From an uncultured Clostridia bacterium (GTDB taxonomy: Bacteria > Bacillota > Clostridia > Oscillospirales > Acutalibacteraceae), in the NCBI GenBank assembly GCA_945988915.1, contig CAMFTS010000003.1, forward strand, positions 1 through 35,127: a stretch of DNA of 35,127 nucleotides, written 5' to 3'. The notes under the pieces were generated by a model. That model searched no databases and had not been told where the DNA came from. It worked only from the letters and a program-made list of their open reading frames with translations. A program made the translations under genes and the position numbers. Below are positions 1 through 35,127 of this stretch, piece after piece (positions within the stretch are counted from its first letter, which is position 1; each line of letters opens with the position of its first letter).

Positions 1-2
1 AA

Positions 3-2384
3 AAAAAGTGGCAGGATAAATGGGAAGAAGAGGGAGTGTTTCACGCTCAGGACAATTCCGACAAGAAAAAATTCTATGCACTTGTAGAATTCCCGTATCC
101 GTCAGGCGCAGGTATGCATGTCGGTCATATCAAGGCTTATTCGGGTCTTGAGGTTGTTTCAAGAAAAAGAAGACTTGAGGGCTACAATGTGCTTTTCCCG
201 ATAGGCTTTGACGCTTACGGTCTTCCTACGGAAAATTATGCAATTAAAACAGGTATTCATCCGAGAAAAGTTACCGATATGAATATCGAAAAATTCACAA
301 GTCAGCTCAAGCGCGTAGGCTTCTCTTTTGACTGGACACGGGTTATCGACACAACAGAAGAGGGATACTACAAGTGGACTCAGTGGATATTCCTTAAAAT
401 GTTTGAAAACGGGCTTGCTTTCAGAGATAAGACTCTTGTAAACTATTGCCCGTCATGTAAGGTTGTTCTTTCTAATGAAGATTCTCAGGGCGGTAAGTGT
501 GATATCTGTCATTCGGATATTGTTCAGAAATCAAAGGATGTCTGGTATCTTCGCATTACGGAATATGCTGACAAGCTTCTTGACGGTCTTAACGAGGTTG
601 ATTATCTTCCGAATGTCAGACTTCAGCAGGAAAATTGGATTGGTAAATCCCGCGGTGCTTTCGTAACATTCTCCGTAAACGAGGTTGACGAAAGCTTTAA
701 GATTTATACAACAAGACCCGACACACTCTTCGGTGTTACATTTATGGTTATGGCTCCCGAGCATCCGATTATTGACAAGTATGCAGATAAAATCGGCAAT
801 ATGGATGAGGTTCAGGCATACAGAGCAGAATGTGCAAAGAAGACTGAGTTTGAACGCACACAGCTTGTAAAGGAGAAAACAGGTGTTAAGCTTTCGGGCT
901 TTACAGCTAAGAATCCCGTCAACGGCAAGGATATTCCGATTTACATATCCGACTATGTTATGATGGGTTACGGCACAGGCGCTATTATGGCTGTTCCTGC
1001 ACACGACCAGCGAGACTATGATTTTGCAAAGAAATTCGGCATAGATATTATTGAGGTAATCAAGGGCGGCGACATTTCGGTTGAAGCATATACGGGCGAC
1101 GGCGAAATGGTAAATTCAGGCTTCCTTAACGGCTCAACAAATAAAAAAGATTCTATTGCAAAGATGATAGAATTCTTGCAGGAAAAAGGTATAGGCGAGG
1201 GCGGCGTTCAGTATAAGATGAAAGACTGGGCATTCAACCGTCAGCGTTATTGGGGCGAACCTATTCCGATTGTTCACTGCCCGAATTGCGGTATGGTTGC
1301 CGTTCCTTATGAAGAGCTTCCGTTAAAGCTTCCCGAGGTTGAAAATTTTGAACCCGGTCAGGACGGCGAAAGCCCGCTTGCTAAGATTGATTCCTTCGTT
1401 AATTGCAAATGCCCGAAGTGCGGCGGCGATGCAAAGAGAGAAACCGACACAATGCCGCAGTGGGCAGGTTCAAGCTGGTATTTCTTAAGATACATTGACC
1501 CACACAACGATAAGGCTCTTGCAGACGAAGAAAAGCTTAAATATTGGGGTCCTGTTGACTGGTACAACGGCGGTATGGAACATGTTACGCGCCACCTTAT
1601 CTATTCAAGATTCTGGCACAGATTCCTTTATGATATCGGTGCAGTACCGTTCAAAGAGCCGTACTTAAAGAGAACTGCGCAGGGACTTATTTTAGGACCT
1701 GACGGCGTTAAGATGAGTAAGTCAAGGGGCAATGTTATTGACCCGAATGAAGTTGTTGATGTTTACGGCGCTGATGTTCTTCGTACTTATGTTTTGTTTA
1801 TGGGCGACTATGAACAGGCTGCTCCGTGGAGCGAATCAAGCGTTAAGGGCTGTAAGAGATTTGTTGACAGAATATGGAAATTACAAGATATGCTTACAGA
1901 CGGCGATGAGTATTCAAAAGAATTGTCATCGGCTATGCACAAGACAATTAAGAAAGTCACAGAGGATATTGAAGCTATGAAATTCAACACGGCAGTAGCA
2001 TCGATTATGACTCTTCTTAATGCTATATATGACAACGGAAAAATCAACAGAGCAGAGCTTAAAGATTTGTTACTTATTGTAAATCCGTTTGCTCCGCATA
2101 TTTCAGAGGAAATGTGGACAAACTTGAAGTACGGAGAAATGATTGCAAAGGATGGCGTATGGCCGACCTTTGATGAAGCAAAATGCGTTGATGATACAGT
2201 CGAAATCGCTGTTCAGATCAACGGAAAAATCCGTGCTAAGATAAATGTTGCCGTTGACATTTCAGATGCCGATGCTATTGCTATGGCAAAGCAGGACGAA
2301 AAAGTGGCTGAAGAGATTAAAGGTAAGAATATTATCAAAGAAATCTATGTCAAGGGCAGACTTGTCAATATCGTTGCAAAATAA
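3..2384 (+). CDS. leuS: Leucine--tRNA ligase, 5'-truncated by window start
   Basis: Reading frame is open from base 3 (KKWQDKWEEEGVFHAQ...), so the listed start at 36 is an internal GTG. Class I signature YPSGAGMHVGHIKAYS, KMSKS motif (KMSKSRGN), WYFLRYIDPHN and C-terminal anticodon-binding/LeuS-specific region. Confidence 0.97.
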   Translation, partial: KKWQDKWEEEGVFHAQDNSDKKKFYALVEFPYPSGAGMHVGHIKAYSGLEVVSRKRRLEGYNVLFPIGFDAYGLPTENYAIKTGIHPRKVTDMNIEKFTSQLKRVGFSFDWTRVIDTTEEGYYKWTQWIFLKMFENGLAFRDKTLVNYCPSCKVVLSNEDSQGGKCDICHSDIVQKSKDVWYLRITEYADKLLDGLNEVDYLPNVRLQQENWIGKSRGAFVTFSVNEVDESFKIYTTRPDTLFGVTFMVMAPEHPIIDKYADKIGNMDEVQAYRAECAKKTEFERTQLVKEKTGVKLSGFTAKNPVNGKDIPIYISDYVMMGYGTGAIMAVPAHDQRDYDFAKKFGIDIIEVIKGGDISVEAYTGDGEMVNSGFLNGSTNKKDSIAKMIEFLQEKGIGEGGVQYKMKDWAFNRQRYWGEPIPIVHCPNCGMVAVPYEELPLKLPEVENFEPGQDGESPLAKIDSFVNCKCPKCGGDAKRETDTMPQWAGSSWYFLRYIDPHNDKALADEEKLKYWGPVDWYNGGMEHVTRHLIYSRFWHRFLYDIGAVPFKEPYLKRTAQGLILGPDGVKMSKSRGNVIDPNEVVDVYGADVLRTYVLFMGDYEQAAPWSESSVKGCKRFVDRIWKLQDMLTDGDEYSKELSSAMHKTIKKVTEDIEAMKFNTAVASIMTLLNAIYDNGKINRAELKDLLLIVNPFAPHISEEMWTNLKYGEMIAKDGVWPTFDEAKCVDDTVEIAVQINGKIRAKINVAVDISDADAIAMAKQDEKVAEEIKGKNIIKEIYVKGRLVNIVAK

Positions 2385-2393
2385 GGTGATTCA

Positions 2394-2516
2394 GTGAAAA
2401 CACTCGGCGATTATAAAGATTGCTTGGTTGATATTTTCAAAAACACTCGATTGGCTGATATAACTATGTATATGGTATCGGTAATCAAATCATTTTTCAG
2501 AGGTAAGGGAGAATGA
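2394..2516 (+). CDS. Candidate 40-aa small protein (MKTLGDYKDCLVDIFKNTRLADITMYMVSVIKSFFRGKGE), GTG start, translationally coupled to downstream hydrolase
   Basis: AAGGTGA RBS-like sequence upstream of GTG; stop TGA overlaps the next gene's ATG (ATGA). Not in the ORF track because of its size. Confidence 0.4.
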   Translation: MKTLGDYKDCLVDIFKNTRLADITMYMVSVIKSFFRGKGE

Positions 2517-3829
2517 GCAAATATTCAAACAGAATAATCAGTACAGTGCTTATTATTTCCCTTACTTTAGGGATTTGGTATCAAACGGATGCTTTTGCCA
2601 AAAGAGCTGATTTTGCGCAAAAGGTAAACTCGGAAACACAAACCGAAATTGTCTATGGCGAATATGATGAGATAGACAGAGAGTTTGCTTCAAATAAAGA
2701 AAATCTCGTCGGACTTATAGAATCTGCCGGTCTTGCCGATGACGAGAATTTCACTTTCAGAGTCAAGTCTTTGTTCGTTGAGCTTTACGGCTTCTTAAAG
2801 GATATCTTTGTTCAGGGCGGCAAGGTTACGGATATGGATTCCGCGGAGCAAAGATTTACAAGCATATTCAACGGACTTTTTGAGTTGGATACAAAGCTGA
2901 ATGAAATCAATCCTGAGGCTATGGGAGAGCTTACAAACAAGGGATTTGTAACCTCTGCGATTATGATAGTCTGGGATTTGGTAACCGCTTTTGATAATAA
3001 CCGCGTCAATTCGCAGACTATGGAGTCCGGAGTTACAAGGCTTGAAGATATTTCATACATAGACGACGGCACAAATGAGCATATGCTTGATGTGTATTAT
3101 CCTGAAGGCACAAGCGAAAAGCTTCCCGTGATTATTGATATTCACGGCGGAGGACTGATGATGGGTGATAAGGATTCAAACAGAGTTTATTGCTCGGTAC
3201 TTGCCAAAAAAGGATATACGGTAGTCGCTGTCAATTACAGACTTTGTCCCGATGTGCTTTATCCGTCACAGGTGCAGGATATTATGGCGGCTTTCAGATG
3301 GGTACACGATAATGCCGACAAATACTATATTGACCTCGACAAAGTGTATGTTACAGGCGACTCGGCAGGCGGAAATCTCGCGTATTATGTGCCTCTTGTA
3401 AATACAAGTAAAGAGCTGCAGGAGCTTTATTCGGTTGAGCCGTCAGGACTTTCAATAGACGCGCTGGGATTGGTTTCCGGTATGTTCGATATGAAAAACG
3501 GCTTTAACGGACCGCTGATTTCTTCATATCTGGGATTTGACTATAAGAATTCTCCGTATTATAATTATTTACAACCGGAGGAAGCTTTGCCGTTGGGTGA
3601 ATTACCTCCATGCTATGTGGTTACTTGCACAAGAGATTTTCTTCATGCATCAGGCGTGGCGTTTGATGAAGTATTGACAGAAAAGGGAATAGAACATCAA
3701 TTCCGTGATTGGGGCTTGACGGTCAACAAGTCGTCAGGACATATTACGAGCGTTGCTTATCCCGAGCTTGAAGAAAGCAAGACTACAATAAATGAAATGT
3801 TGGCTTTTTTTGAAAACCATACATATTAA
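2513..3829 (+). CDS. Secreted alpha/beta hydrolase (HSL/BD-FAE-like esterase/lipase) with N-terminal extension
   Basis: Signal-peptide-like N-terminus; oxyanion motif DIHGGGLMMG; nucleophile elbow GDSAGG; C-terminal His region. Confidence 0.85.
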   Translation: MSKYSNRIISTVLIISLTLGIWYQTDAFAKRADFAQKVNSETQTEIVYGEYDEIDREFASNKENLVGLIESAGLADDENFTFRVKSLFVELYGFLKDIFVQGGKVTDMDSAEQRFTSIFNGLFELDTKLNEINPEAMGELTNKGFVTSAIMIVWDLVTAFDNNRVNSQTMESGVTRLEDISYIDDGTNEHMLDVYYPEGTSEKLPVIIDIHGGGLMMGDKDSNRVYCSVLAKKGYTVVAVNYRLCPDVLYPSQVQDIMAAFRWVHDNADKYYIDLDKVYVTGDSAGGNLAYYVPLVNTSKELQELYSVEPSGLSIDALGLVSGMFDMKNGFNGPLISSYLGFDYKNSPYYNYLQPEEALPLGELPPCYVVTCTRDFLHASGVAFDEVLTEKGIEHQFRDWGLTVNKSSGHITSVAYPELEESKTTINEMLAFFENHTY

Positions 3830-3851
3830 TTTTTTGAAAGGGGATACCTAT

Positions 3852-5867
3852 ATGAAAAAGACAAAAATTTTAAGCGCTGTTTTAACAGTTGTTATGCTGC
3901 TTTCGCTTCTTCCCGTGAATGTGTTTGCGGCAAAGAGAAATGATTCTGTAGTAAGCGGTTCTCTTGTCCTTTCCGAATCCCATATGGGCAAAAGAGTTAC
4001 GGGCGCAATACCTCAGGGCTTGCCGGAGATTAAGAATGCCGCAGCTACATACAAGTTCTATGACAATCTTACGGATTTCCAAAAGCGCATCTATAACGAG
4101 TTTCTGGCAACAGAGGGTGTGCTTGGACAGAATATCAGTCTTTTATGCAGTGAAAGTGAATTGGGCGGCCTTGATTTGGAAGTGATATCCACAAATATAT
4201 ATTATGCTTTAGCGTCGTTTTTTGAGGATAATCCCGAATATTATTGGTTGCTTTATGCACCGCTGCAATTCGAGATTAAGGAACAGGGCAGCGACTACAT
4301 ATTAGAATTGAAATTGGATTACGAAAGTATTCCATATTCAAATGAAGCAGAGCTCAGAAGCGAATACAACAGAACATTGCAAGCTGTTGAAGACTTCTCC
4401 GTTTCAGGCTCAACAAGATATGAAAAAGTTAAGAGTATCAATGACGGTCTTTGTGAGCTTGCAACATACGCTGATTTGACCGGTGAAGTTAGTGAAAAAG
4501 TGTTTTACCCGTCAAGCTGTTTGCTTTATCCTTATGAAACTGTTTGCGACGGTTACTCAAAGGCTTTCAAGCTTATTTGTGACAGAGAGAATATTCCCTG
4601 TATTATAGTTTGCGGCTACGGCTATGTATATAATATGTCCGGTGAACTTGAACCCGGAGGTCACGCATGGAACTATGTTCAGATGGAAGACGGAAAGTGG
4701 TACGCAGTTGATGTTACCTGGAATGATTCAGCTTATGATTCCGGTGCTCATGACTTGGCATATGATTACTTCCTTAAGGGAAGAAACAGCATTGACAGCT
4801 CAGGTGACAGATTTGCGGTAACTCACGATCCCGTAGGCGACAGATTTGTTGTTCCCGATGAATTCGGCAGAGAAAATCTTATTTGCATGTCATATCCTGA
4901 ACTCAGCGAGTCGGAATACGATCCGAATACGATTGTAGATCCGATTCCCGATAATCCCGGCACAGATGTAGTTGCCGATGTCAACGGTGACGGTAAGCTT
5001 TCGGTCGTTGACGCAAAATGGATTTTACAGTCGCTTGCCGGACTGAGAAACTTAAATTCTGCTCAAGACTCAGCTGCCGATGTAAACGGAGACGGTAAGC
5101 TTTCGGTTGTTGACGCAAAGTGGATTTTACAGGCACTTGCAGGCTTGAGAGTGCTTGGCGAAGAGGAGTCACATGTTATCAAGAACTACCCAGAATTCCC
5201 AGCTCTGGATTTAGGCGCATACTTTGATGTTCCTTACATTGATAAGGTTTATGATTATGGTCCGGAGTATGGCGATATTGGTAATTTACCACCAGCAGAT
5301 GCACCTTTGGTTGAAGTTGAATACATTTATAGACAAAGCGATATAGAGAGCGTTGGTTTTGTAGATGATTACTCAAACCTTCTAAGGAATAGTGGCTTTG
5401 TATATCTTGGAACAACTGCTTTAGTTGGTTGGTCTTATTATTCAGAATTCTATTCCAATAATTCTGTTGGCGTATCAATAAAATATTATGACAACGGAAA
5501 TTTAGGCGTGCGGTTGTATAAGTCTAATTATATTTACCAATATTCTGATTACGATCTCCCAGACTTTGGCGAAATCTTTGATGTTCAATATTGGCATTTA
5601 AGGTCATATAGTGATGGTTCTGCGACTTACGATTATGAGCTATCACAAGCAAAAGAGGCTGACCCTAATAACGAATATTTTAACATACTTAAAGAAAACG
5701 GTTTTGCTTTAGTTGACCAAAGCTATTTTGAAAATTGCGGAGAGTATTATACAGAATGGGTATTTGAAAATTCTAAAACAGGAGTTCGTTTAACTGTTCA
5801 GACTGATGATACCTATTATACAATAATGTTTGGCTTGATAGCGAACCTTGATCGCAATGACTGGTGA
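3852..5867 (+). CDS. Secreted transglutaminase-like protein with internal type I dockerin repeats and duplicated C-terminal domain
   Basis: RBS AAAGGGGATACCTAT before ATG 3852; signal peptide MKKTKILSAVLTVVMLLSLLPVNVFA; transglutaminase Cys/His/Asp context (YETVCDGYSKAF...GGHAWNYVQMEDGKWYAVDVTWND); two ADVNGDGKLSVVDAKWILQ(S/A)LAGLR dockerin segments. Confidence 0.88.
   Translation: MKKTKILSAVLTVVMLLSLLPVNVFAAKRNDSVVSGSLVLSESHMGKRVTGAIPQGLPEIKNAAATYKFYDNLTDFQKRIYNEFLATEGVLGQNISLLCSESELGGLDLEVISTNIYYALASFFEDNPEYYWLLYAPLQFEIKEQGSDYILELKLDYESIPYSNEAELRSEYNRTLQAVEDFSVSGSTRYEKVKSINDGLCELATYADLTGEVSEKVFYPSSCLLYPYETVCDGYSKAFKLICDRENIPCIIVCGYGYVYNMSGELEPGGHAWNYVQMEDGKWYAVDVTWNDSAYDSGAHDLAYDYFLKGRNSIDSSGDRFAVTHDPVGDRFVVPDEFGRENLICMSYPELSESEYDPNTIVDPIPDNPGTDVVADVNGDGKLSVVDAKWILQSLAGLRNLNSAQDSAADVNGDGKLSVVDAKWILQALAGLRVLGEEESHVIKNYPEFPALDLGAYFDVPYIDKVYDYGPEYGDIGNLPPADAPLVEVEYIYRQSDIESVGFVDDYSNLLRNSGFVYLGTTALVGWSYYSEFYSNNSVGVSIKYYDNGNLGVRLYKSNYIYQYSDYDLPDFGEIFDVQYWHLRSYSDGSATYDYELSQAKEADPNNEYFNILKENGFALVDQSYFENCGEYYTEWVFENSKTGVRLTVQTDDTYYTIMFGLIANLDRNDW
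4974..5150 (+). repeat. Dockerin-encoding tandem duplication (two ~75-bp units, 102-bp period)
   Basis: Encoded units ADVNGDGKLSVVDAKWILQSLAGLR and ADVNGDGKLSVVDAKWILQALAGLR differ at one residue; DNA is also highly similar. Confidence 0.9.
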
Positions 5868-5874
5868 TAAAACA

Positions 5875-5915
5875 CCCCATACGGATTTTTTCCGTATGGG
5901 GCTGTTTTTATTTAT
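5875..5915. terminator. Bidirectional Rho-independent terminator between convergent genes
   Basis: CCCCATACGGA - TTTTT - TCCGTATGGGG (11-bp perfect stem), then GCTGTTTTTATTT; A-rich on the other side. Lies between the stop of the plus-strand gene and the stop of the minus-strand holin. Confidence 0.88.
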
Positions 5916-6153
5916 TCAACTGTTTTACTATTTGATTTCCGTAAACGGCTGCACCCGATACAAGCACGCCCTGAATTACGGAATTTACGCTCAAGCCCAT
6001 AATTCCCAGGCATCCGAGTATTCCGAAAAACAGAAGTATAACCGGAATGTATTTATCGGGAATTTTTTTCGTGTGCTTTATCATCATACCGATAATATTC
6101 AGCGCGGGTATGAGTATCAGCGCATTTTTAAATATATAATTTAAAATATTCAA
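5908..6153 (-). CDS. Phage holin (Hol44/holin superfamily V-like)
   Basis: 81 aa with two hydrophobic segments and ALILIPALNIIGMMIKHTKKIPDKYIPVILLFFGILG motif; adjacent to an endolysin gene. Confidence 0.75.
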   Translation of the reverse strand: MNILNYIFKNALILIPALNIIGMMIKHTKKIPDKYIPVILLFFGILGCLGIMGLSVNSVIQGVLVSGAAVYGNQIVKQLNK

Positions 6154-6162
6154 TCAATCACC

Positions 6163-7053
6163 TCAAGTAATATCTGACTTGTTAACATAACCCGTGACAT
6201 TTTTGTATAACGGCTTTTTACCTGCGCGTTCCGGTTTATTTGTTATCCTGAAGCGAGAATTTATGAGTATGCCGTCATAAATATAATATGCACCGCTTTT
6301 CCTGACTGACAATTTCTTGGTGTCGGCGGAGATATATACAGGGGTATTTTTAAGCGTAATCTTTTGTCCCTTGACAAAGTCCGGCTTGCTTGTCTGCGTC
6401 GGCGGTTTATCGATTGCAGGCTTTGCATCGGAATTATCTTTGAAACCGTTGAATCCCCTCGATTTAATGATTGCGGGATAGTCTTTGTATGCCTCGTTCA
6501 TATCAACGCTGCCTCGGATTCCGTTGACCTTGCCTGTCGCTGAATACTGCCACATACCGTATTTGCCCTTGTAAGTGTTTTCCTTTGACCACTGTGCAAC
6601 CCAACAGTCATATTTATTTTTACACTCGTCATCAATAAAGCGGTCAAACCAGTGCTTGCTGCTGTAAACACCGATATAATAACCGGATTTTTCCATTTCG
6701 TTGCAGAATGTTTTAATTAACTGCGACACAAATTCTTTGCCTTTATCGGATTGACTTTTTTCTTCAATATCAAAAATGACGGGCATTTCAAATTTTTTTC
6801 CACTGAGCCATTTAAGAAAAGTCTGCGCTTCTTTTTTTGCGTCATCGGCTGACTTTGCATAGCTGTAAATATATGCACCGAGCTTGATGCCTGCCTTTTT
6901 TGCGGCAGCGTAGTTTTCTTCAAATTTTTCGTCTTTTTGATTGTCGTATTTTCCGTATCCTGCGCGAAGAATTGCAAATTCAATTCCGTCGGCTCTGACC
7001 TTCTTCCAATCAATTGTTCCGTTGTGCTTAGAAACATCAATGCCTTTCATCAT
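6163..7053 (-). CDS. GH25 lysozyme/endolysin with C-terminal SH3-like region
   Basis: MKGIDVSKHNGTIDWKKVRADGIEFAILRAGYG, AGIKLGAYIYSYAKS, MPVIFDIEE catalytic region, GVYSSKHWF, CWVAQW are GH25 hallmarks. Confidence 0.95.
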   Translation of the reverse strand: MMKGIDVSKHNGTIDWKKVRADGIEFAILRAGYGKYDNQKDEKFEENYAAAKKAGIKLGAYIYSYAKSADDAKKEAQTFLKWLSGKKFEMPVIFDIEEKSQSDKGKEFVSQLIKTFCNEMEKSGYYIGVYSSKHWFDRFIDDECKNKYDCWVAQWSKENTYKGKYGMWQYSATGKVNGIRGSVDMNEAYKDYPAIIKSRGFNGFKDNSDAKPAIDKPPTQTSKPDFVKGQKITLKNTPVYISADTKKLSVRKSGAYYIYDGILINSRFRITNKPERAGKKPLYKNVTGYVNKSDIT

Positions 7054-7274
7054 ATTACTTCATTCCTTTCAATATTTTCGATTCTCGTTTCCTGACTTTT
7101 GATTTTCTCCTCTATAACAGGTATTCGTTCTGCGAAATTATTATGCTTGTCAACTTTCTTTTCAAGCTGCTGAAGTCTGTAATTTGTAAGCTTTGCGCTG
7201 GCTAAAATTCCGCCTATTGTACCGAACATTGTGCCGAAAAATGAAACAACAGATACAATGATTTCAGTATTCAT
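7050..7274 (-). CDS. XhlA-like phage membrane/coiled-coil protein (lysis accessory)
   Basis: 74 aa: N-terminal hydrophobic segment followed by NYRLQQLEKKVDKHNNFAERIPVIEEKIKSQETRIENIERN; 4-bp overlap with lysozyme start. Confidence 0.7.
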   Translation of the reverse strand: MNTEIIVSVVSFFGTMFGTIGGILASAKLTNYRLQQLEKKVDKHNNFAERIPVIEEKIKSQETRIENIERNEVI

Positions 7275-8819
7275 TTAATCACCGCCCCATTTGTTTGTTG
7301 CACTGACAATATATTTTGATGTTTCAAGTAATGGCACAGAACTCTGTACCGTTAAATAAAATCTGTTTTTGATTGCTGTCGGAAGAACAGCAAAAGTTTT
7401 TAATATACCGCTTTTTGAAAGCTCGGTGTTTTTATTGGCTTTGGTTTTTGAAAAACTGTATTCTGTTGTCAATATGCCGGTAACTTCATCAAATTTCTGC
7501 GAAACAAAAGCAAATATATCGGTACTGTTAAGCAAATCACCGTCAATCGTAAATTGTATAACAATGCCCGATGCATAACCGATACTGATTTTATATGCTT
7601 CGGTTTGCAGCTGCGACAAATGCAATTCAATATATATGTTTCGCTCACCCAGTCTGTCAATCGTTTTTGAAGTAATATTTGCAGTAATTGTTTCATTCAA
7701 TACTTCTTTATATTTGTATTTGTCTAAAGTGTCATAAATTACTTTATTTTGTAAGGGATTTTCGCTTGTTCCGTTCAGTTCGCTGTCAACAGTTACCGTA
7801 TAATTTAGCTTTTCAACAACTTCATTACTTAACTTGTTTTCTGTGATTACACCGTTTGATATTTTTTCATTTGTTATTGCATATGTCTGAAGCTTATCGG
7901 TTGAAATTGCACCGGGGAAAATATGGTATGCTTCAACAGCCTGAGGTTTAATTTTGCTGTTGGTTACAGCACTGTTTGCTATTTTTTCCGTTGTGACCGA
8001 TACATCCTGAAGATGTGATGTCTTTATGATGTTGTTTATATTGTTGAGTTTTTTGTTTTCAACATCCGTTACTCTGGTGCTGAGACTGTTAATTTCAGAT
8101 GCTACCAAGCAATTCATTGCGGCATTTTCCGAATATTCGGAAAGAAAATCGTCAACAACGGTGTTATTCGCATTTTCCTGAATTGAGTTAAGCTTGTTTT
8201 TGAGTTCATCGGTAAAATCGTTTGTTGTGAGAGTTTTTCCGTTTTGCTTGTCAACCTTGTTGTTTAATTCATTGGTGACAGCCTTGTTTTCTATTGGGTT
8301 GGTACTGTTTGAATTCAATGCCGAATCTACGGTTGTAGGTTCGCCTTTATCACCTTTGTCACCCTTATCGCCTTTGTCGCCCTTATCGCCCTTGAAGTCA
8401 CCGTTTTTTATTGCTTCAAGCATTGCATTTATTGAAAAATCGTAAGAATTTGCAAGGTCTTTGCTGTCGCCTTCTACCGAACTGAATGTAAGTTTAATTG
8501 TCGTTGCTTTGTAGAGATATGTTGTGGCATAAGTTACAGGGTCAACCTTTGCAACATTGAAACAGCATAAGACAGACATCTGACTTGTAATTGCGGCAGG
8601 AAGCGGAAAGATAAGGTTGCCTGAACTGTCAGGGGTAAGATAATCTGTTCTGACAATACCTGACGGAGTCGCAAAATCTAAATAGAATTTATAACTGCCG
8701 TTTAAAAATTCAGTAGCAATTTTAAAATAGAGCTTTTTAGCGTTATTCTCAAACATCAGGCCGCCGTCCATTTCGTAATCGGCATGGGTTGATGTTATAT
8801 AAATAGTCGAAGTAGCCAA
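7275..8819 (-). CDS. Phage tail fibre/baseplate (BppU-like) protein with collagen-like GDK repeats
   Basis: N-terminal BppU-like region; FKGDKGDKGDKGDKGDKGEP collagen-like stretch; repeated VDSALNSNSTNPIENKAV / VDSELNGTSENPLQNKVI motif typical of tail fibres; repeated T-x-KI/KL shaft-like segment. Confidence 0.82.
   Translation of the reverse strand: MATSTIYITSTHADYEMDGGLMFENNAKKLYFKIATEFLNGSYKFYLDFATPSGIVRTDYLTPDSSGNLIFPLPAAITSQMSVLCCFNVAKVDPVTYATTYLYKATTIKLTFSSVEGDSKDLANSYDFSINAMLEAIKNGDFKGDKGDKGDKGDKGDKGEPTTVDSALNSNSTNPIENKAVTNELNNKVDKQNGKTLTTNDFTDELKNKLNSIQENANNTVVDDFLSEYSENAAMNCLVASEINSLSTRVTDVENKKLNNINNIIKTSHLQDVSVTTEKIANSAVTNSKIKPQAVEAYHIFPGAISTDKLQTYAITNEKISNGVITENKLSNEVVEKLNYTVTVDSELNGTSENPLQNKVIYDTLDKYKYKEVLNETITANITSKTIDRLGERNIYIELHLSQLQTEAYKISIGYASGIVIQFTIDGDLLNSTDIFAFVSQKFDEVTGILTTEYSFSKTKANKNTELSKSGILKTFAVLPTAIKNRFYLTVQSSVPLLETSKYIVSATNKWGGD
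8341..8399 (-). repeat. 9-nt-period coding repeat encoding (GDK)n
   Basis: Minus strand reads ggcgataagggcgacaaaggcgataagggtgacaaaggtgataaaggcga. Confidence 0.85.
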
Positions 8820-8821
8820 AA

Positions 8822-9217
8822 TTAGTTCCTCCTTGTAGTTGATTTTAATAATTCTTCAAGATTTGCGGGAGGATTTATAAGTGTAAAGCCGCAGCAGTAA
8901 ACATATTTTAAATTCTCATAGAGCTTTTTTGAGGCTTTTTCCAACACTCTGTAAACGGATTGACGGCTTACAGAATATTTCCGGGCAATATCACCGACTC
9001 TCATAAGAAGAAAGTATTTATCGTTGATATATTTCTTTTCTGTTTCATCAAGCTCATTTTCAATAGCTAACTTCATCACTCGCTCAAAGTTTTGCTGACG
9101 CATACTGACAATGTATTTCGGTAATTCCTTTACATCATCTGCTGTCATCATTTCGAATTTTTCACTTAAAAACAGATATTCGTCACGGCTTAACTGTGTA
9201 GGATTATTGTTCTTCAT
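8822..9217 (-). CDS. Sigma-70 region 4-like / ArpU-type HTH regulator of phage origin
   Basis: Minus-strand RBS AGGAGGATAACG precedes ATG at 9217 (listed ORF starts earlier at 9241). HTH: YFLLMRVGDIARKYSVSRQSVYRVLEKASKKLYENL. Confidence 0.7.
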   Translation of the reverse strand: MKNNNPTQLSRDEYLFLSEKFEMMTADDVKELPKYIVSMRQQNFERVMKLAIENELDETEKKYINDKYFLLMRVGDIARKYSVSRQSVYRVLEKASKKLYENLKYVYCCGFTLINPPANLEELLKSTTRRN

Positions 9218-9250
9218 CGTTATCCTCCTGAAAAATGGCATAAATTAAAA

Positions 9251-9285
9251 CAACACCCAAGAAGGAATATCCCTCTGAGGTGTTG
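9251..9285 (-). promoter_or_regulatory. Terminator-like leader hairpin (candidate attenuator) upstream of the phage-type cassette
   Basis: CAACACC (9251-9257) / GGTGTTG (9279-9285) with inner partial pairing AGAAGGA-ATA-TCCCTCT. Minus-strand 3' side is T-rich (GTTGTTTTAATTTA); plus-strand 3' side is ATTTTTTATCTTT. Confidence 0.55.
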
Positions 9286-9315
9286 ATTTTTTATCTTTGT
9301 TCACTCGCATATATT

Positions 9316-9344
9316 ATTTTAGACGAAAGTTTGTTACTTGTCAA
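9316..9344 (-). promoter_or_regulatory. Sigma-A-type promoter for the phage-type cassette
   Basis: Minus strand: TTGACA (9344-9339), 17-bp spacer AGTAACAAACTTTCGTC, TAAAAT (9321-9316). Confidence 0.65.
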
Positions 9345-9409
9345 CACATAATTTGCTTTGTTTACCAATATTTATATTATACAAAAGGTCGATAAAATAC
9401 GGCTGTTTA

Positions 9410-9438
9410 TTGACATTTATTATGTGTAGTTATATAAT
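9410..9438 (+). promoter_or_regulatory. Consensus sigma-A promoter for the polysaccharide operon
   Basis: TTGACA (9410-9415), 17-bp spacer, TATAAT (9433-9438); ~150 nt upstream of the first gene. Confidence 0.78.
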
Positions 9439-9591
9439 ATAAATACTTATAATCTAATATTATGGGTAATTGTATGTGTTTGCGGATTTATTGAGTTTTG
9501 AAATAAAAATTCCCGATAAATTTTAGCAAAATAATCTGTTTTATAAGCTTTTAAAATATAGAAACCGTGTGTTAATTTAGGGAGTTAAAGA

Positions 9592-11538
9592 ATGAAGAAA
9601 CAAAGAAAAATTCGTTGGCAGCTTGTTATATATGATTTGTTGATATTACTTGCTGTTGATTTCTTGTTGCTTGTGCTTTCGGGCAAGTCAATCGATCATT
9701 TGAGTATATTTATTCAAATTGCATTGGAAATAGTCTGCATATTCGGCGCAAGAATTATCGGCAATGTGTACGGACAGATTTGGAGATATGGCGGTATTCA
9801 GTGCTATCTGCGTCTTTTAGTTACTGACGGAATTGCATTTGTCATAAATGTTATTATCGAAAGAGCGCTTCCTCATTCAATAGCACATATCACTTTCGCA
9901 AGGATGATGGCAATTGCATCTACTAACTTGCTTACGGTTTTATCAATCAGAATGTTATACCGTTATGCTTTTAAGTGCGGAAACGAAGTAACTCCTTTCG
10001 GAAGATTTCTCCTGCTTCTGCTGAAGATGTTTGCAGGCAAAAAAATTGCCGGAGAAAGAAATGTAAATTCCAACAAAATTAAAATTGCAATTATCGGCGC
10101 AGGACGCGTAGGTGTTAGCTTGGCAGAGGAATTGCTCAATAACTCGGCTGCTGCATATATTCCGCGCTGCTTCGTCGATGTCAGTCGAGAAAAAGTCGGC
10201 CGTGACATTCACGGTATTCCCGTATTGCTTGAAAACGAAGCTACTCTCGAACAGTTGAAAAATCTCGGGGTTCAGGAGGTTGTGTTTGCAATCCGCGGAC
10301 TTGAAGATGAGAATAAAAAAAGACTTTATGAATATTACAGAGATGCAGGCTATAAGATTAAAGTGTATGACTATCCCACCATGCATACGGCAGGCAAAAA
10401 ACGCCGCTTGCGTGAGTTCGATATCGAAGAACTGCTCTTCAGGAAGCCCATTGTTGTTAAGGATGAGAAAACACTTTCATATTACCGCGACAAAGTAATT
10501 CTGATAACGGGCGGCGGCGGTTCTATCGGTTCCGAGCTTTGCCGTCAGCTTGCAACCATGCAGCCTAAGCAGATTATTATTCTTGATATCTATGAAAACG
10601 GCGCATATGAAGTTCAGCAGGAATTAAAAATCGCATACGGCGACAAGCTTGATATCCGCATAGAGATAATGTCTATCACAAATAAGCCGGCAATGGCTAA
10701 GGTGTTTGAAGCATACCGTCCGCAAATTGTTATAAATGCCGCTGCACATAAGCATGTTCCGCTTATGGAGCACAACTGCGTTGAAGCGGTTGAAAACAAT
10801 GTTTTCGGCACGGAGAATGTAATTGAACTGTGCGAAGAATACGGCGCTGAAAGATTTATGATGGTATCAACCGATAAGGCGGTTAATCCGACTAATGTTA
10901 TGGGCGCAACAAAGCGTATGTGTGAAATGCTCGTTCAAAGCGCAAGTACATACGGAAATGTTAAGTACAGTGCGACACGCTTCGGTAATGTTCTGGGCTC
11001 GGCAGGCTCCGTTATTCCGTTGTTTAAAAAGCAGATTGCCAACGGCGGTCCCGTTACCTTGACAGATAAGAGAATTATCCGTTACTTTATGACTATTTCC
11101 GAAGCAAGTCAGTTGGTTCTTCAGTCGGGCGCTATGGCTCAGAACGGAGAATTGTTCGTTCTTGATATGGGCCGACCCGTAAAAATTCTTGATCTGGCAG
11201 AAAATATGATTAAGCTTTCGGGCGCTCAGGGTATTGAGATTTTAGAAACAGGCTTAAGACCTGGTGAAAAATTATATGAAGAGCTTCTTACTAAAAACGA
11301 GGATCTCGACAAAACGGAAAACAGTCTTATCTTTATTGAAAGAGACTGCCCGTTGGATAAGGCAGAAATCGACAGTAAAATGGCTTGTCTTAAAGCGGCT
11401 TGTGATACGGGTAACGACGAAGAAGTTAAGCAGGCTTTGATGAAAGTTGTTCCGACCTTCCGCAAGCCTGAGGAAGTAAACGAAAAAGCCGATGAAGCAG
11501 AGGAAATGCAAGACAAGAGAGAAATTTTAATGGTTTAA
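9592..11538 (+). CDS. CapD/WbpM/PglF-like membrane nucleotide-sugar 4,6-dehydratase (polysaccharide biosynthesis)
   Basis: N-terminal TM segments; IIGAGRVGVSLAEEL; Rossmann VILITGGGGSIGSELCRQL; NAAAHKHVPLMEHN; FMMVSTDKAVNPTNVMGATKR; ATRFGNVLGSAGSVIPLF. Confidence 0.93.
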   Translation: MKKQRKIRWQLVIYDLLILLAVDFLLLVLSGKSIDHLSIFIQIALEIVCIFGARIIGNVYGQIWRYGGIQCYLRLLVTDGIAFVINVIIERALPHSIAHITFARMMAIASTNLLTVLSIRMLYRYAFKCGNEVTPFGRFLLLLLKMFAGKKIAGERNVNSNKIKIAIIGAGRVGVSLAEELLNNSAAAYIPRCFVDVSREKVGRDIHGIPVLLENEATLEQLKNLGVQEVVFAIRGLEDENKKRLYEYYRDAGYKIKVYDYPTMHTAGKKRRLREFDIEELLFRKPIVVKDEKTLSYYRDKVILITGGGGSIGSELCRQLATMQPKQIIILDIYENGAYEVQQELKIAYGDKLDIRIEIMSITNKPAMAKVFEAYRPQIVINAAAHKHVPLMEHNCVEAVENNVFGTENVIELCEEYGAERFMMVSTDKAVNPTNVMGATKRMCEMLVQSASTYGNVKYSATRFGNVLGSAGSVIPLFKKQIANGGPVTLTDKRIIRYFMTISEASQLVLQSGAMAQNGELFVLDMGRPVKILDLAENMIKLSGAQGIEILETGLRPGEKLYEELLTKNEDLDKTENSLIFIERDCPLDKAEIDSKMACLKAACDTGNDEEVKQALMKVVPTFRKPEEVNEKADEAEEMQDKREILMV

Positions 11539-11568
11539 TTGATTTAACTTTTTGTGGAGAGTTTGAGA

Positions 11569-12252
11569 ATGAATACAGCTATTACCGAGCAGAAGAGAAA
11601 AGCCGCATATGACGGTATATATAACAGATATATTAAAAGAATTATTGATTTTACCATTACCGGTATTGCTCTCTTAATCCTATGGCCGCTTTATTTGATT
11701 ATCAGTCTTGCAATAGCTGTTGAAGACGGCACACCTGTATTTTACCGTGCCGAGCGTGGCGGATATAAAGGCAGACCGTTTAAAATATGCAAGTTCAGAA
11801 GTATGGTTAAAAATGCGGATAAAATAGGCGGAGGAACAACAGCATTAAATGATCCGCGCATAACAAAAACAGGAAATATTCTCAGAAAGACAAAATTAGA
11901 TGAGATTCCTCAAATCGGTCAGGTGTTTTTGGGAAAAATGAGTTTAATAGGACCACGACCCGAATTATTGCGCTATGTTGACCAATATTGCGGTGATGAA
12001 AAGGATATTCTTCAGGTCCGTCCCGGAATTACCGATTTCAGTTCCATGGAATTTATTAACTTAGATGAAATTGTTGGCGGTGACAACGCCGATGAAATGT
12101 ATGAAAAATATGTTTTGAAAAGGAAAAATGAACTTCGCGTAAAATATGCACATGAGGTGTCGTTCAAAACAGATACATACATTCTTTTTAAAACTCTTTC
12201 TGCGGTATTTAAAAAAGCATTTGGCTTCTTATTCAAAAATGAGCACAGATAA
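11569..12252 (+). CDS. Initiating bacterial sugar transferase (undecaprenyl-phosphate sugar-1-P transferase)
   Basis: KRIIDFTITGIALLILWPLYLIISLAIAVEDGTPVFYRAERGGYKGRPFKICKFRSMV...GPRPELLRYVDQY. ATG 11569 preferred over the listed GTG 11554 because of GGAGAG spacing. Confidence 0.95.
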   Translation: MNTAITEQKRKAAYDGIYNRYIKRIIDFTITGIALLILWPLYLIISLAIAVEDGTPVFYRAERGGYKGRPFKICKFRSMVKNADKIGGGTTALNDPRITKTGNILRKTKLDEIPQIGQVFLGKMSLIGPRPELLRYVDQYCGDEKDILQVRPGITDFSSMEFINLDEIVGGDNADEMYEKYVLKRKNELRVKYAHEVSFKTDTYILFKTLSAVFKKAFGFLFKNEHR

Positions 12253-12279
12253 TAAGCATTTCAGTTAACGGGGACAATT

Positions 12280-13215
12280 ATGGAATATCTTGTTTTAAAA
12301 AATTCAGATTTGAAGGTTTCAAGGCTTTGCATGGGCGGATGTCCTATGGGCGGATACGGTTGGGGAGATACCCGGGAAGCCGAATTGACAGCTGCTGTTC
12401 ACACAGCGTTAGACCAAGGCGTTACCATGTTCGACACCGCTGATACTTACGGTCTCGGACAGTCAGAAATTACATTAGGTAAAGCTTTGGGAAGCCACAG
12501 AAAAGATGTTGTTATTGCCACAAAGTTCGGTGTGCGTGTCGGCGGCGGCAAAACTACATACGACAACAGTCCTGAATGGATTAAAACGGCTTGTGATGCA
12601 AGCTTGAACAGATTGGGCACGGATTATATAGACTTGTATCAAGTACATTACCGTGATTCAAAAACTCCTGTTTCAGTTGTTATTGATGCTTTGGAAGAAT
12701 TGAAAAAATGCGGAAAAATCAGATATTTCGGCTTGTCAAATATCTATGAATCTGATATTGAAGAATTAAAACCTTTTGTCGGCAAATTCATTAGCTTTCA
12801 GGATGAATACAGTCTTGCCTGCAGAAAAAATGAAATTCAAATGCGAAGCATTGCAGAAGAATTGCAAATGAATCCCATGACTTGGGGCAGTTTAGGACAA
12901 GGAATCCTTACAGGGAAATATACTAAAGAAAGCACATTCGGTGCTGACGACAGAAGAAGCCGTGATATTTATGTTAATTTCCACGGCGACAAGCTTTTGA
13001 AGAATCTTGAAATCGTTGATGTGATGAAAGAAATTGCACTCAAGCATAACAAACCTGTTTCAGCCGTTGCAATTCGATTTATATTAGATTATTTTCCGGA
13101 TTCGGTTGTGCTTTGCGGCGCAAAACGCCCAAGCCAGGTTTTGGGTAATGTTGAAGGCGCTGACTGGCACTTGGATAAAGAAGATATCCGAAAATTAGAT
13201 GAGGTTTCAAAATGA
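12280..13215 (+). CDS. Aldo/keto reductase
   Basis: SRLCMGGCPMGG, TMFDTADTYGLGQSEITLGKAL, IATKFG, DYIDLYQVHYRD, KIRYFGLSN motifs. Confidence 0.92.
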   Translation: MEYLVLKNSDLKVSRLCMGGCPMGGYGWGDTREAELTAAVHTALDQGVTMFDTADTYGLGQSEITLGKALGSHRKDVVIATKFGVRVGGGKTTYDNSPEWIKTACDASLNRLGTDYIDLYQVHYRDSKTPVSVVIDALEELKKCGKIRYFGLSNIYESDIEELKPFVGKFISFQDEYSLACRKNEIQMRSIAEELQMNPMTWGSLGQGILTGKYTKESTFGADDRRSRDIYVNFHGDKLLKNLEIVDVMKEIALKHNKPVSAVAIRFILDYFPDSVVLCGAKRPSQVLGNVEGADWHLDKEDIRKLDEVSK

Positions 13216-14273
13216 GTGACAAAAAACACAATTATGTAATTGATGTTTTATATGCTTTCGGTACAGTTTTAGTTATTGCAGGACATTCTCATTCAAGTGA
13301 TTGGAGTACATTTTCCCATACTGTTTTAAACAGCATTATTGGTTTTATTTACTCATTTCATATGCATTTGTTTTTCTTTATTGCAGGATTTTTGTTTGTT
13401 AATTCAAGCAGTTTGCAAAACAAAGGATTCAAAAAGTGGATTGGTGAAAAGGGGTTAAGATTATTAGTACCGTATGCGGTGCTTTCAATAGTTGCTGCTG
13501 TTCCGAAGTATTATTTCGAGAACAGAACATTTCACGGCTTAGGCAAGAGCTTAATTGAGTTTGCACTTATGCCGAGAAAGGGCGTGTGGGGTCATCTTTG
13601 GTTTTTACCAATACTCTTTGCGGTATATTTTATTGTAGGCTTTGTTTGGTCTTTACTGAAAGATGATAAGCACAAGAAAATATCAATGTTTGTAATGTCG
13701 GCAGTTTTTCTTGTTGCTTACTATATCCCTGCCGATACTTATTTCTTTGGCATTAGTGATTTAAAGAAATTTTCGTTCTTTTTTGCCGTCGGTATGATAG
13801 TAAAAGAATATGTATATGACCGCTTAGTGTTGTTGTCAAAGAAATACAAAGCATTATTGTGGATATTGTGTTTTGTCGTTGGCACGATACTTATTGTTAA
13901 CTTCAGAGAAAATATCCGTTTCCAAATTATCAACGCATTACTTATGATTAGTGCATGTGCCTTATTTGCATCGCTGATGCCTGAATTAAAAGCTGTTAAA
14001 TGGATAAGCAAAAATAACTATACCATTTATCTTATAGCATGGCCGTTTCAGTCAGTAATGATGGCAGTTTGCGGTAAAATGCATTTTAATTGGCGGGTCA
14101 CAAGTATAAGTATGTTCTTAACAGGAATTATTCTTCCTGTGATTTTCATTATTGTTTATGATAAATGCAAATTTTTACATAATAAATTCTTTAATCTTGT
14201 CCTGGGTTATAACGGAGGTGAAATAAATGACAAGCGAACAATTAGCTTGGAAAATCAGAAGACACGGAATTGA
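13212..14273 (+). CDS. Membrane acyltransferase (acyltransferase-3 family)
   Basis: Multi-TM; DVLYAFGTVLVIAGHSH, FSFHMHLFFFIAGFLF, GHLWFLPILFAVYF; ATGA overlap with preceding gene. Confidence 0.85.
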   Translation: MSDKKHNYVIDVLYAFGTVLVIAGHSHSSDWSTFSHTVLNSIIGFIYSFHMHLFFFIAGFLFVNSSSLQNKGFKKWIGEKGLRLLVPYAVLSIVAAVPKYYFENRTFHGLGKSLIEFALMPRKGVWGHLWFLPILFAVYFIVGFVWSLLKDDKHKKISMFVMSAVFLVAYYIPADTYFFGISDLKKFSFFFAVGMIVKEYVYDRLVLLSKKYKALLWILCFVVGTILIVNFRENIRFQIINALLMISACALFASLMPELKAVKWISKNNYTIYLIAWPFQSVMMAVCGKMHFNWRVTSISMFLTGIILPVIFIIVYDKCKFLHNKFFNLVLGYNGGEINDKRTISLENQKTRN

Positions 14274-15225
14274 AATGACGCATCTGTCAGGCGGCAGTCA
14301 TATCGGCGCTATTTTGTCGGTTGCTGATATAGTAGCAATGCTTTATACGGAAGTAATGAATTTTGATTCAAAAAATCCAAAGCTTGAAAGCCGTGACCGT
14401 TTTATTCTCAGTAAAGGTCATGCGGGTGCATCTATTTATGCTGCGCTTGCAGAGAACGGATTCTTCAGCGTTGACGAATTAAAAACTCATTATCAAAACG
14501 GAAGCAGACTTTCCGGACATGTTTCTCATCATCTTCCCGGCGTTGACTTCTCAACGGGATCTCTCGGACACGGATTATCGGCCGGAACGGGAATGGCGTA
14601 TGCGGCTAAAAAGGATGGTAAAACTCATAAGGTTTATGTAGTTCTCGGCGACGGCGAATGTGACGAAGGCTCTGTTTGGGAAGCGGCACTTTTTGCAAAT
14701 CATTTCAGACTCAGCAATTTAATTGCCATTGTTGACCATAACCATATGCAAAGTATGGACTTCCAAGAGAATACATTGGAAATCGAAGACTTTGGCTCAA
14801 AGTGGAAAGCATTTGGCTGGAATGTAATTGAAACAGACGGAAATAATCACGATGAGCTCAGAATCGCTTTCCAAAAAGCTGACGAATACAGTAAAGATGA
14901 AGCACATAAGCCGACAGTAATTATTGCAAATACAATCAAAGGCTACGGTGTTTCATTTATGCAGAATGATATTCTTTGGCATTATCGTTTTCCTCATGAC
15001 GGCTGGGAATATGACTGTGCAGTCAATGAATTACATAAGATAAAGCCTGAAGGCGTTGAAGATATATATACACCAAACGGAATTGAAAATCCGTCTTTAC
15101 CGACATCTCAAGATGATATCGGAAACGATCATACTTTCTCCTATACATGGAATACCGATTATCCGGAAAAGATGCGAAGAGTTGAAGCGCCTTCCGGAAG
15201 CGGCGAAAGAGAACATAAGCTATAA
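14227..15225 (+). CDS. Transketolase, N-terminal subunit
   Basis: ThDP-binding VVLGDGECDEGSVWEAALFANHFRLSNLIAIVDHNHMQ; SKGHAGASIYAALAENGFF; GSLGHGLSAGTGMA; RBS GGAGGTGAAATA. Confidence 0.92.
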   Translation: MTSEQLAWKIRRHGIEMTHLSGGSHIGAILSVADIVAMLYTEVMNFDSKNPKLESRDRFILSKGHAGASIYAALAENGFFSVDELKTHYQNGSRLSGHVSHHLPGVDFSTGSLGHGLSAGTGMAYAAKKDGKTHKVYVVLGDGECDEGSVWEAALFANHFRLSNLIAIVDHNHMQSMDFQENTLEIEDFGSKWKAFGWNVIETDGNNHDELRIAFQKADEYSKDEAHKPTVIIANTIKGYGVSFMQNDILWHYRFPHDGWEYDCAVNELHKIKPEGVEDIYTPNGIENPSLPTSQDDIGNDHTFSYTWNTDYPEKMRRVEAPSGSGEREHKL

Positions 15226-15239
15226 GGAGAATAAAACTA

Positions 15240-16163
15240 ATGAGAGATACTTTTGTCAGAACTTTAGTTGAATTGGCTAAAGAGGATAAAAACATAGAAT
15301 TGATTACAGGCGACCTCGGTTTCGGCGTGTTAAAGCCCTATTGGGAGGCAGTACCGAATCAATTTACAAACGCAGGTATCGCGGAACAAAATATGACTAC
15401 CGTTGCGGCAGGAATGGCTTTAGAGGGAAAGAATGTTTTTACTTATTCAATAGGTAATTTCCCGACTTTACGCTGTTTGGAGCAAATACGAAATGACTGT
15501 GCTTATCATAACGCAAATGTAAAGGTTGTGTGCATTGGAGGCGGCTTCGTTTACGGCTCACTCGGTATGAGTCATCAGGCTACTGAAGATATCGCAATTC
15601 TTCGCGCGTTGCCTGATGTAGTTGTTATGGCACCGGGTGACCTGGTTGAAGCAGAGGAATGCACAAAAGCACTTGCTGAATATTCGGGTACGGCTTATTT
15701 AAGACTTGGTCGCGGCGGTGAAAAACGCATACACGATAAAATCGAAAACTTCCGAATCGGTAAGGCCGTAAAGGTTAAGGACGGAGAGAAAATTGCTGTT
15801 TTCTCAACAGGTGCGATTTTTGAAGAAGTACAAAGTGCTTGTGATATCTTAATCGAAAAGGGATATAACCCGGCAGTCTATACATTCCCGACAGTTAAGC
15901 CGATTGATGTTGATACTGTTAAGGCTTGTGCAAATGATTTCGATTTAATTGTTACTTGTGAAGAACACAATGTTATCGGCGGTTTCGGCGGTGCAGTTGC
16001 AGAAGTAATGGCTGAAATGAAATCAAAAAATGCATATTTACTGCGCATAGGATTGGATGATCAGTATTCGGTTAAGGTCGGAAATCAGAAATACTTAAGA
16101 AAACAGTACGGAATGACCGGCGATGAAATCGTAAGAAAGATTGAGGAATCGTTAAATGACTAA
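15240..16163 (+). CDS. Transketolase, C-terminal subunit
   Basis: ITGDLGFGVL, FTNAGIAEQNMTTVAAGMALEGKNVFTYSIGNF, SHQATEDIAILRALPDVVVMAPGD. Confidence 0.93.
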   Translation: MRDTFVRTLVELAKEDKNIELITGDLGFGVLKPYWEAVPNQFTNAGIAEQNMTTVAAGMALEGKNVFTYSIGNFPTLRCLEQIRNDCAYHNANVKVVCIGGGFVYGSLGMSHQATEDIAILRALPDVVVMAPGDLVEAEECTKALAEYSGTAYLRLGRGGEKRIHDKIENFRIGKAVKVKDGEKIAVFSTGAIFEEVQSACDILIEKGYNPAVYTFPTVKPIDVDTVKACANDFDLIVTCEEHNVIGGFGGAVAEVMAEMKSKNAYLLRIGLDDQYSVKVGNQKYLRKQYGMTGDEIVRKIEESLND

Positions 16164-17265
16164 AGTTCTTGTGATAGCAAATGATGAGAGCACAATCTTT
16201 AACTTTCGCAGGGAAATCTTAGAGGCATTTGCAGCTCAGGGCTTTGAGGTTACAGTTTGTTATCCTCTTGGGACTCATACCGATATTATTGAAAATATCG
16301 GATGTAAGGTTGTTAATCTTGAGGTCAGCCGACACGGAAAGAATATTATCAAAGACCTGAAACTGTTGAAAGATTGTAAAAGACTTATCAAGCAATTCAA
16401 ACCTGATGTCGTTTTGACATACACCGTTAAACCAAATATTTATGGCAGTATTGCTTGCCAAATGTTAAAGGTTCCGTACATAAATAATATTACAGGACTT
16501 GGAAGTGTTCTTCAAAAAGAGAGCATTTTATCTAAATTGATATTGTTTCTGCAGAAAGTTGCATACAGAAAGTCATCGTGTGTTTTCTTCCAGAATAAAG
16601 AAAATTATTTAAGACTCAAAAACTCGGGCGTTATTACAGAAAAAACTCCGACAGCTATTCTTCCGGGCTCGGGAGTTAACTTGAAAATGCAGCCATATGA
16701 ACAGTATCCGCAAAATGACGGAATAACTCGCTTTATCATTGTTTCAAGGATTCGTGCCGATAAGGGATATACAGAATTTTTTGATGCGGCTGAAGAAATT
16801 AAGAGCAAATATCCAAATACCGAATTTCATGTTGTCGGTTGGTACGAGGAAGATGAATTAAAAGCCCGTGTCGATAATCTTAATGACCGCGGTATTGTTA
16901 TCTATCACGGAAAGAAACTGCAAACTGAGGTTCATCAGCTCATCAAAAACTGTGACTGCTTAATTCATCCTTCTTATCACGAGGGTATGGCAAATGTTCT
17001 TATGGAAGCGGCAGCAACGGGACGAGCAGTAATTGCTACCGATATTCCCGGGTGCCGTGAAACCTTTGAAGAAGGCATCACGGGCTTTGGATGCGAAGCT
17101 CAAAGCAGTAAGTCATTAGTTGAAGCGATTGAAAAATTCCTTCATACTGATTACGAAAAAAGAATTGAAATGGGGAAAATTGGACGACAAAAGATGGAAA
17201 AAGAATTTAATCGAGATTTTGTTGCCAACGCATATACAGAACAAATCAAAAAAGTAAAGAGGTAA
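16156..17265 (+). CDS. Glycosyltransferase family 4-like
   Basis: DVVLTYTVKPNIYGSIAC, FIIVSRIRADKGYTEFFDAAEEI, CLIHPSYHEGMANVLMEAAATGRAVIATDIPGCRE. Confidence 0.93.
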   Translation: MTKVLVIANDESTIFNFRREILEAFAAQGFEVTVCYPLGTHTDIIENIGCKVVNLEVSRHGKNIIKDLKLLKDCKRLIKQFKPDVVLTYTVKPNIYGSIACQMLKVPYINNITGLGSVLQKESILSKLILFLQKVAYRKSSCVFFQNKENYLRLKNSGVITEKTPTAILPGSGVNLKMQPYEQYPQNDGITRFIIVSRIRADKGYTEFFDAAEEIKSKYPNTEFHVVGWYEEDELKARVDNLNDRGIVIYHGKKLQTEVHQLIKNCDCLIHPSYHEGMANVLMEAAATGRAVIATDIPGCRETFEEGITGFGCEAQSSKSLVEAIEKFLHTDYEKRIEMGKIGRQKMEKEFNRDFVANAYTEQIKKVKR

Positions 17266-17271
17266 ATAAAA

Positions 17272-18588
17272 ATGAATTCAAGCTTATACGAAAAATTGAT
17301 TGCCCGTGAGGAGAAGTTATCACTTGTCGGTCTTGGTTATGTCGGAATGCCTATTGCGGTTGCATTCGCAAAAAAGATTGATGTTATCGGCTTCGACCTG
17401 AATGCAGCAAAGATTGAGCTTTACAAAAACGGTGTCGATCCTACCCGTGAGGTCGGTGATGAGGCTATCAAAGCAACAACAGTTGACTTTACTGCTGACG
17501 AAACAAAACTTCGTGAAGCAAAGTTCCATATCGTTGCAGTTCCTACTCCTGTTAATGATGACCATACACCTGATTTGTCACCTGTTGAAGGTGCAAGTGA
17601 AATCCTCGGCAGAAACCTTACAAAGGGTTCTGTTGTTGTGTTTGAATCAACTGTTTATCCGGGTGTTACAGAAGATGTTTGTGTTCCGATTCTGGAACGC
17701 GAATCAGGACTTAAATGCGGCGTTGACTTTAAAATCGGTTATTCTCCTGAAAGAATAAACCCCGGCGATAAGGTTCACCGTTTGGAAACAATTAAGAAAA
17801 TTGTTTCAGGTATGGATGAAGAGTCATTAGATGAAATTGCAAAGGTTTATGAACTTGTAGTTGAAGCAGGTGTACACAGAGCAGAAAGCATTAAAGTTGC
17901 CGAAGCAGCAAAGGTTATTGAAAACAGTCAGAGAGATATTAACATTGCTTTTATGAATGAGCTTTCAATTATTTTCAACAAGATGGGCATTGATACTCAG
18001 TCAGTTCTCAGAGCCGCAGGAACAAAATGGAATTTCCTTAAATTCTTCCCGGGTCTTGTCGGCGGACATTGCATCGGTGTTGACCCCTATTATCTGACAT
18101 ATAAGGCTGAAATGTTAGGTTATCACAGCCAGATTATACTTTCGGGCCGCCGTATAAATGATGATATGGGTAAATATGTTGCAGAAAATGTTGTTAAGAA
18201 GTTGATTGCGGCTGACAAAACTGTCCGCAACGCTCGTGTTGCTGTTCTTGGATTTACTTTCAAGGAAAATTGTCCCGATACCCGTAACACTAAGATTATT
18301 GATATTGTAAACGAGTTGCGTGAATACGGAATTGAACCTGTTATTGCCGATCCGACTGCTGATGCTGATGAGGCAAAGAAGCTTTACGGTATTGAATTTG
18401 TTGATATTAACACAATTAAGAATATGGACGCAGTTATATTGGCTGTTGCACATACAGAATTTGAAAAATTGACAATGAGCGATATCGATTCATTGTACGG
18501 CGAAGGCAAAAAGGTATTGGTTGATGTTAAAGGCTTGCTTAACCGTAAAGAATACGAAGATGCAGGTTACAGCTATTGGAGATTATAA
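17272..18588 (+). CDS. Nucleotide sugar 6-dehydrogenase (TviB/WbpO-like)
   Basis: SLVGLGYVGMPIAVAFAKK; FHIVAVPTPVNDDHTPDLSPVEGAS; ESTVYPGVTED; GYSPERINPGDK; FFPGLVGGHCIGVDPYYLTYKAEMLGYHSQIILSGR. Confidence 0.93.
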   Translation: MNSSLYEKLIAREEKLSLVGLGYVGMPIAVAFAKKIDVIGFDLNAAKIELYKNGVDPTREVGDEAIKATTVDFTADETKLREAKFHIVAVPTPVNDDHTPDLSPVEGASEILGRNLTKGSVVVFESTVYPGVTEDVCVPILERESGLKCGVDFKIGYSPERINPGDKVHRLETIKKIVSGMDEESLDEIAKVYELVVEAGVHRAESIKVAEAAKVIENSQRDINIAFMNELSIIFNKMGIDTQSVLRAAGTKWNFLKFFPGLVGGHCIGVDPYYLTYKAEMLGYHSQIILSGRRINDDMGKYVAENVVKKLIAADKTVRNARVAVLGFTFKENCPDTRNTKIIDIVNELREYGIEPVIADPTADADEAKKLYGIEFVDINTIKNMDAVILAVAHTEFEKLTMSDIDSLYGEGKKVLVDVKGLLNRKEYEDAGYSYWRL

Positions 18589-18597
18589 TATAAAACC

Positions 18598-18630
18598 ATT
18601 TGCTCTCTGTATTTAACGCAGAGAGCAAAT
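18598..18630 (+). other. Intercistronic 12-bp perfect hairpin without T-tract (mRNA processing/stability candidate)
   Basis: ATTTGCTCTCTG (18598-18609) - TATTTAACG - CAGAGAGCAAAT (18619-18630), just before the RBS of the next gene. Confidence 0.85.
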
Positions 18631-18645
18631 ATCGGAGGATAAATA

Positions 18646-19620
18646 ATGAGTTATACAGAATTGAAGTTTCCGGAAAATTCACTTTTCCTTGTAACAGGCG
18701 CAGCAGGATTCATCGGCTCAAATCTTTGCGAGGCAATACTTAATTTGGGCTATCGTGTTCGTGCTTTAGATGACTTGTCAACAGGCAAACAGAAGAATAT
18801 TGATATATTCCTTGATAATCCGAATTATGAGTTCGTAAAAGGTGATATTAAGGATTTGAATACTTGCTTGGAAGCTTGTGAAGGCGTAGATTATGTTTTA
18901 AATCAGGCTGCTTGGGGCAGTGTTCCGCGCAGTATTGAGATGCCTTTGTTCTATTGTGCAAATAATATTCAGGGTACATTGAATATGCTTGAAGCGGCTC
19001 GTCAAAAAGGTGTTAAAAAATTCGTTTACGCTTCATCTTCATCTGTATATGGCGATGAGCCGGTCCTTCCAAAGAGGGAAGGCGTTGAAGGTAATTTACT
19101 TTCTCCGTATGCGGTTACAAAGCGCTGCGACGAAGAATGGGCAAAACAGTACACAAAGCATTACGGCCTTGATACATACGGTATGAGATATTTCAATGTA
19201 TTTGGCCGTCGTCAGGACCCTGACGGTGCTTATGCGGCTGTTATCCCGAAATTCCTCAAATTATTGCTTAACGGCGAAGCTCCCACAATAAACGGTGACG
19301 GAAAACAGAGCCGTGATTTCACTTATATTGAAAATGTTATTGAAGCAAATCTTAAAGCTTGTCTTGCACCGTCTGAAGCTGCCGGTCAGGCATTTAATAT
19401 TGCTTACGGCGGTCGTGAATATTTAATAGATATTTATTACGGCTTGACTAAGGCTCTCGGTGTAGATATCGAACCGAATTTCGGACCGGACAGAGCAGGC
19501 GATATTAAACACAGCAACGCTGATATAAGCAAAGCGAGAGAACTCTTGGGATATGACCCCGATTGGAGCTTTGAAAGAGGTATAGATGCTGCAATTGAGT
19601 GGTATAAGGAGAATTTGTAA
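18646..19620 (+). CDS. NAD-dependent nucleotide-sugar 4-epimerase (TviC/WbpP-like)
   Basis: FLVTGAAGFIGSNLCEAIL; YASSSSVYGDEPVLPKREG; SPYAVTKRCDE; YFNVFGRRQDPDGAYAAVIPKF. Confidence 0.93.
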   Translation: MSYTELKFPENSLFLVTGAAGFIGSNLCEAILNLGYRVRALDDLSTGKQKNIDIFLDNPNYEFVKGDIKDLNTCLEACEGVDYVLNQAAWGSVPRSIEMPLFYCANNIQGTLNMLEAARQKGVKKFVYASSSSVYGDEPVLPKREGVEGNLLSPYAVTKRCDEEWAKQYTKHYGLDTYGMRYFNVFGRRQDPDGAYAAVIPKFLKLLLNGEAPTINGDGKQSRDFTYIENVIEANLKACLAPSEAAGQAFNIAYGGREYLIDIYYGLTKALGVDIEPNFGPDRAGDIKHSNADISKARELLGYDPDWSFERGIDAAIEWYKENL

Positions 19621-19622
19621 TT

Positions 19623-20207
19623 ATGGCAAAACGAGGCAGAGATGTCTTTGCAAAGGTTAGCATTGTTTTGAATATTCTTTCTGCTTTATATAAGTTAATG
19701 CCGTTGGGTATGAGAAAAAGAGCTTTTGAAAGACATAGAAATACCCGAGGGAAGCTTGGTCTTGGCATCAGATATGCTATTCTTAAAGCGACAGCATATG
19801 AATGTGGAGATAACATAGCTGTTTATCCCGGTGTTTATATGTTCAATATTGAGAATTTATCAATCGGCAATAATGTCAGTATTCATCCGATGTGCTACAT
19901 TGAGTGCGGATACGAAAAGGGAGCAGTAACCATTAAAGACGATGTATCTGTTGCTCACGGCACAACATTGATGAGTACAAGCCATATTTACGATGGCTTA
20001 GATACTCTTATCAAGGATAAGGGTGTTACTTGTGAGCCTGTTATTATTGAGAATAATGTTTGGATAGGTTCAAAGGTTACTGTTACGGCAGGAACAAAAA
20101 TTGCTTCCGGCTGTGTAATAGGCGCAAATGCGGTAGTAACAAAGGATACTGAAGAAAATGGCGTGTATGTCGGTATTCCTGCGAAGCTGATAAAAATAAG
20201 AGAATAG
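19623..20207 (+). CDS. Hexapeptide-repeat (left-handed beta-helix) acyltransferase
   Basis: LSIGNNVSIHPMCYIECGYEKGAVTIKDDVSVAHGTTLMSTSH...VIIENNVWIGSKVTVTAGTKIASGCVIGANAVVTKD. Confidence 0.93.
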   Translation: MAKRGRDVFAKVSIVLNILSALYKLMPLGMRKRAFERHRNTRGKLGLGIRYAILKATAYECGDNIAVYPGVYMFNIENLSIGNNVSIHPMCYIECGYEKGAVTIKDDVSVAHGTTLMSTSHIYDGLDTLIKDKGVTCEPVIIENNVWIGSKVTVTAGTKIASGCVIGANAVVTKDTEENGVYVGIPAKLIKIRE

Positions 20208-20243
20208 ATTTTATTAAAATCAATAATCGGAGGGTAGAAAAAT

Positions 20244-21368
20244 ATGAAGGTTGTGTTTGTGCATGATCATAAGTTCAGAAGAATAAACGGAAAAATTTAC
20301 TCTCCGGGCGGATTGCCGAATGATGTTCTTACAAGATATGTTAATTGCTTTGAGAATTTAGTCGTTATCGGTCGTATCATTGATGAGGAAAAGGTCAATG
20401 CAAGTTACAGTTATATATCAAATCCAAATATAACCGTAGTGACAAATTCGGAGATGGAAGAGCAAATTAAAACTGCAAGTGCGGTAATCGCAAGATTACC
20501 GAGCATAAACGGATATAAAGCAGTTTTTCTTGCCGAAAAATATAAAAAACCGCTTTTAGCGGAGGTTGTGGGCTGCACATTTGATGCGTATTGGAATTAC
20601 GGGATTAAAGGTAAGCTTTTAGCATTACCGGCATATTTGCTTATGAGATATTGTGTGCGTAAGGCTCCGTATGCTGTATATGTAACCTCTGAATTTTTAC
20701 AGAAAAAATATCCTAACAAAGGCAAAACCGCATCAATTTCAAATGTTACAATTAAGGCAACAACACAGGAAGTTATAGAGCAGAGGCTGAGAAAAATAAA
20801 CAGCGACAGCGATACTGTTGTTTTAGGCACGGCAGGTGCTGTTGATGTTGAGTACAAAGGTCAGGAATTTGTAATTAAAGCAATTTCCGAAATAATTAAA
20901 AAAACCGGAAAAAATGTTCGCTATGAGCTTGCCGGCTCCGGCAGTCCCGAAAGACTAAAGAGAATTGCAGAAGAATGTAAAGTTACTGATAATACCGAGT
21001 TTAAAGGTATTATTAAGCATGATGATATGAACGATTGGTTAGATTCTGTTGACATTTATATACAACCGAGCTTAACCGAAGGTCTTCCGAGAGCAGTTGT
21101 TGAAGCAATGAGCAGAGGATTGCCTTGTATTGCAACTGACTGCGGGGGCAATTCGGAGTTAATAGAAAAGCAATACTTATATAATAAAAATAACAAGAGT
21201 ATTATTCCTGATTTGATTTGCGAACGTATAGAGCTTATCGAAAAAGATTTAGTTTCTGTCGCACAGCGTAATTTCGACTTGGCAAACAGTGAATACAGTA
21301 TTGAAATATTAAATAAACGAAGAGAAGATTTCTTTAAGGATTTTATAAAAGAGTACAATTTATTGTAA
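20244..21368 (+). CDS. Glycosyltransferase family 4-like
   Basis: VRYELAGSGSPERLKRIAEECKV, DIYIQPSLTEGLPRAVVEAMSRGLPCIATDCGGNSELI. Confidence 0.9.
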   Translation: MKVVFVHDHKFRRINGKIYSPGGLPNDVLTRYVNCFENLVVIGRIIDEEKVNASYSYISNPNITVVTNSEMEEQIKTASAVIARLPSINGYKAVFLAEKYKKPLLAEVVGCTFDAYWNYGIKGKLLALPAYLLMRYCVRKAPYAVYVTSEFLQKKYPNKGKTASISNVTIKATTQEVIEQRLRKINSDSDTVVLGTAGAVDVEYKGQEFVIKAISEIIKKTGKNVRYELAGSGSPERLKRIAEECKVTDNTEFKGIIKHDDMNDWLDSVDIYIQPSLTEGLPRAVVEAMSRGLPCIATDCGGNSELIEKQYLYNKNNKSIIPDLICERIELIEKDLVSVAQRNFDLANSEYSIEILNKRREDFFKDFIKEYNLL

Positions 21369-21378
21369 AGGGTTCAAA

Positions 21379-22806
21379 ATGAGAAATAATAAAATTTCAA
21401 TTAAGAATATCAGTATAATGTTTGTTACTATTGTTCTTACAATAGTGACATATCTTTTATATTTTCAAGAAATAATCGGAACTCAACATGAGCTTAAAGT
21501 TGCAGGTGCCTTATATATTGTCGGATTTTTAATCGGTCTTATAATAATAAAAATTAAAACAGGAACTTATGCAAGCTTAATGACTTTCTTTTGGGTATCA
21601 TTCTTTTTGTTCCACGGAAGTCAGGTAGTTCTGAAAATTTTCGGAATGGGTAATTATAAATCTTTTGACTTGTTCGATTTCTATTCGATGAGCAGTATTA
21701 TTAAAGCAACATATTACAGCACAATTTGTGAGCTGATGTTTTGCTTCGGTATCTTGCTTAACAGAAAGATGTCTTCCAAAAAACGATATGTTTCTTATAA
21801 TAATTACATCACGGTTATTAAGGATTTTTCAAAGATATTACTTCTTGTGTCGGCTGTTCCGTTTGCATTTTATATTATCTTGGTCTTAAGAACAGGTGTT
21901 ACGGAAGGATATGGCGCTATCAATGATTATTCAAACTATGGCAATGCAAGAATGATGAAAATTTTATTGATTTTTGTTGATATGTTTATCATTGGGGCAT
22001 TTTTCTTAATGATTTCATCTTATAAGAAAAAAACAGTTTATTATCCGATTGTTGCAGTAATTCTGTTATATTGTCTTGTGCTGTTGGCATTAGGCGAAAG
22101 AACAGAGCCTACAAGCTTGATTGTTCTTATTCTTTGGATTGACAACTACTTGTGCTTAATGTCAGGTAATGTTTCCGGTGCAAGACGCAAAAGAATTGTT
22201 GCCGGTACTGTTCTCGGAATTTTGATTTTGGTTTTCCCTTCAATTATGGCATTAAGACACAACGGTATCATTACTGTATCTGCATTGGTTAGTAATATTC
22301 GCAGAAACGGCGTGTGGGAATCGGTACAAGAATCAATTGCCGGTTTAGGTTACAGTATGTTACCTCTTATTGAGGTGCGTCGTTTTGTTGAAAACGGTGA
22401 ACCGTTAAGATACGGACTTACATATCTTGCCAGTCTTACAAATGTAGTTCCGGGATTGGGCTTTGCAAAGGCTAATGCAAACTTAGCTACTTGGCTTATG
22501 CAAAAAATGCATTTGGGATACGGTCCGGGCTTCTCTATGGCGGCAGAAGCATATTTGAACTTTAAAAACTTCCCGTTTCCTATGATTATTTTCGGATATC
22601 TTATTTCTAAAATACTTATGTGGAAAAATAATGAAATAGATTTAAGAAAACTGATAAGAGGTATGGCATTTGTAATTACATGCTTGACCTTGCCTCGAAG
22701 AGAATTGTGCGGTCGAGTCAGAGATATAGCTTATTTAGTAATTCTGTTACCTCTTGTTATTGATTTTGTATATCAAAAAAGACAAAAAAAATCAAAACAG
22801 TATTGA
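21379..22806 (+). CDS. O-antigen/capsule repeat-unit polymerase (Wzy-like)
   Basis: Multi-TM ~475 aa; LALGERTEPTSLIVLILWIDNYL, LTYLASLTNVVPGLGFAKANANLATWLM, FSMAAEAYLNF resemble oligosaccharide repeat unit polymerases. Confidence 0.8.
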   Translation: MRNNKISIKNISIMFVTIVLTIVTYLLYFQEIIGTQHELKVAGALYIVGFLIGLIIIKIKTGTYASLMTFFWVSFFLFHGSQVVLKIFGMGNYKSFDLFDFYSMSSIIKATYYSTICELMFCFGILLNRKMSSKKRYVSYNNYITVIKDFSKILLLVSAVPFAFYIILVLRTGVTEGYGAINDYSNYGNARMMKILLIFVDMFIIGAFFLMISSYKKKTVYYPIVAVILLYCLVLLALGERTEPTSLIVLILWIDNYLCLMSGNVSGARRKRIVAGTVLGILILVFPSIMALRHNGIITVSALVSNIRRNGVWESVQESIAGLGYSMLPLIEVRRFVENGEPLRYGLTYLASLTNVVPGLGFAKANANLATWLMQKMHLGYGPGFSMAAEAYLNFKNFPFPMIIFGYLISKILMWKNNEIDLRKLIRGMAFVITCLTLPRRELCGRVRDIAYLVILLPLVIDFVYQKRQKKSKQY

Positions 22807-22825
22807 TATTTCGTCGGAGGGTTTT

Positions 22826-23941
22826 ATGATTAGAGTGCTTCATGTGTTATCCAAATTAGAAAAAGGCGGAGCAGAATCGCGTATCCTTGAAATGCAAAGA
22901 AATTTGTATGATAAAGGTGTTGTTTTTGATTATTTACTCAGAGATGGCGGTAACCACTTTTTTACTCAAGAAGCATTAAGTATGGGAAGTACCATACATG
23001 TAATTAAAAGACCTAATGCTCTGGGAATGATTTCATACATTCTTAAGATTCGAAAATTAGTAAAAAATCAATACAGCATTGTTCATTCTCATCTTGCAGG
23101 ATTTTCAGGCTTTATTTTATTTGGCGCAAAGTTAGGCGGTGTTAAAACAAGAATTGCTCATTTACGCTCCGGCCCGCTTCAATCTGATGTAAAGAATTTT
23201 TCATTTAAACGCAAGTTAATGCTTAAGTTTTATCAATTATTATTAAATTTTACCGCAACAGATTTAGTGTCTTGCAGTACAGATGCAGCTTTATATCTTT
23301 TCGGCGAAAAAGCCGTGAAAAAGGGCAAGGTTACTTATATCAGAAATGCAGTTGATTTCAATAGATTTATCGTTGAAAAATCAGCTGACAGCATCAGAGA
23401 AGAATACCAAATTGATAAAGCTGCAACAGTATTTGTAAATGTCGGCAACCTGTTACCTGTAAAGAATCAGACTTATCTTGCGGAAGTATTCAATGAATAT
23501 TGCAAATACAATGAAAATGCAGTTTTGCTCATTGCCGGTGAAGGCTCGGAAAGAAAGAACATTGAGCAGAAAATAAATGACCTGAATAATAATAAAATAA
23601 GGCTGCTCGGAAGATGTGACCGCGTGCCTGAATTGTTAAGCATTGCGGATTACTTCGTTATGACTTCAAAATATGAGGGTGTTCCGGGTGCCGCAATTGA
23701 GGCAATGGCATCGGGTGTACCTTGCTATCTTTCCGATAAGATTACCCGTGATATTGATTTCGGTGAAAATATTACAAGATATTTTTCAATTTCAGACGAT
23801 GCATCTGAAGTTGCAGAATTGATTTTTAACACTCAGGACAAAATGGAACATTCAAAAGAAAAGTTTCAAGAAATCTTAAATAATAACGGCTATGAAATCA
23901 ATGAGGCATGTACCCGGATGTTAAAGATTTATGAGTCGTAA
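22826..23941 (+). CDS. Glycosyltransferase family 4-like
   Basis: RBS GGAGGG before ATG 22826; VLHVLSKLEKGGAESRILEMQRNL; VFVNVGNLLPVKNQTYLAEVF; DYFVMTSKYEGVPGAAIEAMASGVPCYLSD. Confidence 0.93.
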   Translation: MIRVLHVLSKLEKGGAESRILEMQRNLYDKGVVFDYLLRDGGNHFFTQEALSMGSTIHVIKRPNALGMISYILKIRKLVKNQYSIVHSHLAGFSGFILFGAKLGGVKTRIAHLRSGPLQSDVKNFSFKRKLMLKFYQLLLNFTATDLVSCSTDAALYLFGEKAVKKGKVTYIRNAVDFNRFIVEKSADSIREEYQIDKAATVFVNVGNLLPVKNQTYLAEVFNEYCKYNENAVLLIAGEGSERKNIEQKINDLNNNKIRLLGRCDRVPELLSIADYFVMTSKYEGVPGAAIEAMASGVPCYLSDKITRDIDFGENITRYFSISDDASEVAELIFNTQDKMEHSKEKFQEILNNNGYEINEACTRMLKIYES

Positions 23942-23957
23942 TTTCTGTGAATTACGA
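23936..23957 (+). other. Hairpin overlapping the glycosyltransferase stop codon
   Basis: TCGTAATT - TCTGTG - AATTACGA, 8-bp stem, no T-tract. Confidence 0.5.
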
Positions 23958-24117
23958 TGTCGGAAAACTAAAAAATCTACTGTGCATCAAACAAGAGTGA
24001 GTCGGTTTCAGAAAAGTTTTACGGCAAAAATCATATGGAATTACCGCCTCAAAGAGAAAGAATAACATATGTATGTCAACAATCGGAACAGTGAATAACG
24101 GTAGGGGAGAAGATAAA

Positions 24118-25575
24118 TTGAAAACCAACGCTACGAAGAATTATATATACAATACATTGTATAAAGTGCTGACAATGTTAACTCCGCTTATAACTGCACC
24201 TTTTTTGGCAAGAGTTATAGGAAAGGATAATGTTGGTATATATTCATTTACCTTTTCCATTGCTTACAACTTTTCATTAGTTGCAAAGCTTGGACTCATA
24301 AATTACGGCAGTCGGGCAATTGCAAAAGTGCGTGATGATAAAATCAAGCGCTCGGAAACATTTTCACAGATTTTCTATCTTCAAATTGTTACAACTGTAA
24401 TTGCAACATTAGCTTATTACATTTTTGTTCTTTCCTTTGCAAAGGAATATAAAACTATTCTCCTTATCAACGGTATATATGTTTTCAGTATTTCATTTGA
24501 TATTGACTGGCTGTTTTACGGACTCGAAGACTTTAAAACCGTTTCTTTAAGAAATACATTTGTAAAATTAGTAACGGTTGTTTCTATTCTTGCTTTCGTA
24601 AGAAAAGAAAACGGATTAATGACTTATGTTATCATTATGATTTTAAGTGATATTCTCCGATTTGCTTCAATGTGGCTTAAGTTCGGTAAATCTACTTATC
24701 TTTCAAAAGCATCGGCAAAAGCGGTGTTTTCTCACTTTAAACCAACTTTAGTGCTGTTTATTCCTGTTATTGCGACAAGTATTTATCGTTCTATGGATAA
24801 AATTATGCTTGGTGCTCTGTCTGATATGGGAGAGACGGGATTATATGAATATTCAGAAAAAATAGTATATATGCTGCTTGGCTTTGTCACATCGCTTGAA
24901 GTGGTAATGATGCCCCGCATTTCAAATATGCTGGAAAAAGGCGAGAAGGACTCTGCATTTAAGAGTATTCAGCAGTCAATGACCTTTGTTGTTGCATTGA
25001 CTTGTGCAATGGCTTTCGGCATTTCCGGCATTACAAACAGATTTATTCCTTTGTTTTACGGAGAAGAATTCGACGGTTGCAGGGCTTTGCTGCCGCCGCT
25101 TGCCATAACTCTTATATTTATCGGTTGGGCTAATGTTATTCGTACACAATATATTATGCCCAAAGGTAAGGATAAAATTTATGTTATTTCGACAGTTATC
25201 GGTGCAGTTGTAAACTTAATTGCAAACTTTATATTTATACCGATGTTTAACGCAATGGGCGCGGTAATCGGAACAATAGCAGCTGAGCTCAGCGTTGCAA
25301 TTTATTTGACAGTTATCGTTTCAAAAAAACTTCCGATTCGCTCTTATTTGAAAAACACATTTGCATTCCCGATTATCGGTGTGCTGATGTGGTTCAGCGT
25401 TGACCAAATCGGCAAACATATTGATAATATTTATATATCGTTATTTGTGCAAATCGTCTTCGGCGGAGTATTCTTTATTGCATTATCAATGCTGTTTATT
25501 TACTTTAGTCAACCTGAACTGTTTGATGCGTTTAAGAAGACGGTTACAAAGATTATTAGGAGGATATCAAAATGA
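24118..25575 (+). CDS. Polysaccharide flippase (Wzx-like)
   Basis: Multi-TM; NYIYNTLYKVLTMLTPLITAPFLARVIGKDNVGIYSFTFSIAYNF. Probable TTG start at 24118 after AGGGGAGA; listed ATG at 24073 is an alternative. Confidence 0.9.
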   Translation: MKTNATKNYIYNTLYKVLTMLTPLITAPFLARVIGKDNVGIYSFTFSIAYNFSLVAKLGLINYGSRAIAKVRDDKIKRSETFSQIFYLQIVTTVIATLAYYIFVLSFAKEYKTILLINGIYVFSISFDIDWLFYGLEDFKTVSLRNTFVKLVTVVSILAFVRKENGLMTYVIIMILSDILRFASMWLKFGKSTYLSKASAKAVFSHFKPTLVLFIPVIATSIYRSMDKIMLGALSDMGETGLYEYSEKIVYMLLGFVTSLEVVMMPRISNMLEKGEKDSAFKSIQQSMTFVVALTCAMAFGISGITNRFIPLFYGEEFDGCRALLPPLAITLIFIGWANVIRTQYIMPKGKDKIYVISTVIGAVVNLIANFIFIPMFNAMGAVIGTIAAELSVAIYLTVIVSKKLPIRSYLKNTFAFPIIGVLMWFSVDQIGKHIDNIYISLFVQIVFGGVFFIALSMLFIYFSQPELFDAFKKTVTKIIRRISK

Positions 25576-26756
25576 ATCATATAGTTCTTGTATCAAAAGA
25601 TGCGATGCTACCTGATTATTTACCGCAATACGGTAACAAATATTGGGAAACTCCGAATATTGATGATCTGGCAGAAAAAGGAACGGTGTTTAATCAGCAC
25701 TATACAGCAGCGCCGTCAACGGCTATGGCATTTACAAGTATGTTTACCGGTCTTTTTCCGTATCAGCTTGACAGAAAAGATTATACGGAAGTTGAGGAAT
25801 ACAACCAAGGTACAACACTTTTTGATGAAATGTATGAGCGTGGATATGAATGTCATCTTTTATGGAGCTCAAATTATATAAAAATGGCGGACCGTTTTTC
25901 AAAGTGCTACGGAAAGCATACCATTCGCCACGAAGATATGAAATTCAATCAGTCGGTTGGCGTTCATATGCCGAGAGATGAGCAGAGAAATAACTTAGTA
26001 CCTGATGACGAAAAGTCGAAAGAGGTAATGGAATATTTAGTCAGCGTTTTAGATTCTATTGATACGAGTCATCCGATATTCCTTTGGGTACATTTACCGC
26101 ATGTATTATTGGGCAGATGCGGATACGGTCAGGATATAGACCTCTTTGACGAATTTATTGGTGAAATAAGAAAGCGCTTTGGTGATGAAGGCATATATAT
26201 TACCGCCGACCACGGCAATATGAACGGTTATAAAGGAAAAACAACATATGGCTTTGATGTTAATCAGCCGGCAATAAAAATTCCGCTTATTGCTCCTCGT
26301 CTGGAAGGAAAGGAAAGCATTGATTTCCCAACAAGTAATGCTCAGTTAATGGATATTATTTTAAATAACAGGGTTGAAAAACAGGAGTTTATTATAAGCG
26401 ATACTCAATACTACGCACAGCCATACAGAAAAATAGCAATTATAAGAGGAAAATACAAGTATATATATAATAAATTTGAGAAAAACGAAGAGCTGTATGA
26501 TTTGGATTTTGACCCGAATGAGAATATCAACCTGTTAGATAAATTGCTCTACGACACAGACAGAAACCGTTATGTCAACGTTTCACAAGTCATCTTTTAT
26601 CCGTGGATGGACGAAGCTATGGAAAATTATCAGCATATAAAAGAATTCTTTGATTCAATTTGGAAAACTGCCGATAAAGCTACTGAAACAAAGAATTATA
26701 TCATAAGAAAGTTGAAAAATTTTAAGGCTTTGATAAAAAGAAATCTTGGAATATAA
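25572..26756 (+). CDS. Sulfatase-fold (alkaline phosphatase superfamily) enzyme with Thr at nucleophile position; candidate phospho-/phosphonotransferase or hydrolase
   Basis: NIDDLAEKGTVFNQHYTAAPSTAMAFTSMFTGLFPYQL; YITADHGNMNG; KYIYNKFEKNEELYDLDFDPNENINLL. ATGA overlap with the flippase gene. Confidence 0.85.
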   Translation: MNHIVLVSKDAMLPDYLPQYGNKYWETPNIDDLAEKGTVFNQHYTAAPSTAMAFTSMFTGLFPYQLDRKDYTEVEEYNQGTTLFDEMYERGYECHLLWSSNYIKMADRFSKCYGKHTIRHEDMKFNQSVGVHMPRDEQRNNLVPDDEKSKEVMEYLVSVLDSIDTSHPIFLWVHLPHVLLGRCGYGQDIDLFDEFIGEIRKRFGDEGIYITADHGNMNGYKGKTTYGFDVNQPAIKIPLIAPRLEGKESIDFPTSNAQLMDIILNNRVEKQEFIISDTQYYAQPYRKIAIIRGKYKYIYNKFEKNEELYDLDFDPNENINLLDKLLYDTDRNRYVNVSQVIFYPWMDEAMENYQHIKEFFDSIWKTADKATETKNYIIRKLKNFKALIKRNLGI

Positions 26757-26768
26757 AAGGAGTAAATA

Positions 26769-28778
26769 ATGAAGGTTTTAATATTGAACTCAGGTGTTGG
26801 AAGCCGTATGGGCGTGCTCACGAGTGAACATCCAAAATGTATGACGGAGATTTCTTCAAGAGAAACTATTCTTTCGCGTCAGTTAAAACAAATTGCAGAT
26901 GCAGGAATAAAAGAAGTAGTAATGACAACCGGCAAGTTCGATTCGGTACTTGTAAATTATTGCGAAAGCCTTGACCTGCCTATACATTTTACATTTGTAA
27001 AAAATCCGATTTATAAAGATACAAACTATATTTATTCAATTTACTGTGCAAGAGAATATCTGGATGATGATGATATTATTATGATGCATGGTGACCTGGT
27101 GTTTGAAAATGCTGTATTTGACAAGGTTGTTAATTCAAAAGAGTCTTGTATGACGGTATCATCTACAATTCCGCTTCCCGAAAAAGATTTCAAAGCCGTT
27201 GTTAAGGACGGGAAAGTTCAAAAGGTTGGTGTCGAATTTTTTAATGACGCCATGGAAGCTCAGGCTTTATATCATTTATATAAGGACGATTGGAAAAAGT
27301 GGTTAGATAAAATTGTTGAATTCTGTGAAGCGGATAATACCGGTGTATATGCAGAAAATGCATTGAATGAGCTTAACGGCAGTGCTGATATATCTGCACT
27401 TGATGTTGAAAACCTTCTTTGTGCAGAAATTGATAATCCGGAAGATTTAGCAATTGTTTCTTCAAAGTTGAGCGAGATTGAAGCCCGTACAGTTTATATG
27501 TGTTTCTCAACAGATATGATACACAGCGGTCATATTGCTATTATTCGTAAGGCAGAAAAACTCGGAAAATTGATTATCGGTGTTCTGTCAGATGAAGCTG
27601 TTGTGTCTTATAAAAGATTTCCGTTGCTGCCGTTTGAAGAAAGAAAGACAATGTTTGAAAACATAGCCGGAGTTTATAAGGTAGTTGAACAGAAAACCTT
27701 AAGCTATAAGGAGAATATCGAAAAATATAAGCCTACATATGTTGTTCACGGTGATGATTGGGTAAGCGGATTTCAAAAGCCAATCAGAGATGAAGTATGT
27801 GATATACTTGCAACATATGGCGGAGAACTTGTTGAATATCCGTATTCAAGAGATGATAAATATAATGAGCTTGAGAAAAGGGCAAGAGCAGAGCTTTCAA
27901 CTCCTGACATTCGCCGTGCAAGACTGAAAAAAGCATTGGCAATGAAGGGCCTTGTTTCTGCAATGGAGGCTCACAGCGGATTGACAGGTTTGATAGTTGA
28001 AAATACTGTTGTTGAAGAACACGGCGGAGCTCGTCAGTTCGACGCAATGTGGGTTTCATCTCTTTGTGATTCAACAGCAAAGGGTAAGCCCGATATAGAA
28101 TTAGTTGATATGACTTCACGCTTCAGAACTATTGATGATATTTGCGAAGTTACGACAAAGCCAATTATTTTTGACGGCGATACCGGCGGATTAACAGAGC
28201 ATTTCGTTTACACGGTAAGAAGCCTGGAGCGTATGGGCGTTTCAATGATAATTATTGAAGATAAAACAGGCTTAAAGAAAAACAGCTTGTTCGGCAATGA
28301 AGTTGTTCAGACACAAGACAGCATTGAACATTTCAGCGAAAAAATCCGTGCCGGTAAAATGGCACAGAGAACAAAGGACTTTATGATTTGTGCAAGAATC
28401 GAGAGCTTGATTCTTGAGCAGGGTATGGATGATGCACTTGAACGCGCATTTGCTTTTACCGAGGCCGGCGCTGATGCAATTATGATTCACAGCCGTAAAA
28501 AAGACCCAAGTGAAATATTTGAATTTGTTGAAAAGTATCGCGAGAAGAATCAAACAACTCCGATTGTTGTTGTTCCGACCTCTTTCAATACCGTCACTGA
28601 AGAAGAGTTCAAAGCTCGCGGAGTAAATATTGTAATTTATGCAAATCAATTAACAAGGACAGGATTCCCTGCAATGCAGAACGCTGCCAAAACAATTCTT
28701 GCAAACCACAGAGCGAAAGAGTGCGACGATATGTGTATGCCGTTTAAGGATATCATTCGTCTTATTCCGGAGGAGTAA
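26769..28778 (+). CDS. pepM: Fusion: NTP transferase (LicC/PntC-type) + TagD-like cytidylyltransferase + phosphoenolpyruvate mutase
   Basis: N-terminal LILNSGVGSRMGVLTSEHPKCM and MMHGDLVFE; middle VYMCFSTDMIHSGHIAIIRKAEKLGKLIIGVLSDEAV; C-terminal FDGDTGG and PEP mutase signature EDKTGLKKNS (28257-28286). Confidence 0.95.
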   Translation: MKVLILNSGVGSRMGVLTSEHPKCMTEISSRETILSRQLKQIADAGIKEVVMTTGKFDSVLVNYCESLDLPIHFTFVKNPIYKDTNYIYSIYCAREYLDDDDIIMMHGDLVFENAVFDKVVNSKESCMTVSSTIPLPEKDFKAVVKDGKVQKVGVEFFNDAMEAQALYHLYKDDWKKWLDKIVEFCEADNTGVYAENALNELNGSADISALDVENLLCAEIDNPEDLAIVSSKLSEIEARTVYMCFSTDMIHSGHIAIIRKAEKLGKLIIGVLSDEAVVSYKRFPLLPFEERKTMFENIAGVYKVVEQKTLSYKENIEKYKPTYVVHGDDWVSGFQKPIRDEVCDILATYGGELVEYPYSRDDKYNELEKRARAELSTPDIRRARLKKALAMKGLVSAMEAHSGLTGLIVENTVVEEHGGARQFDAMWVSSLCDSTAKGKPDIELVDMTSRFRTIDDICEVTTKPIIFDGDTGGLTEHFVYTVRSLERMGVSMIIIEDKTGLKKNSLFGNEVVQTQDSIEHFSEKIRAGKMAQRTKDFMICARIESLILEQGMDDALERAFAFTEAGADAIMIHSRKKDPSEIFEFVEKYREKNQTTPIVVVPTSFNTVTEEEFKARGVNIVIYANQLTRTGFPAMQNAAKTILANHRAKECDDMCMPFKDIIRLIPEE

Positions 28779-28782
28779 GAAA

Positions 28783-29850
28783 ATGAGCCAAAAGATAATA
28801 TACGGTGCAGATGATTTAGCTCAAATTGTGAGTCGGTTTAATAAACCGTTGCTTGTGCATGAGGATTTTTATAATAGCTTTTCTATAAAAAATATTCTCG
28901 ATGCCGTACCACATTCGGATTTCACTCAGTTTTCTTCAAATCCCTTGTATGAAGATGTGTGCAAAGGCGTAGATTTGTTTAAAAATGAAAACTGCGACGC
29001 TATAATTGTTGTCGGCGGCGGCAGTGCCATAGATGTTGCAAAATGCATAAAACTTTTCTGTAAGATGAATCCGAATATAAATTATTTGGAACAGGAAAAG
29101 AAAGATACAGGTATTGAGCTTATAGCAATTCCGACAACTGCAGGTACAGGCAGCGAGTCAACTAAGCACGCGGTTATATATTATGAAGGTAACAAACAAT
29201 CAATTTCCCATGACAGCATTGTACCGAATTGTGCAATACTTATTCCGGAATTGCTTGAAGGATTGCCTGTTTATCAGAAGAAGTGCACTATGTTAGATGC
29301 ACTTTGCCAAGCTGTTGAATCTTGGTGGTCTGTCAATTCAACTGACGAAAGCAAAGAATTTTCAAAGCGCGCAATTCAACTGATTCGTGAGAATTGGGAG
29401 GATTACATTATTAATAATTCAAAAAAGGCGGCAGAAGGCATACTTAAAGCGGCAAACTTTGCCGGTCAGGCAATAAATATTACGGCAACGACTGCTGCCC
29501 ATGCCATGAGTTATAAAATTACATCAATGTATAACTTCCCGCACGGTCATGCTGTGGCTGTTTGCCTGTCAAAGGTGTGGGAATATATGTTATCGCATTT
29601 TGACGGTTGCACAGACGCTCGCGGTGTTGAATACCTGAAGCAGACTATGAATGAAATCGAAGAATATATCAGCTTAAAGGAATTTAACGCTTTGCTTGAA
29701 AAGATGCAAATGAATTATCCGAAATCAGCTCATAAAGCTAACGACTCGGAAATATTAGCTGCATCGGTTAATCCGGTAAGACTTAAGAATAATCCGGTTT
29801 ATTTAAGTACTGAGGTCTTAAAGGAAATGTACGGAGGAATTATACAATGA
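28783..29850 (+). CDS. Iron-containing alcohol dehydrogenase, phosphonoacetaldehyde-reductase type
   Basis: CDAIIVVGGGSAIDVAKCIKLF; IPTTAGTGSESTKHAVIYYEGNKQS; TAAHAMSYKITSMYNFPHGHAVAVCL; located between PEP mutase and Ppd; RBS GGAGG before ATG 28783. Confidence 0.88.
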   Translation: MSQKIIYGADDLAQIVSRFNKPLLVHEDFYNSFSIKNILDAVPHSDFTQFSSNPLYEDVCKGVDLFKNENCDAIIVVGGGSAIDVAKCIKLFCKMNPNINYLEQEKKDTGIELIAIPTTAGTGSESTKHAVIYYEGNKQSISHDSIVPNCAILIPELLEGLPVYQKKCTMLDALCQAVESWWSVNSTDESKEFSKRAIQLIRENWEDYIINNSKKAAEGILKAANFAGQAINITATTAAHAMSYKITSMYNFPHGHAVAVCLSKVWEYMLSHFDGCTDARGVEYLKQTMNEIEEYISLKEFNALLEKMQMNYPKSAHKANDSEILAASVNPVRLKNNPVYLSTEVLKEMYGGIIQ

Positions 29851-30968
29851 AAGTTGAAAAATTAGTGGAAATAATTGGTTCCGATTTCTATACGGGAGTG
29901 CCGGATTCACAGCTTAAAGCTCTTTGTAACTATTTAATGAATACTTACGGTATTGACCAAAAGCATCATATTATTGCGGCGAATGAAGGTAACTGTACCG
30001 CATTGGCGGCAGGCTATCATCTGGCAACAGGTAAAGTACCGGTTGTTTATATGCAAAACAGCGGCGAAGGCAATATTATAAATCCGGTTGCTTCTTTATT
30101 GAATGACAAGGTTTATGCTATTCCGGTTATTTTTATTGTCGGCTGGAGAGGAGAACCCGGAATTCACGATGAGCCTCAGCATATTTATCAGGGCGAGGTT
30201 ACAGTAAAGCTGTTGGAAGATATGGGTATAAAAGCATTTGTTATCGGCAAAGATACAACTGATGATGAAGTCGAAAAGGTTATGGAAGAGTATAAGGCAA
30301 TATTAGCAGAGGGTAAAGATGTTGCTTTTGTAATCCGTAAGGGTGCTCTTTCATATGACGAAAGCGTAAAATATGAGAACAGCAATTCAATGATTCGTGA
30401 AGAGATTATTCAGCATATTGTTAAGGCGTCAGATAATGACCCGATAATTTCAACAACGGGTAAGGCAAGCAGAGAATTATTTGAAACAAGAGTTGCAAAC
30501 GGTCAAAGTCATAAATATGACTTCTTAACGGTCGGTTCAATGGGACACAGTTCATCAATTGCGCTCGGTGTTGCAATTAATAAGCCGAACAGTCGTGTAT
30601 GGTGTGTTGACGGTGACGGTGCTGTTCTTATGCATATGGGCTCAATGGCAGTTTTAGGAGCAAATGCACCTAAAAATATGATTCATATAATTATCAATAA
30701 CGGTGCGCATGAAACAGTCGGCGGAATGCCTACCGTTGCAAGCAATATTGATTTGGTTGCAATCGCAAAGGCTTGCGGATATCCCAATGCTGTAAGTGTT
30801 GATACATTTGAAGCACTTGATGAAGAATTAGAAAAAGCAAAGGAAAGAAATGAATTAAGTTTAATCGAAGTTAAATGTTCAATCGGAGCAAGAGACGACT
30901 TAGGCAGACCTACAACAACGGCTCTTGAGAATAAAATCAACTTTATGAATTATCTTAAAGAATTATAA
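29847..30968 (+). CDS. aepY: Phosphonopyruvate decarboxylase
   Basis: ThDP enzyme: DFYTGVPDSQLKALCNYL, AANEGNCTALAAGYHLATGKVPVVYMQNSGEGNIINPVASL, GWRGEPGIHDEPQH, VWCVDGDGAVLMHMGSMAVLG. Confidence 0.94.
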   Translation: MKVEKLVEIIGSDFYTGVPDSQLKALCNYLMNTYGIDQKHHIIAANEGNCTALAAGYHLATGKVPVVYMQNSGEGNIINPVASLLNDKVYAIPVIFIVGWRGEPGIHDEPQHIYQGEVTVKLLEDMGIKAFVIGKDTTDDEVEKVMEEYKAILAEGKDVAFVIRKGALSYDESVKYENSNSMIREEIIQHIVKASDNDPIISTTGKASRELFETRVANGQSHKYDFLTVGSMGHSSSIALGVAINKPNSRVWCVDGDGAVLMHMGSMAVLGANAPKNMIHIIINNGAHETVGGMPTVASNIDLVAIAKACGYPNAVSVDTFEALDEELEKAKERNELSLIEVKCSIGARDDLGRPTTTALENKINFMNYLKEL

Positions 30969-30996
30969 TCGGTGAGAGTTACCGTATGAGCAGAGT

Positions 30997-31566
30997 ATGA
31001 GACAATTTTTTTATGTAGTTAAAAACTTTATAAAAATGCTGTATAATTGCAGACCAAATGTATCCTTTGGTTGGATGGTATTCTGTTTATCGACAGCGGT
31101 TGCGGTTTGGCTGTTTGCAAATTATATGAAAAAGAAGGATAAGCTGAAAGATGTTTCTTCTTTTGCGTTGGCAGGATTCATAGGTTATTCTGTTTGGATA
31201 TTTGTTTCTACTGTTCTCTCACGGGAGAGTGTGGAGTATTACAGATACAGCTTTATTCCGTTTTGGTCTTATAGAACTTTGTTCATAGGCGAGAAGAATT
31301 TGTTGCCTGAGATTTTGTCAAACATATTATTCTTCATTCCGTTTGGCTTTTTTGCTTTTGAATTAAAGAAAATACCGACAAAGCAAATAATACTTTTTGG
31401 ATTTTTATTTTCTTGCTTTATTGAACTTATGCAACTGATAACAAAAGTCGGAATGTTTGAGTTTGATGATATTTTCAATAATACGGCAGGAACAGTGTTA
31501 GGCGTGTTATGCGGTATGGTTTTAGATAAAATCAAAGATAATAAAAAAAGAGCTTACAATGCGTGA
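30997..31566 (+). CDS. VanZ-like family membrane protein
   Basis: NLLPEILSNILFFIPFGFFAFELKK...FSCFIELMQLITKVGMFEFDDIFNNTAGTVLGVLCG. Confidence 0.87.
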   Translation: MRQFFYVVKNFIKMLYNCRPNVSFGWMVFCLSTAVAVWLFANYMKKKDKLKDVSSFALAGFIGYSVWIFVSTVLSRESVEYYRYSFIPFWSYRTLFIGEKNLLPEILSNILFFIPFGFFAFELKKIPTKQIILFGFLFSCFIELMQLITKVGMFEFDDIFNNTAGTVLGVLCGMVLDKIKDNKKRAYNA

Positions 31567-31595
31567 GTGTCCAGAGGACACTCACGCAGTTTTAT
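31560..31595 (+). terminator. Strong terminator overlapping the last codons of the VanZ-like gene; end of the polysaccharide operon
   Basis: TGCGTGAGTGTCC - AGA - GGACACTCACGCA (13-bp perfect stem, 3-nt loop) then GTTTTATT. Confidence 0.82.
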
Positions 31596-31761
31596 TCGCC
31601 TTTTGGCGAGTGATATTGCTTCGCAGTTATATAATGCTACGCATTGTGATATTGTCCTTCGGACAGTTTTATGCGAATAAAATAACACTGAAATCGAAGA
31701 TTTCAATATCACTATGCCGAAAAGTGCATAATATCACTCTTTCCGAAGGAAAGAATATCAC
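31587..31761. repeat. Hairpin-array repeat island: short GAA/TTC-loop stem-loops separated by GTGATATT (x2) and AATATCAC (x3)
   Basis: GTGATATT at 31610 and 31646; AATATCAC at 31705, 31730, 31754; stems TCGCC-TTTT-GGCGA, AATGC-TAC-GCATT, TGTCC-TTC-GGACA, TGAAATC-GAA-GATTTCA, CTTTCC-GAA-GGAAAG; recurring CAGTT(T/A)TAT. Confidence 0.85.
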
Positions 31762-31813
31762 TTGAAGTTAAAGGCGCACTTACTCACCACTTTTAGTGGC
31801 GGTGCAAAAAAGT

Positions 31814-31852
31814 AAGAGTTAATGTAGCTTTTTGCTACATTAACTCTTTTTT
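31814..31852. terminator. Bidirectional terminator between the repeat island and the minus-strand NTP transferase-like gene
   Basis: AAGAGTTAATGTAGC - TTTTT - GCTACATTAACTCTT (15-bp perfect stem) followed by TTTTG; A-rich on the opposite side. Confidence 0.9.
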
Positions 31853-31896
31853 GTCCTTTAGAGTACGACTCAAAACAGTAAGCTCTTTTTTCGTGA

Positions 31897-33075
31897 TTAC
31901 ATTCGGGTAACACCCAATCTGCTTAAAAGATCGGTTTCGGATTTTTCGGCTTTTGCCGACTCAAGTACATCGGAAACGCGAATGCCTCTCTTGATGGCAT
32001 TTTTTATCCAATAGAATATTTGATAAATCCATGCAAAAGGTTTCAGGTAAGGATGTGACTTTAACAATTTCCAATTTTTACAACCTTTTTCCTGAGCCTT
32101 CTTCAATCCGACAAAAGGATTTTTAAATGCGGACAAAACAGGAACTGTTGATGATTTTGTACTGTTCTTGTGTCCGAAGTTACCGTGGTCAAGTACATAT
32201 TCCATCAGTTCATCGCAAAGTGCAGAATCTGCTTTACACCAGGATATGTCTTTATCAAGCCCCAGATATTTTTTGCACATAGCGGTAGTTGCAACTGCAA
32301 GCTTTTCCAAGCCTATTTTTTTGGCCGCATCAAAAAACTGCGTATTCCAAAAATCATCGTCAAGATATCTCTCGACATAGCACATCCAGTCGATTACCTG
32401 GCGCAAGCCTATTCCGGTCCTGATATGTTGATTTATGTGTGCAAGCAATACCAAGCCGTTTTCCAATATCGGTAAAGTCGGGAATTCATAGCCGTACAAC
32501 TCCGAGTTCTCTTTTCTGTCAATAGCATTGAAAATATATTCATCAAGAATATCCGACTGTTCAGAATTATCACTTGTAGAAAAATGATCGTGCAGTTCAA
32601 TTTCTATTCCTTGAGCAGAATGAAAGCCTATATGCCTATAATAGTTTTCGGGTGTTTGCTCAGCTTTATATCCGGCATTGCAAAGCATTGTATATGCCGA
32701 GCTGAAATCATCAGGCTTAACAATAATATCAATGTCACCCATACTGCGGTATTCAGGCTGAGGATAATTCATTGCAGCTGCGGTACCTTTTAATATTACA
32801 ACATCAATACCGCTTAATACATTTAACACCTTTTTTTGTTCAGCTAAAATAGAATAAAAAATCTGAATGTTTCTGCCGACAGTCTGAGTGTATTTTGCCG
32901 CCTGTTGCGGACTGATTTTTGCCTTATCTATTTGATTTGCCGGTATAGCGTGTACGCAGTGAGCGATTAACTCATCATAAATATTTTGCCATTCCGATAT
33001 TTCCGTTTCGCCGGAAGTACATTCGTGTAAAGCGTCAGAAAGCAGCTTCAGCATACAAATATTTTCATTTGTCAT
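31897..33075 (-). CDS. Nucleotidyltransferase-fold protein (NTP_transf_5-like)
   Basis: VVILKGTAAAMNYPQPEYRSMGDIDIIVKPDDFSSAYTMLCNAGYKAE...GIEIELHDHFS. ATG 33075 preferred, with GGAGG upstream on the minus strand. Confidence 0.85.
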   Translation of the reverse strand: MTNENICMLKLLSDALHECTSGETEISEWQNIYDELIAHCVHAIPANQIDKAKISPQQAAKYTQTVGRNIQIFYSILAEQKKVLNVLSGIDVVILKGTAAAMNYPQPEYRSMGDIDIIVKPDDFSSAYTMLCNAGYKAEQTPENYYRHIGFHSAQGIEIELHDHFSTSDNSEQSDILDEYIFNAIDRKENSELYGYEFPTLPILENGLVLLAHINQHIRTGIGLRQVIDWMCYVERYLDDDFWNTQFFDAAKKIGLEKLAVATTAMCKKYLGLDKDISWCKADSALCDELMEYVLDHGNFGHKNSTKSSTVPVLSAFKNPFVGLKKAQEKGCKNWKLLKSHPYLKPFAWIYQIFYWIKNAIKRGIRVSDVLESAKAEKSETDLLSRLGVTRM

Positions 33076-33233
33076 TATTTCCTGCACCTCCTACAATGTA
33101 GTATAACTTTAAAGCTTAAAAAAGTCAATGTGAGCGTGATTTGCTTTTAAATCTGCTCTTTTTTTATGCCCTTTTTTATGACAAAATTTTTATTTCGCTT
33201 AATATACAATCAATTCAGAAAGGAATGAGAAAA

Positions 33234-33575
33234 ATGCAAACAAGAATTGAAATCAATGAAAGTATTGTTACGGCATATCTTTCGGGTGAAATAGACCACC
33301 ACAACGCGCCTGAAATAAGAGAAGCAATAGATGAATGTATTATCAGCAGAAAACCGAAAAGGCTGATTATTGACTTTAAAGATGTTACATTTATGGACTC
33401 TTCGGGAATAGGACTTGTTATGGGCAGATACAGACTGATTGAGAATACAGACTGTAAAATGGCAATAATTAATCTTTCCGTTCACGCTTACAGAGTTATG
33501 CAGCTTGCGGGAATGGATAAATTAGCTGTCCTTAAAAAGAAACCTAAGGAGGAAAAAAACAATGAAATCGCTTAA
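33234..33575 (+). CDS. spoIIAA: Anti-sigma F factor antagonist (STAS domain)
   Basis: DFKDVTFMDSSGIGLVMGRYRLI; first gene of a spoIIA operon; RBS AGAAAGGA upstream of ATG 33234. Confidence 0.95.
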   Translation: MQTRIEINESIVTAYLSGEIDHHNAPEIREAIDECIISRKPKRLIIDFKDVTFMDSSGIGLVMGRYRLIENTDCKMAIINLSVHAYRVMQLAGMDKLAVLKKKPKEEKNNEIA

Positions 33576-34002
33576 TTCAGTGAAAATTCAAATAGAAAGC
33601 CGTTCGATAAATGAAGCGTATGCAAGAGTAGCTGTATCTGCATTTGCTTCTCAGCTCGACCCGACGGTTGAAGAAATAAACGATATCAAAACCGCGGTAA
33701 GCGAAGCTGTTACAAACTGTATAGTTCACGCATACAGGAACGGATTGGGAATAATATACATAACCGTAAACATTCTGGAAAATTCTGTTCTTGAAATTAA
33801 AATCCGCGACAGAGGCTGCGGAATAGAAAACATAAAAAAAGCTATGGAGCCTTTGTTTACCACGGGCGGCACAGACAGAGCGGGATTAGGCTTTTCCGTA
33901 ATGGAGAGCTTTTCCGACAAGGTAAAGGTTCGTTCAAAGGTCGGAGTGGGTACAACAGTTACAATTATTAAAAGAATACGGGGCAGAGCTTCGCTTGTAT
34001 GA
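33562..34002 (+). CDS. spoIIAB: Anti-sigma F factor (serine kinase, HATPase)
   Basis: EINDIKTAVSEAVTNCIVHAY; IKIRDRGCGIENI; EPLFTTGGTDRAGLGFSVMESFSD. Confidence 0.97.
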   Translation: MKSLNSVKIQIESRSINEAYARVAVSAFASQLDPTVEEINDIKTAVSEAVTNCIVHAYRNGLGIIYITVNILENSVLEIKIRDRGCGIENIKKAMEPLFTTGGTDRAGLGFSVMESFSDKVKVRSKVGVGTTVTIIKRIRGRASLV

Positions 34003-34652
34003 CAAACCGTGATTTGATTGAAGGCAACCTTGCCCTTGTCCATTCATGCGCAAATCGTTTCAGAAACAAGGGGATTGAATACGATGATTTGTATCAGGCA
34101 GGGTGCTTAGGTCTTGTAAAGGCGGCAGACGGATTTAAAGAGGAATTGGGCTTTAAGTTCTCGACATATGCCGTACCTGTAATTCTCGGTGAAATAAAGA
34201 GACTGTTCCGTGACGGAGGCGCGGTTAAGGTCAGCCGCACCATGAAAGAAAAGGCGCGCCTTGTATTAAAGCAGAAAGAAATGCTTGAATCAAAGCTCGG
34301 CAGAGAACCAAGCGTTAAGGAAATTTCCGAAAGTCTCGGGATTGACAGCTTTGAAACGGCAGAGCTTCTGAATGTATCGCTTCCGCCTGTTTCATTGACG
34401 GCAGCGGATGACGAAGAAGAAAGGCAAACAGATATTCCTGTTGAATCGGAGGAAGAAAACATACAGAATATTCTTGCCTTGAGAGAAATACTCTCACATC
34501 TGCCCGAAGATGAAAGGCAGATAATTTTCCTGAGATATTACAGAGGCTTGACTCAGACTCAGACTGCCGAAAAAATAGGTGTTTCGCAGGTTCAGGTGTC
34601 GAGAAAGGAAAAAAAGATTATAAGCAAGGTTAAAAATTGTATGCTGGAATAG
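33999..34652 (+). CDS. sigF: RNA polymerase sporulation sigma factor SigF
   Basis: Sigma-70 regions 2-4: YDDLYQAGCLGLVKAADGF, FSTYAVPVILGEIKRLFRDGG, GLTQTQTAEKIGVSQVQVSRKEKKII; follows spoIIAB with ATGA overlap. Confidence 0.97.
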   Translation: MTNRDLIEGNLALVHSCANRFRNKGIEYDDLYQAGCLGLVKAADGFKEELGFKFSTYAVPVILGEIKRLFRDGGAVKVSRTMKEKARLVLKQKEMLESKLGREPSVKEISESLGIDSFETAELLNVSLPPVSLTAADDEEERQTDIPVESEEENIQNILALREILSHLPEDERQIIFLRYYRGLTQTQTAEKIGVSQVQVSRKEKKIISKVKNCMLE

Positions 34653-34728
34653 ATTTATAGTAGAATTATGTTGAAATGTGTGTTATTATAATATTGATAT
34701 ATTATAATATTTTGAGAGGGATAATTTT

Positions 34729-35127
34729 ATGGCTTTGAAGAAAAGGTCTGTTCTTATCAAAACTGTTGCAATTACTTCTGCGCTGATTCTTGCCGTTTTG
34801 TCTTTTGCATCCTGCACAAAGGCAAAGGGTGCACTCTCTGCAAAAATCGGAGAAGTTGAGGAAACGAAAGCAGTATTTTCAAATAATGATTATCATTTTT
34901 CAAATGAAGACAATCTTGTCTTTGTTGCGTCTTCGGGTTTGATTGAACTGTATTTTGACAACACCGCTTACTCAATAGCTGTCAAAGATACAAATACCGG
35001 TAAAATCTGGTATGCTCTTCCCGTCGGTGACGAGAAAAGCGACGAATGTTTTTCATCAGTGTTAAATGTAATGGTTTCAAAGGATAATAAGGTTTATTAT
35101 CTGAATTCACAGGACAATTCCGTTGCC
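34729..35127 (+). CDS. Secreted lipoprotein, 3'-truncated by window end (possibly DUF5696-like)
   Basis: From ATG 34729: MALKKRSVLIKTVAITSALILAVLSFASCTKAKG (lipobox LSFASC) ...SGLIELYFDNTAYSIAVKDTNTGKIWYALPVGDE; open to the window end; GAGAGGG RBS. Confidence 0.75.
   Translation, partial: MALKKRSVLIKTVAITSALILAVLSFASCTKAKGALSAKIGEVEETKAVFSNNDYHFSNEDNLVFVASSGLIELYFDNTAYSIAVKDTNTGKIWYALPVGDEKSDECFSSVLNVMVSKDNKVYYLNSQDNSVA

Follow-up and report, generated by a model that had tools for sequence, protein, structure and literature searches.

Examination of the window, that is, the whole 35,127-nt stretch of DNA that was analysed, which derives from a 1.2-Mb, 69% complete MAG of the genus Candidatus Fimenecus, revealed a stand-alone operon of five minus-strand ORFs at positions 5908–9217 (Table 1). 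An earlier note on this DNA had described five intact, tightly packed genes here, and the ORFs are indeed all co-directional and uninterrupted, with junctions of +2, 0, -4 and +9 nt from the regulator gene (REG) to the holin gene. Neither a phage structural gene nor an integrase gene was found in the window, in agreement with the same note.

Table 1. Features of the lysis cassette and its control region (positions in the window).
Feature	Position	Strand	Evidence or remark
REG, regulator, 131 aa, all-helical, sigma-region-4-like HTH	8822..9217	-	RBS AGGAGG 9229-9224
FIB, fibre, 514 aa, TTG start	7275..8819	-	PHROG 892 tail fibre 2e-15
XhlA-like small membrane-associated protein, 74 aa	7050..7274	-	PHROG 1863 1e-15
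GH25 lysozyme, endolysin type	6163..7053	-	PF01183 1.3e-35; PHROG 291 1e-54
Holin, Hol44 / holin superfamily V, 81 aa	5908..6153	-	PF16079 7e-21; PHROG 1129 7e-26
Terminator hairpin at operon end, common to the convergent gene ending at 5867	5868..5901	-	read directly
Sigma-A type promoter: -35 TTGACA 9344-9339, 17-nt spacer, -10 TAAAAT 9321-9316	9316..9344	-	read directly
Degenerate LexA/SOS-box-like site TAACAAACTTTC inside promoter spacer	9325..9336	-	aligned with perfect GAACAAATGTTC in relative G222
Leader intrinsic-terminator hairpin (9285-9251, about -20 kcal/mol) and U-tract, between promoter and REG	9241..9285	-	candidate attenuator

The catalytic domain of the GH25 lysozyme begins at the first residues of the protein, which has no signal peptide. 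The Pfam XhlA match of the XhlA-like protein was weak (0.005) and fell under the cut-off. The best structural matches of REG were to sigma region 4, though with weak E-values; its C-terminal half superposed on this region (8jzt) at 0.7 Å over 59 residues with an E-value of 0.06. Sigma region 2 is absent from REG, which therefore resembles an activator rather than a full sigma factor. The designation of the regulator as sigma-like hence applies to region 4, as a fold match of weak E-value, and does not extend to region 2. The cassette is akin to TcdR/TcdE, UviA/UviB and the type 10 secretion systems in that a regulator and a holin occur together without belonging to a phage; however, REG differs from TcdR and UviA by its lack of region 2, so that a pairing of their type, as had been suggested, was not upheld, and the cassette-bearing genomes also carry a conserved capsid/terminase operon (see below). 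At loci of other genera, a small coiled-coil gene (C5) directly follows REG in 16 of 28 cases. An S24-type repressor gene divergent from REG was observed in the genomes G063 and G177, and none was seen within Candidatus Fimenecus.

The fibre is composed of a BppU-like N-terminal domain, a GDK collagen-like spacer and a hypervariable C-terminus, and no signal peptide was seen on it. An AlphaFold model of the N-terminus (mean pLDDT 79) matched phage baseplate upper proteins, namely those of NF5 (9m8o, 1.8e-6) and TP901-1 (4v96, 5.5e-6), with further matches to TP901-1 BppU-N (3uh8, 2.7e-4) and to 80alpha (6v8i, 5e-5). The label of a BppU-type fibre, for which no Pfam support was obtained, is thus borne out by structure. 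While the fold is common to BppU of the lactococcal phage TP901-1 and of the staphylococcal 80alpha, the Fimenecus fibre differs from these in having no adjoining baseplate gene, in its collagen spacer and in its swapped C-termini. Reading of the congeneric fibres indicated that the N-domain and the collagen spacer are kept and that the C-terminus is wholly exchanged, in one case being an SGNH-hydrolase-like domain. The fibre gene was present in 29 of the 39 congeneric cassettes and missing from the other 10, and hence the fibre is either not always needed there or is encoded elsewhere.

A promoter of the TTGACA/17–18 nt/TATAAT-like type occupies the same place in 38 of the 39 congeners according to one search pattern, and a second pattern recovers it from all 39. 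The exact motif GAACN4GTTC, the LexA operator of Bacillus and clostridia (PMC4234289), was found at the REG promoter of 32/39 congeners, where 0.15 occurrences were expected, and at none of 32 upstream regions of the head operon described below. The seven congeners without an exact motif make up the window's own clade; since the box is degenerate in this clade, SOS control of the window's own copy is uncertain. Boxes were also present at REG in 14 of the 28 other-genus loci checked, some with one base changed. An intrinsic terminator in the leader was recovered from 39/39 congeners as opposed to 6/117 dinucleotide-shuffled leaders; the hairpin sequence varies, and no Rfam family matched the leader.

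Nearly all of the genomes analysed are MAGs. Among those of the genus, REG occurs as a single copy in 39/40, including all 28 of high quality. A REG profile proved too broad across the family, matching 187/200 genomes and picking up generic sigma4 proteins, and the REG counts given here therefore rest on a stricter single-sequence search; the XhlA-like protein was likewise unsuited as a cassette marker, as it finds mostly ordinary prophages. The same-strand genes that follow REG include GH25 (39/39), XhlA-like (39/39) and holin (37/39) genes, in the order REG-[C5]-[fibre]-[XhlA]-GH25-[C4]-holin. Conservation to this extent shows that the cassette is not a chance assembly, and the expectation that it would recur in relatives without other phage genes was confirmed, with the qualification that the fibre and holin genes are not universal. 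The cassette lies at four recurring chromosomal sites (nusA-rimP, mcsB-clpC/EPS, leuS-esterase-transglutaminase and thrS) that are inherited within clades, and none of the 39 congeneric neighbourhoods contained phage structural genes beside it or a complete prophage at the site. Its gene order and homology are of phage type, as would be expected of a decaying prophage whose lysis end was kept by chance. We consider such an origin exceedingly improbable and rejected it, given the intact ORFs, the single copy of REG in nearly every genome, the dedicated promoter and leader, the shared chromosomal sites within clades and the pairwise dN/dS values, which were mostly 0.03–0.3, with the exception of one low-divergence holin pair. 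The earlier argument against simple decay is sustained by these data.

A search of the congeners for a portal protein returned, in many genomes, one low-scoring match of ~400 aa on a separate contig. The neighbourhood of this match is a second stand-alone operon of eight genes, TerS-TerL-portal-XkdF-like-capsid-connector-connector-terminator-like, the last three of which can be taken together as three connectors. PHROG matches supported the portal (1e-118), capsid (3e-78) and TerL (6e-47) assignments, the TerL motifs are intact, and the operon is under purifying selection. This head operon was identified in 38/40 congeners; wherever the contig is long enough, all of its genes are present and share one direction, and in almost all of these 38 the capsid profile matched only once. 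The window's own MAG carries a partial head operon on a 2.9-kb contig (G000:C137), and the closest relatives of its capsid are those of G233 and G234, as is also the case for its cassette. In about 35 genomes the operon has housekeeping genes on both sides and is free of integrase and replication genes. In one genome (G221), the lysis cassette and the head operon share a contig and lie within about 10 kb of each other. The capsid gene extends to 113/200 genomes of the family and to 71/396 genomes of the order, spread over six families. The head operon also has a conserved upstream element of its own, a motif inflated by related sequences, which is a candidate REG target. The suggestion that the cassette is the distal part of a system encoded in part elsewhere was thus essentially correct. 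The alternative offered with it, a domesticated release device, holds in that the cassette is evidently functional and domesticated, as judged by selection; its implied self-sufficiency was not supported.

Several comparisons tie the two loci to each other. When the lysis-protein and head-protein trees of 30 genomes were compared, the Mantel r was 0.80, the best of 2000 shuffles reaching 0.35. Of the 20 lysis splits with good support, 13 also appear in the head tree, and all four chromosomal-site groups are clades in both. Capsid genes were found in 29/31 REG-bearing genomes of the family as compared with 84/169 REG-less ones (p = 2e-6, uncorrected for phylogeny), and the two REG-bearing genomes without a capsid are 56% and 80% complete. 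As a control, XhlA and capsid showed no association in the same 200 genomes (p = 0.76). Since these tests ignore phylogenetic relatedness, the support from trees and co-occurrence for linked halves is to be read as supportive only.

This co-inheritance bears on a different view, according to which the cassette is a stand-alone holin/endolysin system, similar to type 10 secretion, and serves to export an adhesin, be it the signal-less fibre or another cargo; no particles would be made, and the head operon would be an unrelated relic. Other bacteria do export proteins by means of holin-endolysin cassettes (PMC9527704; see also PMC10847048), neither the fibre nor GH25 begins with a signal peptide, and the lysis genes are kept in the 10 congeners whose cassettes have no fibre. 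The fibre could be such a cargo. The cassette is, however, co-inherited and co-occurs with a conserved capsid/terminase operon under selection, the fibre N-domain has a baseplate-attachment fold, and there is near-exclusion with baseplate genes, as described next; we therefore regard an export device as unlikely.

In Candidatus Fimenecus and the other REG-bearing genera, the head operon ends after the connectors. In many other genera it runs on into LysM, hub, spike-like, gp25-like, Baseplate_J, Gp48 and fibre genes, and no tube, sheath or tape measure was seen in those extended operons. Among the capsid-bearing genomes of the family, a linked Baseplate_J gene was present in 1/19 REG-positive genomes (E <= 1e-5) versus 57/94 others (p = 6e-6). 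From this near-exclusion we infer that the BppU fibre module takes the place of the baseplate. Within the genus, Baseplate_J was absent from 38 of the 40 genomes and found in two, a tape-measure domain was found in five, and the head operons inspected contained no tube or sheath gene. The few Baseplate_J and tape-measure matches in congeners would fit ordinary prophages.

PBSX of Bacillus subtilis is an SOS-linked element with the gene order xtmA-xtmB-portal-xkdF-capsid, an xhlA/holin/lysin end and a sigma-like protein, Xpf; it forms one contiguous cluster and has a contractile tail. The Fimenecus system differs from it in being split over two loci and in having no tail genes. Even so, PBSX likewise joins SOS control to the TerS/TerL/portal/XkdF/capsid order and to xhlA-holin-lysin, and the two loci might build a comparable particle, or a tailocin, that kills relatives and delivers no DNA; DNA delivery has likewise not been demonstrated for the particles of the Faecalibacterium agent FpGTA (PMC12946183). 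The scarcity of Baseplate_J and tape-measure domains and the lack of tube and sheath genes speak against a killing particle, as does the retention of terminase and capsid genes, which a tailocin would not need, and we judge it improbable. The tailocin-like system envisaged in the earlier note accordingly found no confirmation, as those tail components are rare in the genus, in contrast to the conserved TerL, portal and capsid genes. Conservation of capsid and terminase points instead to a DNA-packaging particle resembling a gene transfer agent (GTA).

The closest published design is that of FpGTA, in which a head operon (operon I: TerS/TerL/portal/scaffold/capsid) is unlinked to an operon II that includes fibre/receptor-binding, holin and endolysin genes (Borodovich et al., Nat Commun 2026, PMC12946183). 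Its ~40-nm tailless particles carry about 9 kb of DNA, taken up as random pieces of the host genome of a fixed length, and the second operon was present in 5/12 strains (PMC12946183). For neither operon does the text of that report mention a regulator (PMC12946183). The Fimenecus system shares with FpGTA the two unlinked operons, one for the head and one for fibre and lysis, and a gut clostridial host. It differs in that the second operon is genus-core (39/40), is led by a regulator with an SOS box and leader terminator, and contains no baseplate gene, these being absent from the head operon as well. On the basis of gene content and published design, the Fimenecus system probably belongs to the FpGTA family. 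A vertically inherited structural cluster with accessory loci apart is also characteristic of RcGTA, CcGTA and BaGTA of Alphaproteobacteria; in RcGTA, the holin/endolysin, fibre and regulator (GafA) genes are unlinked to the structural cluster (PMC8601537), and, going by titles cited in PMC13236601, CcGTA and BaGTA are under antitermination control. Those agents belong to a different host phylum, and the Fimenecus regulator, unlike theirs, is sigma4-like and lies under LexA-type boxes. RcGTA has a siphovirus-like tail.

Taken together, the data make it likely that the cassette represents the "operon II", serving lysis and receptor binding, of a two-locus, GTA-like particle system that is vertically inherited in Oscillospirales. 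With respect to the features by which GTAs are recognized, we observed head genes flanked by host genes, vertical inheritance, purifying selection and co-opted lysis genes, through which particles would be released. Stress or DNA damage would relieve LexA at the operon promoter, where the boxes are seen, and read-through of the leader terminator, whose hairpin is seen, would yield the operon transcript. REG would then turn on the unlinked head operon, which itself has no LexA box and carries the conserved upstream element; such an activator role is suggested by co-occurrence and by a motif prone to shared ancestry. As the intact conserved genes and the precedent of FpGTA suggest, TerS, TerL, portal and capsid would pack chromosomal DNA into small heads, to which the fibre, substituting for a baseplate, may be joined through its conserved N-domain, consistent with the conservation of that domain and the near-exclusion of baseplate genes. 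The variable C-terminus would bind a cell-surface glycan, as the domain conservation likewise suggests. Holin and the XhlA-like protein would let the signal-less GH25 reach the wall, as the established biology of these three families implies, so that a few cells lyse and particles are freed. A broader reading, for which our confidence falls slightly short of even, would hold that Oscillospirales possess an ancient, lineage-wide GTA of two kinds: in one, the baseplate is on the head operon, and in the other there is a regulator-led lysis operon, gated by SOS and an attenuator, whose BppU-type fibre with interchangeable tips replaced the baseplate to give a tailless, fibre-attached DNA-transfer particle.

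A genus-core cassette together with conserved, unlinked head genes points to a widespread gene-transfer system of gut Clostridia that is linked to DNA damage. FpGTA was reported from one genus and its second operon from only five strains; our data indicate that this design belongs to the core gene set of Candidatus Fimenecus. What is new beyond FpGTA is the lineage-wide spread, the dedicated regulator under a LexA/SOS box and a conserved leader terminator, and the baseplate-less form. More than half of the genomes sampled from the family contain one copy of the capsid gene, and homologues also occur in five further families of the order. For experiments, these data offer REG as a candidate master regulator and SOS together with leader read-through as a candidate trigger, along with gene markers for other gut bacteria and a rule for the mutual exclusion of fibre and baseplate forms. 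Phage collections should be used with caution in this regard, as they list such operons as "Bacteriophage sp." scaffolds bearing bacterial housekeeping genes. The capsid profile matched GenBank phages in just five unannotated, unverified faecal scaffolds; the two that were opened are pieces of bacterial chromosome in which the head operon is embedded, and a further scaffold bears the lysis cassette.

The key to the cassette finding is a head/packaging operon of eight genes that is unlinked to the cassette. This operon is conserved across the genus Candidatus Fimenecus (loci L233-L248 and L282-L301) and, as counted via the capsid gene, is present in more than half of the family genomes sampled. 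Its last gene, encoding the terminator-like protein TT, diverges far faster than the remaining head genes (L236/L237), with approximately 50% identity where the capsid retains 95%; TT is a possible attachment point co-varying with the fibre.

Features of the window and of its own MAG
Feature	Position	Remark
Head/packaging operon	G000:C137 (L256)	window's own MAG
Large exopolysaccharide-type (EPS) gene cluster	window 9592-31566	adjoins cassette
Transglutaminase-like protein with dockerin-type repeats	window 3792-5867	convergent with cassette

The cassette also lies beside an EPS cluster in 11 congeners, often with the priming sugar transferase of that cluster directly downstream, and a relative of the transglutaminase-like protein is likewise a neighbour in L090 and L091. 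C-terminal dockerin repeats were observed on the cassette lysin itself in related genera (L156, L162, L164, L171, L176, L177 and L178), the enzyme being either GH25 or CHAP/NlpC-like; these repeats link a phage-type endolysin to the host cohesin-dockerin world. In the L042 and L058 cassettes the fibre joins a BppU-like domain to an M14-like peptidase in one protein, and upstream of these cassettes lies a divergent gene for an S24/LexA-like repressor.

Small proteins (about 100-115 aa) resembling the cassette regulator REG, directly preceded by the coiled-coil gene C5, were found at L335, L336, L337, L339 and L341, where no recognised lysis genes adjoined the pair. C5 and the small REG-like protein are possibly the regulator pair of the form in which, in other genera, the head operon continues into baseplate genes.

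Three faecal scaffolds labelled 'Bacteriophage sp.' in GenBank, MT835647 (L279), MT835508 (L280) and MT835769 (L281), are pieces of bacterial chromosome carrying the lysis or head operon; MT835508 also bears ribosomal protein and rpoA genes.

Follow-up and report, generated by a model that had tools for sequence, protein, structure and literature searches.

A Gut-1-like hairpin array in a terminator loop as the probable left part of an IVS-type mobile element

Sequence comparison indicates that the hairpin array studied here, which lies in a window of 35,127 nucleotides (the whole stretch of DNA that was analysed), probably makes up the left part of a non-autonomous mobile element, ~320 bp long and of IVS type, which has lost its IVP gene and sits inside the loop of a host terminator. 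In complete relatives of this element, short linkers and DNA mini-hairpins form an inverted array that is accompanied by one IVP gene (PF05635/TIGR02436); the window copy has lost that gene and kept the array, the right domain and the terminator. Such elements are dispersed in many copies, they occupy terminator loops that are empty in sister genomes, and their arrays are linked to IVP both physically and phylogenetically, while no IVP gene is present in the window copy. New here are an IVS/IVP element that lies outside rRNA, carries a hairpin array and has lost its gene, and the recasting of Gut-1 as belonging to a mobile DNA element; a literature search, with subscription papers outside its reach, turned up no description of Gut-1 as mobile or of IVP elements within terminators.

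An earlier sequence-only reading had delimited the array at 31587-31761. The array is indeed there, but the unit is larger: a hairpin lies in front of it, behind it come a right domain and a terminator hairpin, and a 14-bp bracket encloses the whole, which spans 31558-31877. This bracket, a perfect inverted repeat, is the split stem of an ordinary bidirectional intrinsic terminator, and the element fills its loop. The features of the locus are as follows.

30997 to 31566, + strand: upstream host gene, VanZ-like (PF04892)
31544 to 31557, no strand assigned: 5' terminator arm AAAAAAGAGCTTAC, outside the element, 14 nt, 100% complementary to 31878-31891
31558 to 31877, + strand: whole element, with limits from the terminator arms and orientation taken from the IVP gene of sister copies
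31561 to 31587, + strand: hairpin 0, GCGTGAGTGTCC-AGA-GGACACTCACGC, 12-13 bp; stem sequence varies among copies, shape retained
31587 to 31657, + strand: match to Rfam Gut-1 (RF01706), 58.1 bits against a gathering score of 50
31590 to 31599, + strand: 5' arm of the long-range stem, TTTTATTCGC, doubling as the 5' side of hairpin 1; pairs with 31673-31682
31596 to 31609, + strand: hairpin 1, TCGCC-TTTT-GGCGA, 98% paired in 21 copies
31610 to 31617, + strand: left linker GTGATATT, copy 1
31616 to 31626, + strand: hairpin 2, TTGC-TTC-GCA; the loop on the opposite strand is GAA
31633 to 31645, + strand: hairpin 3, AATGC-TAC-GCATT, with compensatory changes among aligned copies
31646 to 31653, + strand: left linker GTGATATT, copy 2
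31653 to 31665, + strand: hairpin 4, TGTCC-TTC-GGACA
31667 to 31682: central sequence TTTTATGCGAATAAAA
31673 to 31682, + strand: 3' arm of the long-range stem, GCGAATAAAA, closing the left half; 94% paired in 21 copies, with swaps of T-A to A-T and C-G
31689 to 31705, + strand: hairpin 5, TGAAATC-GAA-GATTTCA, opening the right half, with two-sided changes in 7 of 7 pairs
31705 to 31712, + strand: right linker AATATCAC, copy 1
31713 to 31730, + strand: hairpin 6
31730 to 31737, + strand: right linker AATATCAC, copy 2
31739 to 31753, + strand: hairpin 7, CTTTCC-GAA-GGAAAG
31754 to 31761, + strand: right linker AATATCAC, copy 3
31763 to 31877, + strand: right domain, with a hairpin at 31774-31805 and the end GTCCTTTAGAGTACGACTC...; homologous to the sequence after the IVP stop codon in a sister element (L070)
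31814 to 31852, + strand: the element's own terminator hairpin, a perfect 15-bp stem followed by TTTTTT
31878 to 31891, no strand assigned: 3' terminator arm GTAAGCTCTTTTTT, outside the element, pairing with 31544-31557
31897 to 33087, - strand: downstream convergent host gene, NTP_transf_5 (PF14907), whose end lies 5 bp away from the terminator

The VanZ-like gene has its stop codon (31564-31566) within the element, supplied by the inserted hairpin 0, and thus the insertion altered the last codons of this gene.

The internal plan of the array was confirmed exactly as first observed, with two left linkers (starting at 31610 and 31646), three right linkers (31705, 31730 and 31754), stems of 5-7 bp between them and the central sequence in place. 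The proposal that the array could fold in either strand also held, with z-scores of -5.85 and -6.31 against 200 dinucleotide shuffles, 0/200 of which folded as well, and so did the proposal that stems vary while shape is kept: 34 cells of the alignment carried double changes, and the covariation score was 0.266 compared to 0.098 for shuffled data (0/500 as high). Furthermore, one 5' arm serves both the long-range stem TTNTATTCGCC/GGCGAATANAA and hairpin 1, which were paired in 94% and 98% of cells, respectively. Since both pairings are conserved, the left half has two alternative, mutually exclusive folds.

We determined how widely the element occurs by covariance-model searches with Gut-1, an Rfam family whose description from human gut metagenomes calls it a probable non-coding RNA known from environmental sequences only (PMC2864571). 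By score and structure, 31587-31657 of the window is a member of this family. The Rfam model, typed as a small RNA, covers only the left 77 positions of what is here part of a dispersed DNA element tied to IVP genes. The window's own draft genome (G000; 1.2 Mb, 69% complete) contained 13 matches at E<=1, nine of them below 1e-3, and long matches to the window element were present on three of its contigs (C94, C48 and C54). Among 200 genomes drawn from the host's bacterial family, 92 had Gut-1 matches, with a maximum of at least 22 in one genome; plasmid DNA gave no match to the element. With about ten loci in its own genome and hundreds in the bacterial family, the sequence is therefore multicopy as well as covarying, rather than a single-copy sequence free of covariation. 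An exact-pattern search was tried as a copy finder and rejected: GTGATATTGYNNCG matched the window copy alone because the linkers drift, which makes pattern search the wrong tool. The matches fall into two classes, one with GTGAAAT linkers that typically lies just behind tRNA genes and their terminators, and a second, the window's, with linkers like GTGATATT. At four loci (L042, L049, L055 and L093) a shared stretch, GGTACCGAAYGC...GGTCG, seems to break up the tRNA-like 3' end ahead of the array, close to the T arm, and is possibly another small insert in tRNA genes. In three elements of A type (L103, L038 and L049) the end consists of a conserved GAGTTCGAAGTCATACGC-like stretch and a T-run behind it, which may be a right-end motif.

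In several genomes of the genus, copies of the window's class were likewise flanked by complementary arms whose outer ends are A-rich and T-rich, respectively, among them AAAAAGTCGGG/CCCGACTTTTT at C94 of the window's own genome, ACGCTGTCC/GGACAGCGT in G202, AAAACGAGGTA/TACCTCGTTTT in G213 and AAACCACAGTT/AACTGTGGTTT in G207. Each copy's own left and right flanks paired better than permuted flanks (0/20000 permutations as good). We then searched 39 genomes of the genus with joined flanks for uninterrupted sites. For four other copies, orthologous terminators with ordinary loops of 4-5 nt were recovered, as the sequence-only reading had proposed to check; the search yielded no such empty counterpart of the insertion in the window itself. 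The inserts at sister sites measured 319-408 nt, and the filled and empty pairs were these.

G202: ACGCTGTCC-[319]-GGACAGCGT (GCTGTCC[319]GGACAGC) versus ACGCTGTCC-TTTTC-GGACAGCGT in G229; further empty loops TTAAA or AAAC in G203, G216 and G217
rpoD terminator: CCCCGTACC-[379]-GGTGTGGGG versus CCCCGTACC-AATT-GGTACGGGG in G213
L078: GACCAGTC-[328]-GACTGGTC versus GACCAGTC-TTTC-GACTGGTC in G211
L068: CGAGGTA-[324]-TACCTCG versus a GAAA loop in G211

A fifth pair (L083/G218) could be aligned only roughly. The check for target duplications that had also been suggested turned out negative, with no clear or fixed duplication visible at the filled and empty pairs. A MITE of a DDE transposon was accordingly rejected, as these pairs show no consistent target duplication. 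Most window-type copies without IVP were located between convergent genes; no orientation is claimed for them, and an orientation count for A-type elements gave no reading since both strands show inverted arrays. Insertion of IVP-coding window-class copies into terminator loops was not supported, and those checked sit outside split terminators.

The partner of the array is a gene of ~117 codons, into which the same array runs straight in C54 of the window's own genome and in G207 and G202. It belongs to the family PF05635/TIGR02436, the 'four helix bundle protein' of 23S rRNA intervening sequences, with solved relatives 2rld and 2gsc and named relatives from Clostridia, Oscillospiraceae and Ruminococcus MAGs, mostly of ruminant guts. 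Genome-wide, ten Gut-1 cores preceded a same-strand IVP profile match by 139-181 nt. The right domain of the window element aligned with the sequence after the IVP stop codon of L070 with a score of 52 against a shuffle maximum of 40 under milder gap costs, whereas the direct alignment under strict gap costs was not significant; with L068 as an intermediate, the scores were 68 (shuffle maximum 39) and 110 (shuffle maximum 48). This homology makes the window copy an IVP-less derivative, which relates to its IVP-carrying relatives as a MITE does to its transposon.

We also assessed the linkage across 75 usable IVP loci from public genomes, scoring an array wherever a 7-mer occurred at least twice per orientation, segregated to the left and right of a centre. 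Inverted linker arrays flanked 63 of the 75 loci compared to 8 of 226 control windows taken elsewhere in the same loci (p 3e-43). On a tree of 107 IVPs, the nine linker families, which we defined from the sequences and whose clustering is helped by near-copies, required 9 changes, with a minimum of 8 and 54.3 after shuffling, a nearly perfect fit. This shows that array and IVP form one stable unit, although co-inheritance without binding could alone give the agreement between linker and IVP. IVP was present in 75 of the 92 genomes with Gut-1 compared to 21 of the 108 without, in a set of genomes that are not independent. A cognate-class IVP was absent from the listed loci of G213 and G211, and none at all was seen in G217 and G227; such carriers may reflect loss, draft gaps or another driver. 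The earlier suggestion of a protein-binding array is plausible, with the IVP four-helix-bundle protein as the likely partner.

To judge whether the hairpins act as DNA or RNA, we compared 321 linker-delimited hairpin units with 362 terminator hairpins of the same loci scored alike. Pairs in the array units were Watson-Crick in 1698 cases, G-U in only 4 and of other kinds in 83, so that G-U made up 4/87 of the non-Watson-Crick pairs compared to 82/246 in terminators (82 G-U, 164 other; p 1e-8), a depletion that may stem in part from the short stems. Triloops were found in 194 of the 321 array hairpins versus 81 of the 362 terminators, of which 219 had four-base loops, and 198 of the 321 array hairpins had TNC or TNNC loops, which read GNA or GNNA on the other strand. 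Mini-hairpins with GNA/GNNA loops are exceptionally stable in DNA (PMC4686876). Together, the scarcity of G-U and the GNA/GNNA loops point to DNA rather than RNA hairpins, and read as selection on, or mutational origin in, folded single-stranded DNA, an argument that the short stems weaken somewhat.

These data bear on two other explanations. Gut-1 could be a functional trans-acting or 3'-UTR RNA whose copies are paralogous RNA genes kept for the RNA, and the structured-RNA suggestion of the sequence-only reading is right in so far as the array matches Gut-1 above the Rfam threshold. The strong two-sided covariation, the two exclusive pairings, which could serve as a switch, and the position of the array in probably transcribed 3' regions would fit an RNA as well. 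We nevertheless consider it unlikely, given the many dispersed copies with empty orthologous sites, the near absence of G-U pairs compared to terminator hairpins of the same loci, the predominance of triloops, which mirror each other in sequence between the two halves, and the linkage to a protein of mobile insertions. Alternatively, palindromes might be amplified by template switching with no mobility machinery and later kept as termination or mRNA 3'-end modules. Template-switch correction would yield perfect palindromes without G-U, the element has a terminator of its own and is located at terminators, and the prevalence of IVP-less copies between convergent genes agrees with such a role; however, near-identical element bodies at unrelated terminators and the tight link between linker class and IVP clade are left unexplained, making this account very unlikely.

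Under the preferred reading, an IVP-dependent mobile element, IVP would recognise its own linker and GNA-loop hairpins as folded single-stranded DNA. Bound to exposed single strands, it could hold the two inverted halves together and help insertion into a hairpin loop, and copies without IVP would have moved in trans. Insertion would prefer the loop of a hairpin, here a terminator and elsewhere the tetraloops of rRNA, and would do little damage there, since the stem can still close and a terminator comes with the element itself.

Neither a Y1 transposase nor a reverse transcriptase was consistently present in the genomes that carry window-class copies. REP/BIME sequences place a conserved short linker on the 5' side of a hairpin and occur in inverted orientation. 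The window's unit plan resembles theirs in its linker and hairpin units of opposite orientation, its intergenic position and its proximity to 3' ends, so a Y1 (RAYT/IS200-IS605) transposase recognising linker and hairpin might have moved it. However, no Y1_Tnp was found in the 69%-complete draft genome or in G217, G226 and G214, the latter three with window-type copies; stems differ between units and copies by two-sided changes, unlike the stems of REPs; and the neighbouring gene encodes IVP, not RAYT. A REP/BIME origin is therefore highly improbable. The original suggestion of a REP- or MITE-like element stands as to a dispersed, non-autonomous mobile element, but transposon-type ends, a clear target duplication and, in the draft genome, a Y1 (RAYT) were all missing. 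As a whole, the interpretation offered with the original observation is partly supported.

A reverse transcriptase acting in trans might instead copy element RNA into loops, as IVP and Avd of diversity-generating retroelements are reported as likely homologous, and retrohoming requires Avd, to which PF05635 is similar (PMC10053308). We give such retro-mobility very little probability: RVT_1 was absent from the window's draft genome and from G202, G213, G217 and G225, of which G213 is 97% complete and has several window-type copies. Group IIC introns prefer intrinsic terminators, a preference shared by the element, which differs in being inserted within the loop. A group IIC intron was rejected, as RVT_1 was absent from G000 and G213 and scanning the window against Rfam gave no intron family.

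The closest known counterparts of the element are the IVSs of 23S rRNA in Coxiella, Leptospira and others. IVSs replace small rRNA tetraloops and may carry S23p/IVP, and that of Coxiella has tandem heptamers before the gene; known for more than 25 years, they are described as unclear in function and origin, and proposals include that they derive from mobile elements and that the ORF takes part in mobility (PMC4990558). PF05635 is still termed functionally uncharacterised (PMC11270868). As in rRNA IVSs, the insert at the window lies in the loop of a pre-existing hairpin, evident from the split arms and the empty loops of sisters; in both, inverted repeats close the insert, fuller copies carry the same protein family and short tandem repeats precede the gene. 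Unlike them, the window element targets an intrinsic terminator, lies between the VanZ-like and NTP_transf_5 genes rather than in an rRNA gene, has an array of mini-hairpins and linkers, and encodes no S23p/IVP.

The data suggest a widespread class of elements, with rRNA IVSs as one instance, and would explain an orphan Rfam family. IVP gains a testable candidate ligand, a clade-specific linker with a GNA-loop DNA mini-hairpin, and if the protein alone suffices for mobility, this would be a new mode of moving DNA with built-in targeting of safe sites, the terminator loops. It is possible, though we hold it more tentatively than the reading of the window element, that rRNA IVSs, Gut-1, terminator-loop inserts and the inverted tandem-repeat islands that surround 'four helix bundle' genes across several phyla make up one superfamily of minimal mobile elements, in which a single non-enzyme-like nucleic-acid-binding protein would recognise its own linker in folded mini-hairpins of single-stranded DNA and bring about hairpin-loop insertion without a known transposase, recombinase or reverse transcriptase.

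IVP genes with arrays were also seen in other settings. On plasmids of Nostoc, Treponema, Bernardetia and Planktothrix they lie between clear inverted tandem arrays, and on those of Chlorohelix and Monoglobus between shorter ones. The array-flanked genes of the Monoglobus, Planktothrix and Chlorohelix plasmids (L236, L238 and L239) sit amid restriction or defence operons, with hsdS/hsdR, drmD/MmeI and helicase/N-6 methylase as neighbours, respectively. Arrays such as TAATTCGTAATTCG and CCCCAATCCCCAAT (L235 and L238) resemble the short heptamers repeated in tandem that have been known for many years from cyanobacteria, and which may be IVP-element arrays. A putative phage contig from the gut, recorded as 'Bacteriophage sp.' (L233, MT835815.1), carries a window-class array, apparently behind a tRNA end, and an IVP 73% identical to that of the window's own genome. 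Immediately upstream of tmRNA-like genes are four further IVP elements (L088, L096, L109 and L110), whose arrays are of the AATTCGTAATTCG / CGAATTACGAATT kind, and another class of IVP element (L090) is located between gyrB-like and gyrA-like genes.
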